Translations under genes and position numbers: made by a program
The notes under the pieces: model-generated
The model's database searches: none
Seen by the model: the letters and a program-made list of their open reading frames with translations, nothing else
Told to the model about the DNA's origin: nothing
Source of the DNA: Armatimonadota bacterium
GTDB taxonomy: Bacteria; Armatimonadota; UBA5829
Assembly: GCA_039679645.1 (NCBI GenBank)
Contig: JBDKUO010000003.1
Location: forward strand, 1-39,101
DNA length: 39,101 nucleotides
Direction: 5' to 3'
Shown: piece after piece, positions 1-39,101 of the stretch
How positions within the stretch are numbered: the stretch's first letter is position 1
Layout of the letters: the number at the start of each line of letters is the position of its first letter

Positions 1-26
1 TTGCGTCTGACGCGAAGGAGGAACCC

Positions 27-776
27 ATGTCGTTCACCACGCCACTGCCGGACTCAAAGATCAACCAGACCGCACGAAACAGACTCGGCGAAGCCATCTA
101 TCTGCTCGCCCACATCATCCGCAAGGCAGATTGGAAGACAGGTAAGCTGCGCACCTCTCGCATTCGGATAGCGCAAGAAACAGGTTTTCCCGAAGACACA
201 ATTAAGCGATGGATGCAGCGCCTGGCCGATGTTGGTGAAATAATATGCAGACAAACGCTCCGCGGCACTGAAATCACCATCGCCGACTACGAGGCGATAG
301 CTCGAACACGCGGAGTAAGAAAGAGCAGGGTAAAAACCGATCCCATGCGGGTCATATCCGACCCGGATGAACCGCAAAAAACGCACTCCATGCGGGTCAA
401 TAATGACCCGGATCATGTATTAAGAATTCTTTCTCAAAATAAAGAGAAGAATTCTTTTCTGTCTTCTACTTCGGTGCATGAAGAACTATCCGATGGTGTA
501 AACGACCAGCCCCGGTGTCCTGCTCAACACACTGAGGCGGATTACGAGAGGCAGGAAAGAATAGCCAGGGAGTATATGGCAGGCGCGGATGAGGACACAC
601 GCCAAAAGCTCATTGATGCGGCGCTGGAGTCTATGGAGAGTGACCCAAGGCCTTTTTTGCGCATATTCGTCAGAAGAGACGAGCAGGGCAAGCGGGAGTT
701 TGTCTCTCAATCAGGTGATGGGCCGTTGATGACACGTATTGGCCTGCTGCTGGAGACCGGTCCGAAATGCATTTAG
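27..776 (+). CDS. winged-helix replication-initiation-like protein
   Basis: The 249-residue protein has an N-terminal helix-turn-helix region (about residues 15-75), including a stretch reading ETGFPEDTIKRWMQRL. This resembles the N-terminal DNA-binding domains of phage and plasmid replication or replisome-organiser proteins. A low-complexity linker follows, with two copies of a DPMRVxxDPD-like motif near residues 105-130, then a helical C-terminus. The ATG follows a strong GAAGGAGGA Shine-Dalgarno, so the start is secure. It stands alone, and its stop codon abuts a dispersed palindrome. The adjacent nuclease-like gene and the internal repeats point to a mobile-element remnant or accessory replicon gene. 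It could instead be a generic HTH regulator. The fold is fairly clear; the replication role is inference. Confidence 0.55.
   Translation: MSFTTPLPDSKINQTARNRLGEAIYLLAHIIRKADWKTGKLRTSRIRIAQETGFPEDTIKRWMQRLADVGEIICRQTLRGTEITIADYEAIARTRGVRKSRVKTDPMRVISDPDEPQKTHSMRVNNDPDHVLRILSQNKEKNSFLSSTSVHEELSDGVNDQPRCPAQHTEADYERQERIAREYMAGADEDTRQKLIDAALESMESDPRPFLRIFVRRDEQGKREFVSQSGDGPLMTRIGLLLETGPKCI
343..413 (+). repeat. two 26-nt in-gene repeats, iteron-like
   Basis: Two 26-nt units (343-368 and 388-413) share 12 identical 5' bases and 9 identical 3' bases around a variable 5-nt core. They start 45 nt apart and are in frame. Each contains GGGTC and GACCC as an inverted repeat. An AT-rich stretch with two AAGAATTCTTT-like tracts follows at 420-470. 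Repeats beside AT-rich DNA inside a replication gene resemble the lambda O arrangement. A plain protein repeat is the alternative. Confidence 0.5.
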
Positions 777-800
777 CCTCCAGGAAAGATTCCTGGAGGC
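776..800 (+). repeat. class A palindrome, copy 1
   Basis: CCTCCAGGAA and TTCCTGGAGG form a perfect 10-bp stem around a 3-nt loop, directly at the stop codon of the upstream gene. It is the most diverged member of a family also found near 2219, 21902, 23319 and 33564. No U-tract follows on this strand, so it is not a standard terminator. Confidence 0.75.
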
Positions 801-921
801 ATAAAAACACTCTGTTCGAAAGCAGCATCGTATGCTGGTTGAGCATCGGGAGAAGGGTTTCCCGATACAACGAAGACGATTGATTGCATCAAGCATTAGG
901 TTATTTTTTCCACCTGTTGTT

Positions 922-1650
922 TTATTTGTTGGTACCAGCGAGCTTGTGCCGGACTATATTCAGATCATCTTGTGTTCTGATGATGCGTTTGTTCGGAGTA
1001 TGCGAAAAATCGCTGTATGCTATCTCAATCAACGTGATGCCGTGCTGAGGCAGTACGTTCCGACGTCTTTGATCGTATATATGTCTTTGTTCTCCCCTGT
1101 TAACTCCGCTAACCGTCTGGTGCCTATCAAAGAAAGCGACCTTTTCATAGTGCTGTCGTTCACGATACTCGATTACCAGATCTAATGAAGGGTAGTATGC
1201 GTCAACTGGCAGTTCTTTACACCGGCCATTCTTGTTAGGATCGCCATGAAGAAAACTAAACTTATGCTGCCTGAGAGCTTTTTGACCAAGGACTGTATCA
1301 CAAAGATCAATTACATAAAACTCATCCCTATCGTGATTTCTGGTGCTATCCGCTCGAGTTATGCTTCGAGTAAGGTTGTGCACCTGAAAAGATAAGTCTG
1401 TTTCTAAGCTAGTATAGCCATCCCCGTATTCGTCACACAAGATGATTCTGCCCTGCCTGATAAGCCAATCTATGTCATCGGCAGATTCAATGCCAGGATA
1501 GTCTGATATATAGAATCCGAGCTTGCGAATCTTTCCGCGTAGGCCAACCTGGTCTTTTGGTGGCGCAGCAGATTTCTCTCGAAGTAGTTGCTTAATTTGA
1601 TCCAACTCAGATCTCGTGAAACGATTTTTCCTTTTATGATTCGGCTCCAC
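922..1650 (-). CDS. VSR/DUF559-like restriction-endonuclease-fold protein
   Basis: The 242-residue protein carries an N-terminal helical region with the string IRKLGFYISDY. Its C-terminal half reads like a PD-(D/E)XK nuclease of the VSR/DUF559 type: D150 after LPV, then VIEYRERQH (E161, Q166, H167), then YDQRRRNVLPQHGITLIEI, which matches the YD..R...L...G...I.I pattern of that group. The start is GTG, preceded by AGGAG at 7-nt spacing. It is convergent with the replication-like gene and has no methyltransferase beside it. It could be a solitary restriction or repair nuclease, or an accessory gene of a mobile element. The fold call is moderately confident and the substrate is unknown. Confidence 0.55.
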   Translation of the reverse strand: MEPNHKRKNRFTRSELDQIKQLLREKSAAPPKDQVGLRGKIRKLGFYISDYPGIESADDIDWLIRQGRIILCDEYGDGYTSLETDLSFQVHNLTRSITRADSTRNHDRDEFYVIDLCDTVLGQKALRQHKFSFLHGDPNKNGRCKELPVDAYYPSLDLVIEYRERQHYEKVAFFDRHQTVSGVNRGEQRHIYDQRRRNVLPQHGITLIEIAYSDFSHTPNKRIIRTQDDLNIVRHKLAGTNK

Positions 1651-1750
1651 TCTGCTTCTCCTAAGCTCCTGATTTCGTATGCTACATGAATAGCGCTAGC
1701 CACCTAACCTCGAAATCTAAATCAATCGCCAGGCGTCACAATGCCACTTA

Positions 1751-2182
1751 TCACTTAATAGCCAGTATCAGCACACCGCTGGCGACCATCGCAATTCCGA
1801 TCCACTCGCGAGGCATCGGTCTTTCGCCAAGAAATACGCAGGCAAAGATTGCAACGAGCACTACGCTTAACTTGTCCACGGGGGCCACTTTAGAAGCGTC
1901 GCCGATCTGGAGAGCGCGGAAGTAGCAGACCCAGGATGCGCCGGTAGCCAAACCCGATAGACCCAGGAACAGCCATGTTTTTGAAGGCAGCGCAAACGGG
2001 TTGCTCCACTTCCCGGCAAGCCAGATAAAACATGACAGCACGACCAAAATTATTACCGTGCGAACAAGTGTGGCCAGATCGGAATCGACCCCTTTTATGC
2101 CGACTTTTGCGAAGATGGCGGTCAGCGCTGCGAAGACTGCTGAGAGCACAGCAAAATAGAACCAACTGCTTGATGAGTTCAT
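1751..2182 (-). CDS. single-domain EamA/DMT transporter
   Basis: This 143-residue integral membrane protein has about five transmembrane helices and one EamA repeat. Typical DMT permeases have ten helices and about 300 residues. Telling stretches are VFAALTAIFAKVGIKG near the N-terminus, a middle SGLATGASWVCYFRALQIGDASKVAPVDKLS region (positions about 85-115) and LGERPMPREWIGIAMVASG near the end. Short EamA proteins of this size are known and presumably work as dimers, so it need not be a truncation. The chosen ATG is internal to a longer reading frame: the extra N-terminus would be encoded by a dispersed palindrome, and AGG lies upstream of this ATG. The substrate is unknown. Confidence 0.8.
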   Translation of the reverse strand: MNSSSSWFYFAVLSAVFAALTAIFAKVGIKGVDSDLATLVRTVIILVVLSCFIWLAGKWSNPFALPSKTWLFLGLSGLATGASWVCYFRALQIGDASKVAPVDKLSVVLVAIFACVFLGERPMPREWIGIAMVASGVLILAIK

Positions 2183-2218
2183 AATGTTTACCTGCCATAA
2201 CTTCAGTATTTTAAAAAA

Positions 2219-2247
2219 ATCCCTCCAGGCAAGATACCCGGAGGGAT
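2219..2247 (+). repeat. class A palindrome, copy 2
   Basis: ATCCCTCC pairs with GGAGGGAT, with an inner stem interrupted by one A-C mismatch and the conserved AAGATA loop. It lies between the stop of the oxidoreductase gene and the start of the EamA gene, both on the minus strand. Its loop orientation is the same as in all other class A copies. Confidence 0.75.
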
Positions 2248-2263
2248 GCATCATACAAGTGAT

Positions 2264-3544
2264 CTACTTCACTATGTCAACCACCCTGCGCTCAACTCTC
2301 GCCCGGTCCGCACCAAAACCTATCAGATGGCCGTAGATAGAGTCCTCAAGGCTGGTGCATGAGATCGAACGGGGCTCACCCAGGAGCGTGCGCACAAAGT
2401 CGCCTACAAGGCGCAGGTCTCCGCCGCCATGAGCGTCATTGGTCACTTTCGTCTCGACTCTCTCTTCTGACCACTCATGGCCTCTGCGGGCATCGGGATG
2501 GCGGACTATAAAGTATCCGTCTTCCAGCACTCCCTGTATCTCACCCTTTGTGCCGATGAGATGCATGGACCTGCATGGCTTGGACGTGCCGCCGGTCATA
2601 TTGTGAGACGCGGTGGAGCCGTCAGAAAACTCTATCGCCACGCTCTGGTGATCGACCACGTCGTTATCACACCGCCATACGCAGCGTCCGTGCGGATTGT
2701 CCGTAGCCAGAGACTTCATCCGGTTCTCTTGAGTCTGTTCCTGGTCCTCTATATCCTGCCAGGCATAATATCCCCAGATACCCTGCTCTATATAGTTCTT
2801 CTTTGCTGAGTATGGGCAGGTCTTTTCGATCTTGCAGTCCACCACGCAGCGCTCGCCTGAGCCCTCGGGCGCGTTCTCGCGTTTGAACTGCATCAGGCTG
2901 CCGAAGCTTGCAACCGCCTTTGGTGGAATCCCGCTTTTCATCCACGTGATGAGGTCCAGGTCGTGGCAGCATTTGGACATAAGCATTGTGCTGCCGTATT
3001 CGAGCCGGTTCCACTTGCCGCGCACGAATGCTGTGGCCATATGGTGGTAGCTGACGTTCTCCGCGGTCATCACGCTGACCAGGTCCCCGATCTCACCAGC
3101 CGCCACTTTCTCGCGTATCTTGGCGTAAAATGGAGCATATCTGAGCACATGGCAGATCATCACTGTGCTGCCGCACTCTTTGGCGACTGCATAGAGCTGC
3201 CTCACTTCCGCCTCGCTGGTGGCTATCGGCTTTTCGAGGAGCATGTCATAGCCCACTTTGAGCAGAGGGATTGCTGTGGGCACATGCTGGAGGTCCATGG
3301 TGCCGTTTATCACTGCATCGGCCAATTGCCCCTTTGCGGTAAGCTCATCAGCGGACTCAAAGCACATATCCGAGCCGAAACCGAAGAGTTCGGCGGCCTG
3401 CCGGCGGCGATATTCATTCGGGTCCGCAACACCGACTATTTTCAGTTCGTCGGGGTGCTGGATCGAATACTTGGAATACGCGATGCTGCGGTGTCCCGCG
3501 CCCACTATTACAGCCGTGATCGGCTTGTTCTTTTTGGCTGGCAA
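2264..3544 (-). CDS. Gfo/Idh/MocA-family oxidoreductase
   Basis: An NAD(P)-dependent sugar or polyol dehydrogenase-type protein of about 426 residues. The N-terminal Rossmann fold starts ITAVIVGAGHRS. The family EKP motif appears as LLEKPIAT, and the C-terminal substrate domain has the HDLDLI stretch (CCHDLDLITWM). A Cys-containing insert (CVVDCKIEKTCPYS) could bind metal, as seen in some larger members. The best start is TTG at 3544, because AGAGG precedes it by 7 nt; an upstream TTG at 3568 has no ribosome site. The substrate cannot be told from sequence. It may be co-transcribed with the EamA gene, but a palindrome and about 80 nt separate them. Confidence 0.85.
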   Translation of the reverse strand: MPAKKNKPITAVIVGAGHRSIAYSKYSIQHPDELKIVGVADPNEYRRRQAAELFGFGSDMCFESADELTAKGQLADAVINGTMDLQHVPTAIPLLKVGYDMLLEKPIATSEAEVRQLYAVAKECGSTVMICHVLRYAPFYAKIREKVAAGEIGDLVSVMTAENVSYHHMATAFVRGKWNRLEYGSTMLMSKCCHDLDLITWMKSGIPPKAVASFGSLMQFKRENAPEGSGERCVVDCKIEKTCPYSAKKNYIEQGIWGYYAWQDIEDQEQTQENRMKSLATDNPHGRCVWRCDNDVVDHQSVAIEFSDGSTASHNMTGGTSKPCRSMHLIGTKGEIQGVLEDGYFIVRHPDARRGHEWSEERVETKVTNDAHGGGDLRLVGDFVRTLLGEPRSISCTSLEDSIYGHLIGFGADRARVERRVVDIVK

Positions 3545-3651
3545 TTTCTTAATCCTCTTTATAAACAAATGCTACAGTAAATAGTAGCACTTAATCGAAA
3601 GTCTCACAATGGCAGTGTTATTGGGGCTTTGCGTTTATCATTGACTATGAT

Positions 3652-3776
3652 GGGTAAGGATCTCCGAATCCTTACCCGAGAACCAGTGCCGGATCTCCGA
3701 ATCCGGCTATTCCAGCAAAGGTTGTGGAGTTCGGAGACCCCAATATGGCATTAAGTTGGCGATTCGGAGATCGCCA
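3652..3776. repeat. class B hairpin cluster (four units)
   Basis: Unit 1 (3652-3677) is GGGTAAGGAT / ATCCTTACCC with loop CTCCGA. Unit 2 (3688-3707) is GCCGGAT / ATCCGGC with the same loop. Unit 4 (3757-3776) is TGGCGAT / ATCGCCA with the complementary loop TCGGAG. A weaker unit 3 lies near 3724-3742 with loop TCGGAG and one mismatch. Stem sequences differ but remain paired, while the loop is constant. Units 3 and 4 are preceded by GTTG. Confidence 0.75.
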
Positions 3777-3854
3777 CCTATCAGGGACCCCGCTGCCGAA
3801 GCCTCCGGACAGTCGTACCTGTCAACCCTGAGCTTTTACAGCACTCGTTTATCA

Positions 3855-3884
3855 TTGACAACTGCTCGCACTAGAAAGTACCAT
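3855..3884 (+). promoter_or_regulatory. sigma-70-type promoter for metG
   Basis: TTGACA (3855-3860) and TACCAT (3879-3884) are separated by 18 nt. Transcription would begin near 3891. This rules out the longer reading-frame start at 3883 and supports the ATG at 3922. Confidence 0.55.
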
Positions 3885-3921
3885 GACATATGTTTACCAA
3901 ACCGAAAGGTCGCTTTTTCAA

Positions 3922-5862
3922 ATGTCAAAGAACACTTACTACATAACAACGCCGATATATTATGTCAATGACGTTCCGCACATCGGTAACGCCTACACGA
4001 CAATTATCGCCGATATCGTATCAAGGTACCGCAAGCTCAAAGGAAGCGGCGCATATCTGCTGACAGGCACGGACGAACACGCCATCAAAGTGGCTCAAGC
4101 CGCTGCTGACAAGAACCTGCCGACAAAGGAGTTTGTCGACGGCCTGGCCGATAAGTTCAAGCAGGTGTGGGCGAGTCTCGATGTCAAATACGATGATTTT
4201 ATCCGCACCACCGAGCCGCGTCACGTTGATGTGGTCAAGGCAATATTTAAGCGACTTCTCGACCAGGGAGATATCTATAAGGGTGAGTATCAGGGTTGGT
4301 ACTGCGTGCCATGCGAGACATTTCTGGCGGAATCCGACCTTGTTGACGGCAAGTGCCCCGAGTGCGGTCGAGCCGTAGAATGGGTGCATGAAGAGAACTA
4401 CTATTTCAAGCTCTCCGCATACGGCGACAGGCTCCTGGACTATATCGAGTCTCACCCGGGTTTCTTGCAGCCGGAGTTTCGCAAGAATGAAGTCGTCAGC
4501 TTCATCAAACAGGGGCTGCGCGATATCTCAATTACCCGTGACAATAAAGGCTGGGGCATTACCGTTCCGGGCGATGAGAGTAAAGTTATCTACGTCTGGT
4601 TCGATGCGCTCATCAACTATATCAGTGCGATCGGTTACTTGAGCGATGACGAAAAGTTCAACTCTCTCTGGCCGGCCGATCTGCAGCTTATGGGCAAAGA
4701 TATCTTTGTGCGGTTCCACTGCACATTCTGGCCCGCTATGCTGATGGCTTTGGGGCTGGAACAGCCTAAAACTTTGTTTGGTCATGGTTTCTGGACGATC
4801 AACGGTGAAAAGATATCCAAGTCCAAGGGCAATGCAATATCTCCAGCCAAACTCGCTGACGATCTGGCAGCCGAGTCAGGTGCGGCGCGCGGAGTATGCC
4901 TGGATGCAGTCAGATATTTCGTGGCCAGGGAAGTGACCTTCGGCGTAGACGGCGACTTCTCGATAGCGTCGTTCAAAAATCGATTCAACTCCGACCTTGC
5001 AAATGACCTTGGAAATCTCTTAAACCGCACACTGAGCATGCTGGGCAAGTACTTTGACGGCTCGATACCCGACCCGAAGGGCTTTTCGGGCGGGCTCAAG
5101 GATGTCATAGCGCAGGCCGCCGAGACGGCGGGGCAGACGTGCGATAGGCTGGAGTTTACCCGCGCTCTGGAAGCTATCTGGCAGATGATAGGCGCGGGCA
5201 ACAAATATATAAACGACATGAAACCCTGGGAGCTTGAGAAGCAGGGCAAGACGGATGAACTCGCGGGTGTGCTCTATTCAGCGCTCGAAGTCGCGCGCGC
5301 GGCGGCGATTATGGTCTCACCGTTTATGCCCTCGACTGCTAAGGAGATAGCTCGCCAGATAGGGATAGCGGATACGTTCGGATCGCTGAAGTGGGCGGAT
5401 ATTACCGCACCGAACTCATTGGCACCAGGCACCCGCACTCAGGGCCCGGACCCTATATTCCCGAGAATCGATACAAAAAAGAAGAAAGAGGCTGTTAAGG
5501 TGGAAGAAAAACCACAGGAAGCTCCAAAGACCGAGGAAACGATATCATACGATTACTTCAGCAAGCTGCAGATACGGATCGCGGAAGTAAAATCCGCCGA
5601 GAAGGTCGAGGGAGCCGATAAGCTCCTCAGGCTGCAGATAAGCCTGGGAGATGAGGAGCGCCAGATAGTGGCGGGTGTCGCTCAATACTATGAGCCGTCT
5701 TCTCTGGTGGGCAGGAAGATCGTGCTGCTGGCGAACCTTGAGCCTGCCAAGATAAGGGGCGTCGTCTCAAACGGCATGCTCCTGGCAGCCTCGGATGCCG
5801 AAGGGCGTGCGGTATTGCTTCAGCCCGATTCGGATGTCCCGGCAGGATCGAAAGTAAGGTAA
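3922..5862 (+). CDS. metG: methionyl-tRNA synthetase
   Basis: Charges tRNA-Met with methionine in the cytoplasm. The class I signature appears as PIYYVNDVPHIGNAY (HIGH box as HIGN) near the N-terminus, and KMSKS appears as KISKSKGN. A zinc-knuckle-type connective region has CVPC and CPEC. The anticodon-binding helical domain is followed by a Lys/Glu-rich linker and a C-terminal Trbp111-like tRNA-binding domain (last ~110 residues, from YDYFSKLQIRIAEVK), the usual dimerising module. Length (about 646 residues) fits the family. The ATG at 3922 begins MSKNTYYITTPIYYVND, as in homologues; the longer start would lie inside the -10 box. It stands alone, convergent with the GGDEF gene. Confidence 0.95.
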   Translation: MSKNTYYITTPIYYVNDVPHIGNAYTTIIADIVSRYRKLKGSGAYLLTGTDEHAIKVAQAAADKNLPTKEFVDGLADKFKQVWASLDVKYDDFIRTTEPRHVDVVKAIFKRLLDQGDIYKGEYQGWYCVPCETFLAESDLVDGKCPECGRAVEWVHEENYYFKLSAYGDRLLDYIESHPGFLQPEFRKNEVVSFIKQGLRDISITRDNKGWGITVPGDESKVIYVWFDALINYISAIGYLSDDEKFNSLWPADLQLMGKDIFVRFHCTFWPAMLMALGLEQPKTLFGHGFWTINGEKISKSKGNAISPAKLADDLAAESGAARGVCLDAVRYFVAREVTFGVDGDFSIASFKNRFNSDLANDLGNLLNRTLSMLGKYFDGSIPDPKGFSGGLKDVIAQAAETAGQTCDRLEFTRALEAIWQMIGAGNKYINDMKPWELEKQGKTDELAGVLYSALEVARAAAIMVSPFMPSTAKEIARQIGIADTFGSLKWADITAPNSLAPGTRTQGPDPIFPRIDTKKKKEAVKVEEKPQEAPKTEETISYDYFSKLQIRIAEVKSAEKVEGADKLLRLQISLGDEERQIVAGVAQYYEPSSLVGRKIVLLANLEPAKIRGVVSNGMLLAASDAEGRAVLLQPDSDVPAGSKVR

Positions 5863-5912
5863 TAGCTGAGAGTGGAGAGCTAAGAGCCGAGAATTGCCAC
5901 TGCTCTATTCTT

Positions 5913-5936
5913 GGTCAGGATTTCCGAATCCTGACC
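5913..5936 (+). repeat. class B hairpin
   Basis: GGTCAGGAT and ATCCTGACC pair perfectly over 9 bp around loop TTCCGA. It has the same loop class as the 3652-3707 units, with a different stem that stays paired. It lies just after metG. Confidence 0.75.
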
Positions 5937-5964
5937 CTTTCGCGTTCCGTTGTTTCGAGTATAA

Positions 5965-6024
5965 AGCTGAAAGTGGAAAGCAACATACTCCGGACTCTCC
6001 ACTTTCCACTCTCCACTTTCAGCT
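5965..6024. terminator. large inverted repeat between convergent genes
   Basis: AGCTGAAAGTGGA (5965-5977) and TCCACTTTCAGCT (6012-6024) give a perfect 13-bp stem with a 34-nt loop. It lies between convergent metG and the GGDEF gene and is followed on the plus strand by ATTTTATTAG. A bidirectional terminator is plausible. AGTGGAAAG-like units also occur at about 5868-5885 and 37342-37370, so it may be a dispersed repeat. Confidence 0.45.
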
Positions 6025-6030
6025 ATTTTA

Positions 6031-7314
6031 TTAGCTTGCTTTTTGCAGCTCTCGGAAGCTGTGAACAAGGTTGGGTCCAAGGAACCGTCCCTGGTTCAGC
6101 GCGCGGTGCGCGGCGTTGATGATGTCTTCGGGAGTTGATCCATGCTCAGGAAAAGTGGATATACCCACGCTCACGGAGAGCGGCCTTTCTTTAAGCCCGG
6201 CATTTGCTACACTGTCATGCAGCCTCTGCACGATCTCCTCGGCTTCCTGTGCGGGGGCTTCCGGAAAAACTGCCACTAACCTGGTGGCGGAATAGTTGGC
6301 GACCAGGTCATAGTCGCGCACTTCGGACTTAAGCTTCTCACCCATCGCCACCATCGCCTCACGCGCAGACTCATCTTTCTTCTTTGGATTGTTTTTGAAC
6401 TCGTCCAGATCAAAGACCGCAACGGAAAGGGGCCTTTCGGCTCGTTCGGAACGGCTCAGCTCGTTTTGCAGAAACATCTCAAGATAGCGCTTGTTGGCCA
6501 GCCCTGTCACCGGGTCCACAAAAGCCGAGCCGGATTTTCTTTGCGGCTGCAAGTCGGGTTTTTGCTCTTCCTGAACTGTTTTCCGCGGCTGCAACTGCTG
6601 CTTTGGTCGTGCGAACAATGCTCCACATGCAAGCGCCGCCGGAACAGACAGAGCCAGCAAAACATATGACGGAGCAATGGCATACAGCACGGCCAGTGCA
6701 TAACCGGAAAAGATGCACAGTGACCAGCCTGCCGCAACAGAGAAGGCGTTCGGAAAATGTTCCGTTACCGGCTCGGAAGACTTGGACTTAGGGGTAATTG
6801 CGGCCAGGAACGCATTCGCGCCGATATAGACTATGGCTGCACAGAGCAGGGGCGCAAATGAATCCGCCTGTTGAGGCCGAATTTCATTGCCCCCTGACAC
6901 TACGTAGATACAGGATGAAAGCGAACACACCGCAGCAGGCTTTAGTATTTCATAAAGGACCAGGTGAAGAGGTCTCTTAGCAGGGTTTTCGACCGCAAGC
7001 CGAACGGCTGCCCCCAAAGCGGCGGGCAGCGAGGCTCCAAACGGCCCAAGGGCGAGCGCCCCCGCAAAGAGCACGCAGTGAGTCAGCGAAAAACGGATCG
7101 ATTCATCTTTCCACCGACCGTGTATCTCCACCGCGAACGGGTTCGCTGCCGCTGCCAATGCCGCAATCGATAGTATACGCCACTCCAGCCCCGAGCTAAA
7201 GAGCGCACTTATTATGCACCCCAGCCCAGCGGCGCAAACCAGGCACATTACCAGTCCTGCCGATACCCTCGTATTCGGGCTTGCATCGATATTTTTTGTA
7301 GAGTCTTTATCCAT
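6031..7314 (-). CDS. membrane protein with degenerate GGDEF domain
   Basis: The 427-residue protein has about six hydrophobic segments in residues 17-235, a charged linker, and a C-terminal GGDEF-family domain (about 265-425). DPVTGLANKRYL and FDLDEFK are conserved. The catalytic GGDEF signature, however, is replaced by SATRL (342-346), so cyclase activity is very unlikely. The allosteric I-site RxxD (R333, D336) remains exactly five residues upstream of the signature position. Such proteins usually act as c-di-GMP receptors, so that is the likely role. It is the third or fourth gene of a minus-strand set headed by a c-di-GMP riboswitch. The ATG has only weak ribosome-site support. Confidence 0.85.
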   Translation of the reverse strand: MDKDSTKNIDASPNTRVSAGLVMCLVCAAGLGCIISALFSSGLEWRILSIAALAAAANPFAVEIHGRWKDESIRFSLTHCVLFAGALALGPFGASLPAALGAAVRLAVENPAKRPLHLVLYEILKPAAVCSLSSCIYVVSGGNEIRPQQADSFAPLLCAAIVYIGANAFLAAITPKSKSSEPVTEHFPNAFSVAAGWSLCIFSGYALAVLYAIAPSYVLLALSVPAALACGALFARPKQQLQPRKTVQEEQKPDLQPQRKSGSAFVDPVTGLANKRYLEMFLQNELSRSERAERPLSVAVFDLDEFKNNPKKKDESAREAMVAMGEKLKSEVRDYDLVANYSATRLVAVFPEAPAQEAEEIVQRLHDSVANAGLKERPLSVSVGISTFPEHGSTPEDIINAAHRALNQGRFLGPNLVHSFRELQKAS

Positions 7315-7368
7315 TGTTTTCGCATCTGAACGATGCGGATATAAGTTCTCACGCGAAGCAACTTATGA

Positions 7369-7551
7369 TTATAGCAACGCGTGGTACTTAATATATACCT
7401 TACATGCCCGGCAAATTGAGAGATCAGAATTTGGGCAGCACGGTTTTTCTTGAATTTCCCAGCAATTCAGGCCCTCTTTGTAACCGCGGCACGAAAGATA
7501 GAAACTTGCGGGACACCCGCGATACGCATAGTTGCTGCAAGTGCTTTTCAT
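7369..7551 (-). CDS. small Cys-rich protein
   Basis: This 60-residue protein has eight or more cysteines in a zinc-finger- or Fe-S-like arrangement: CSNYAYRGC, then LSCRGY, then GLNCWEI, then PCC, and finally SICRACKVYIKY. The C-terminal CxxCxVY ending resembles small conserved proteins I have seen with NCWE motifs, but I cannot name a family. ATG at 7551 is preceded by GAGAGGAAAGAAT, a good ribosome site; a GTG 15 nt upstream is inside that site. It lies 18 nt after the HD-GYP gene and before the degenerate GGDEF gene, so it is probably co-transcribed and may have a role in c-di-GMP signalling or redox sensing. The role is inference. Confidence 0.65.
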   Translation of the reverse strand: MKSTCSNYAYRGCPASFYLSCRGYKEGLNCWEIQEKPCCPNSDLSICRACKVYIKYHALL

Positions 7552-7569
7552 ATTCTTTCCTCTCACGGA

Positions 7570-9429
7570 TCAGGCGGCCAGCCTACCTCGTTTTCGCGCG
7601 CGCTTGTCCCTATACATAGCCGCGTCCGCCGCATCAAGCAGCGATTCGAGGTCTCCCGCATCTTTGGGATATGTTGCGATCCCTACACTCGCGCCAAGCG
7701 GCGCAAGTGTCAGATTGGCATACTGCTCGGCGTATTTTCCGACAACCTGCTGAATTCGCTTTGCAATTATCTCAGCTTCGCTCGCCGGTGTGTCCGGCAG
7801 CACCAATACAAACTCATCACCGCCGTTGCGGAACACCTGGTCATAGTCCCTGAGCTGACTCAGGAAAATATCAGCAGCATCTTTCAGAACGCTGTCACCT
7901 TTTTGATGACCCAGAGAGTCATTGATTGCCTTGAAGTTCTCAAGGTCTATGCCGATCACGGATAAATGTCCGCTGCGCCTGGATGCCCTGCGAATCTCAC
8001 GTTCGAGATATGTACGCAGATACCTGCCGTTGTGCAGGCCCGTAAGAGGGTCTCTTACGGCGGAATCCCGCACCTGCTCGAAGGCGCTTGCGTTTTGAAT
8101 AGCCATAGCGGCAGTATTGGCCACAAAAGAAAGAGTGCGCAGATCGTCGTCTGAGAATGCATGAGGCGCGTCGTCATACAGGTTGATCGTCCCTAAAACA
8201 CGTCCGAAGCTCGATATCGGCGCGACAAGACAGGACTTGAAGCTCGATACCAGATGACCATTCATCCCCAAAGTCAGATCGTTAGGATCATAGTTGCCGA
8301 CATATGTGCCTGCATGCAGCGCAGCCTTTCCGGTCACTCCCTTGCCCAGCTTCACGCTTGCGCCCTTGAGCATCTCGTTCCATCGGCCCGCGGCTGCACG
8401 CGCAGTCATCATATGCGAATGCGACTCGTCCACAAGAAACACGACGCATGTGGCCGCATCACTGAGCCTTTTGGTCCTGTGAGCCAACAGAGCCAGCACT
8501 TCATCAAGCTCCAGCGTGCTGGAAAGAGTCTGAGCGATCTCAAAAATCGACATCATCTCATGGTTTGCCTGAGCTATCAGGTCGGCTGCGCCAAAGCTGT
8601 CTGCGCCCATTGCGCAAGCCGGCGCAGGCTTTTGCTGGCTGCCTATCTCCTTTACCTTGCCGGCAACCTCAAGAAACGCCGTCACGACTTCCGGGTCAAA
8701 CTGTGATCCGGAGAGCTTTGTTATATGATCGACAGCCTCTTCATGTGACCATCCTTCTTTATAACAGCGAGTCGAAACCAGAGAGTCGTAGACCTCCGCT
8801 ATGGAGATTATCCGGGAGCCGACCGGTATATCGTCAGCCGACAGATGGTCCGGGTAACCGGAGCCGTCGTAGTTTTCATGATGATGGCGGACCATATCGG
8901 CGACGTTCCACGGATAGTCGACCTGCTCCAGTATCCGGGCGCCGATGGTGGTGTGACTGCGCATCTTGCTGAACTCCTCGGTATCCAAGGGACCCGGCTT
9001 GAGCAAGATATATTCAGGCACACCAAGCTTACCTACGTCATGGACAAGCGATGCGATACGTATGCCGTTGAGTTCATCTTCACTCAGGTTCAAGGTGCGG
9101 CCGACCAACTCGCAGATCGCCTTTACTCTGGTGACATGATGCTGCTCATACGAGTCCTTGGCGGCTATCGCGCAGGCGAGCGCTTCAGCGGTATCATGAT
9201 AGACTTTTGCCAGGCGCTTATCGCTCTCCATGCTCTGGGCAATAGACTTTTGCGGCGCAGACTTCGACAAGGCGTGGGTGCACAGCATTACCGCAAGTGC
9301 CAGCCACAGGCCTACACCCAGCAAGCCGCGCCCATAGTCTCCACCGGAAGCAAGGATGCCTATACCTGCCGCGCAGACTGCCGATCCGATAACCATCAAG
9401 ACTCGCAAATTTATCGCTCTAGCTTTCAT
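7570..9429 (-). CDS. HD-GYP / GAF / GGDEF c-di-GMP turnover protein
   Basis: The 619-residue protein begins with two hydrophobic segments (about 8-55). An HD-GYP phosphodiesterase domain (about 75-255) follows with H130-D131 and HHHENYDGSGYP (182-193). Next come a GAF domain (about 290-450) and an intact GGDEF cyclase domain (455-615) with DPLTGL, FDLENFK-like IDLENFKAIN, and GGDEF at 536-540. The I-site RxxD (R527, D530) is preserved. It can in principle both make and degrade c-di-GMP, with GAF as the likely switch. HD-GYP plus GGDEF in one chain, in this order with a GAF between, is less common than EAL fusions. The ATG is preceded by GCGAGAG. It probably belongs to the riboswitch-led transcript. 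Confidence 0.93.
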   Translation of the reverse strand: MKARAINLRVLMVIGSAVCAAGIGILASGGDYGRGLLGVGLWLALAVMLCTHALSKSAPQKSIAQSMESDKRLAKVYHDTAEALACAIAAKDSYEQHHVTRVKAICELVGRTLNLSEDELNGIRIASLVHDVGKLGVPEYILLKPGPLDTEEFSKMRSHTTIGARILEQVDYPWNVADMVRHHHENYDGSGYPDHLSADDIPVGSRIISIAEVYDSLVSTRCYKEGWSHEEAVDHITKLSGSQFDPEVVTAFLEVAGKVKEIGSQQKPAPACAMGADSFGAADLIAQANHEMMSIFEIAQTLSSTLELDEVLALLAHRTKRLSDAATCVVFLVDESHSHMMTARAAAGRWNEMLKGASVKLGKGVTGKAALHAGTYVGNYDPNDLTLGMNGHLVSSFKSCLVAPISSFGRVLGTINLYDDAPHAFSDDDLRTLSFVANTAAMAIQNASAFEQVRDSAVRDPLTGLHNGRYLRTYLEREIRRASRRSGHLSVIGIDLENFKAINDSLGHQKGDSVLKDAADIFLSQLRDYDQVFRNGGDEFVLVLPDTPASEAEIIAKRIQQVVGKYAEQYANLTLAPLGASVGIATYPKDAGDLESLLDAADAAMYRDKRARKRGRLAA

Positions 9430-9473
9430 ATCGACTCTCGCTATAGGGCAATATGCCCGTATTATAATTCTAA

Positions 9474-9686
9474 TCAGTGTCCTCTAAACGTAGAGGTGGT
9501 TGAGTCAATGTCGGGAGCTGTTACGCTCTCGCCGCTCACGTCGTAGACACTCTCGACAAGAAAAAGAACCTGCTCCGCGGTTGACGGCGCGGCGCAATCG
9601 TTCTTTTTACAGGCACCACGGTTTCCTGACCTCATGTCAAGAAGACCAAATCCCGACTCAGCTACCGGTTCATAAATGTTTAACAT
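9474..9686 (-). CDS. small hypothetical ORF behind the riboswitch
   Basis: A 70-residue reading frame starting at ATG, 17 nt after the terminator-like U-tract of the riboswitch and ending 44 nt before the HD-GYP gene. Codon choice resembles neighbouring genes. The peptide has a middle GACKKNDCAAP with two cysteines, a hydrophobic EQVLFLVESVYDV segment, and an acidic Ser/Thr-rich tail. I recognise no family. The ribosome site is weak (a GGGGGCTTGG stretch). It could be a genuine small protein, a leader peptide, or chance. Its position between riboswitch and enzyme makes it worth recording. Confidence 0.4.
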   Translation of the reverse strand: MLNIYEPVAESGFGLLDMRSGNRGACKKNDCAAPSTAEQVLFLVESVYDVSGESVTAPDIDSTTSTFRGH

Positions 9687-9703
9687 ACTACCAAGCCCCC
9701 AAG

Positions 9704-9733
9704 ACAACAAAAATGCCAGGCTGTCGCAGCCAA
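9704..9733 (-). terminator. riboswitch expression platform (terminator-like)
   Basis: On the minus strand GGCTG-CGA-CAGCC forms a hairpin followed by TGGCA and a TTTTTG tract. The sequence CAGCCTGGCA here is the exact complement of TGCCAGGCTG in the 3' part of the upstream aptamer (9798-9807), so the two pairings exclude each other. The long-range duplex abuts the U-tract directly. Polarity (ON or OFF with ligand) is therefore not decided by inspection. Confidence 0.65.
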
Positions 9734-9789
9734 CTTCACCCAATCGCCTGAAAACCTGCAGCCCATTCATTCAGACGATAGAGTGTGTT

Positions 9790-9887
9790 CGCTTCGGCAG
9801 CCTGGCAAGCATGTCTCGACGGATCGAGGTGTAGCCCCAATAGCTTTGCGTCCCATGGTTTCCCATGGTTTGCCCTTTCGTGCGTTC
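9790..9887 (-). ncRNA. c-di-GMP-I (GEMM-I) riboswitch
   Basis: Reading the minus strand, the aptamer shows CACGAAAGGGCAAACC, a CCATGG-GAAA-CCATGG hairpin with a GNRA tetraloop, then GGGACGCAAAGC, then TATTGGGGCTA. A CTCGA/TCGAG hairpin follows, and then GCTTGCCAGGCTGCCGAA. These are the conserved blocks of the GEMM-I class, including the tetraloop and its receptor-side GCAAAGC. The triple G before CAAACC suggests c-di-GMP rather than the cGAMP variant, but this needs checking. It lies upstream of the minus-strand c-di-GMP genes and antisense to the leader of the TonB receptor gene. Confidence 0.9.
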
Positions 9888-10061
9888 AGGCCTCGGCCTG
9901 AGCTTTCTTCATATAGTTTATGCCTCACTATGAGCGCTCCCCACCTGAAGAAATTACCTGTTTCGCCGATAATTGGAATATCAGTGGCTTGGAAGCGTTC
10001 AACTGGCCTGGCCGCACATATTTTCTGGCGCCTTACCGGGCGACTGAGGAGGATACTAATT

Positions 10062-12386
10062 TTGAGAACACATCGCGTTCAGCTTGCAGTGCTGATACTA
10101 AGCATAACCGCTCTGGTATGCGCCTGCGTCTGGGTAACGGCGGGAACCACCGGCTCCGTTTCCGGCGTCGTGAAAGATGCCGAGACCGGCGCCGCGCTTT
10201 CCGGGGCAAACATTGTTATTGCGGGAACAGGTCTGAGCACAGTAACCGATGAGAATGGAAGATTTGTAATTGCAAATATTCCACCCGGTGACTACGATAT
10301 CACTGCACAGATGGTCGGTTACGGCACACGGAATCTAGCCGATATCCAGGTGATAATGGATGCTACCGCTTCGGCAGACTTCGATATGACCAAGGAAGCG
10401 ATCGAAGAAGAGGCAGTAGTAGTAACCAGGCCAAAGCCGATGATCAACCCTGAAGTTGTGAATACTTTCAATCTCGTCAGCGTCCAGCAGGAGCCTCTTA
10501 CACGCACAGACCCTTCCAGTGTTCGGACCGCTCCGGGCATGCTGGGCACTCTGCCGGGCGTGATCGTCGATAGTGACGGCAGCGGGCAGCTCCACCTTCG
10601 CGGCGGCAAGTACGACCAGGTTGGGTGGTATATAGAAGGAATACCCATCACTGATCCCAATGTCGGCGCGTTCGGCACCGATCTGCTAACAACTGGTCTG
10701 AGCAAGTTCCAGATGTATGCAGGCGCGTTCGGCGCTGAATATGGAAATGCCATATCAGGCGTCTTGAATGAAGTGATAAAGACAGGCGCAACCGCCAGCG
10801 GCATGAACTTTGTGACCGAGAGCGGCAACAAGACATATGGGTCTATGATCGGAGAGATTGGCGGGGGAACCGCGGATAGTTTTAACTATTATGTCAGCGC
10901 AAACGTGCAGCAGACCGATCTGGACGCTCCATTCATTAAGAGGTTTGAATATTCCGACAACGTGGCTAAGCTGGTCTGGCCGTTCAAAAAAGACAAAGTC
11001 ACGCTGCTTGCAATGCAGGGGTCGCAATATGGCGGGCTGGATGATTATCATACGCTGGATGTCTACAATAATACTATCCCATCCGAAAAGGACTACGTGC
11101 GCCAGCGCTACGCTATAGGCGGCCTGGAATGGAGCCACACCATCAACCCCGCTTCGTTTGTAAGCGTTCAGCCTTACTATCACTATTTTACATCCATTAC
11201 CAGCGCGATGGGCGGCTCATTCGACGGCTCTGCCCAGGGAGCGGATATCTGGTCCAAACGCACAGGCATTCAGGCTAAGTATGTAAACCAGCTAAACGCG
11301 GTGCATGCTTTCAAAATGGGTGGTTCGATAGAAGAATCGAACAACAACTACTATATTGCTGTCCCGGACTATCCATACTACAAGGCGGATGTAGATACGA
11401 CACAGTCCGGACTATACGCAGAAGACCAGATGAAGCTCAGCGACAAGTTCATTTTCTCGGCTGGTCTGCGCCATGACAGCATAACGTATGATCGAACCGG
11501 CTTGGCCTATGTGTCGGGAGCGGGTTACAGCGGCGATCCGGTGGGGGATGTCACCCAGTCAAAAACTACTCCCAGACTTGGCCTCTCCTATGCTCCTGAT
11601 GAGACAAGCGCATGGAAGACAAGCTGGGGAAAATATGCCAAGTTTGTGCCCGCAAGCTCTGTGCAGATGAGGTATTTCGACCCTGAAAATTGCGAGCCGT
11701 ATGCACCAGGTCTGGGATCGTCCGATCCGCAGACAAGCACCAATTATGAACTGACATATGAGAAACAGGCAACCGATACGATTGCCTGGAGAGCAACCTA
11801 CTTCAACAACAAATTCCAAAACCTTTGCAGCTTTGCGTCAGTGGACAACACATATCAATACAGGAACCTTGGCGAAGGTAAGTCCAACGGTATGGAACTA
11901 TATGTGCGCAAGAAGATGACCGATAAGTGGCAGGGGTGGCTGTCATATACATATGCAAAGGCAAAGTCGAACCGTGCTGACATGTCAATAAACGACCAAA
12001 TGTATTACACAAACTGGGACCAGAGAAACACCGTGTCGCTGGTGGCCGACTACAAGAACGGTAAGTGCTCGCACAGCCTGCGCGCAGACTATGGCAGCGG
12101 CAAGCCGGATATGGTCGACAGCACGGATGCATTAGCGGTCCGATCTCGTGCGGAAGCTTCCGCAATCGTAAGCTACAATCTCAATATCGATCTGCCTAAG
12201 GGCTCGAAGCTCGGTGACAGCCTGTATTTGAACGTCTTTAATGTGTTCAACAATCATCAGACGCTGCAATACAAGTGGAAAACCAGCACTTCAGCTGATG
12301 ATCCGACTGTAGTAACTACCGAGCGAAGAACCGACAGTTGGGCTGCTTCAAGAAGCTTCGCCCTGGGGATTACAAGAGCATTTTAG
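10062..12386 (+). CDS. TonB-dependent outer-membrane receptor with carboxypeptidase-like N-domain
   Basis: An outer-membrane gated channel of about 774 residues. A signal peptide (AVLILSITALVCACVWVTAG) is followed by a carboxypeptidase-regulatory-like beta-sandwich of about 85 residues, starting GSVSGVVKDAETGAALSGANI. A plug domain follows, with PGVIVDSDGSGQLHLRGG, and then a long beta-barrel ending in ...GITRAF with terminal Phe. TTG at 10062 is favoured because GAGGAGG lies 9 nt upstream and the signal peptide follows; longer frames would translate DNA opposite the riboswitch. The ligand is unknown. No TonB box could be confirmed. It stands alone, divergent from the c-di-GMP genes. Confidence 0.88.
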   Translation: MRTHRVQLAVLILSITALVCACVWVTAGTTGSVSGVVKDAETGAALSGANIVIAGTGLSTVTDENGRFVIANIPPGDYDITAQMVGYGTRNLADIQVIMDATASADFDMTKEAIEEEAVVVTRPKPMINPEVVNTFNLVSVQQEPLTRTDPSSVRTAPGMLGTLPGVIVDSDGSGQLHLRGGKYDQVGWYIEGIPITDPNVGAFGTDLLTTGLSKFQMYAGAFGAEYGNAISGVLNEVIKTGATASGMNFVTESGNKTYGSMIGEIGGGTADSFNYYVSANVQQTDLDAPFIKRFEYSDNVAKLVWPFKKDKVTLLAMQGSQYGGLDDYHTLDVYNNTIPSEKDYVRQRYAIGGLEWSHTINPASFVSVQPYYHYFTSITSAMGGSFDGSAQGADIWSKRTGIQAKYVNQLNAVHAFKMGGSIEESNNNYYIAVPDYPYYKADVDTTQSGLYAEDQMKLSDKFIFSAGLRHDSITYDRTGLAYVSGAGYSGDPVGDVTQSKTTPRLGLSYAPDETSAWKTSWGKYAKFVPASSVQMRYFDPENCEPYAPGLGSSDPQTSTNYELTYEKQATDTIAWRATYFNNKFQNLCSFASVDNTYQYRNLGEGKSNGMELYVRKKMTDKWQGWLSYTYAKAKSNRADMSINDQMYYTNWDQRNTVSLVADYKNGKCSHSLRADYGSGKPDMVDSTDALAVRSRAEASAIVSYNLNIDLPKGSKLGDSLYLNVFNVFNNHQTLQYKWKTSTSADDPTVVTTERRTDSWAASRSFALGITRAF

Positions 12387-12400
12387 GCTTATTCACATTA

Positions 12401-12430
12401 GTGAGGAATCTGCAAAAGCAGGTTCCTCAC
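12401..12430. repeat. GTGAGGAA palindrome
   Basis: GTGAGGAA and TTCCTCAC enclose CTGC-AAAA-GCAG, giving a near-continuous 12-bp hairpin between convergent genes. The adjoining CATTCGTTCGGAATGAC resembles the common intergenic repeat containing TCATTCCGA and GAGGAAT known from many environmental genomes. A bidirectional terminator is possible, although no long U-tract follows. Confidence 0.6.
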
Positions 12431-12503
12431 ATTCGTTCGGAATGACAGTTTGCACAGCCCCGAAAATCTCTGCTACCATCACCCAAAACCTAACACCCAT
12501 CAC

Positions 12504-13673
12504 CTAGTGTATCGTGTCCACAAGCTGCCGCCAGATCACGTTTCGGATGGCCGCTGCCGCGTCTTTGGAAATTTCCGCCGGTGTTTTGTTCATTAGCTTT
12601 GCGTCGGCTTCGGATACCACCAGCAGTCCTTCTCCCCGTGCCATCACACCACCCACCAGCGGGTCTACGCTCAGCTCATACATCTGGAGGTTTGAATCCA
12701 GAGCGTTATTGATCCTGTCTGCTGTTTCTCGTGCGCGTATGGCGGAGGTTTTGTCCGATGTTGGGGCAGGGCAATATATGACTTTTCCGTCGATAGTCAC
12801 TTCAGAGACTTCATTGCCGTCTATTGTATTGGTGGCGACCTGCGCGATGGTAGCATTTGTGGTCTTACGTCGATTGATCGGCAGGCCCATTTGCTCTATT
12901 ACAGTCTTTGCCGCTTTTACACGTTCATCATCAAGCGGGTGAGAGCGGTAGATGCCGTAGTTTACCAGCTCCGGGCGCTTGGCCAGTCTTTCCAAAAATG
13001 TAAGCAGGCCCACGGGGTTATATCCCGCGTCCTGCATAAGGATCGCAGCTCCATGGTCAGAGTCCCGTTCGGCCTCCATACCATAACCGTTGAGTTTTGC
13101 TATCTGGTAGAGCTGAACGCCCATCAGCACATTCTGCACATCCGCACTTCTGGCTCCGCCTATCATGACCGCCAGCAGAGCGATTGCGAGCTGATTGTTG
13201 AGCGTGGCCTGTTTTTTGAGCAGGTAGACCATATGATGGTGCGCCGCGTGGATGATTTCGTGCGCCACCACTCCGGCAAGCTCATGGTCCGACTGAACAA
13301 AGTTAAGCAGGCCGCGATATACATATATGTGGCCGCCAGGTATGCTGAATGCATTGACGTCTTTTTCTTCGATTATATCGAATGTATATTCAAACGGGGT
13401 GACTTTGGAAGACCCGTAGAGCGCTGCAATCTCAGTCTTGTTTGCGACTGCTGCAATCTTAGCGCCCATTTCGCGCAGATGTTTGAGGTCGGCGGCGTTA
13501 TCACTGAGCTTGTAGTCTTTGGCGACCTGGGCGGCGGACTCTTTGCCCAGTTTGACCTCGTTTTCGCCCAGCTCTGAGTCGATATTAGCCGCAAAGACCA
13601 CAGCCGGCATGGCCATTGCAATTAAGCCGATAATCAGACTGCGGACAAGCCCTGGTATCTTCGTGGACTGCAT
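12504..13673 (-). CDS. M48-family zinc metalloprotease, secreted
   Basis: The 389-residue protein starts with a signal peptide (LIIGLIAMAMPAVVFAA). The peptidase domain has the zinc motif HEIIH (H138, E139, H142) and a downstream third ligand in MEAERDSDHGA (E202), as in M48 proteases such as BepA/LoiP. It probably acts in the periplasm or cell envelope in quality control. The C-terminal third (about 275-389) is a separate region of unknown type. ATG at 13673 follows GGTGG at a rather long spacing. It is convergent with the TonB receptor gene and divergent from the CAP-domain gene. Confidence 0.9.
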   Translation of the reverse strand: MQSTKIPGLVRSLIIGLIAMAMPAVVFAANIDSELGENEVKLGKESAAQVAKDYKLSDNAADLKHLREMGAKIAAVANKTEIAALYGSSKVTPFEYTFDIIEEKDVNAFSIPGGHIYVYRGLLNFVQSDHELAGVVAHEIIHAAHHHMVYLLKKQATLNNQLAIALLAVMIGGARSADVQNVLMGVQLYQIAKLNGYGMEAERDSDHGAAILMQDAGYNPVGLLTFLERLAKRPELVNYGIYRSHPLDDERVKAAKTVIEQMGLPINRRKTTNATIAQVATNTIDGNEVSEVTIDGKVIYCPAPTSDKTSAIRARETADRINNALDSNLQMYELSVDPLVGGVMARGEGLLVVSEADAKLMNKTPAEISKDAAAAIRNVIWRQLVDTIH

Positions 13674-13773
13674 TTGTCTGGAACCACCTTTTTTTAATTA
13701 TAACACCGGCCATATCATCAGACCAAACACCAAATTGCTGCAGGGCGCTTGTCATATCTACGAAAAAAACCCC

Positions 13774-13802
13774 GTTGTATCGGGACACCCCTGTCCCGAT
13801 AC
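13774..13802 (-). repeat. class D palindrome with GTTG foot, copy 1
   Basis: GTTG is followed by TATCGGGACA-CCCC-TGTCCCGATA, an extended perfect stem with a four-base loop. The second copy (38287-38312) lies on the other strand and differs by one compensatory base pair. The GTTG foot matches the RAYT-flanking repeats at 37489 and 38073. Confidence 0.75.
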
Positions 13803-13937
13803 CTTGCTGCAATGCAATGCATTTTCTTTGACGTCGGCTCGCATTAGAGCGTTCCGATGTTTGGGTATCACACATATCAGAGTCGATGCATGTAGACCCA
13901 AATGGCCTGAACATTAAATTTATCGCAAAACGCCTGA

Positions 13938-13954
13938 CTGGCACAACAATTGCA
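13938..13954 (+). promoter_or_regulatory. sigma-54-type promoter
   Basis: CTGGCACAACAATTGCA matches the -24/-12 consensus YTGGCACGRNNNTTGCW at all but one defined position. GG and GC are exactly 10 nt apart. The start would be near 13965, giving a leader of about 84 nt before the CAP-domain gene. No enhancer-binding activator gene is in the window. Confidence 0.65.
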
Positions 13955-14048
13955 CTGGTAAAAATGCCGGTTTTAAGGCTTGCGCGATAAATAGCGATTG
14001 GCTGGGGGGTCCAAGTAAGGAAAGATAGTTTTGCGTGGGAGGAAGAAC

Positions 14049-14558
14049 ATGACGAAACTATCGCTCTACTTGGCCACATTGCTTCTGGGTACCAATTTCT
14101 CCGCATCTACAATGCCGGGGACGCATTCCAACAGCGTCACGGCGCAGATGTCCGCTATCGAACAGAAGTATGTCGATATGACAAACACGGAGCGATGGGA
14201 TAGGAACCTGAGGGTGTTGTCGTCTAACCCTCTTCTTGTGCAAGTGGCTCGTGAGCATAGCAGGGAGATGTGGGAAAAGAATTATTTTAACCATTATTCT
14301 CCGACACCGGGTCTTAGGACTCCTATGGACAGGTATCTACATGCTCTGGGTGCAACCCCGACATGGGCATACCTTGGAGAAAATCTGTTTTATTGCTCAG
14401 TTGTTGACGTCCAGAGAGGGCAGAGCGCTTTGATGGACTCTCCCAAGCACAGAAAGAATATACTCGACCCTAAGTTTGAGCAGATGGGGGTCGGGGTGTA
14501 TATCTCTCCGGACGGCGAGTTTTGGGTAACTGAGCTTTTCCTGGCGCAGATAGATTAG
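14049..14558 (+). CDS. secreted CAP/SCP-domain protein
   Basis: The 169-residue protein has a short signal-like N-terminus (LSLYLATLLLGTNFSAS) and a CAP (SCP/PR-1) domain. Domain landmarks are DMTNTERWDRNLRVL, LVQVAREHSREMWEKNYFNHYSP, GENLFYC, SPKHRKNILDPKFEQMGVGVY and a final FWVTELF. The conserved His in HYSP, and the His and Glu of the cavity region, are visible. Bacterial CAP proteins of this YkwD type are extracytoplasmic and of uncertain activity. ATG at 14049 is preceded by GGGAGGA. The gene stands alone between a sigma-54-type promoter and a terminator, so it is probably monocistronic and conditionally expressed. Confidence 0.88.
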   Translation: MTKLSLYLATLLLGTNFSASTMPGTHSNSVTAQMSAIEQKYVDMTNTERWDRNLRVLSSNPLLVQVAREHSREMWEKNYFNHYSPTPGLRTPMDRYLHALGATPTWAYLGENLFYCSVVDVQRGQSALMDSPKHRKNILDPKFEQMGVGVYISPDGEFWVTELFLAQID

Positions 14559-14592
14559 CCAGGCAGGAAAAATATCGGCAGTGCAGTAAGTA

Positions 14593-14624
14593 AAAGAGCG
14601 GAGCAGCAATTGCCCGCTCTTTTT
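14593..14624 (+). terminator. intrinsic terminator after the CAP gene
   Basis: AAAGAGCGG and CCGCTCTTT form a 9-bp stem with a 12-nt loop, continuing into a TTTTT run. It is the clearest Rho-independent terminator in the window. Confidence 0.85.
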
Positions 14625-14665
14625 GCCAAATAATCAATATAAATTACTAAACACTAAATCAAAAG

Positions 14666-15436
14666 ATGCTTTTAGCTATTGATGTCGGAAATACAAATAC
14701 GACTTTTGCCGCCTTTGACGGACAGAGGGTATGTGCGGACTGGCGCATAAGCACAGTCGTGCGCAGGACCGGTGACGAATACGCCGCGCTGCTTATGCCC
14801 CTGTTTGATGAAGCCGGTATCTCATTTGCACAGATCGATGGAGTGGTGGTCTCAAGTGTGGTGCCTGCAACTGTCGACGCCCTGCTCAGGCTCTCAAAAT
14901 ACCATCTCAAGGTTGGTTCGCCGACCGTCCTGGGGCCCGGCATCGATACCGGAATAAAGGTAAGTTATCATCCGGCGACCGATGTAGGAGCGGACAGGAT
15001 CGCCAATGCCGTTGCGGCGCATGCCAAATACGGCGGCAAGGTGATTGTTGTCGACCTCGGCACTGGAACTACACTTGATGCCGTCTCTGAAGACGGCGAA
15101 TATCTGGGCGGAGCCATAGCCCCCGGCATACAGATATCACTGGACGCGCTTGTTGCGCGGGCTGCAAAACTAACAAGTGTTCAACTTGTCGCTCCGTCAA
15201 AAGCTATCGGCGACACGACTGCTTCCAGCCTGCAGTCGGGTATGATATTCGGGTTCGCGGGTCAGATAGATGCGCTGGTCGACCGTTTTCAGCAGGAGAT
15301 GGGCGGCGGCGCAAGAGTTATTGCCACCGGCGGGCTGGCGCCTGTTATAGCTGAGCACAGCCGCACAATTGAGCTGTGCGACGACCTGCTTACTCTCGAA
15401 GGCCTGCGCATAATACACGAGCGCGCTCACAAATGA
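14666..15436 (+). CDS. coaX: type III pantothenate kinase
   Basis: Catalyses the ATP-dependent phosphorylation of pantothenate, the first step of coenzyme A synthesis, in the cytoplasm. The 256-residue protein starts MLLAIDVGNTNTTFAAFDG, the ASKHA phosphate-binding loop. It has GPGIDTGIKVSYHPATDVGADRIANAV (about 91-117), VIVVDLGTGTTLD with the second phosphate loop, GGAIAPGIQIS and ATGGLAP. These are the hallmark CoaX motifs and length. The stop overlaps the next start by ATGA, so the following gene is translationally coupled. No BirA domain is attached. Confidence 0.96.
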   Translation: MLLAIDVGNTNTTFAAFDGQRVCADWRISTVVRRTGDEYAALLMPLFDEAGISFAQIDGVVVSSVVPATVDALLRLSKYHLKVGSPTVLGPGIDTGIKVSYHPATDVGADRIANAVAAHAKYGGKVIVVDLGTGTTLDAVSEDGEYLGGAIAPGIQISLDALVARAAKLTSVQLVAPSKAIGDTTASSLQSGMIFGFAGQIDALVDRFQQEMGGGARVIATGGLAPVIAEHSRTIELCDDLLTLEGLRIIHERAHK

Positions 15437-16887
15437 TATATCTCTTCGACAATAAATCGATTGCTCAAAGTGATGGGCTGCATCTGGCGCCGGGGCAGAT
15501 AGAAAAACTCGGGCCGGTGCTGGAACCGGCCTCAGATGAAGGTGCGCACGCGGGAGATTTCGCAGGTTCCATAGTCGATCTGGGCGATAACACTTACCGA
15601 ATGTACTACACGCGGATGGGTGAGCTTGGGCCGCGTATTGCAGTTGCCGAATCGAATGATGGCATCCACTGGCAAAGACCGGTATATGGCTTCAATGACA
15701 AGCCGGGGGTAGGAGCCAATGAAATAAATATATCCGGTCTGCCGGATGACGTCACCGGATACTGCCAGGGGCAGGTCTTTCGGCTGGCCGAAACCGGATG
15801 GCGCATGTATTTCTGGGCTCATGGCAGACGCATTCGCTGCGTGATTGCAGAGAGCGAAGACGGCATCCGCTGGCATATAAGTGATTTCAATCATCCCGTC
15901 CTCTGTCACACTTCCGAGTTCGGGGACTGGGGCGTCTCACAGGGAAAAGTTGTCGGCTGCGATGATGCGCGTAAGCTTGCAGAGCGCGGGATTACCGCCT
16001 GCAGCCCCATGAATTTGAAAGCGCTCAGGTCAAATGACGCCACATATGTCTACGCAGACCCTGAGACGGGCGGTTATGAAATGTACTCCGTGTGGCTGCT
16101 GCCCAACCCTGAGGGCAGCGACCGGCACGTCGATAAGGACAACGCGCCTAATGTGCTAAGGACGATCCACCGCCGGACAAGCAGCGACGGCCTGACTTTC
16201 AGCGATCCTGAAATAGTTATAGTCCCGGACGCAGCCGACCCGCTGGATCTGCAGTTCTATTACTTGAGCGTGCATAAACAAGACGGCTGGCGGTTCGGGT
16301 TCCTCGGACGTTATCCGTGCGCCTCGCAGACAATGGACATCGAGCTTTGTTTCAGCACAGATGGCGTCAGTTGGAAGAGGCCTCTTCGCCTGCCATGGCT
16401 GACGCGCGGCTCTGACGATGACTGTGACAGTAAGATGGTCATTGCTCCCAATCGACTGTTGGACGCCGGAGATTACTGGCTGATGCTGTATCAGGGAACA
16501 AACCGGACACATGACTGGTGGAGTTCGCCAAAGTCCGAAGACAGCGGGCGGATGATCGTATGTGCTGCGCGGTTTCTTAAAAATCGTTTCGCCGGGTTGT
16601 CGACGGACAATAATCAGGCAGGACGACTTTTGACCAAACCATTTATCCCGGCAGGTAAAGTCTTGCAACTCGATGCTAACATTAGTGGCAAGCTTTCGGC
16701 TGAGTTGTGCGATCTGTTTGGGAAGCCTCTGCCCGGATATGACAAGAGCTGTTTCGATCCGGTTTCAGGCGAGAGCACAGGTCATGTATTGAGCTGGAAA
16801 GGACATTCACTGGACGAGTTTTGTTACGATGCAATAACTCTGCGCCTGGAAATGCAGGACGCGCAAATCTATGCTATACATTGGTGA
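15433..16887 (+). CDS. glycosidase-superfamily five-bladed beta-propeller protein
   Basis: A 484-residue protein built from repeated blades, with strings such as YRMYYTRMGELGPRIAVAES, GWRMYFWAHGRRIRCVIAES, YEMYSVWLL and DYWLMLYQGTNRTHDWW. Asp/Glu residues at blade starts are typical of GH43/GH32/GH68-like and GH130-like propellers. I cannot assign a family or substrate, and no signal peptide is visible. ATG overlaps the coaX stop by 4 nt and the gene's own stop overlaps the next start, so the three genes form one translationally coupled operon. Pairing with coaX and a potassium channel gives no obvious metabolic logic. Confidence 0.7.
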   Translation: MIYLFDNKSIAQSDGLHLAPGQIEKLGPVLEPASDEGAHAGDFAGSIVDLGDNTYRMYYTRMGELGPRIAVAESNDGIHWQRPVYGFNDKPGVGANEINISGLPDDVTGYCQGQVFRLAETGWRMYFWAHGRRIRCVIAESEDGIRWHISDFNHPVLCHTSEFGDWGVSQGKVVGCDDARKLAERGITACSPMNLKALRSNDATYVYADPETGGYEMYSVWLLPNPEGSDRHVDKDNAPNVLRTIHRRTSSDGLTFSDPEIVIVPDAADPLDLQFYYLSVHKQDGWRFGFLGRYPCASQTMDIELCFSTDGVSWKRPLRLPWLTRGSDDDCDSKMVIAPNRLLDAGDYWLMLYQGTNRTHDWWSSPKSEDSGRMIVCAARFLKNRFAGLSTDNNQAGRLLTKPFIPAGKVLQLDANISGKLSAELCDLFGKPLPGYDKSCFDPVSGESTGHVLSWKGHSLDEFCYDAITLRLEMQDAQIYAIHW

Positions 16888-17930
16888 ACCGATTGGATTA
16901 TCAGAATGATCCCATAAGACATTTCAGGCTGGCGTTGGTTGCGTTAGTAGCCCTGGTGGCTCTCGGTACGGCAGGCTATCACATACTTGAGAACTGGAGC
17001 CTGCTTGATTCGCTCTATATGACGGTTATTACCCTGGGCACTGTAGGCTATGAGGTCGTGCACCCGCTCAACGTCCCCGGCAAGGTATTTACAATCGTCC
17101 TGATTGTCTTCGGCGTCACTATAGTCTTCTGGGCCGGCGCGAGTCTTATCCAGGCTCTGGTCGGCGAACAGATATGGCACGCAATACAGAGGAAACGTAT
17201 GCAAAAACAAATCTCCAAACTGCGCAATCATTTTATAATCTGCGGCTTCGGCAGAATGGGACAGCAGATAGTCAAAGACCTGCAGCGCGAGGACGTCGGT
17301 CACTGCGTGATAGAGCGCAACCCCGAACAGCTTCCCAAACTCGTCGCGCAGGATATTCCATTCATTGAGGGAAACGCAAGTGATGACAAAGCCCTCAAGG
17401 CGGCGGGAATCGAACGCGCCAAGGGACTTATTACCGTCGCTCCGACTGACGAGGACAATGTTTTCATCACCCTCAGCGCCCGTGCCCTTAATCCCAGTCT
17501 GTTCATAGTCGCCCGGTCCATTCAGGAAGAGAATGAAGACAAGCTCAAGATGGCCGGAGCCGACAGAGTGATGTCGCCTTATGTGATGGGCGGAAAAAGA
17601 ATGGCCCAGTCGGTGCTGCGTCCCAACGTGCTGGACTTTCTGGAGCTTGCCATGCATACCGACGACCTCAAAATGATGATTGAAGAGCTGAGTATCAGCT
17701 CGGGATCAAAGCTCATCGGGCAATCCATAAGCCAGTCCAGCCTAAAGGATAAAACGGGCGTAACGGTGATAGCAGTAAGCAGGACTTCAGGCAAAATGGT
17801 GGCAAACCCCGGCCCGGACGAGCTTCTCCACGATGGAGATGTGCTTATCGTGATAGGCACTCCGGAACAACTCGATAAGGCGATTGCCCTCGCTAACCCC
17901 AACATCTCGCAGGAAACAGGCGAAGCGTGA
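16884..17930 (+). CDS. two-TM potassium channel with RCK (TrkA) domains
   Basis: A membrane channel of about 348 residues. Two transmembrane helices (about 15-35 and 65-90) flank a pore loop reading TVITLGTVGYEVVHPL. The selectivity filter is TVGYE rather than TVGYG, a variant seen in some prokaryotic channels with a conserved EVxPL tail. The cytoplasmic part has a TrkA-N Rossmann domain (HFIICGFGRMGQQIV) and a TrkA-C domain with HDGDVLIVIGTPEQL near the end. The start is GTG in GTGA, overlapping the upstream stop. It resembles MthK/Kch-type RCK-gated channels. Confidence 0.9.
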   Translation: MNRLDYQNDPIRHFRLALVALVALVALGTAGYHILENWSLLDSLYMTVITLGTVGYEVVHPLNVPGKVFTIVLIVFGVTIVFWAGASLIQALVGEQIWHAIQRKRMQKQISKLRNHFIICGFGRMGQQIVKDLQREDVGHCVIERNPEQLPKLVAQDIPFIEGNASDDKALKAAGIERAKGLITVAPTDEDNVFITLSARALNPSLFIVARSIQEENEDKLKMAGADRVMSPYVMGGKRMAQSVLRPNVLDFLELAMHTDDLKMMIEELSISSGSKLIGQSISQSSLKDKTGVTVIAVSRTSGKMVANPGPDELLHDGDVLIVIGTPEQLDKAIALANPNISQETGEA

Positions 17931-18161
17931 ACGGAGAGAATTCAGCCGTGAAATGACCTTTATACTGCACGGGCGAATACCCCGATACCTTGCTGCGCGA
18001 GGGGCTTTTCGGGAACAACTCTTTTGAGGCACATCAAACTCAGCGATTTTCCTGTTCGACCGCTTCTCAATTAAGCGGGGAGAGCAGTAAAGTCGCGGTC
18101 AAATTTCCTCTATCGCAACAACCTCCTTTTCCGCAAATTTGACATACACCCCTTTATGAAA

Positions 18162-18190
18162 CGGGTCAGGACCGTAAAAATCCTGACCCG
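18162..18190 (-). repeat. GGTCAGGA palindrome between convergent genes
   Basis: CGGGTCAGGA and TCCTGACCCG pair over 10 bp around a 9-nt loop. The stem GGTCAGGA equals that of the class B unit at 5913, although the loop differs. It may serve as a terminator for either gene. The rest of the gap 17931-18210 has no ORF; it carries a fragment CCCGATACCTTGCTGC shared with 13796 and a CGGGAACAACT half-repeat. Confidence 0.55.
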
Positions 18191-18210
18191 GGTCGCATTG
18201 ATAAATTGGG

Positions 18211-18873
18211 TTATTGATTATCGCCAACCCATCTGTTCAGACGGAATATCCAGCTTCCTTCCTTTGATGTGAGGAACTGGGCCTGCTGTCTCATCCCCGG
18301 CGTGACTGCTCTGGTTGATCCGAGCGTATCAGCCGCTCTTGCTTGATTCAGCAGTTGCGAGAGTGTAGTCGCATACACTCCGTCGAAGCAGTCGCACGGG
18401 AACTGCGCGATTATGTCACTACCGGCTCCACAGTCTGCCGAGAGCTGTGCGCACGTCAGTGTGCCGTAATAGCCTTGCAGCTTTGCGGCTGCGCTGTTCA
18501 TATATCCGTTGATCTCGCGGGAGATGGCCCGCAAGTTGCTGTTGGTCGCGTGCTGCGCGCCGTATGCGGTCACGGCAGCAATTGTGCTGTATTGGCCAAA
18601 CATTTTCTCTGCATATGCAGGATCAAAGTTAGGGCACTCAAGACATTGCAGGTCAGCCGCCGGTCCTGCCCCCATTGCAGCCGGAACCGCTGCCGGACAG
18701 GGACAAGCCTTAGGGCACTCCTGCGGACAGGGCTGGACGCACTGCACCTGTGGTTGGATGCATGCAGGGCACTGCATCTTTTGTGGCTGCACACATGTCG
18801 GGCATTGCGCCAATACGACTGATGCAGCAAGAATCAGCATCACGCCTATAAGCGTTAACTTTGCGTATTTCAT
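18211..18873 (-). CDS. secreted Cys/Pro-rich protein
   Basis: The 220-residue protein has a signal peptide (LTLIGVMLILAASVVLA). A repetitive region follows with CPTC, CPAC, CVQPCPQECPKACPCP and further CLEC motifs (about residues 24-85), then a helical domain with YAEKMFGQYSTIAAVTAYGA and four cysteines toward the end. No known family is recognised. The Cys pairs suggest disulfides or metal binding outside the cytoplasm. ATG at 18873 is preceded by AGGAGG at 6 nt, which rules out the longer frame that would overlap the upstream gene. Confidence 0.75.
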   Translation of the reverse strand: MKYAKLTLIGVMLILAASVVLAQCPTCVQPQKMQCPACIQPQVQCVQPCPQECPKACPCPAAVPAAMGAGPAADLQCLECPNFDPAYAEKMFGQYSTIAAVTAYGAQHATNSNLRAISREINGYMNSAAAKLQGYYGTLTCAQLSADCGAGSDIIAQFPCDCFDGVYATTLSQLLNQARAADTLGSTRAVTPGMRQQAQFLTSKEGSWIFRLNRWVGDNQ

Positions 18874-18946
18874 TTCATGCCTCCTCAAAAGCACGAATGC
18901 TATCTCACTATTATTATTCCTGCACAAAACAAGAATGAATCGTGTA

Positions 18947-19978
18947 TTATGCATGTTTATCCGACTGAATATATTCAATATCTTTGAATGACCTGATACG
19001 GTGAAGCAGGCAGAAGCCGGCAATCATTGGCAGCCAGAAACCCAGACCGCGGTAAGCGATCACAATTATGGCGGCAAGCCCGACAGGCACGGCCAGCGTG
19101 ACAAATACCAGGGTCATTACGCCTTCCACTATCCCGACACCCTGCGGCGTGATCGAGACTATCCAGAAAAGGTTGCCGATTGCATAGCCCGAAAGGAGCG
19201 AGCCGGGGGGTATCGGATGATAGAATGCAAGGAACAGAGCATACAGGCTGCCGAAATTAACCAGGTGAGCCAATAGAGAGATCCCGAAGGCTTTAGTCAG
19301 CTTGACCGGGTGTGCAGCTATGGCGGCGGAAGCAGCCGCGAATTCCATAGCATTATCCGCTGCCCAGTGTTCCGACAGCAGATTAGCTCGCTTAAACCGG
19401 CTGCCTATCCCGTTCACGGCTTTTTGAACTGCCTGCAGCGTATGCAGGAGCAGCCATGGCCGCCAAAGACCGAGAAACAGAGCAAGAGCCAAAGCGGCAA
19501 TAATGCCGAGAAGAATGCTGGATGCGGCCAGTTCATAGTTACTCAGATCGCGCAGAGTGGCAAGGTTGGCGAGCCCCAGGCCCAGCAGGACGGTGAATGC
19601 TGAAAAGTCCGCCGCCAGCACGAGAAGCAGACCTGCAGCGGTGCGTGCAGGTGACTGGCCGCGGCGGGATGCGTCATCGACAAAGAGCGCCATCCCGCTT
19701 GTTCCCCCGGTAGGCACCGCGACATTGACGAAGATAGAAACAAAAACTACCGGCAGCAGATCGAATATACGTGAATGAACACCTACGGCTGAAAATGAGA
19801 CTTCATATATGGCGGCGTAAAGGACGTAAAAAAGCAACTGTCCGAAAGCCGCCGCCGCCACCCATCCCCAGTGCCCGTGCGAGAGTGTGATAGCCAGGTG
19901 GCGGACTTCATCAAAGCGAGCGATTACTAATCCGACAAAAACAAAGACAAGCAGCCAGAATATCCAACGTCGCCTCAT
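18947..19978 (-). CDS. YbhN/LPG-synthase-TM-like flippase-domain protein
   Basis: A 343-residue polytopic membrane protein with about eight helices. It carries the landmark strings VPTGGTSGMALFV and SITPQGVGIVEGVM of the lysylphosphatidylglycerol-synthase transmembrane (UPF0104/YbhN) family. Members are thought to move or anchor polyprenyl or lipid-linked substrates, and several sit beside glycosyltransferases; no such partner is nearby. ATG at 19978 is preceded by AAAGGACG. The gene is followed by the Cys-rich secreted gene on the same strand after about 70 nt. Confidence 0.85.
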   Translation of the reverse strand: MRRRWIFWLLVFVFVGLVIARFDEVRHLAITLSHGHWGWVAAAAFGQLLFYVLYAAIYEVSFSAVGVHSRIFDLLPVVFVSIFVNVAVPTGGTSGMALFVDDASRRGQSPARTAAGLLLVLAADFSAFTVLLGLGLANLATLRDLSNYELAASSILLGIIAALALALFLGLWRPWLLLHTLQAVQKAVNGIGSRFKRANLLSEHWAADNAMEFAAASAAIAAHPVKLTKAFGISLLAHLVNFGSLYALFLAFYHPIPPGSLLSGYAIGNLFWIVSITPQGVGIVEGVMTLVFVTLAVPVGLAAIIVIAYRGLGFWLPMIAGFCLLHRIRSFKDIEYIQSDKHA

Positions 19979-20035
19979 GCAAATCGTCCTTTTGCCGTCA
20001 AGAGGGCATTATTGCACTAACGAACACTGAATACC

Positions 20036-20494
20036 CTATCTGAGCGCGGGTATACCGTGCACGGCTTTTGTCATCTTGATTTTTGTCCCCTCATCGGGAT
20101 TGGAGATGTAGTTGACAGTGTCCATAAGGCACTTGATAAGGAGAATGCCGTAGCCGCCTTCGCGGTCGAAATCAATATCGACTTCCGGAATAACGCCGTC
20201 CGCAGGAGCACGGAAACCCCGTCCCCTGTCCATCACTTCGACGAGCAGACCATACCTGCGATGCGCGCACTTTACTCTAACATGCGGCATACGTTTAGGG
20301 TTTATGTAAGCGTGACGCACAATATTGGTCACCGCCTCCGAGGCCGCAACCTCAATTTCTTCAATCGCCATCTTAGGCATCTCATAAGAAGCGGCAAACT
20401 CCGCGATCACCCTGCGTATGGTCCGAACATATTCAGGCTTGCACGGCACTTTTATCTCGATTTCGTCATTGCCATGCTCATATGCCGAGATCAT
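20036..20494 (-). CDS. anti-sigma-factor-type ATP-binding protein (RsbW-like)
   Basis: The 152-residue protein is one HATPase_c domain. N box: EVAASEAVTNIVRHAY. G1 box: VEVMDRGRGF. G2-like region: REGGYGILLIKCLMD. This is the layout of RsbW/SpoIIAB/BtrW serine kinases that bind a sigma factor or phosphorylate an STAS antagonist. No STAS or sigma gene is adjacent, so the partner is unknown. It follows the nitrilase gene on the same strand but 167 nt away, and probably has its own promoter. ATG at 20494 follows AGAGG. Confidence 0.88.
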   Translation of the reverse strand: MISAYEHGNDEIEIKVPCKPEYVRTIRRVIAEFAASYEMPKMAIEEIEVAASEAVTNIVRHAYINPKRMPHVRVKCAHRRYGLLVEVMDRGRGFRAPADGVIPEVDIDFDREGGYGILLIKCLMDTVNYISNPDEGTKIKMTKAVHGIPALR

Positions 20495-20661
20495 TTTACA
20501 TTACCTCTTGTTGAACATTGGCTGTTTTAATGCCCATTCGCCATTAACGGCAAAATGGTTATTTTCTATGTACCCGGCGCAATTATCGATAAAACACTAA
20601 CAGATTGTGCCGAGCCGGTGCAGGCAGATGGGGATTACTATTCCGAGCTTTACAGGAGCTC

Positions 20662-21888
20662 TCATATGTCGTTATCAATGACGTTGCGCATTTGTTCAAT
20701 CGCGCATGGCATGCCGTAGGAAAGAGTCGGATCGCCATACCAGTTCACCTTGCGATAGCTCAGGTCAAGGTCGGCATAGACGACACCGTCACCATGAGTT
20801 TGGGCAATGATCGAGCCGGAGGAGTCTATTATCATACTCGGCGGCATCACTGACGAAGATACGAAATATACTCCGTTATCCAATGCACGAACTCGCCATG
20901 TAATCGGTTTGCCGCCGACCACAGGCAGAAAGAGTATCTCCACTCCGTTTTGAGCATAATACCGGGATACCTCCGGAAACCACTGGTCGTAACAGATATG
21001 TATGGCAATACGCCCGAAGTCCAGATCGAAGACGGGGTAGCTGCCGCCGCACGAGATGCCGTCTTGAAGCTCGCCGAATGTAAGGTGGGTTTTAGCGTAT
21101 TTGCCGACCGGTTCGCCATGCCTGCCGAATATCAAAGCGGTGTTGAACAGATAATCTCCCTGCCGCTCAATTACACCGGCAAGCACATACATACCATATT
21201 GCCGGGCTTTGGATGAAAGCAGTTCGCAGCACGGGCCAGACGGCGGTTCCTCCGCGATATCCATATAGCTTCCATAATTACTCTTTGGAACGCCTACTAC
21301 GGCACACAGCTCCGGCAGACACACAATATCCGCATTAATTGCTCCGGCCATATCGAGCTTGGTTGATATTCTTTCGCGCTGGTCAGAGAGTGTGAGGGGT
21401 GATGCATTATCGCCAAAGCGCACAGTTGCCGCGCGGACCATTCGTGGCTGAGGTTTTTCAATATTCTCGACATGCGGATCAAACCACTCGATCTCACCCT
21501 TGTCGGCGGCGCGAAGAAACAGCTCGATCTTGCTGCCGTCCGATCCATTGGAGTGTTGGAATGTCTGTTCGAGCAGCGTCTCATCTGCCCATGGCTCGGA
21601 TGGAAGCAGAAAGTGCTGCGCTACCTGAGCGAAAACCGACAGCCCGGGGTCAGCAATATCTTTTGTGCGCACCCGCACACTTGCCCGGTACCACTTGCCG
21701 ACCTCCAGCGCAGCCTTACCCTGCCAGCAGCCGAATGCGTGCTTGTCGCCATTAGCTGCAAGAACAAGCCGACCCGGCTTTATGCTGTGACCGGGCGCAA
21801 GCTCAGGTCTGGGTGTCACGAATTTCCATCCGTCTGCATTACAGGCGAATGTCGGGTTTGAGACCAGGTTTTTATCTGAAGCGCTCAT
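20662..21888 (-). CDS. nitrilase-superfamily amidohydrolase with N-terminal jelly-roll-like domain
   Basis: The 408-residue protein joins two parts. Residues 1-145 look like a carbohydrate-binding/galactose-binding-like beta-sandwich (LVSNPTFACNADGWKF, WYRASVRVRT, KIELFLRAADKGEIEWFDPHV). Residues 150-405 are a carbon-nitrogen hydrolase with the catalytic triad E193 (LPELC), K266 (KYAKTHLT) and C299 (HICYDQWFPE). Known nitrilase fusions more often have C-terminal partners, so this order is unusual. It is the last gene of the LacI-led catabolic group and could hydrolyse an amide linked to a sugar-derived substrate. No secretion signal is evident. Confidence 0.87.
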   Translation of the reverse strand: MSASDKNLVSNPTFACNADGWKFVTPRPELAPGHSIKPGRLVLAANGDKHAFGCWQGKAALEVGKWYRASVRVRTKDIADPGLSVFAQVAQHFLLPSEPWADETLLEQTFQHSNGSDGSKIELFLRAADKGEIEWFDPHVENIEKPQPRMVRAATVRFGDNASPLTLSDQRERISTKLDMAGAINADIVCLPELCAVVGVPKSNYGSYMDIAEEPPSGPCCELLSSKARQYGMYVLAGVIERQGDYLFNTALIFGRHGEPVGKYAKTHLTFGELQDGISCGGSYPVFDLDFGRIAIHICYDQWFPEVSRYYAQNGVEILFLPVVGGKPITWRVRALDNGVYFVSSSVMPPSMIIDSSGSIIAQTHGDGVVYADLDLSYRKVNWYGDPTLSYGMPCAIEQMRNVIDNDI

Positions 21889-21901
21889 GATAACTCACCA
21901 G

Positions 21902-21926
21902 CCCTCCAGGCAAGATACCTGGAGGG
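21902..21926 (+). repeat. class A palindrome, copy 3
   Basis: CCCTCCAGG and CCTGGAGGG pair perfectly around the conserved loop CAAGATA. It lies between the enolase-type and nitrilase genes of one minus-strand operon, so it is more likely a processing or stability element than a full terminator. Confidence 0.8.
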
Positions 21927-21965
21927 ATATAGGGGCACCTGCAGGGATTAACAATCAGTTAAGGC

Positions 21966-23255
21966 TCATTTTACCATCTCGGCGTAATGGTCGCCGGTAA
22001 GCAGGATGCCTCCGCTTTTTGCGTAGAAGTCTTTACTCATGCTATAAATACCATTGACCGGATCTGTCCATGGCGCCCCGCAGCATGGGTGATAGGACCT
22101 CATCAGGTCCCAGTTCAGGTAGTTCTGCCGGCCGTTTGATTCCAGCACGCCGATTCGCATACCCGGCAGCGGCGCGAGCCTTGCCGCGACGTTTTTATTC
22201 CAATCAACCAGAACGGGGTTAACCGTCAAGTCCGCGCAAAAACATGGCACGTTGCGCTCATGTGCGATTTTTGCTATTTTAAGGCTCATGCTCATTGTCT
22301 TGGCGATTGGTTTCAAGGCGATTGCTCTGTAACCCATATCTATCCGCTTAACGGCATCTGCGTCCGAGTGAGCGCTTTCATCCGCTGCCGGCCGGACCGG
22401 TATATCCGTGACATCGATCTCCGCCTCCTCAGAGAACGGCTCCTCCAATATGGCAATCCGTTCAAGAGCGCCTATTTTCTGAGCATGATCGATAAGACGC
22501 ATGAGCCGGTCTTTCGTGTCGTAGCGGCCGTTGGCGTCCAGATAATACTGCACCCTGCCGCTTTCGGTATACGGAGTCTCATGATCCTTAACCGCATTGT
22601 GAATTGCCGAGAGCCTGTCTTTATCCCACTGGAGCATCTTATCGAGGTCGCCGTCACGGGCCGGGTCTGAGCCAATCTTTATCTTGAGCAGGCAGCAGCC
22701 TTCATCGACCGCTTCAACTATTTTCTCAAGCGGCACACCGTAGGTCATAAGTGGAATATTAGCAAGCTTTTGGTGGCGGTATGACAGCGCCGGTCTGATA
22801 TCTGCGGGTATCATATCATCAAACCCGGCTATCTTATTTTCGGCGCAGTGGAGCTGCCAGGCGGCATTGTCTACCGCGACCAGAGCATTGAGGACAAACG
22901 TCAGTCGCAGGCAGTCAGTGCCTGTAATTTTCTTGCCATATTCATAAGCGGCAGGCAATAGCTTATCGAGAAGATCAAGCGGTGTATCGAAACTCATGCC
23001 CTCGGCTAGCTTGAGAGCATAAGCGGTTATCAGATACATCAGGCTGTTACCCGCTGCCTCTGAGTTGCTTGTGAAGATATCAGCGTCGGACCAGAGGGTG
23101 CTCTGCGTGCCCAGGCCGACGCCGCGGCAGCCGCCCGCGCTCTCCACCAATGCCACGCTCTGCCAAAGCTCGCTCAAATACCCGCCCTTAAAGCCGAATG
23201 CGGATATAAGCGGCTCCCGTTCAAAGTTGCTGTTTGTCCTCTTGATTTCGATCAT
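21966..23255 (-). CDS. enolase-superfamily (mandelate racemase/muconate cycloisomerase-like) enzyme
   Basis: The 429-residue protein shows the enolase barrel metal and base residues in order: LKIKIG (K191, K193), YYLDANGRY (D240), ILEEPF (E271 or E272), PAADES (D292, E293) and ALKPIAKT (K315). The pattern places it with MLE or dipeptide-epimerase-like members rather than with true mandelate racemases, which carry a His-Asp dyad; a His in that position was not found. It probably dehydrates or epimerises an acid. It lies in a LacI-regulated group with a MocA-type dehydrogenase and a nitrilase. The ATG has a weak ribosome site. Confidence 0.82.
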   Translation of the reverse strand: MIEIKRTNSNFEREPLISAFGFKGGYLSELWQSVALVESAGGCRGVGLGTQSTLWSDADIFTSNSEAAGNSLMYLITAYALKLAEGMSFDTPLDLLDKLLPAAYEYGKKITGTDCLRLTFVLNALVAVDNAAWQLHCAENKIAGFDDMIPADIRPALSYRHQKLANIPLMTYGVPLEKIVEAVDEGCCLLKIKIGSDPARDGDLDKMLQWDKDRLSAIHNAVKDHETPYTESGRVQYYLDANGRYDTKDRLMRLIDHAQKIGALERIAILEEPFSEEAEIDVTDIPVRPAADESAHSDADAVKRIDMGYRAIALKPIAKTMSMSLKIAKIAHERNVPCFCADLTVNPVLVDWNKNVAARLAPLPGMRIGVLESNGRQNYLNWDLMRSYHPCCGAPWTDPVNGIYSMSKDFYAKSGGILLTGDHYAEMVK

Positions 23256-23317
23256 AGGTGTTGATTACGCTCCCCAGATTTTTCTGAGTATCCGGTTGCT
23301 TCAAATTGTTCATGCAT

Positions 23318-23435
23318 TCCTCCAGGTAAGATACCTGGAGGGATACAGAGCTGGAGGCATAAAAAGGAATGCAAAAAGTATCAGTTGTCAGGAGTCAGAG
23401 TTAATGGCCAGGCCAGCCGACAACCTGACAACTGA
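23318..23435. repeat. class A palindrome (copy 4) and a 12-bp inverted repeat
   Basis: CCTCCAGGTA-AGA-TACCTGGAGG (23319-23341) is the class A unit, itself enclosed by GCATTCC and GGAATGC. CTGGAGGCATAAAAA follows and recurs after copy 1 at 777. At 23381-23392 and 23424-23435, TCAGTTGTCAGG and CCTGACAACTGA form a second perfect stem with a 31-nt loop. It lies between two genes of the LacI-led operon. Confidence 0.7.
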
Positions 23436-23444
23436 AAGTTAGAC

Positions 23445-24446
23445 TCAGAAAACATAATCAGATTCGGAGATGGCTATGGGAGAGCCCTTTGCAATGGACT
23501 CGTTCACCATATAGCTGATAACCGCTGCGCGCGCAGCCTTCACGAGACCATTGGGGCTTGGGGTATCGCCCAGGATCGCATCGGCAAGCTGGTCGATTTC
23601 TATCGCCTGGCCCTTGTCTACCGCATCCAGCGCAATACTACTCGGTTGATCGCCCCAGCCGTAATAGTCCATTTCTTTGAAGTCCTTGATGTGGATAGCA
23701 CGGTTGTCACAGTAGATCTCAGTGGACTCCTTGGGAAACTTATCGCACCCCGCGCTTGCAATGAGTGTGGTGCCTACCGACCCATCCGCGAACGTGATCG
23801 TAACGACTGCGCTGTCGGGAATCTTGACCAGGCTGGGGTCGAGGAAAGTGCCGCCGGAGGCATAGACGCCCACAGGCGGCGATTGGACAAGCTCGCAGAG
23901 CAGATCGAATATATGGCATCCCTCACCGATAAACCGTCCTCCGCCGATATTGGGGTCATTGACCCAATAATCCGACGGCAGGGGAGATTGAATACGGTGG
24001 TAGATCAGTTTCTTTGCCGGAAGGTCTTTGAGCAGATCGCGGGCTTGAGTGATTAACGGAGCCATTCCTCTGTTATAGCCTACAGTATATTTGACGTTGT
24101 TTTTCTTGACCGCCTCAGCTATAGCCTTGCACTCATCGCGGTTCATCCCCATAGGTTTCTCGCACAAGATATGCTTTCCGGCATTGGCGGCCTTAATCGT
24201 CTGCTGGGCATGCAGATTATGCCGTGTTGTTATGAACACCACATCGATCTCTTTGTCCGCAAGCAGCCTGTCGAGGTCGGTCGTCCAGTATTTAGCGCCG
24301 CTGTCTTGCGCGACTTCTCCGGCTGCCGACTCGTTGATGTCCATGGCTGCATGCAACCGATATTTGTCATTCTTTCTTATATTCGGAATGTGTATTGCTC
24401 TCGCGAAATTTCCACAGCCGATGAGCCCGACTTTAAGTGTTTTCAT
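23445..24446 (-). CDS. Gfo/Idh/MocA-family oxidoreductase
   Basis: The 333-residue protein has the N-terminal NAD-binding motif KVGLIGCGNFARAIH. The family EKP motif appears as ILCEKPMGM, and the substrate-domain region contains GGGRFIGEGCHIFDLL with the conserved His. Length fits the standard family. ATG at 24446 is chosen because GAGG lies 8 nt upstream, and the longer frame overlaps the LacI stop. It starts 11 nt after the LacI gene, so the two are co-transcribed. It probably oxidises a sugar or cyclitol handled by the neighbouring enolase-type enzyme. The substrate is not resolvable by eye. Confidence 0.88.
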   Translation of the reverse strand: MKTLKVGLIGCGNFARAIHIPNIRKNDKYRLHAAMDINESAAGEVAQDSGAKYWTTDLDRLLADKEIDVVFITTRHNLHAQQTIKAANAGKHILCEKPMGMNRDECKAIAEAVKKNNVKYTVGYNRGMAPLITQARDLLKDLPAKKLIYHRIQSPLPSDYWVNDPNIGGGRFIGEGCHIFDLLCELVQSPPVGVYASGGTFLDPSLVKIPDSAVVTITFADGSVGTTLIASAGCDKFPKESTEIYCDNRAIHIKDFKEMDYYGWGDQPSSIALDAVDKGQAIEIDQLADAILGDTPSPNGLVKAARAAVISYMVNESIAKGSPIAISESDYVF

Positions 24447-24457
24447 AACAATAACCT

Positions 24458-25447
24458 CTACCTTTTTGGCGGAGCGCACGAATCGCGAACCGTGAGCGAT
24501 GTCGGGAGCGCCGCCCCTACAAATTCCTCATTATCTCCCTCAATCGATTCAACCAGATGCTCCACTGCGATTACGCCCGCCTCGGCAATTGGCGTATGAA
24601 CTGATGTCAGACCGGGATATGCGCAGCGGGCCAAAATCGTATCGTTGTAGCCGATAACTGATATGTCATCGGGGATAGACAGGCCACTCTCCATAATAGC
24701 CTTCATTGCTCCAAGCGCGATGAAGTCGTTGCGGGCAAAGAGCGCCGTCACGTCGCCCGGGTCGGCGAGCAATTCTTTGGTCAGTAGATAGCCGTTTCCA
24801 AACTGGTCCGTGCTTTTCGTGCCGATATACTCGCGCCAATGCAGATTGTTTTCCGCCATAGCCCTGCGGAAGCCGACTACCTTTGGACTATAAGACTCCG
24901 TTTCCGGTCTGATGTCGCCCAATATCCCCGCGATGCTCCGGTGCCCCAGGCTCAGCAGGTAATCCAGAGCCTTGCGTGTGCCTTCTTGGTCGTTCCAGCA
25001 AACGCTGTTGGGGGCAACATCCGGTGATGGGTGAACGAATATGCGCGAGATATGATCGAACTGGGAAGTGAGCTGTGGATGGGATGAGGCAAGCAGGACA
25101 ATCCCATCGACCATGCCGGAGCTTAAGACGCTGTCCAGCTCGCCGCACACCACCATCCGATAGCCAAGCTCACGCGCTTTCGGTTCCATTGCCTCCAGCA
25201 TTCGCGCAAAGTGCGGGCCGGTGCGCTCCTGCATGTCCTCGGCAAAGAGTCCGATGTTATAAGTCTTGCCTGTCACCAGCGCGCGTGCCATGGTGTTGGG
25301 TTTGTAGCCCATTTGCTTGGCAGCGCTCAGAACTCGTGTGCGTGTTGCCTCGGAGATCAGCGCATCTTTACGACGATTGAGCACGCGGGAGACAGTGGCG
25401 GCGGATAGCCCTAACTGCCCGGCAATATCATAAATAGTGATGCCCAT
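24458..25447 (-). CDS. LacI-family transcriptional regulator
   Basis: The 329-residue protein has the classic N-terminal helix-turn-helix ITIYDIAGQLGLSAATVSRVLN with the hinge helix PNTMARALVTGKT, followed by a periplasmic-binding-protein-like sensor domain (about 60-325) with DGIVLL, FARNDFIALGAM and SVIGYNDT. It probably represses its own operon through a palindrome at its transcription start. It leads a minus-strand set with the MocA dehydrogenase, enolase-type enzyme and nitrilase. The effector is unknown, presumably a sugar acid or a cluster intermediate. ATG follows GAGAGG at short spacing. Confidence 0.95.
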   Translation of the reverse strand: MGITIYDIAGQLGLSAATVSRVLNRRKDALISEATRTRVLSAAKQMGYKPNTMARALVTGKTYNIGLFAEDMQERTGPHFARMLEAMEPKARELGYRMVVCGELDSVLSSGMVDGIVLLASSHPQLTSQFDHISRIFVHPSPDVAPNSVCWNDQEGTRKALDYLLSLGHRSIAGILGDIRPETESYSPKVVGFRRAMAENNLHWREYIGTKSTDQFGNGYLLTKELLADPGDVTALFARNDFIALGAMKAIMESGLSIPDDISVIGYNDTILARCAYPGLTSVHTPIAEAGVIAVEHLVESIEGDNEEFVGAALPTSLTVRDSCAPPKR

Positions 25448-25465
25448 TGTACCTCTCGGTAAGTA

Positions 25466-25489
25466 AATCGATTGACCGCAATCGATTGC
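25466..25489 (-). promoter_or_regulatory. LacI-type operator pair
   Basis: GCAATCGATTGC (25478-25489) is a perfect palindrome with the central CG usual for LacI-family operators. A second AATCGATT core lies 14 bp away (25466-25473). Both sit just downstream of the -10 box of the lacI-type gene, a position suited to repression of its own operon. Confidence 0.75.
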
Positions 25490-25518
25490 ATAATAACATC
25501 ATCCTTTGCGCCGGTCAA
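25490..25518 (-). promoter_or_regulatory. promoter of the LacI-led operon
   Basis: On the minus strand TTGACC (25518-25513) and TATTAT (25495-25490) are spaced by 17 nt. The operator palindrome follows immediately. It is divergent from the rpsF promoter. Confidence 0.75.
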
Positions 25519-25524
25519 GAGTTC

Positions 25525-25553
25525 TTGTAATGCTTTTTGGAACATGATATAAT
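25525..25553 (+). promoter_or_regulatory. rpsF promoter
   Basis: TTGTAA (25525-25530) and a perfect TATAAT (25548-25553) are 17 nt apart. The start would be near 25560, leaving a structured leader of about 107 nt before rpsF. The promoter lies back to back with that of the LacI operon. Confidence 0.8.
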
Positions 25554-25581
25554 AACCCGTCGACTATACTCGACCACAATT

Positions 25582-25646
25582 GAGTGAGGAATCCGGACGC
25601 CGCAAGCGCTCCGGCTGCACTCTCCGTCCCGACTGATGATCGGGAC
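25582..25646 (+). promoter_or_regulatory. structured rpsF leader, possible S6:S18 site
   Basis: Hairpin 1 pairs GAGTG (25582-25586) with CACTC (25618-25622), encloses CCGGA/TCCGG, and has unpaired CTG before CACTC. Hairpin 2 is GTCCCGA/TCGGGAC (25626-25646). Many rpsF leaders bind the S6:S18 complex at a CCG-bearing bulge. A CCG-containing stem is present here, but I could not confirm the exact consensus. Confidence 0.4.
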
Positions 25647-25666
25647 CGACATTAGACCGAGGGGAG

Positions 25667-26164
25667 GTGAATACCACGATACGTAACTACGAAGCAATGT
25701 ACATTGTCGATTCCACGCTTACCGACGAGCAGACCAGCCCCATTATCGATAAATACTCCACACTCGTGACGGATCAGGGCGGCGAGGTCCAGGCCCATGC
25801 AAAATGGGACAAGCGACGACTGGCCTACGAGATCAAAGGGCGCCGCGAAGGCACATACATACTTATGTATTTTACCGGCGAGGCGAACGTCGAAAAGGAA
25901 CTGGACCGTGTGTTCCGAATTTCGGACGAGATAATACGGCACATCATCCTGCGAGTCGAACCCGAGCGGATCGATACTTCATATGTCGAGCGCGCACAGG
26001 CGTCCGCCAGGGTCGTTGAAGAGACTCCGGCAGCCGAAGAAGCTGAGCAGGCACCTGCCGCGCAGGAAGCTGGGGTCCAGGAGACTCCCGCAGAGGAAAC
26101 TCCGGCAGCCGAAGAATCTGTTGCCACGGAGGAAATTGCGCAGGAAGAGCCGAAAGAAGAGTAG
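25667..26164 (+). CDS. rpsF: ribosomal protein bS6 with long acidic tail
   Basis: The first ~100 residues are bS6: RNYEAMYIVDSTL, WDKRRLAYEIKGRREGTYILMYFTG and DEIIRHIILRVE. A ~60-residue tail rich in Glu, Ala, Pro and Thr follows, with repeated ETPAAEE-like units; most bS6 proteins end near 95-130 residues. The start shown is GTG at 25667, the only usual codon before the conserved core. However, the strongest ribosome site (GGGGAGGTGA) overlaps that GTG, and homologues normally begin MRNYE. That places the start at the ATA at 25679, or the ACG at 25676. It heads rpsF-ssb-rpsR. Confidence 0.93.
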   Translation: MNTTIRNYEAMYIVDSTLTDEQTSPIIDKYSTLVTDQGGEVQAHAKWDKRRLAYEIKGRREGTYILMYFTGEANVEKELDRVFRISDEIIRHIILRVEPERIDTSYVERAQASARVVEETPAAEEAEQAPAAQEAGVQETPAEETPAAEESVATEEIAQEEPKEE

Positions 26165-26223
26165 TATCGACGCCAGAAGTGGGCGGCAGTGCGCAGGCAC
26201 TGCTTGAATCCGAGGAGGCTAAT

Positions 26224-26652
26224 ATGAATGTCGTAATGCTGATCGGCCGGCTGGTCGCGGATCCTGAGTTGAAGTATACTCCGAGCGGAGTTGCGGTATG
26301 TCAAATGAGGATCGCCGTCGACAGGCGTTTTAAGTCAGAGACGGGCGAGAAAGTATCCGACTTTTTCAATCTGGTGGCATGGAGGCAGAGAGCTGAGTTT
26401 GCGGCAAATTATCTGCATAAGGGCAGACTTGTTGCAATAGAGGGTTCTTTGCAGTCACGAAGCTGGGTTGGACAAGACGGACAGAAAAGATATGCCACTG
26501 AAGTTGTTGTGAACAATATTCAGGGGCTTGACAAACCTAAAGAAGGTCAGCAGCCGGCAGCAGCGCCGACATCGGACTATGAAGCTTCGCCGGAAGTGCC
26601 CGCGGGAGGCATTGAATCGGACATGGATTACGATCCATTTGCCGAAGAATAG
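26224..26652 (+). CDS. ssb: single-stranded DNA-binding protein
   Basis: The 142-residue protein has an OB fold that starts [19 protein letters not shown] and continues through [18 protein letters not shown] and [13 protein letters not shown] disordered linker follows, ending in the acidic tip DYDPFAEE. The canonical tip is D-D-x-P-F, so the partner-recruiting PF is present, with two residues after Glu. ATG at 26224 is preceded by GAGGAGG; the longer frame is unlikely. It lies between rpsF and rpsR, the standard arrangement, and coats single-stranded DNA during replication and repair. Confidence 0.95.
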
Positions 26653-26666
26653 ATGGAGGTGGCGTT

Positions 26667-26918
26667 ATGCCAGCACCTAAAAGAGGCGGCCAACCCTCTA
26701 AATATAAAAGAGTACGCAGGAAGGTATGCACGTTTTGCGTGGATAAGGTTGACTATATAGACTACAAGAGCGCCAACCGGCTGCGCAGGTTCGTCTCCGA
26801 ACGCGGTAAGATATTGCCGCGCAGGACGACGGGGACATGCGCATCGCATCAGCGTTCTCTTACCCATGCGATCAAGAGGGCACGCGAAATCGCGTTGCTG
26901 CCTTTCACAGCGGAATAG
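26667..26918 (+). CDS. rpsR: ribosomal protein bS18
   Basis: The 83-residue protein contains [34 protein letters not shown] and [23 protein letters not shown], which is typical bS18. The CTFC pair marks the cysteine-containing (C+) form. It binds 16S rRNA with bS6 on the small subunit platform. ATG follows TGGAGGTGG. It starts 14 nt after ssb, completing the conserved rpsF-ssb-rpsR operon; rplI, often next, is absent here. Confidence 0.97.
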
Positions 26919-26951
26919 GAAATTCCGCCAGTTCAGTTCTTTGTGATACCG

Positions 26952-26981
26952 CGGCTCAGTGGAAAAACATCCACTGAGCCG
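26952..26981 (+). terminator. 12-bp hairpin after rpsR
   Basis: CGGCTCAGTGGA and TCCACTGAGCCG form a perfect 12-bp stem with a 6-nt loop. No U-run follows, so this may be a weak terminator or a processing site between rpsR and the SIS gene. Confidence 0.5.
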
Positions 26982-27026
26982 ACTATGACGTTTGGCTGAA
27001 CAAAATTGCATTAGGAGTAGTTAAAA

Positions 27027-28115
27027 ATGAGTACAGAGCAGCCGACACCGATCTTGGACAATCTGGAGGAGATGCAAGCGGTGGACAAGAGGAATATGCT
27101 CAGGCTCGTCAGGGAACTGCCCGAGCAGTGCGAGACAGCACTTGGGATCGGACGCAGTCTACCTATAGAACCTTTGCTTTTCACCCCCAACGTGGTTTTT
27201 GTCACCGGAACAGGCAGTTGTGCGACAGCGGCCGATATAATCGTCGAAGCTGTTTGCGAAGACATCTCAATCCCCATTTTCAGCGATCATGGCGGTCGCC
27301 TTCCCTGTTACATCGAAGAAAACTCTCTGGTATTTATCATTGATTATACCGGCAAGAGTTCTTCTGCACTCAGCAATTATCGTGAAGCCAAGCTCAGGGG
27401 CGCTACCATTATATGTGTTACCGGTGGAGGCAAACTCAACGAAGCAGCCGCCAAAGACGGCACAACGGTGATCAAGCTCCCTTTAGGCCAGCCTGCGCGG
27501 TCCGCAATAGGCTATCTCTTTATTCCGGTCATTGCCGTTTTGGAGACGATGGAATTATTGACGGGCCAGATCGAGAAGCTTTCCTACGGCATCAGACTGA
27601 TCAAAAACGCGCGTGAGAGTCTCAGAAGTGAGGTGCGGCAGGAACGAAATGTCGCCAAACAGGCCGCCTTGATGCTTAAAGATAAGCTGGCAGTCATATT
27701 CGGCGCTACGGGTTATCGCTCGGTTGTAGCCGAACGCCTTAAAGTTCAGATCAGTTCCAATGCCAAGTCTGCTGCCTGCCGTGGCAATTTCCCTGACGTA
27801 ATTGATGGATCGATATCGGGTTGGGAACTCACCGGCAAAGGATGCAGTAAGGTCGGGTTCGTTTTTCTAACCGACGCGCAAGACAAGAGTGAAATTCCCG
27901 ACCAAATGAACGCGGCAGGAAAACTGCTCAGTGATTGTAGTGTTGTTGATCTCGATATGAAAGGTAACACGAATATCGAGAAGCTGCTGTATGGCATTTA
28001 TCTGGCTGACTTTGTAAGTGTCTATCTTGCATTTCTATACGGGGTTGACCCGACGGCTACCGAGTTCGCGAGCCGGATCGAGACCGGTGGCGCAGGAGAA
28101 GAGGTCTCCGAATAG
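27027..28115 (+). CDS. SIS-domain protein of the PGI/PMI family, catalytic motifs altered
   Basis: The 362-residue protein has two SIS lobes like bifunctional phosphoglucose/phosphomannose isomerases: VVFVTGTGSCATAADII, a second lobe with LAVIFGATGYRSVVAERLKVQ, and the typical C-terminus VSVYLAFLYGVDPTATEFA. Family landmarks are changed. SYSGNTEET reads DYTGKSSSA, NENAK reads SSNAK (about 243-247), and PELNHNEI reads PDVIDGSI (256-263). The last two carry the catalytic Glu and His, so isomerase activity is doubtful. It may sense or bind a sugar phosphate. AGGAG lies 9 nt before the ATG. It lies upstream of sugar-nucleotide-type genes. Confidence 0.75.
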   Translation: MSTEQPTPILDNLEEMQAVDKRNMLRLVRELPEQCETALGIGRSLPIEPLLFTPNVVFVTGTGSCATAADIIVEAVCEDISIPIFSDHGGRLPCYIEENSLVFIIDYTGKSSSALSNYREAKLRGATIICVTGGGKLNEAAAKDGTTVIKLPLGQPARSAIGYLFIPVIAVLETMELLTGQIEKLSYGIRLIKNARESLRSEVRQERNVAKQAALMLKDKLAVIFGATGYRSVVAERLKVQISSNAKSAACRGNFPDVIDGSISGWELTGKGCSKVGFVFLTDAQDKSEIPDQMNAAGKLLSDCSVVDLDMKGNTNIEKLLYGIYLADFVSVYLAFLYGVDPTATEFASRIETGGAGEEVSE

Positions 28116-28130
28116 CCATGCAGGCTTTAC

Positions 28131-28160
28131 GGCTTCGGCTTCTTCGAAACCGAAGCAACT
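28131..28160 (-). repeat. class C REP with GTTG foot
   Basis: On the minus strand it reads AGTTG-CTTCGG...CCGAAGCC, with the arms GCTTCGG/CCGAAGC separated by an 11-nt centre. It matches the ends of the RAYT-flanking units at 37489 and 38073. The gap 28164-28259 also has CTTC-rich short repeats but no gene. Confidence 0.7.
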
Positions 28161-28259
28161 GGACCATGCATGAAGTCTCCGGCTATATAAATTGAGAGGT
28201 TGAGGTTTCTTACTTCCAACTTCTTACATATAACTTCTATTTCTGAGGGAGATATCAAA

Positions 28260-29369
28260 TTGACTATACCGGTTGTCAATACAAAAGCACAAAATTATGC
28301 ACTGAAGGATGAGCTGGCAGCGGCTGTCGGCGAAGTGCTTGAATCCGGCTGGTTCATAGGCGGGCCGAATGTGTCATCTCTCGAAGAAGAGGTTGCAGAC
28401 CTGTGTGAGGCCGAATACGGCATTGCCGTTAACTCAGGAACGGATGCGCTTGTAATAGCGCTGGCGGCAAACGGCATCGGTCCCGGCGATGAAGTTATCA
28501 CGACTCCTTTCACGTTTGTCGCGACAACCGAAGCCATTATGATAGTCGGCGCAAAGCCGGTCTATGCCGATATCGATCCTGCCGACTATAATCTGGACCC
28601 CAATAAGATCGAAGAGAAAATTACGGCCAAAACAAAGGCCATACTGCCGGTTCACCTGTATGGCCAGTGCGCCGACTTACACGGTGTCACTGAGATCGCA
28701 AAAAAACACGGGCTGAAGGTCATATATGATGGCGCCCAGGCTATCGGAGCAAAATACACAGGCAAGGGTATCGGCGCTTATGGCGACGCAGCTACCCTGA
28801 GTTTTTATCCGACAAAGAACCTCGGCGGATGTGGGGACGGCGGGATGATACTCACCAACAGCGCTGACGTAGCGGAGAAAGCCGGATCGCTTCGCGTGCA
28901 TGGTCAGGATGCAACGTATTCCTACCAATATGTGGGTTTCTGCAGCCGCTTGGACGCCATACAGGCTGCTGTTTTGAGAGTGAAACTCAAGAAAATCAAT
29001 GAGTGGAACGAGACCAGAAGAGCCAACGCGAAATACTACATAGACCGGCTTTCAGATCTGCCGATAAAGTTACCCGTGGCAAAACCCGACAATTGTCATG
29101 TATACCATCAGTTTACGGTCTGTGTGTCAAAGCGTGAAGAGTTCAGCGCAAAGTTGGCTGAGCGTGGAGTCGAGTCAAAGGTGTTCTACCCGCACCCGCT
29201 CCATCTTGAGCGTGCATATGCCAATCTTGGCTACAAACCCGGTGATTTCCCCGAGACGGAAAAAATCGCAAAAGAATGCCTGAGCATTCCCGTCTCTCCC
29301 GAGCTGGCAGCCGAGGAACGCAAACAGGTAGCTGAAGCTATAAGAGCATCTCTTGTGGAACTTGGCTGA
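28260..29369 (+). CDS. DegT/DnrJ/EryC1-family PLP aminotransferase
   Basis: A sugar aminotransferase-type protein of about 369 residues. SGTDALVIALAANGIGPGDEVITTPFTFVAT, LPVHLYGQ, YDGAQAIG (the Asp pairs with PLP nitrogen) and SFYPTKNLGG with the Schiff-base Lys (about residue 186 from this start) are all present. Members transaminate keto-sugars on nucleotides for surface polysaccharides. The start is TTG, preceded by GAGGGAG at 8 nt; no ATG fits. The pyrophosphorylase gene downstream supports a sugar-nucleotide role, but a 450-bp inverted-repeat unit lies between them. Confidence 0.93.
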   Translation: MTIPVVNTKAQNYALKDELAAAVGEVLESGWFIGGPNVSSLEEEVADLCEAEYGIAVNSGTDALVIALAANGIGPGDEVITTPFTFVATTEAIMIVGAKPVYADIDPADYNLDPNKIEEKITAKTKAILPVHLYGQCADLHGVTEIAKKHGLKVIYDGAQAIGAKYTGKGIGAYGDAATLSFYPTKNLGGCGDGGMILTNSADVAEKAGSLRVHGQDATYSYQYVGFCSRLDAIQAAVLRVKLKKINEWNETRRANAKYYIDRLSDLPIKLPVAKPDNCHVYHQFTVCVSKREEFSAKLAERGVESKVFYPHPLHLERAYANLGYKPGDFPETEKIAKECLSIPVSPELAAEERKQVAEAIRASLVELG

Positions 29370-29400
29370 ACGACTGAAGCGTATCAAATCATGCGTTTCA

Positions 29401-29846
29401 AATTCTGAATTTTGAATTCTGAATTCTGAGTTGGGGATAAGTGGGTGCGTGAAAGAAAGCATTGTTCATAAAAAGAGCTTTAGCTTTGCATTGGATGTTA
29501 TTAGTCTCTATACCAGACTCGTAGACAAACGCGAGTATGTGATTTCGAAACAGTTGCTAAGAGCGGGAACAAGCATTGGAGCAAATGTCGAGGAGGCTGT
29601 GTCGGCACAGAGTCGGAAAGACTTCCTTTCAAAGATGTCCATTGCCGCCAAGGAAGCTCGTGAAACGAGATATTGGCTGCGATTGTTGAACGAATCAAAT
29701 CTGGTAGACGAATCAGTTGCCATCGAATTGGCTGCTGTGAATGAGTTAATTCGTATCCTTGTTTCCATTGTCAAAACAGTGCAAGAGGAACCTCAGTCCA
29801 CATGACAGTTCTGGAACTCAAAATTCAGAATTTAGAATTCAAAATT
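29401..29846 (+). mobile_element. 446-bp unit: four-helix-bundle gene between 32-nt inverted repeats
   Basis: The left end (29401-29432) and the right end (29815-29846) are inverted copies of a 32-nt AATTCTGAATT-type sequence, matching at 28 of 32 positions. The only gene inside is the four-helix-bundle protein. The unit separates two plus-strand sugar-nucleotide genes. No clear target-site duplication is visible. Terminal repeats plus one small gene suggest a mobile unit, possibly moved in trans; this is inference. Confidence 0.5.
29449..29805 (+). CDS. four-helix-bundle protein (23S rRNA intervening-sequence type)
   Basis: A protein of about 118 residues matching the IVP/S23 four-helix-bundle family found in 23S rRNA intervening sequences and related to the accessory Avd proteins of diversity-generating retroelements. 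Recognisable strings are SFSFALDVISLYTRL, ISKQLLRAGTSIGANVEEA, SAQSRKDFLSKMSIAAKEARETRYWLRLL and a final helix with LIRILVSIVKTV. Function is unknown; members are thought to bind nucleic acid. No rRNA or reverse transcriptase is nearby. GTG at 29449 gives the usual N-terminus; a TTG at 29431 would start inside the inverted repeat. Confidence 0.85.
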   Translation: MKESIVHKKSFSFALDVISLYTRLVDKREYVISKQLLRAGTSIGANVEEAVSAQSRKDFLSKMSIAAKEARETRYWLRLLNESNLVDESVAIELAAVNELIRILVSIVKTVQEEPQST

Positions 29847-29866
29847 CGCAAGAGAGGTCTCCGCCC

Positions 29867-30919
29867 ATGAAAGCCATGATTCTTGCCGCCGGTGTAGGTT
29901 CCCGGCTCGATCCGTTAACCAGAAATATGCCCAAACCGATGGTCCCGATAGTGAACAAGCCGGTTATGGAGCATATAGTAGAGCTGCTCGCGAGAAACGG
30001 CTTTAAGGAGATAATGGTCAACCTCCATTATCTGGGCGACCAGATTCAGCAGTATTTCGGCGACGGCAAGAAGTGGGGCGTCAAGCTCCACTATTCTCCC
30101 GAAGACCAGCTCTGGGGCGACGCGGGAAGCGTGAAGCGCTGCGAAAGCTTTTTTGATGAAGAAACATTCGTAGTGGTCGGCGGTGACGACCTGGCTGACA
30201 TAGATATCAGGCGTCTGGTAAGGTTCCACGAAGAGAAGAAGGCCATGGCCACCATCGCGCTCTCGCTTGTAGACGACCCCTCCGAGTACGGCATAGCGCT
30301 GCTCAATGATCGCGGACGCATCACCCGGTTCCTCGAAAAGCCAAAGGGCGAGGTCATCTTCAGCAATTCGGCAAACACCGGTGTCTATATCTTTGACAGG
30401 CACGTCCTCGAACTCATCCCCAAGGCGACACCATACGGCTTCGGTAACAATGTCTTCCCACTGCTGCTGCAGCAAAAGAGCAGGTTCTATGGCTACCTCA
30501 CGCGCAGCTATTGGAAAGATGTCGGCAGCCTCAGGCAGTATAGGGAAGCTCATAGGGATGCGCTCAGCGGCCGTGTAGAGGTAAAGCTGCCCTGCTCAGA
30601 GGTGAAGAAGTATGTATGGATGGGTGAGAATGTCCAGATTGACCCGACCGCCGAGATCGGTTATCCCGTCCTGATCGGCAATAACTGCAGGATCGAAAAG
30701 GGCGCAAAGCTGCTTGAGTATTCGATTCTCGGCGATAATTGTGTCCTGGAAGAGGGCTCGGTGGTCAAACAGAGTGTGCTATGGCACGGCGCCACAGTAA
30801 TGCGCAATACAATGCTCGAACGTTGTGTGGTCGGCGACAAGTGCTCTGTGAAGTCCAGCGCGGCTGTCTTCGACGGTGTTATTGTCGACCCCATAAGGCG
30901 CAACGGCAATCACGAGTAG
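29867..30919 (+). CDS. NDP-sugar pyrophosphorylase with left-handed beta-helix tail
   Basis: The 350-residue nucleotidyltransferase starts MKAMILAAGVGSRLDPLTRNMPKPMVPI, the G-x-G-x-R-x5-7-PK signature. GDDLADID, EKPKGEVIFSNSANTGVYIF and a C-terminal hexapeptide-repeat region (QIDPTAEIGYPVLIG, RIEKGAKL, VLEEGSVV) follow. It makes an NDP-sugar, most like mannose-1-phosphate guanylyltransferase or glucose-1-phosphate nucleotidyltransferase; the base cannot be told. GAGAGG lies before the ATG. It shares a strand and likely pathway with the DegT aminotransferase. Confidence 0.92.
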   Translation: MKAMILAAGVGSRLDPLTRNMPKPMVPIVNKPVMEHIVELLARNGFKEIMVNLHYLGDQIQQYFGDGKKWGVKLHYSPEDQLWGDAGSVKRCESFFDEETFVVVGGDDLADIDIRRLVRFHEEKKAMATIALSLVDDPSEYGIALLNDRGRITRFLEKPKGEVIFSNSANTGVYIFDRHVLELIPKATPYGFGNNVFPLLLQQKSRFYGYLTRSYWKDVGSLRQYREAHRDALSGRVEVKLPCSEVKKYVWMGENVQIDPTAEIGYPVLIGNNCRIEKGAKLLEYSILGDNCVLEEGSVVKQSVLWHGATVMRNTMLERCVVGDKCSVKSSAAVFDGVIVDPIRRNGNHE

Positions 30920-30980
30920 ACTGGTAGGCCGGAAAACCCTGGTCAACTAATATCAACACCGGTTGCTAGTACAGTAAGGA

Positions 30981-31718
30981 CTACTTTCGCCGCTGTGCCA
31001 GCAGCCATGACCAGAACTCATCATTGTTGTAAGTTGCCGTCCAAGCATTGTGTCCTACACCCGGATAAATGGTGAACTTCGGTTCTCCACCGGCAGCCTT
31101 AACGGCGTCTACCATCTTTTGGGAGTTTTCGATATTTACCACATCATCCTTATCGCCATGGAAAACCCACATCGGTAAGTTTTTAATGAGGGCTGCTTTT
31201 TTGGGGTTTCCTGCCCCACAGATTGGGGCGATTGCAGCAAACCTCTCGGGTTCTTTTACAGCCAGAGCCCAGGTTCCGAAACCACCCATGCTTAAACCGG
31301 TAACGTATATACGGTCTTTGTCGACCCTGTACTTGGTCTCAATTTCATCGAGTAAAGCAGAGAGCATGTCTGTTTGGGTATCCCACCAAGAATCCTCGGG
31401 GCACTGGGGTGAGACAAGTATAAATGGAAACTCCCTACCGTCCGCAACCATTCTTGGTGGGCCGAGCAGTTTAACTTTCTTGACATCGTCACCACGTTCT
31501 CCTGCTCCATGAAGAAAAAGCACCAGCGGCCAGCGTGTTTTCTTGTCTTTGTTATAGTCGCGAGGTAAGCTAAGCAAGTAATTTGCCTGTACTTGAATTG
31601 AGATCGTTTTTGTAAACGAGCATTCTTCTTGAACATCTTTAACCGGCTGCGCCGCGGGTTCACCGATCACAGCCCCTGTGAGCAACATACAAACAACTGC
31701 AAAGGGGATTGTCTTCAT
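30981..31718 (-). CDS. secreted alpha/beta-hydrolase (esterase/phospholipase-like)
   Basis: The 245-residue protein has a signal peptide (IPFAVVCMLLTGAVIG) and an alpha/beta-hydrolase fold: LVLFLHGAGERGDD (oxyanion region), VTGLSMGGFGTWALA with the nucleophile Ser, WVFHGDKDDVV with the acid Asp and YPGVGHNAW with His. The layout resembles LpqC/PHB-depolymerase-like or prolyl-oligopeptidase-like carboxyl esterases. It probably acts outside the cytoplasm on an ester of a sugar or lipid. AAGGAG lies 9-10 nt before the ATG. It follows the acyl-CoA synthetase gene on the same strand after only 24 nt. Confidence 0.87.
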   Translation of the reverse strand: MKTIPFAVVCMLLTGAVIGEPAAQPVKDVQEECSFTKTISIQVQANYLLSLPRDYNKDKKTRWPLVLFLHGAGERGDDVKKVKLLGPPRMVADGREFPFILVSPQCPEDSWWDTQTDMLSALLDEIETKYRVDKDRIYVTGLSMGGFGTWALAVKEPERFAAIAPICGAGNPKKAALIKNLPMWVFHGDKDDVVNIENSQKMVDAVKAAGGEPKFTIYPGVGHNAWTATYNNDEFWSWLLAQRRK

Positions 31719-31742
31719 GGCACCTGTCTCCTTTTGGCTACA

Positions 31743-33437
31743 TCAAGCTTCCACAGCAGCAGCGAGTCTCTGCATATCGGCATGCTTGATCTTGTGCCGG
31801 CAGATTTTGCCGCTGGTCGTCTTTGGCAGGGCATCGGTAAACTCAATTACGCGCGGATACTTATACGGTGCGGTGAACGATTTGACATGGTCCTGCAATT
31901 CTTTCGCCAGTTCGTCGCAGCCGACATATCCTGGGTTAAGCACTATAGTCGCTTTCACTATCTGGCCGCGAATCTGATCGGGTATGCCTGTGATCGCGCA
32001 TTCGTGTACGGCGGGGTGTTCCTGCAAGGCGCTTTCGACCTCGAACGGACCGATCTTATAACCTGAACTCTTGATGGTATCGTCAGCGCGGCCTACATAC
32101 CAGTAGTAGCCGTCGCTGTCTTTCCACGCTATATCGCCGGTATAATAGATGCCGTCTCTCCAGGCGGCATTTGTCAGCTCGGCGCTTTTGAAATATCCGC
32201 AGAACATACCGACCGGCTTGGATTTATCGGTCCGAAAGACGATCTGTCCCTCCTCACCGGCAGCGCACGGACGCCCATCGTCATCGAGCATATCGACCTC
32301 ATAACCCGGAGAGGGCTTGCCCATTGAACCCGGCTTAGGCTCCATCCAGGGGAAATTGGCTATCGACACCGTAGTCTCGGTCTGCCCGAAACCTTCCATA
32401 ATTTTAAGACCGAGGCACTCGCGAACTTTGTTGAACACTTCGGGGTAGAGCGGTTCTCCCGCCACCACGCAATAATTCAAAGAGCTCAGGTCATACTTCG
32501 AGCAGTCTTCCCTGACGATCATTCGATATATCGTCGCGGGGCCGCAGAATGTGGTCACACAATGTTTTGCCATCGCGGCAAGCATGCCTTTCGCATCAAA
32601 CTTGTTGTCGTAGTCGTATACGAATACCGCGCTGCCTGCTATCCACTGGCCGTAAATCTTTCCCCAGGCCGCTTTTGCCCAGCCGGTGTCGGCAACGGTC
32701 AGGTGCAGACCGTTGTCCTGCACGTTTTGCCAGTATTTTGCGGTCAGGATATGTCCGAGTGGATAGGTGTGATCGTGCCGAACCATTTTAGGCTGGCCTG
32801 TGGTGCCGGAGGTGAAGTATAAAATTAGGGTGTCGTCATTGGTTGTCGCATCATCACCGGTGGGTCTGTCGAATTTGTCGGATGCCGGCTCCATCATAGT
32901 GTGCAGATTCTGCCAGCCCGGGCGCTGACCATGAGTAATAATCCTGTGCTTGAGCGTAGGAGAATGCTCCACGGATTCATCCACGGCATCCAACACGTGC
33001 GGCTCGTCGGAGGCGATTATCATCTTTATGTCGGCTGAGTTGTTACGGAAAACTATATCGCGTCCTGTAAGCATGTGGCTCGCCGGAATAGCGACCGCCC
33101 CTATCTTATGCAGGGCAACCACGCACAGCCAATACTCGTAGCGTCTGCCGAGGATGAGCATTACCGTGTCTCCCTTGCGGATGCCGAGGGAGATGAGGTA
33201 ATTGGCGACTTTGTTGCTGAGCGCGTTTATATCGGCGAATGTAAATATGCGCTCATCGCCCTTATCGTTGCACCATACAAGCGCTTTCTTTTCAGGCTGA
33301 AGCCGTGCGTAGTCGTCTACGATATCGAACCCGAAATTGAAGTTGTCAGGAACGTTTATCCTGAAATTCGCCTTAAAGTCCTCATAGGACGAAAATTCTG
33401 ATGGTGACACATACCGGTCAAGAAAACTGCTGTCCAC
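31743..33437 (-). CDS. AMP-forming acyl-CoA synthetase (ACSM-like)
   Basis: An adenylate-forming enzyme of about 564 residues that joins a carboxylic acid to CoA via acyl-AMP. Motifs are [19 protein letters not shown] (P-loop), [17 protein letters not shown] and the C-terminal KTTSGKICR with the catalytic Lys. Overall sequence runs like medium-chain ACSM proteins rather than acetyl-CoA synthetase. GTG at 33437 is chosen because GGAG precedes it by 5 nt; the frame extends 15 nt further upstream. A carboxylic acid from degradation is a plausible substrate, but that is inference. Confidence 0.92.
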
Positions 33438-33516
33438 GTCTGCTCCTGTCACAGATTGTTATATTACCCACTTCAACAAGTGTGGCCGCTAAACCTCCAT
33501 CGGCAGGCATGAATTA

Positions 33517-33588
33517 TTGGGCCGGGACTCGGCAGTCCTGGCCCAAAAGAGATTGCAGACTTACCCTCCAGGTAAGATACCTGGAGGG
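33517..33588. repeat. GGCCGGGACT hairpin and class A palindrome (copy 5)
   Basis: TTGGGCCGGGACT-CGGC-AGTCCTGGCCCAA (33517-33546) is a 13-bp hairpin with one G-T pair. At 33564-33588 CCCTCCAGGTA-AGA-TACCTGGAGGG is a perfect class A unit in the same orientation as the other copies. Both lie in the gap between ahcY and the acyl-CoA synthetase gene; the first could end transcription of ahcY. Confidence 0.7.
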
Positions 33589-33609
33589 ATATCATTCAGC
33601 CTATGTTAC

Positions 33610-35019
33610 CTAATATCTATAATGCTCTGCCTTGAACGGCCCATCCTTCGGCACACCTATATAATCCGCCTGCTTCTGGCTTAGCTGGGTGAGCTTGGCG
33701 CCGAGTTTGTTAAGATGGAGCCTGGCTACTTCCTCATCCAGCTTTTTGTCCAGCAGATATACGCCGACCTTATGATCGTTTGTCCACAGGTCGATCTGGG
33801 CGAGGGTCTGGTTGGTGAAGCTGTTTGACATAACAAAGCTCGGGTGGCCTGTCGCACATCCGAGGTTGATGAGTCGGCCTTCGGCCAGCAGATAGATAGT
33901 GTGGCCGTCGGGGAATGTGAAAGCATCCACCTGCGGCTTGATGTTTGTGTGCTTTACACCAGGCAAGGCTTTCATCGCATCGACTTGGATCTCATTATCG
34001 AAATGGCCGATATTGCAGACAATTGCCTGGTCTTTCATCTTGGACATATGCTCCGCAGTGATGATATCGCAGTTGCCTGTGCAGGTGACGTATATGTCGG
34101 CATACGGTAGCGCGTCCTCGACTGTGGTCACGCTGTAACCGGCCATGCAGGCCTGCAGTGCGCATATGGGGTCGATCTCGGTGACCATAATTCGTGCTTT
34201 CTGGCCCGCCAGAGATTCCGCCGAGCCCTTGCCCACGTCACCATATCCGCAGATCAGAGCGGTCTTGCCGGAGATCATAACGTCGGTTGCGCGCTTAATG
34301 CCGTCCACCAGCGACTCGCGGCAGCCGTAGATATTATCGAACTTGCTTTTGGTGACGGAATCGTTGACGTTGATCGCCGGAATGAGCAGTTCTCCTCTGT
34401 CCATCATCTGGTAGAGGCGGTGAACGCCCGTAGTCGTCTCCTCAGAGACACCGCGGATGTTCTCGACAATCTTATGGAAGAAGTTCGGGTTTTCGGCTAT
34501 AGACTTCTTTACCACGCTGTTTACTATAGCCAGTTCTTTGTTATCCGTCGGCTGATCAACGATGGAAGGGTCATTCTCGGCATAATAACCTCGATGGACA
34601 AGCAGAGTCGCATCGCCGCCGTCATCGACTATCAGCGTTGGGCCTCCGCCGTCCGGCCAGGTCATCGCCCTCTTGGTGAAATCCCAATACTCTTCAAGCG
34701 ACTCGCCCTTGAACGCAAACACCGGAGTGCCTGAAGCTGCGATCGCGGCTGCGGCATGGTCCTGTGTGGAGAATATATTGCAGCTTGCCCAGCGGACATC
34801 CGCGCCAAGCTCGACCAGGGTCTGGATCAGCACGGCCGTCTGTATCGTCATATGGAGCGATCCCATAATCCGCGCGCCAGCCAGAGGTTTTGCGGGACCG
34901 TATTTTTCCCTTGTCGCCATCAGTCCGGGCATCTCTTTTTCGGCTATCGATATCTCTTTATTGCCCCAGTCTGCCAGGCCAATGTCTTTCACAAAGTAAT
35001 CAAGTTCGGTTGCTATCAT
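33610..35019 (-). CDS. ahcY: adenosylhomocysteinase
   Basis: Hydrolyses S-adenosylhomocysteine to adenosine and homocysteine, recycling the by-product of methylation. The 469-residue protein starts [23 protein letters not shown]. Substrate region: [20 protein letters not shown] motif: [18 protein letters not shown]-terminal end: [11 protein letters not shown], with the Lys and Tyr typical of the family. Length matches the group with an internal insert. AAGGAG lies about 10 nt before the ATG. No SAH riboswitch is recognised in the 198-nt gap to recG. Confidence 0.97.
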
Positions 35020-35164
35020 ATATAAGGTTCTCCTTTTTAATTTGCGGCATAATATGAAGATGAGCTAAGGCTATAATAACTGCGCAGAACTTGGCACATC
35101 AAAGAATCCTACCATTTTTTTGCGTTATGAGCAACTGAAAGCAAATCCCTCAATCCCCTCAAAT

Positions 35165-35194
35165 TTGACAGTGACAGCTTCGTGTCGATATAAT
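35165..35194 (+). promoter_or_regulatory. recG promoter
   Basis: A perfect TTGACA (35165-35170) and a perfect TATAAT (35189-35194) are spaced by 18 nt, and the recG start codon is 24 nt after the -10 box. It is a strong sigma-70-type promoter with a very short leader. Confidence 0.85.
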
Positions 35195-35217
35195 TACGAG
35201 GTTGAATTGGAGCCCAG

Positions 35218-37341
35218 ATGGCAACGCAAGCACGCACGCAGTCCAGCTCTTTGTCCTCGGCCCGGTCTCTGGATACGGATGTCCAGTTCGTAAAAGGCGT
35301 CGGGCCCCGCTTGGCCGGCATATTAGGGAAGCTGGACATTTTTACTGTACGGGACCTGATCTATCACTTCCCGAGGCGTCATGAGGACCGTACGCACTTC
35401 GCGCGGGTCGCAAGCCTGCGCCATGGCGAATCGGCGACGATACGCGGCACGGTTCTTGCGGCGGATAACGTCAAGACGCGCGGGTCTCTGGTGCTCACAA
35501 AGGTAGCTGTCGACGACGGCACGGGCGTTATCACGCTTACCTGGTTTAACCAGAAGTATCGCAAGGACCAGTTTCTTAAGCTCAAAGGCAGGCAGATCGT
35601 AGCCTACGGCACTGTGGCCGAGGGCCGGTGGGGCATGGAGATTGCGACCCCTGAGTGGGAGCCTTACAGTGAGGACTCCGATCCTCTTTCGAGCGGGCGG
35701 GTAGTTCCGGTTTATCCGCTGACCGAGGGGCTGTTTCAGAGCCAGGTCCGCAAGGCAATACACGGCGTGCTGGACCTTTATGTGCCGCTTGTGCCCGAGG
35801 TTTTACCGGAGGATGTGCGCAACCGTTTGGACCTGATGGATATCGGGGAGGCGCTGCGCAATATTCACTTTCCGGAAAGTATGGCGGCTCTGGAAGCGGC
35901 CAGGAAGAGGCTGGTTTTTGAAGAGCTGTTTTTGCTTCAACTCGCGCTGGCTTTGCGAAAGCGCGGGATGGAGATGCCCGGGCATGGCATTGCATTTAAG
36001 ATGCCCGAAAACTTTGAGCAAGAACTTAGATTAGTTCTGCCGTTCGAGCTTACAAAAGCTCAAAAGCGTGTAATAAAAGAGATAGCGGCGGATATGGACC
36101 GGCCGCTGTGCATGAACCGGCTCCTGCAGGGCGATGTGGGTTCCGGCAAGACTGCGGTCGCTCTGGCGGCTATGCTGATCGCCGTGCGTAATGGCTATCA
36201 GGCAGCGCTGATGGCTCCGACTGAGATTCTGGCCGAGCAGCACTATCTGGGGATCACTCGAATGCTCGAGAACCTGGGCGTGCTGGAGATTTCTGTCGAT
36301 CTGCTCAAGGGGAGTCTGCGGAGCAAACAGCGCCGGCAGGTGATCGAACGGATAGCATCGGGTCAGACAAAGATTGCGATAGGCACTCACGCCCTGATTC
36401 AAGAGGGCGTCGAGTTTCATAAATTGGGACTGGTGATCGTGGACGAGCAGCACCGGTTCGGCGTTCTGCAGCGCGCTGCGCTGATGGAAAAGGGCCTGAA
36501 CCCGGACATTCTGGTTATGACCGCGACCCCTATCCCGCGCACATTGACATTAACTATATACGGCGACCTGGACGTCTCGATAATAGACGAGCTTCCCCCC
36601 GGTCGAAAGGCTATCCGCACGCACTGGAAACAGGTAGGCGAGCGCAAAAAGGTCTACCATGCGCTTCGGACCCTGATCGATCAGGGCAGGCAGGCTTATG
36701 TTGTCTGTCCCTTGATCGAAGAGAGCGACAAGCTCCAGGCCCGCGCAGCCAGTGAGCTTGCCGAGTTTCTGCAGACCGAGATGTTTCCCGATTATAAGAT
36801 CGGGCTGCTGCACGGTCAGATGAAGACAGATGAGAAAGACGCTGTGATGAAGGCCTTTCGAGCAGGTGAGATACAGATACTCGTCTCAACCACGGTGATA
36901 GAGGTCGGTGTGGACGTTTCCAATGCTACATGCATGGTGATCGAAGACGCGGACAGGTTCGGTCTGGCCCAGCTCCACCAGCTTCGAGGTCGAGTCGGGC
37001 GAGGTGATGAGCAGAGCTTTTGCGTGCTGATCTGCGAAGGCAATTCGCCTGACTCGATCAAGCGCATGCAGGTGATGTCATCCACCGGCGACGGCTTCAC
37101 TATAGCCGAGGAAGACCTCAAGCTGCGCGGACCCGGCGAGTTTTACGGCACCAGGCAGTCCGGCATGGCTGGCCTCAAGATAGCCGATATCTTCCGGGAT
37201 ATCCCTATTTTGGAGTTAGCGCGAAAAGAGGCCTTTGATCTGATCGAGCGCGATCCTGATTTGGGGCATCCTGCATTCAAGGCTCTGCGCCATGACTTGA
37301 CTAAGAAGTATGATGAACTGCAGTTGGCGGTGGTTAGCTAG
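35218..37341 (+). CDS. recG: ATP-dependent DNA helicase RecG
   Basis: Remodels stalled forks and recombination intermediates. The 707-residue protein begins with the wedge-domain motif VQFVKGVGPRLAGILGKL. The OB region has TIRGTVLAADN. Helicase motifs are LLQGDVGSGKTAVA (I), VDEQHRFG (II), MTATPIPRTL (III), and the C-terminal lobe has VSTTVIEVGVDV and LRGRVGRG (VI). Length is standard. ATG at 35218 follows TTGGAGCC. It has its own strong promoter and is divergent from ahcY. Confidence 0.97.
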   Translation: MATQARTQSSSLSSARSLDTDVQFVKGVGPRLAGILGKLDIFTVRDLIYHFPRRHEDRTHFARVASLRHGESATIRGTVLAADNVKTRGSLVLTKVAVDDGTGVITLTWFNQKYRKDQFLKLKGRQIVAYGTVAEGRWGMEIATPEWEPYSEDSDPLSSGRVVPVYPLTEGLFQSQVRKAIHGVLDLYVPLVPEVLPEDVRNRLDLMDIGEALRNIHFPESMAALEAARKRLVFEELFLLQLALALRKRGMEMPGHGIAFKMPENFEQELRLVLPFELTKAQKRVIKEIAADMDRPLCMNRLLQGDVGSGKTAVALAAMLIAVRNGYQAALMAPTEILAEQHYLGITRMLENLGVLEISVDLLKGSLRSKQRRQVIERIASGQTKIAIGTHALIQEGVEFHKLGLVIVDEQHRFGVLQRAALMEKGLNPDILVMTATPIPRTLTLTIYGDLDVSIIDELPPGRKAIRTHWKQVGERKKVYHALRTLIDQGRQAYVVCPLIEESDKLQARAASELAEFLQTEMFPDYKIGLLHGQMKTDEKDAVMKAFRAGEIQILVSTTVIEVGVDVSNATCMVIEDADRFGLAQLHQLRGRVGRGDEQSFCVLICEGNSPDSIKRMQVMSSTGDGFTIAEEDLKLRGPGEFYGTRQSGMAGLKIADIFRDIPILELARKEAFDLIERDPDLGHPAFKALRHDLTKKYDELQLAVVS

Positions 37342-37530
37342 TGGAAAGTGGAAAGCTGAGAGTGGAAAGCCCGGAAGGGATGGGCTGCTATAATCTCAGA
37401 TGTTGGATATATAACAGGTTGCTTCGGTTCCGAAGGGGCCGAAGCCGCGACCGTAGGTCGCGAAGAGAAGCGTAACGCATTTGCAGACGGCTTCGGCCGC
37501 GCCGCCTGCGGCTCTGCAACCGAAGCAACT
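37341..37530. repeat. repeat-rich gap with AGTGGAAAG units and class C REPs
   Basis: Short AGTGGAAAG repeats occupy 37342-37370. A class C half-pair reads GGTTG-CTTCGG ... CCGAAGCC at about 37418-37446. A perfect hairpin CGCGACC-GTA-GGTCGCG lies at 37446-37462. The full REP 37489-37530 starts GGCTTCGG, contains GCCGC/GCGGC inside, and ends CCGAAGCAACT; it has an identical 42-nt copy at 38073-38114. It lies directly upstream of the RAYT gene. Confidence 0.8.
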
Positions 37531-37551
37531 AAAGCGTAACGGTGATACACT

Positions 37552-38031
37552 ATGGCCAGGTGGCATAACTACTATCTGGACAATCACGCACACTTTTGCA
37601 CAGCTAGTGTGTCTGATTTCAGGCCGCTGCTTATAGGGCCGGGCGCTATGATACTTTATGAACAGTGGGACCGCGCAAGGCAAGCGCATAGAGTTCGTGT
37701 CTTGGCATATGTGATTATGCCTGAGCATTTCCATATAATTCTGTGGTCCGAGCGGGGAGATAGCATTAAGGCCTTTTTGAGTCGAACACTGGGAGAAACA
37801 TCCAAGCGGATGCAGCCTGGTGGAGGCTTCTGGAAGGAGCGGCCTAATGTGCTTCCGCTGTATTCACGGCAAGTTCTAAAGACGAAGATGGACTATCTAC
37901 ACAGGAACCCGTTGCGTCGCGAGTTAGTTGTAAACCCGGAGGATTGGGAGCACTCGAGTTTCCGGCAGTTATTTATGGATGCTTGCACCCCGGTATTTCG
38001 ATGCGATGACTGGGGAGATATCTCGATTTGA
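37552..38031 (+). CDS. REP-associated tyrosine transposase (RAYT, Y1/HUH)
   Basis: The 159-residue protein belongs to the IS200/IS605-like Y1 transposase superfamily. It has VIMPEHFHIILW with HUH as H59-F60-H61, and a catalytic Tyr, Y115, in KTKMDYLHRNPLRREL. These are the marks of TnpA-REP proteins, which act on REP palindromes rather than on a single insertion sequence. The gene is bracketed by identical 42-nt REPs with a GTTG foot, as in known REP-RAYT systems. The reading frame is intact. GGTGA lies before the ATG. Confidence 0.88.
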   Translation: MARWHNYYLDNHAHFCTASVSDFRPLLIGPGAMILYEQWDRARQAHRVRVLAYVIMPEHFHIILWSERGDSIKAFLSRTLGETSKRMQPGGGFWKERPNVLPLYSRQVLKTKMDYLHRNPLRRELVVNPEDWEHSSFRQLFMDACTPVFRCDDWGDISI

Positions 38032-38072
38032 CGGGTAGACAAACCCGGGTTGTTTGCGGCCTCTGCGAGGCT

Positions 38073-38114
38073 GGCTTCGGCCGCGCCGCCTGCGGCTCTG
38101 CAACCGAAGCAACT
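38073..38114 (-). repeat. class C REP, identical to 37489-37530
   Basis: 42 nt identical to the copy upstream of the RAYT gene, in the same orientation, starting GGCTTCGG and ending CCGAAGCAACT. Another half-copy (GTTGCTTCGGCAGCAG) is at about 38164-38179. The remainder of the gap 38032-38342 has no gene. Confidence 0.85.
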
Positions 38115-38286
38115 AATAACTCAATGGCAACCGCTGTTGGCAAATGATGAAGTTAGAGATATTCGTTGCTTCGGCAGCAGTAAATAACTGACAAGCCTAA
38201 CACCCATAACAAAGTGACGCTGCCGGAGCCGCCGGGCGCACAAAGGTAATTGATAGGGTAGAGACACTATAGCTAAGGCATTGGAG

Positions 38287-38312
38287 GTTTCGGGACAGGG
38301 GTGTCCCGAAAC
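38287..38312 (+). repeat. class D palindrome, copy 2
   Basis: GTTTCGGGACA-GGGG-TGTCCCGAAAC is a perfect 11-bp stem, with AACT following (GTTG foot on the opposite strand). It differs from the copy at 13774 by one compensated base pair. Confidence 0.75.
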
Positions 38313-38342
38313 AACTAATCCTTATTAGATTGGAGTGAAACA

Positions 38343-38948
38343 ATGCCTTTAATATTATCTGGCTTAACAGCGCTATGTCTATTAATTGTTTCATACTCTG
38401 TCCGCGTAGCCCCTGCTGGTCTTATGGGTGTGTTGATATCGTCAAATGTCTTGGCTAGACTTGCTTGGTGGTTATGGCCATCTTTATGGACTTTCTATGC
38501 AATTCGCTACTTCGAAAGTGGTGCAAATAATAGCCTTGAATTAGTAAAGAGTTATCGGACAATAGTTCCTATTAGCTGTATGCTATTAGGGCAAATTGCC
38601 ACATTACTATTGTTTATTGTGATTTATGGTAATACGGTTGAGTTGGCAAATGCTAATGACTTCCAAATATTACAATTTCCTGTTGGTTCAGCCAGTAGTT
38701 ATTTGCTATTGGCTTTAGCAATTGGACAATTAGTTTGGCAATGGTCTATTTGCAGAAAGTATACAGAATTGACTGACGTTTTTATTGTAGCCATTCTAGT
38801 AATCAACTTAATTTTTATGCAAGCGGCAGTAGCGTTAGGCCGTTCACTATTATTTTACGGGGTTGCAGCGTGTACAGTCCAAATAATAATGCCGACATTA
38901 GGGAAATTATCTGAATGTGTATTTGGGACGCGAGTATTTCGAGCTTAA
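38343..38948 (+). CDS. multi-pass membrane protein, unknown
   Basis: A 201-residue protein with about six hydrophobic helices, starting LILSGLTALCLLIVSYSV and ending near LGKLSECVFGTR. No family is recognised. Codons are AT-rich (many TTA, ATT, AAT), clearly unlike the surrounding genes, which suggests recent acquisition. It lies between a class D REP and an insertion sequence end. GGAG precedes the ATG by 7 nt, so it is probably expressed. Confidence 0.65.
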   Translation: MPLILSGLTALCLLIVSYSVRVAPAGLMGVLISSNVLARLAWWLWPSLWTFYAIRYFESGANNSLELVKSYRTIVPISCMLLGQIATLLLFIVIYGNTVELANANDFQILQFPVGSASSYLLLALAIGQLVWQWSICRKYTELTDVFIVAILVINLIFMQAAVALGRSLLFYGVAACTVQIIMPTLGKLSECVFGTRVFRA

Positions 38949-38980
38949 TTGGTATTCGTTCGTTGTTTCGGGAGACCCTG

Positions 38981-39101
38981 AAGCTGTCTCAAAAAGAATA
39001 AGCGAAGAGACATGAATTTGCGGTATAGTTGTCGAACTCCTATATGGGAGGATTGATGTAATGCCGCGATTCAAGGAAATGCCACAGGACCCGAAGCAGA
39101 T
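38981..39101 (+). mobile_element. left end of an insertion sequence, cut by window edge
   Basis: AAGCTGTCTCAAAAAG resembles a terminal inverted repeat of GCTGTCTCAAAA type found in IS1182-like and related elements. A transposase-like start follows at 39061. Just before it, 38963-38980 matches half of a class D REP, so the element may sit in or beside one. The right end is not in the window. Confidence 0.5.
39061..39101 (+). CDS. transposase N-terminus, partial
   Basis: ATG with GGGAGG at about 9 nt upstream opens MPRFKEMPQDPKQ before the window ends. Similar PRFKxxxQ N-termini occur in IS1182-type DDE transposases. Too little is present for a firm call. Confidence 0.45.
   Translation, partial: MPRFKEMPQDPKQ

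Follow-up and report, generated by a model that had tools for sequence, protein, structure and literature searches.

A c-di-GMP-I riboswitch with a conserved strand swap, probably an ON switch, heads an operon for c-di-GMP turnover that includes two orphan small genes in an Armatimonadota bacterium

In an Armatimonadota bacterium, a four-gene operon devoted to the turnover of c-di-GMP is preceded by a leader RNA that is confirmed, on its sequence, as a genuine c-di-GMP-I (GEMM-I) riboswitch of a known kind with predicted ligand binding, and that probably works as a transcriptional ON switch. The locus lies in a stretch of 39,101 nucleotides, here called the window (contig JBDKUO010000003.1 of assembly GCA_039679645.1), which belongs to a genome of 3.41 Mb in 69 contigs with six GEMM-I riboswitches. 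It brings together at one place an RNA through which the messenger would, by prediction, control the amounts of an enzyme with domains for making and for breaking it and of its likely receptor, and this arrangement is maintained across an entire class within a phylum that has received little study. The locus also introduces two conserved small-protein families outside the family libraries, one of which was found only directly behind c-di-GMP riboswitches.

The aptamer occupies positions 9793–9884 of the minus strand. GEMM-I had been recognized on this strand in an earlier note made from the letters alone, which named Rfam RF01051 as the model to compare; the match is significant (68.1 bits against a gathering cut-off of 35, E 2e-11), covers the full length of the model (positions 1–87 of 87) and is the only one above gathering that an Rfam scan returned in the window. 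In the numbering that we take to correspond to G20 and A47 of Vc2, the binding pocket has bases of the c-di-GMP type, with G at position 20 and A at position 47. Among the orthologous riboswitches the base at position 20 varies, being G in most, A in several and C in G007 (L122, L124, L135, L146, L148, L112, L159; L139). The G002 ortholog (L112/L013) has an A there, and its enzyme gene is split by one in-frame TGA into an HD-GYP part and a GGDEF part. At another locus (L086, G048 C306:2408-2494), where GEMM-I stands before an HD-GYP/GGDEF gene, it is the A at the A47 position that is replaced by G.

The 3′ arm of this aptamer has two possible partners. As the earlier note had seen, the A strand TGCCAGGCTG (9807–9798, minus strand) is the exact 10-nt complement of the H strand CAGCCTGGCA (9723–9714), which forms the 3′ side of a terminator stem and runs directly into TTTTT at 9713–9709, UUUUU in the transcript. 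From A strand to H strand and U tract (9709–9807), the RNA folds into a rod-shaped intrinsic terminator hairpin. The A strand can thus find its partner either within the aptamer or in the H strand, and the two pairings are mutually exclusive: seven pairs of the Rfam aptamer structure use bases 9799–9805, all of which lie inside the terminator stem. A complement of at least 10 nt to the aptamer arm is expected by chance in about 0.2% of cases, as judged from 2180 dinucleotide shuffles of the downstream sequence. Across the phylum, 19 of the 109 Armatimonadota GEMM-I scored have, no more than ~200 nt further on, an exact complement of at least 10 nt to the last 24 nt of the aptamer, in most cases with a T-rich stretch behind it; these are largely orthologs of the window locus (most orthologs being included), together with loci of another small protein.

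Folding of the RNA agrees with such a swap. The 211-nt leader is more stable than its dinucleotide shuffles (z -5.2), and its best fold is the terminator form. Eighteen leaders ranging from genus to class were folded, each beginning at the aptamer arm and ending with the T-rich tail; all 18 form a long rod whose base consists of the arm paired to the downstream strand, and in G013 both swap strands have changed together (GGCCGGGCTG with CAGCCCGGC). In the majority of leaders, the inner, distal part of the rod is by itself more stable than most of its shuffles (z -3.7 in the window), the excess being absent in G026 and weak in G015 and G016; rod conservation was judged by single folds and shuffles, the MAFFT alignment of the distal rods not being structure-aware. 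Folding of the growing transcript places the change of partner very late: with an energy model that includes neither tertiary contacts nor ligand, the aptamer-bearing structure equals the best fold at all lengths up to 9725, while the terminator becomes better by 2.5 kcal/mol at 9720 and by 13 kcal/mol at 9715, just before the U tract begins at 9713. With its final ~10 nt transcribed, the hairpin is preferred by 13–15 kcal/mol. The U tracts of relatives are U-rich and imperfect, and in several they are weak (G002 TTACTCTG, G005 TTATTACG), so that termination there may be poor or assisted by Rho. The strand swap proposed from the window alone is supported by its relatives: throughout the Armatimonadota class, orthologous leaders keep the aptamer/terminator arrangement.

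Behind the leader come, in this order, small gene A (9474–9686), the gene of an HD-GYP/GAF/GGDEF enzyme (7570–9429), the Cys-rich small gene B (7372–7551) and a gene for a degenerate GGDEF protein (6031–7314), all on the minus strand, with 44, 18 and 57 nt between successive genes. The earlier note had correctly named the two large products, of 619 and 427 aa; what it missed is that the first gene of the operon is a 70-aa small gene, and it also overlooked the Cys-rich one. The translation of the enzyme, whose domains were assigned by Pfam, contains the motifs of both enzymatic domains (HD in HDVGK, HHENYDGSGYP, GGDEF) and an inhibitory site, RDYD. The 427-aa protein has a hydrophobic N-terminal half and a GGDEF domain (Pfam, 80 bits) in which, when aligned to an active GGDEF, SATRL replaces the signature motif while the I-site RDYD is kept. 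On these residues, it probably reads c-di-GMP through its I-site and would thus be a c-di-GMP receptor. About 160 nt of inverted-repeat element lie downstream of the operon (window 5860–6025, TAGCTGAAAGTGGAGAGTG ... CTCTCCACTCTCAGCTA; fold z -6.8), possibly a small mobile repeat.

The reading of these genes as a c-di-GMP turnover operon finds support in these gaps and in their conservation. Among named relatives of the enzyme gene, the closest (56% identity) comes from the Armatimonadetes MAG SKW42 and assigns the window to Armatimonadota; of 61 genomes, 28 have an ortholog or close homolog. The homologous gene has a GEMM-I just upstream in the genus (G001–G004), in the family (G006, G007, G010 and G013) and in several class or phylum members (G019, G020, G022, G026, G027, G048 and one of the two G037 copies), the riboswitch being retained there through genus, family and class; within the genus, the whole order of GEMM-I, gene A, enzyme and gene B is kept. 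The 791-aa enzyme of G026 was also compared with the degenerate GGDEF protein as a possible fusion, and the proposed relationship between their N-terminal parts was unsupported (E 0.55).

Searches of Pfam, NCBIfam and PDB sequences assign neither small protein to a family, no Pfam or NCBIfam score reaching its cut-off, and their predicted structures are of low confidence (mean pLDDT 59 for A and 50 for B). Small gene A, located between the terminator and the enzyme gene, is conserved in genus and family (dN/dS 0.19 against G004). A search of whole genomes, with a profile seeded from copies behind GEMM-I, found one copy in each of 11 of the 201 phylum genomes, and all 11 are directly behind a GEMM-I. 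In G015 and G017, a second GEMM-I and then a subtilase-like gene come after gene A, which thereby appears to be a target of riboswitch control by itself. Its product might be a dedicated and as yet undescribed component of c-di-GMP signalling, confined to c-di-GMP riboswitch control: induced by the messenger, it would act as adaptor or inhibitor on the HD-GYP/GGDEF enzyme or on a target that both share, although we offer this only as a tentative suggestion. If it were true, the riboswitch operon would form a homeostasis module complete in itself, with A and B as its small regulators. Small gene B, between the enzyme gene and the degenerate GGDEF gene, encodes 60 residues including 8 Cys (dN/dS 0.11 against G004). 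Its relatives are directly behind GEMM-I in G005, G020, G026 and G027, while in G007 and G015 they immediately follow the enzyme gene. Its Cys/Trp pattern, NCW...PCC...C..C.VY, weakly resembles the two-CW domain (NF045718), but the window protein scores 11.9 bits against a curated cut-off of 35, the best member (E 0.012) is likewise below cut-off, and this is a free-standing protein of 60 aa.

How would such a leader work? As the polymerase moves on from 9884, the aptamer is computed to fold first. Without ligand, the H strand (9723–9714) would capture the arm (9807–9798), thereby completing the rod hairpin ahead of UUUUU, and transcription would stop near 9708. With c-di-GMP bound, the arm would be held in the aptamer, the terminator could not close, and the polymerase would read through into the operon. 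High c-di-GMP would then raise the enzyme, small proteins A and B and the probable receptor. The ON direction, on which the earlier note took no position, is inferred because the logic of swap and timing matches that of the pilM riboswitch, which was reported to be ON (PMC9262584). Should the HD-GYP phosphodiesterase activity dominate, the feedback loop suggested in the earlier note might be negative, the messenger boosting its own breakdown along with its receptor; this part is less certain. The sign of the feedback could in fact go either way, as the enzyme also has an intact GGDEF, and its GAF domain may choose between the two activities.

Other explanations share some of this evidence. The most serious would give the downstream enzyme genes a promoter of their own and leave only small gene A to the riboswitch. 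A promoter lying below the leader, which the earlier note had regarded as fatal to its proposal, has one weak candidate, TTTAGA-16-TATAAT at 9488–9461, some 30 nt before the enzyme start, and the second GEMM-I between the small gene A homolog and the next gene in G015 and G017 fits separate control as well. Two such promoter-like matches were found, however, against 2.7 expected in shuffles, the sequence is kept neither in G004, the nearest relative, nor in G001 or G003, and in G007, G019 and G022 GEMM-I precedes the enzyme without any copy of small gene A. The candidate was rejected as an escape from the leader, and we hold independent transcription of the enzyme genes to be unlikely. Less probable still is translational control, in which the hairpin or the freed H strand alters ribosome access to the start of small gene A at 9686. 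The imperfect U tracts of several relatives would suit it, as would a Shine-Dalgarno-like GGGGG at 9700–9696, just 13 nt past the stem, but the stem covers neither this sequence nor the start codon, and in the window it runs straight into UUUUU.

The direction of the switch and its ligand can be questioned in the same way. In an OFF switch, the bound aptamer would free the H strand for a short local hairpin, GGCTG-CGA-CAGCC (9731–9719), that ends transcription; a pattern scan finds this hairpin terminator-like, and OFF is the known direction of the Cd1 GEMM-I (PMC9262584). Yet the local stem stops 5 nt short of the U tract; G006, G010 and G013 lack its 5′ half GGCTG although they keep the H strand; and the pairing that is universal joins the arm to the H strand, for which the aptamer must be broken. 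With its 5′ half not conserved, switching through the local hairpin was rejected, and the OFF direction seems to us about as improbable as translational control. Sensing of cGAMP is the remotest of the four. Enzymes of the Hypr GGDEF type, which make cGAMP, have Ser or Thr instead of Asp in GHxxGD, a rule known from work on Geobacter, while an A at Vc2 position 20 is the base that we assume to mark cGAMP-type (GEMM-Ib) aptamers. Some sister loci do carry this A, namely the C56 locus of the same genome and the G002 ortholog, but the window aptamer has G; a motif scan of the genome saw no Hypr-type GGDEF, Asp being present in all 7 distinct GGDEF sites caught. On both counts cGAMP was rejected as the ligand. 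The preferred reading thus stays that of a c-di-GMP-responsive ON switch acting through the terminator.

The locus also shares a short element with other riboswitch loci. At 9918–9963 of the minus strand, 34 nt before the aptamer, the sequence reads AAACAGGTAAT-N5-CAG-N20-GGCATAA, an exact pattern present at 3 places in the 3.4-Mb genome. Its two-block consensus, AAACnGGTAwT-N5-CAG-N20/21-GGCAyAA, also covers L234, L235, L236, L241, L214 and L224. With 0–3 mismatches, it accompanies all GEMM-I loci of the genome but the flgM one, and hence marks nearly all of them; it also lies before one exported protein and at a second copy of a gene for small protein C that has no recognizable aptamer; the few further matches at 2–3 mismatches look like chance. 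In L214 and L224, from two relatives, a gene follows the element at once, without an intervening riboswitch. The element probably serves a shared regulon as promoter or operator.

Small protein C (64 aa, IPEAKQYLGRN...VPMYGGCLVGDIEDIWLDKVT) is itself encoded behind GEMM-I, mostly with swaps of 13–15 nt (L122, G000 C56:25252-25746; L124, L135, L146, L158, L159). It is present in 22 of 28 class genomes and matches no Pfam or NCBIfam family. Upstream of its second copy (L226, G000 C53:65745-66262; L225), the element is present and GTCAGCCGGGCTGCCGAGA, the sequence of the 3′ arm, survives, though no Rfam match comes from the remainder; from what is left, this leader looks like a decayed GEMM-I.

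Over the phylum, GEMM-I was found in 44 of 61 genomes, and 110 examples from 40 genomes were compared together with flanking DNA on both sides. A GGDEF or HD-GYP gene lies within 3 kb of 19 of these 110, and flgM of 30. The earlier view that GEMM-I control of cyclase or phosphodiesterase genes is unusual does not hold up well, since those 19 precede such genes and a review already places GEMM upstream of diguanylate cyclase and phosphodiesterase genes (PMC3971182, citing Sudarsan 2008 and Smith 2010). Among the papers searched, none mentions both “c-di-GMP riboswitch” and “Armatimonadetes”, which is a weak test. Several other loci were observed on the way. A tandem GEMM-I pair (L136, G000 C49:51175-51475), seen also in G001, G003 and G004, has as its next clear gene a BadF/BcrA-type ATPase ~600 nt on. 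Strong GEMM-I of 81 bits in L077 and L094 (C46 of G000, C9 of G004) are followed by ~270 nt without an evident gene, possibly a riboswitch-controlled noncoding RNA; at the G004 locus, an FtsH-like protease comes next. GEMM-I, often in tandem, also precede subtilase-like genes in G015, G017, G032 and G037 (L078, L074, L105, L107, L118).

The sensor, the off-on logic and the regulatory theme are all of known kinds, and the fresh part is the orphan small proteins. With Vc2 of Vibrio cholerae (RF01051), the window riboswitch shares the full-length covariance match, the conserved blocks, the GAAA loop and the G20 and A47 bases; it differs in belonging to the Armatimonadota, in preceding a turnover operon to which two orphan small genes belong, and in that its ligand is predicted. 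The Cd1 switch of the Clostridioides difficile flagellar operon has an aptamer of the same class and the transcriptional control proposed here, but it is OFF and its terminator makes no use of the aptamer arm (PMC9262584), whereas that of the window does. Closest is pilM of Geobacter metallireducens, reported to be an ON riboswitch: strand A serves both its aptamer and its terminator, and only one of the two can form at a time (PMC9262584). The window terminator is likewise built from the aptamer's own 3′ arm and a downstream strand, a pairing kept in 18 leaders; seven aptamer pairs share bases with it, and a U tract comes directly after the stem. While pilM senses cGAMP and controls pili genes, the window leader has a pocket of the c-di-GMP type, and its terminator is a long rod.
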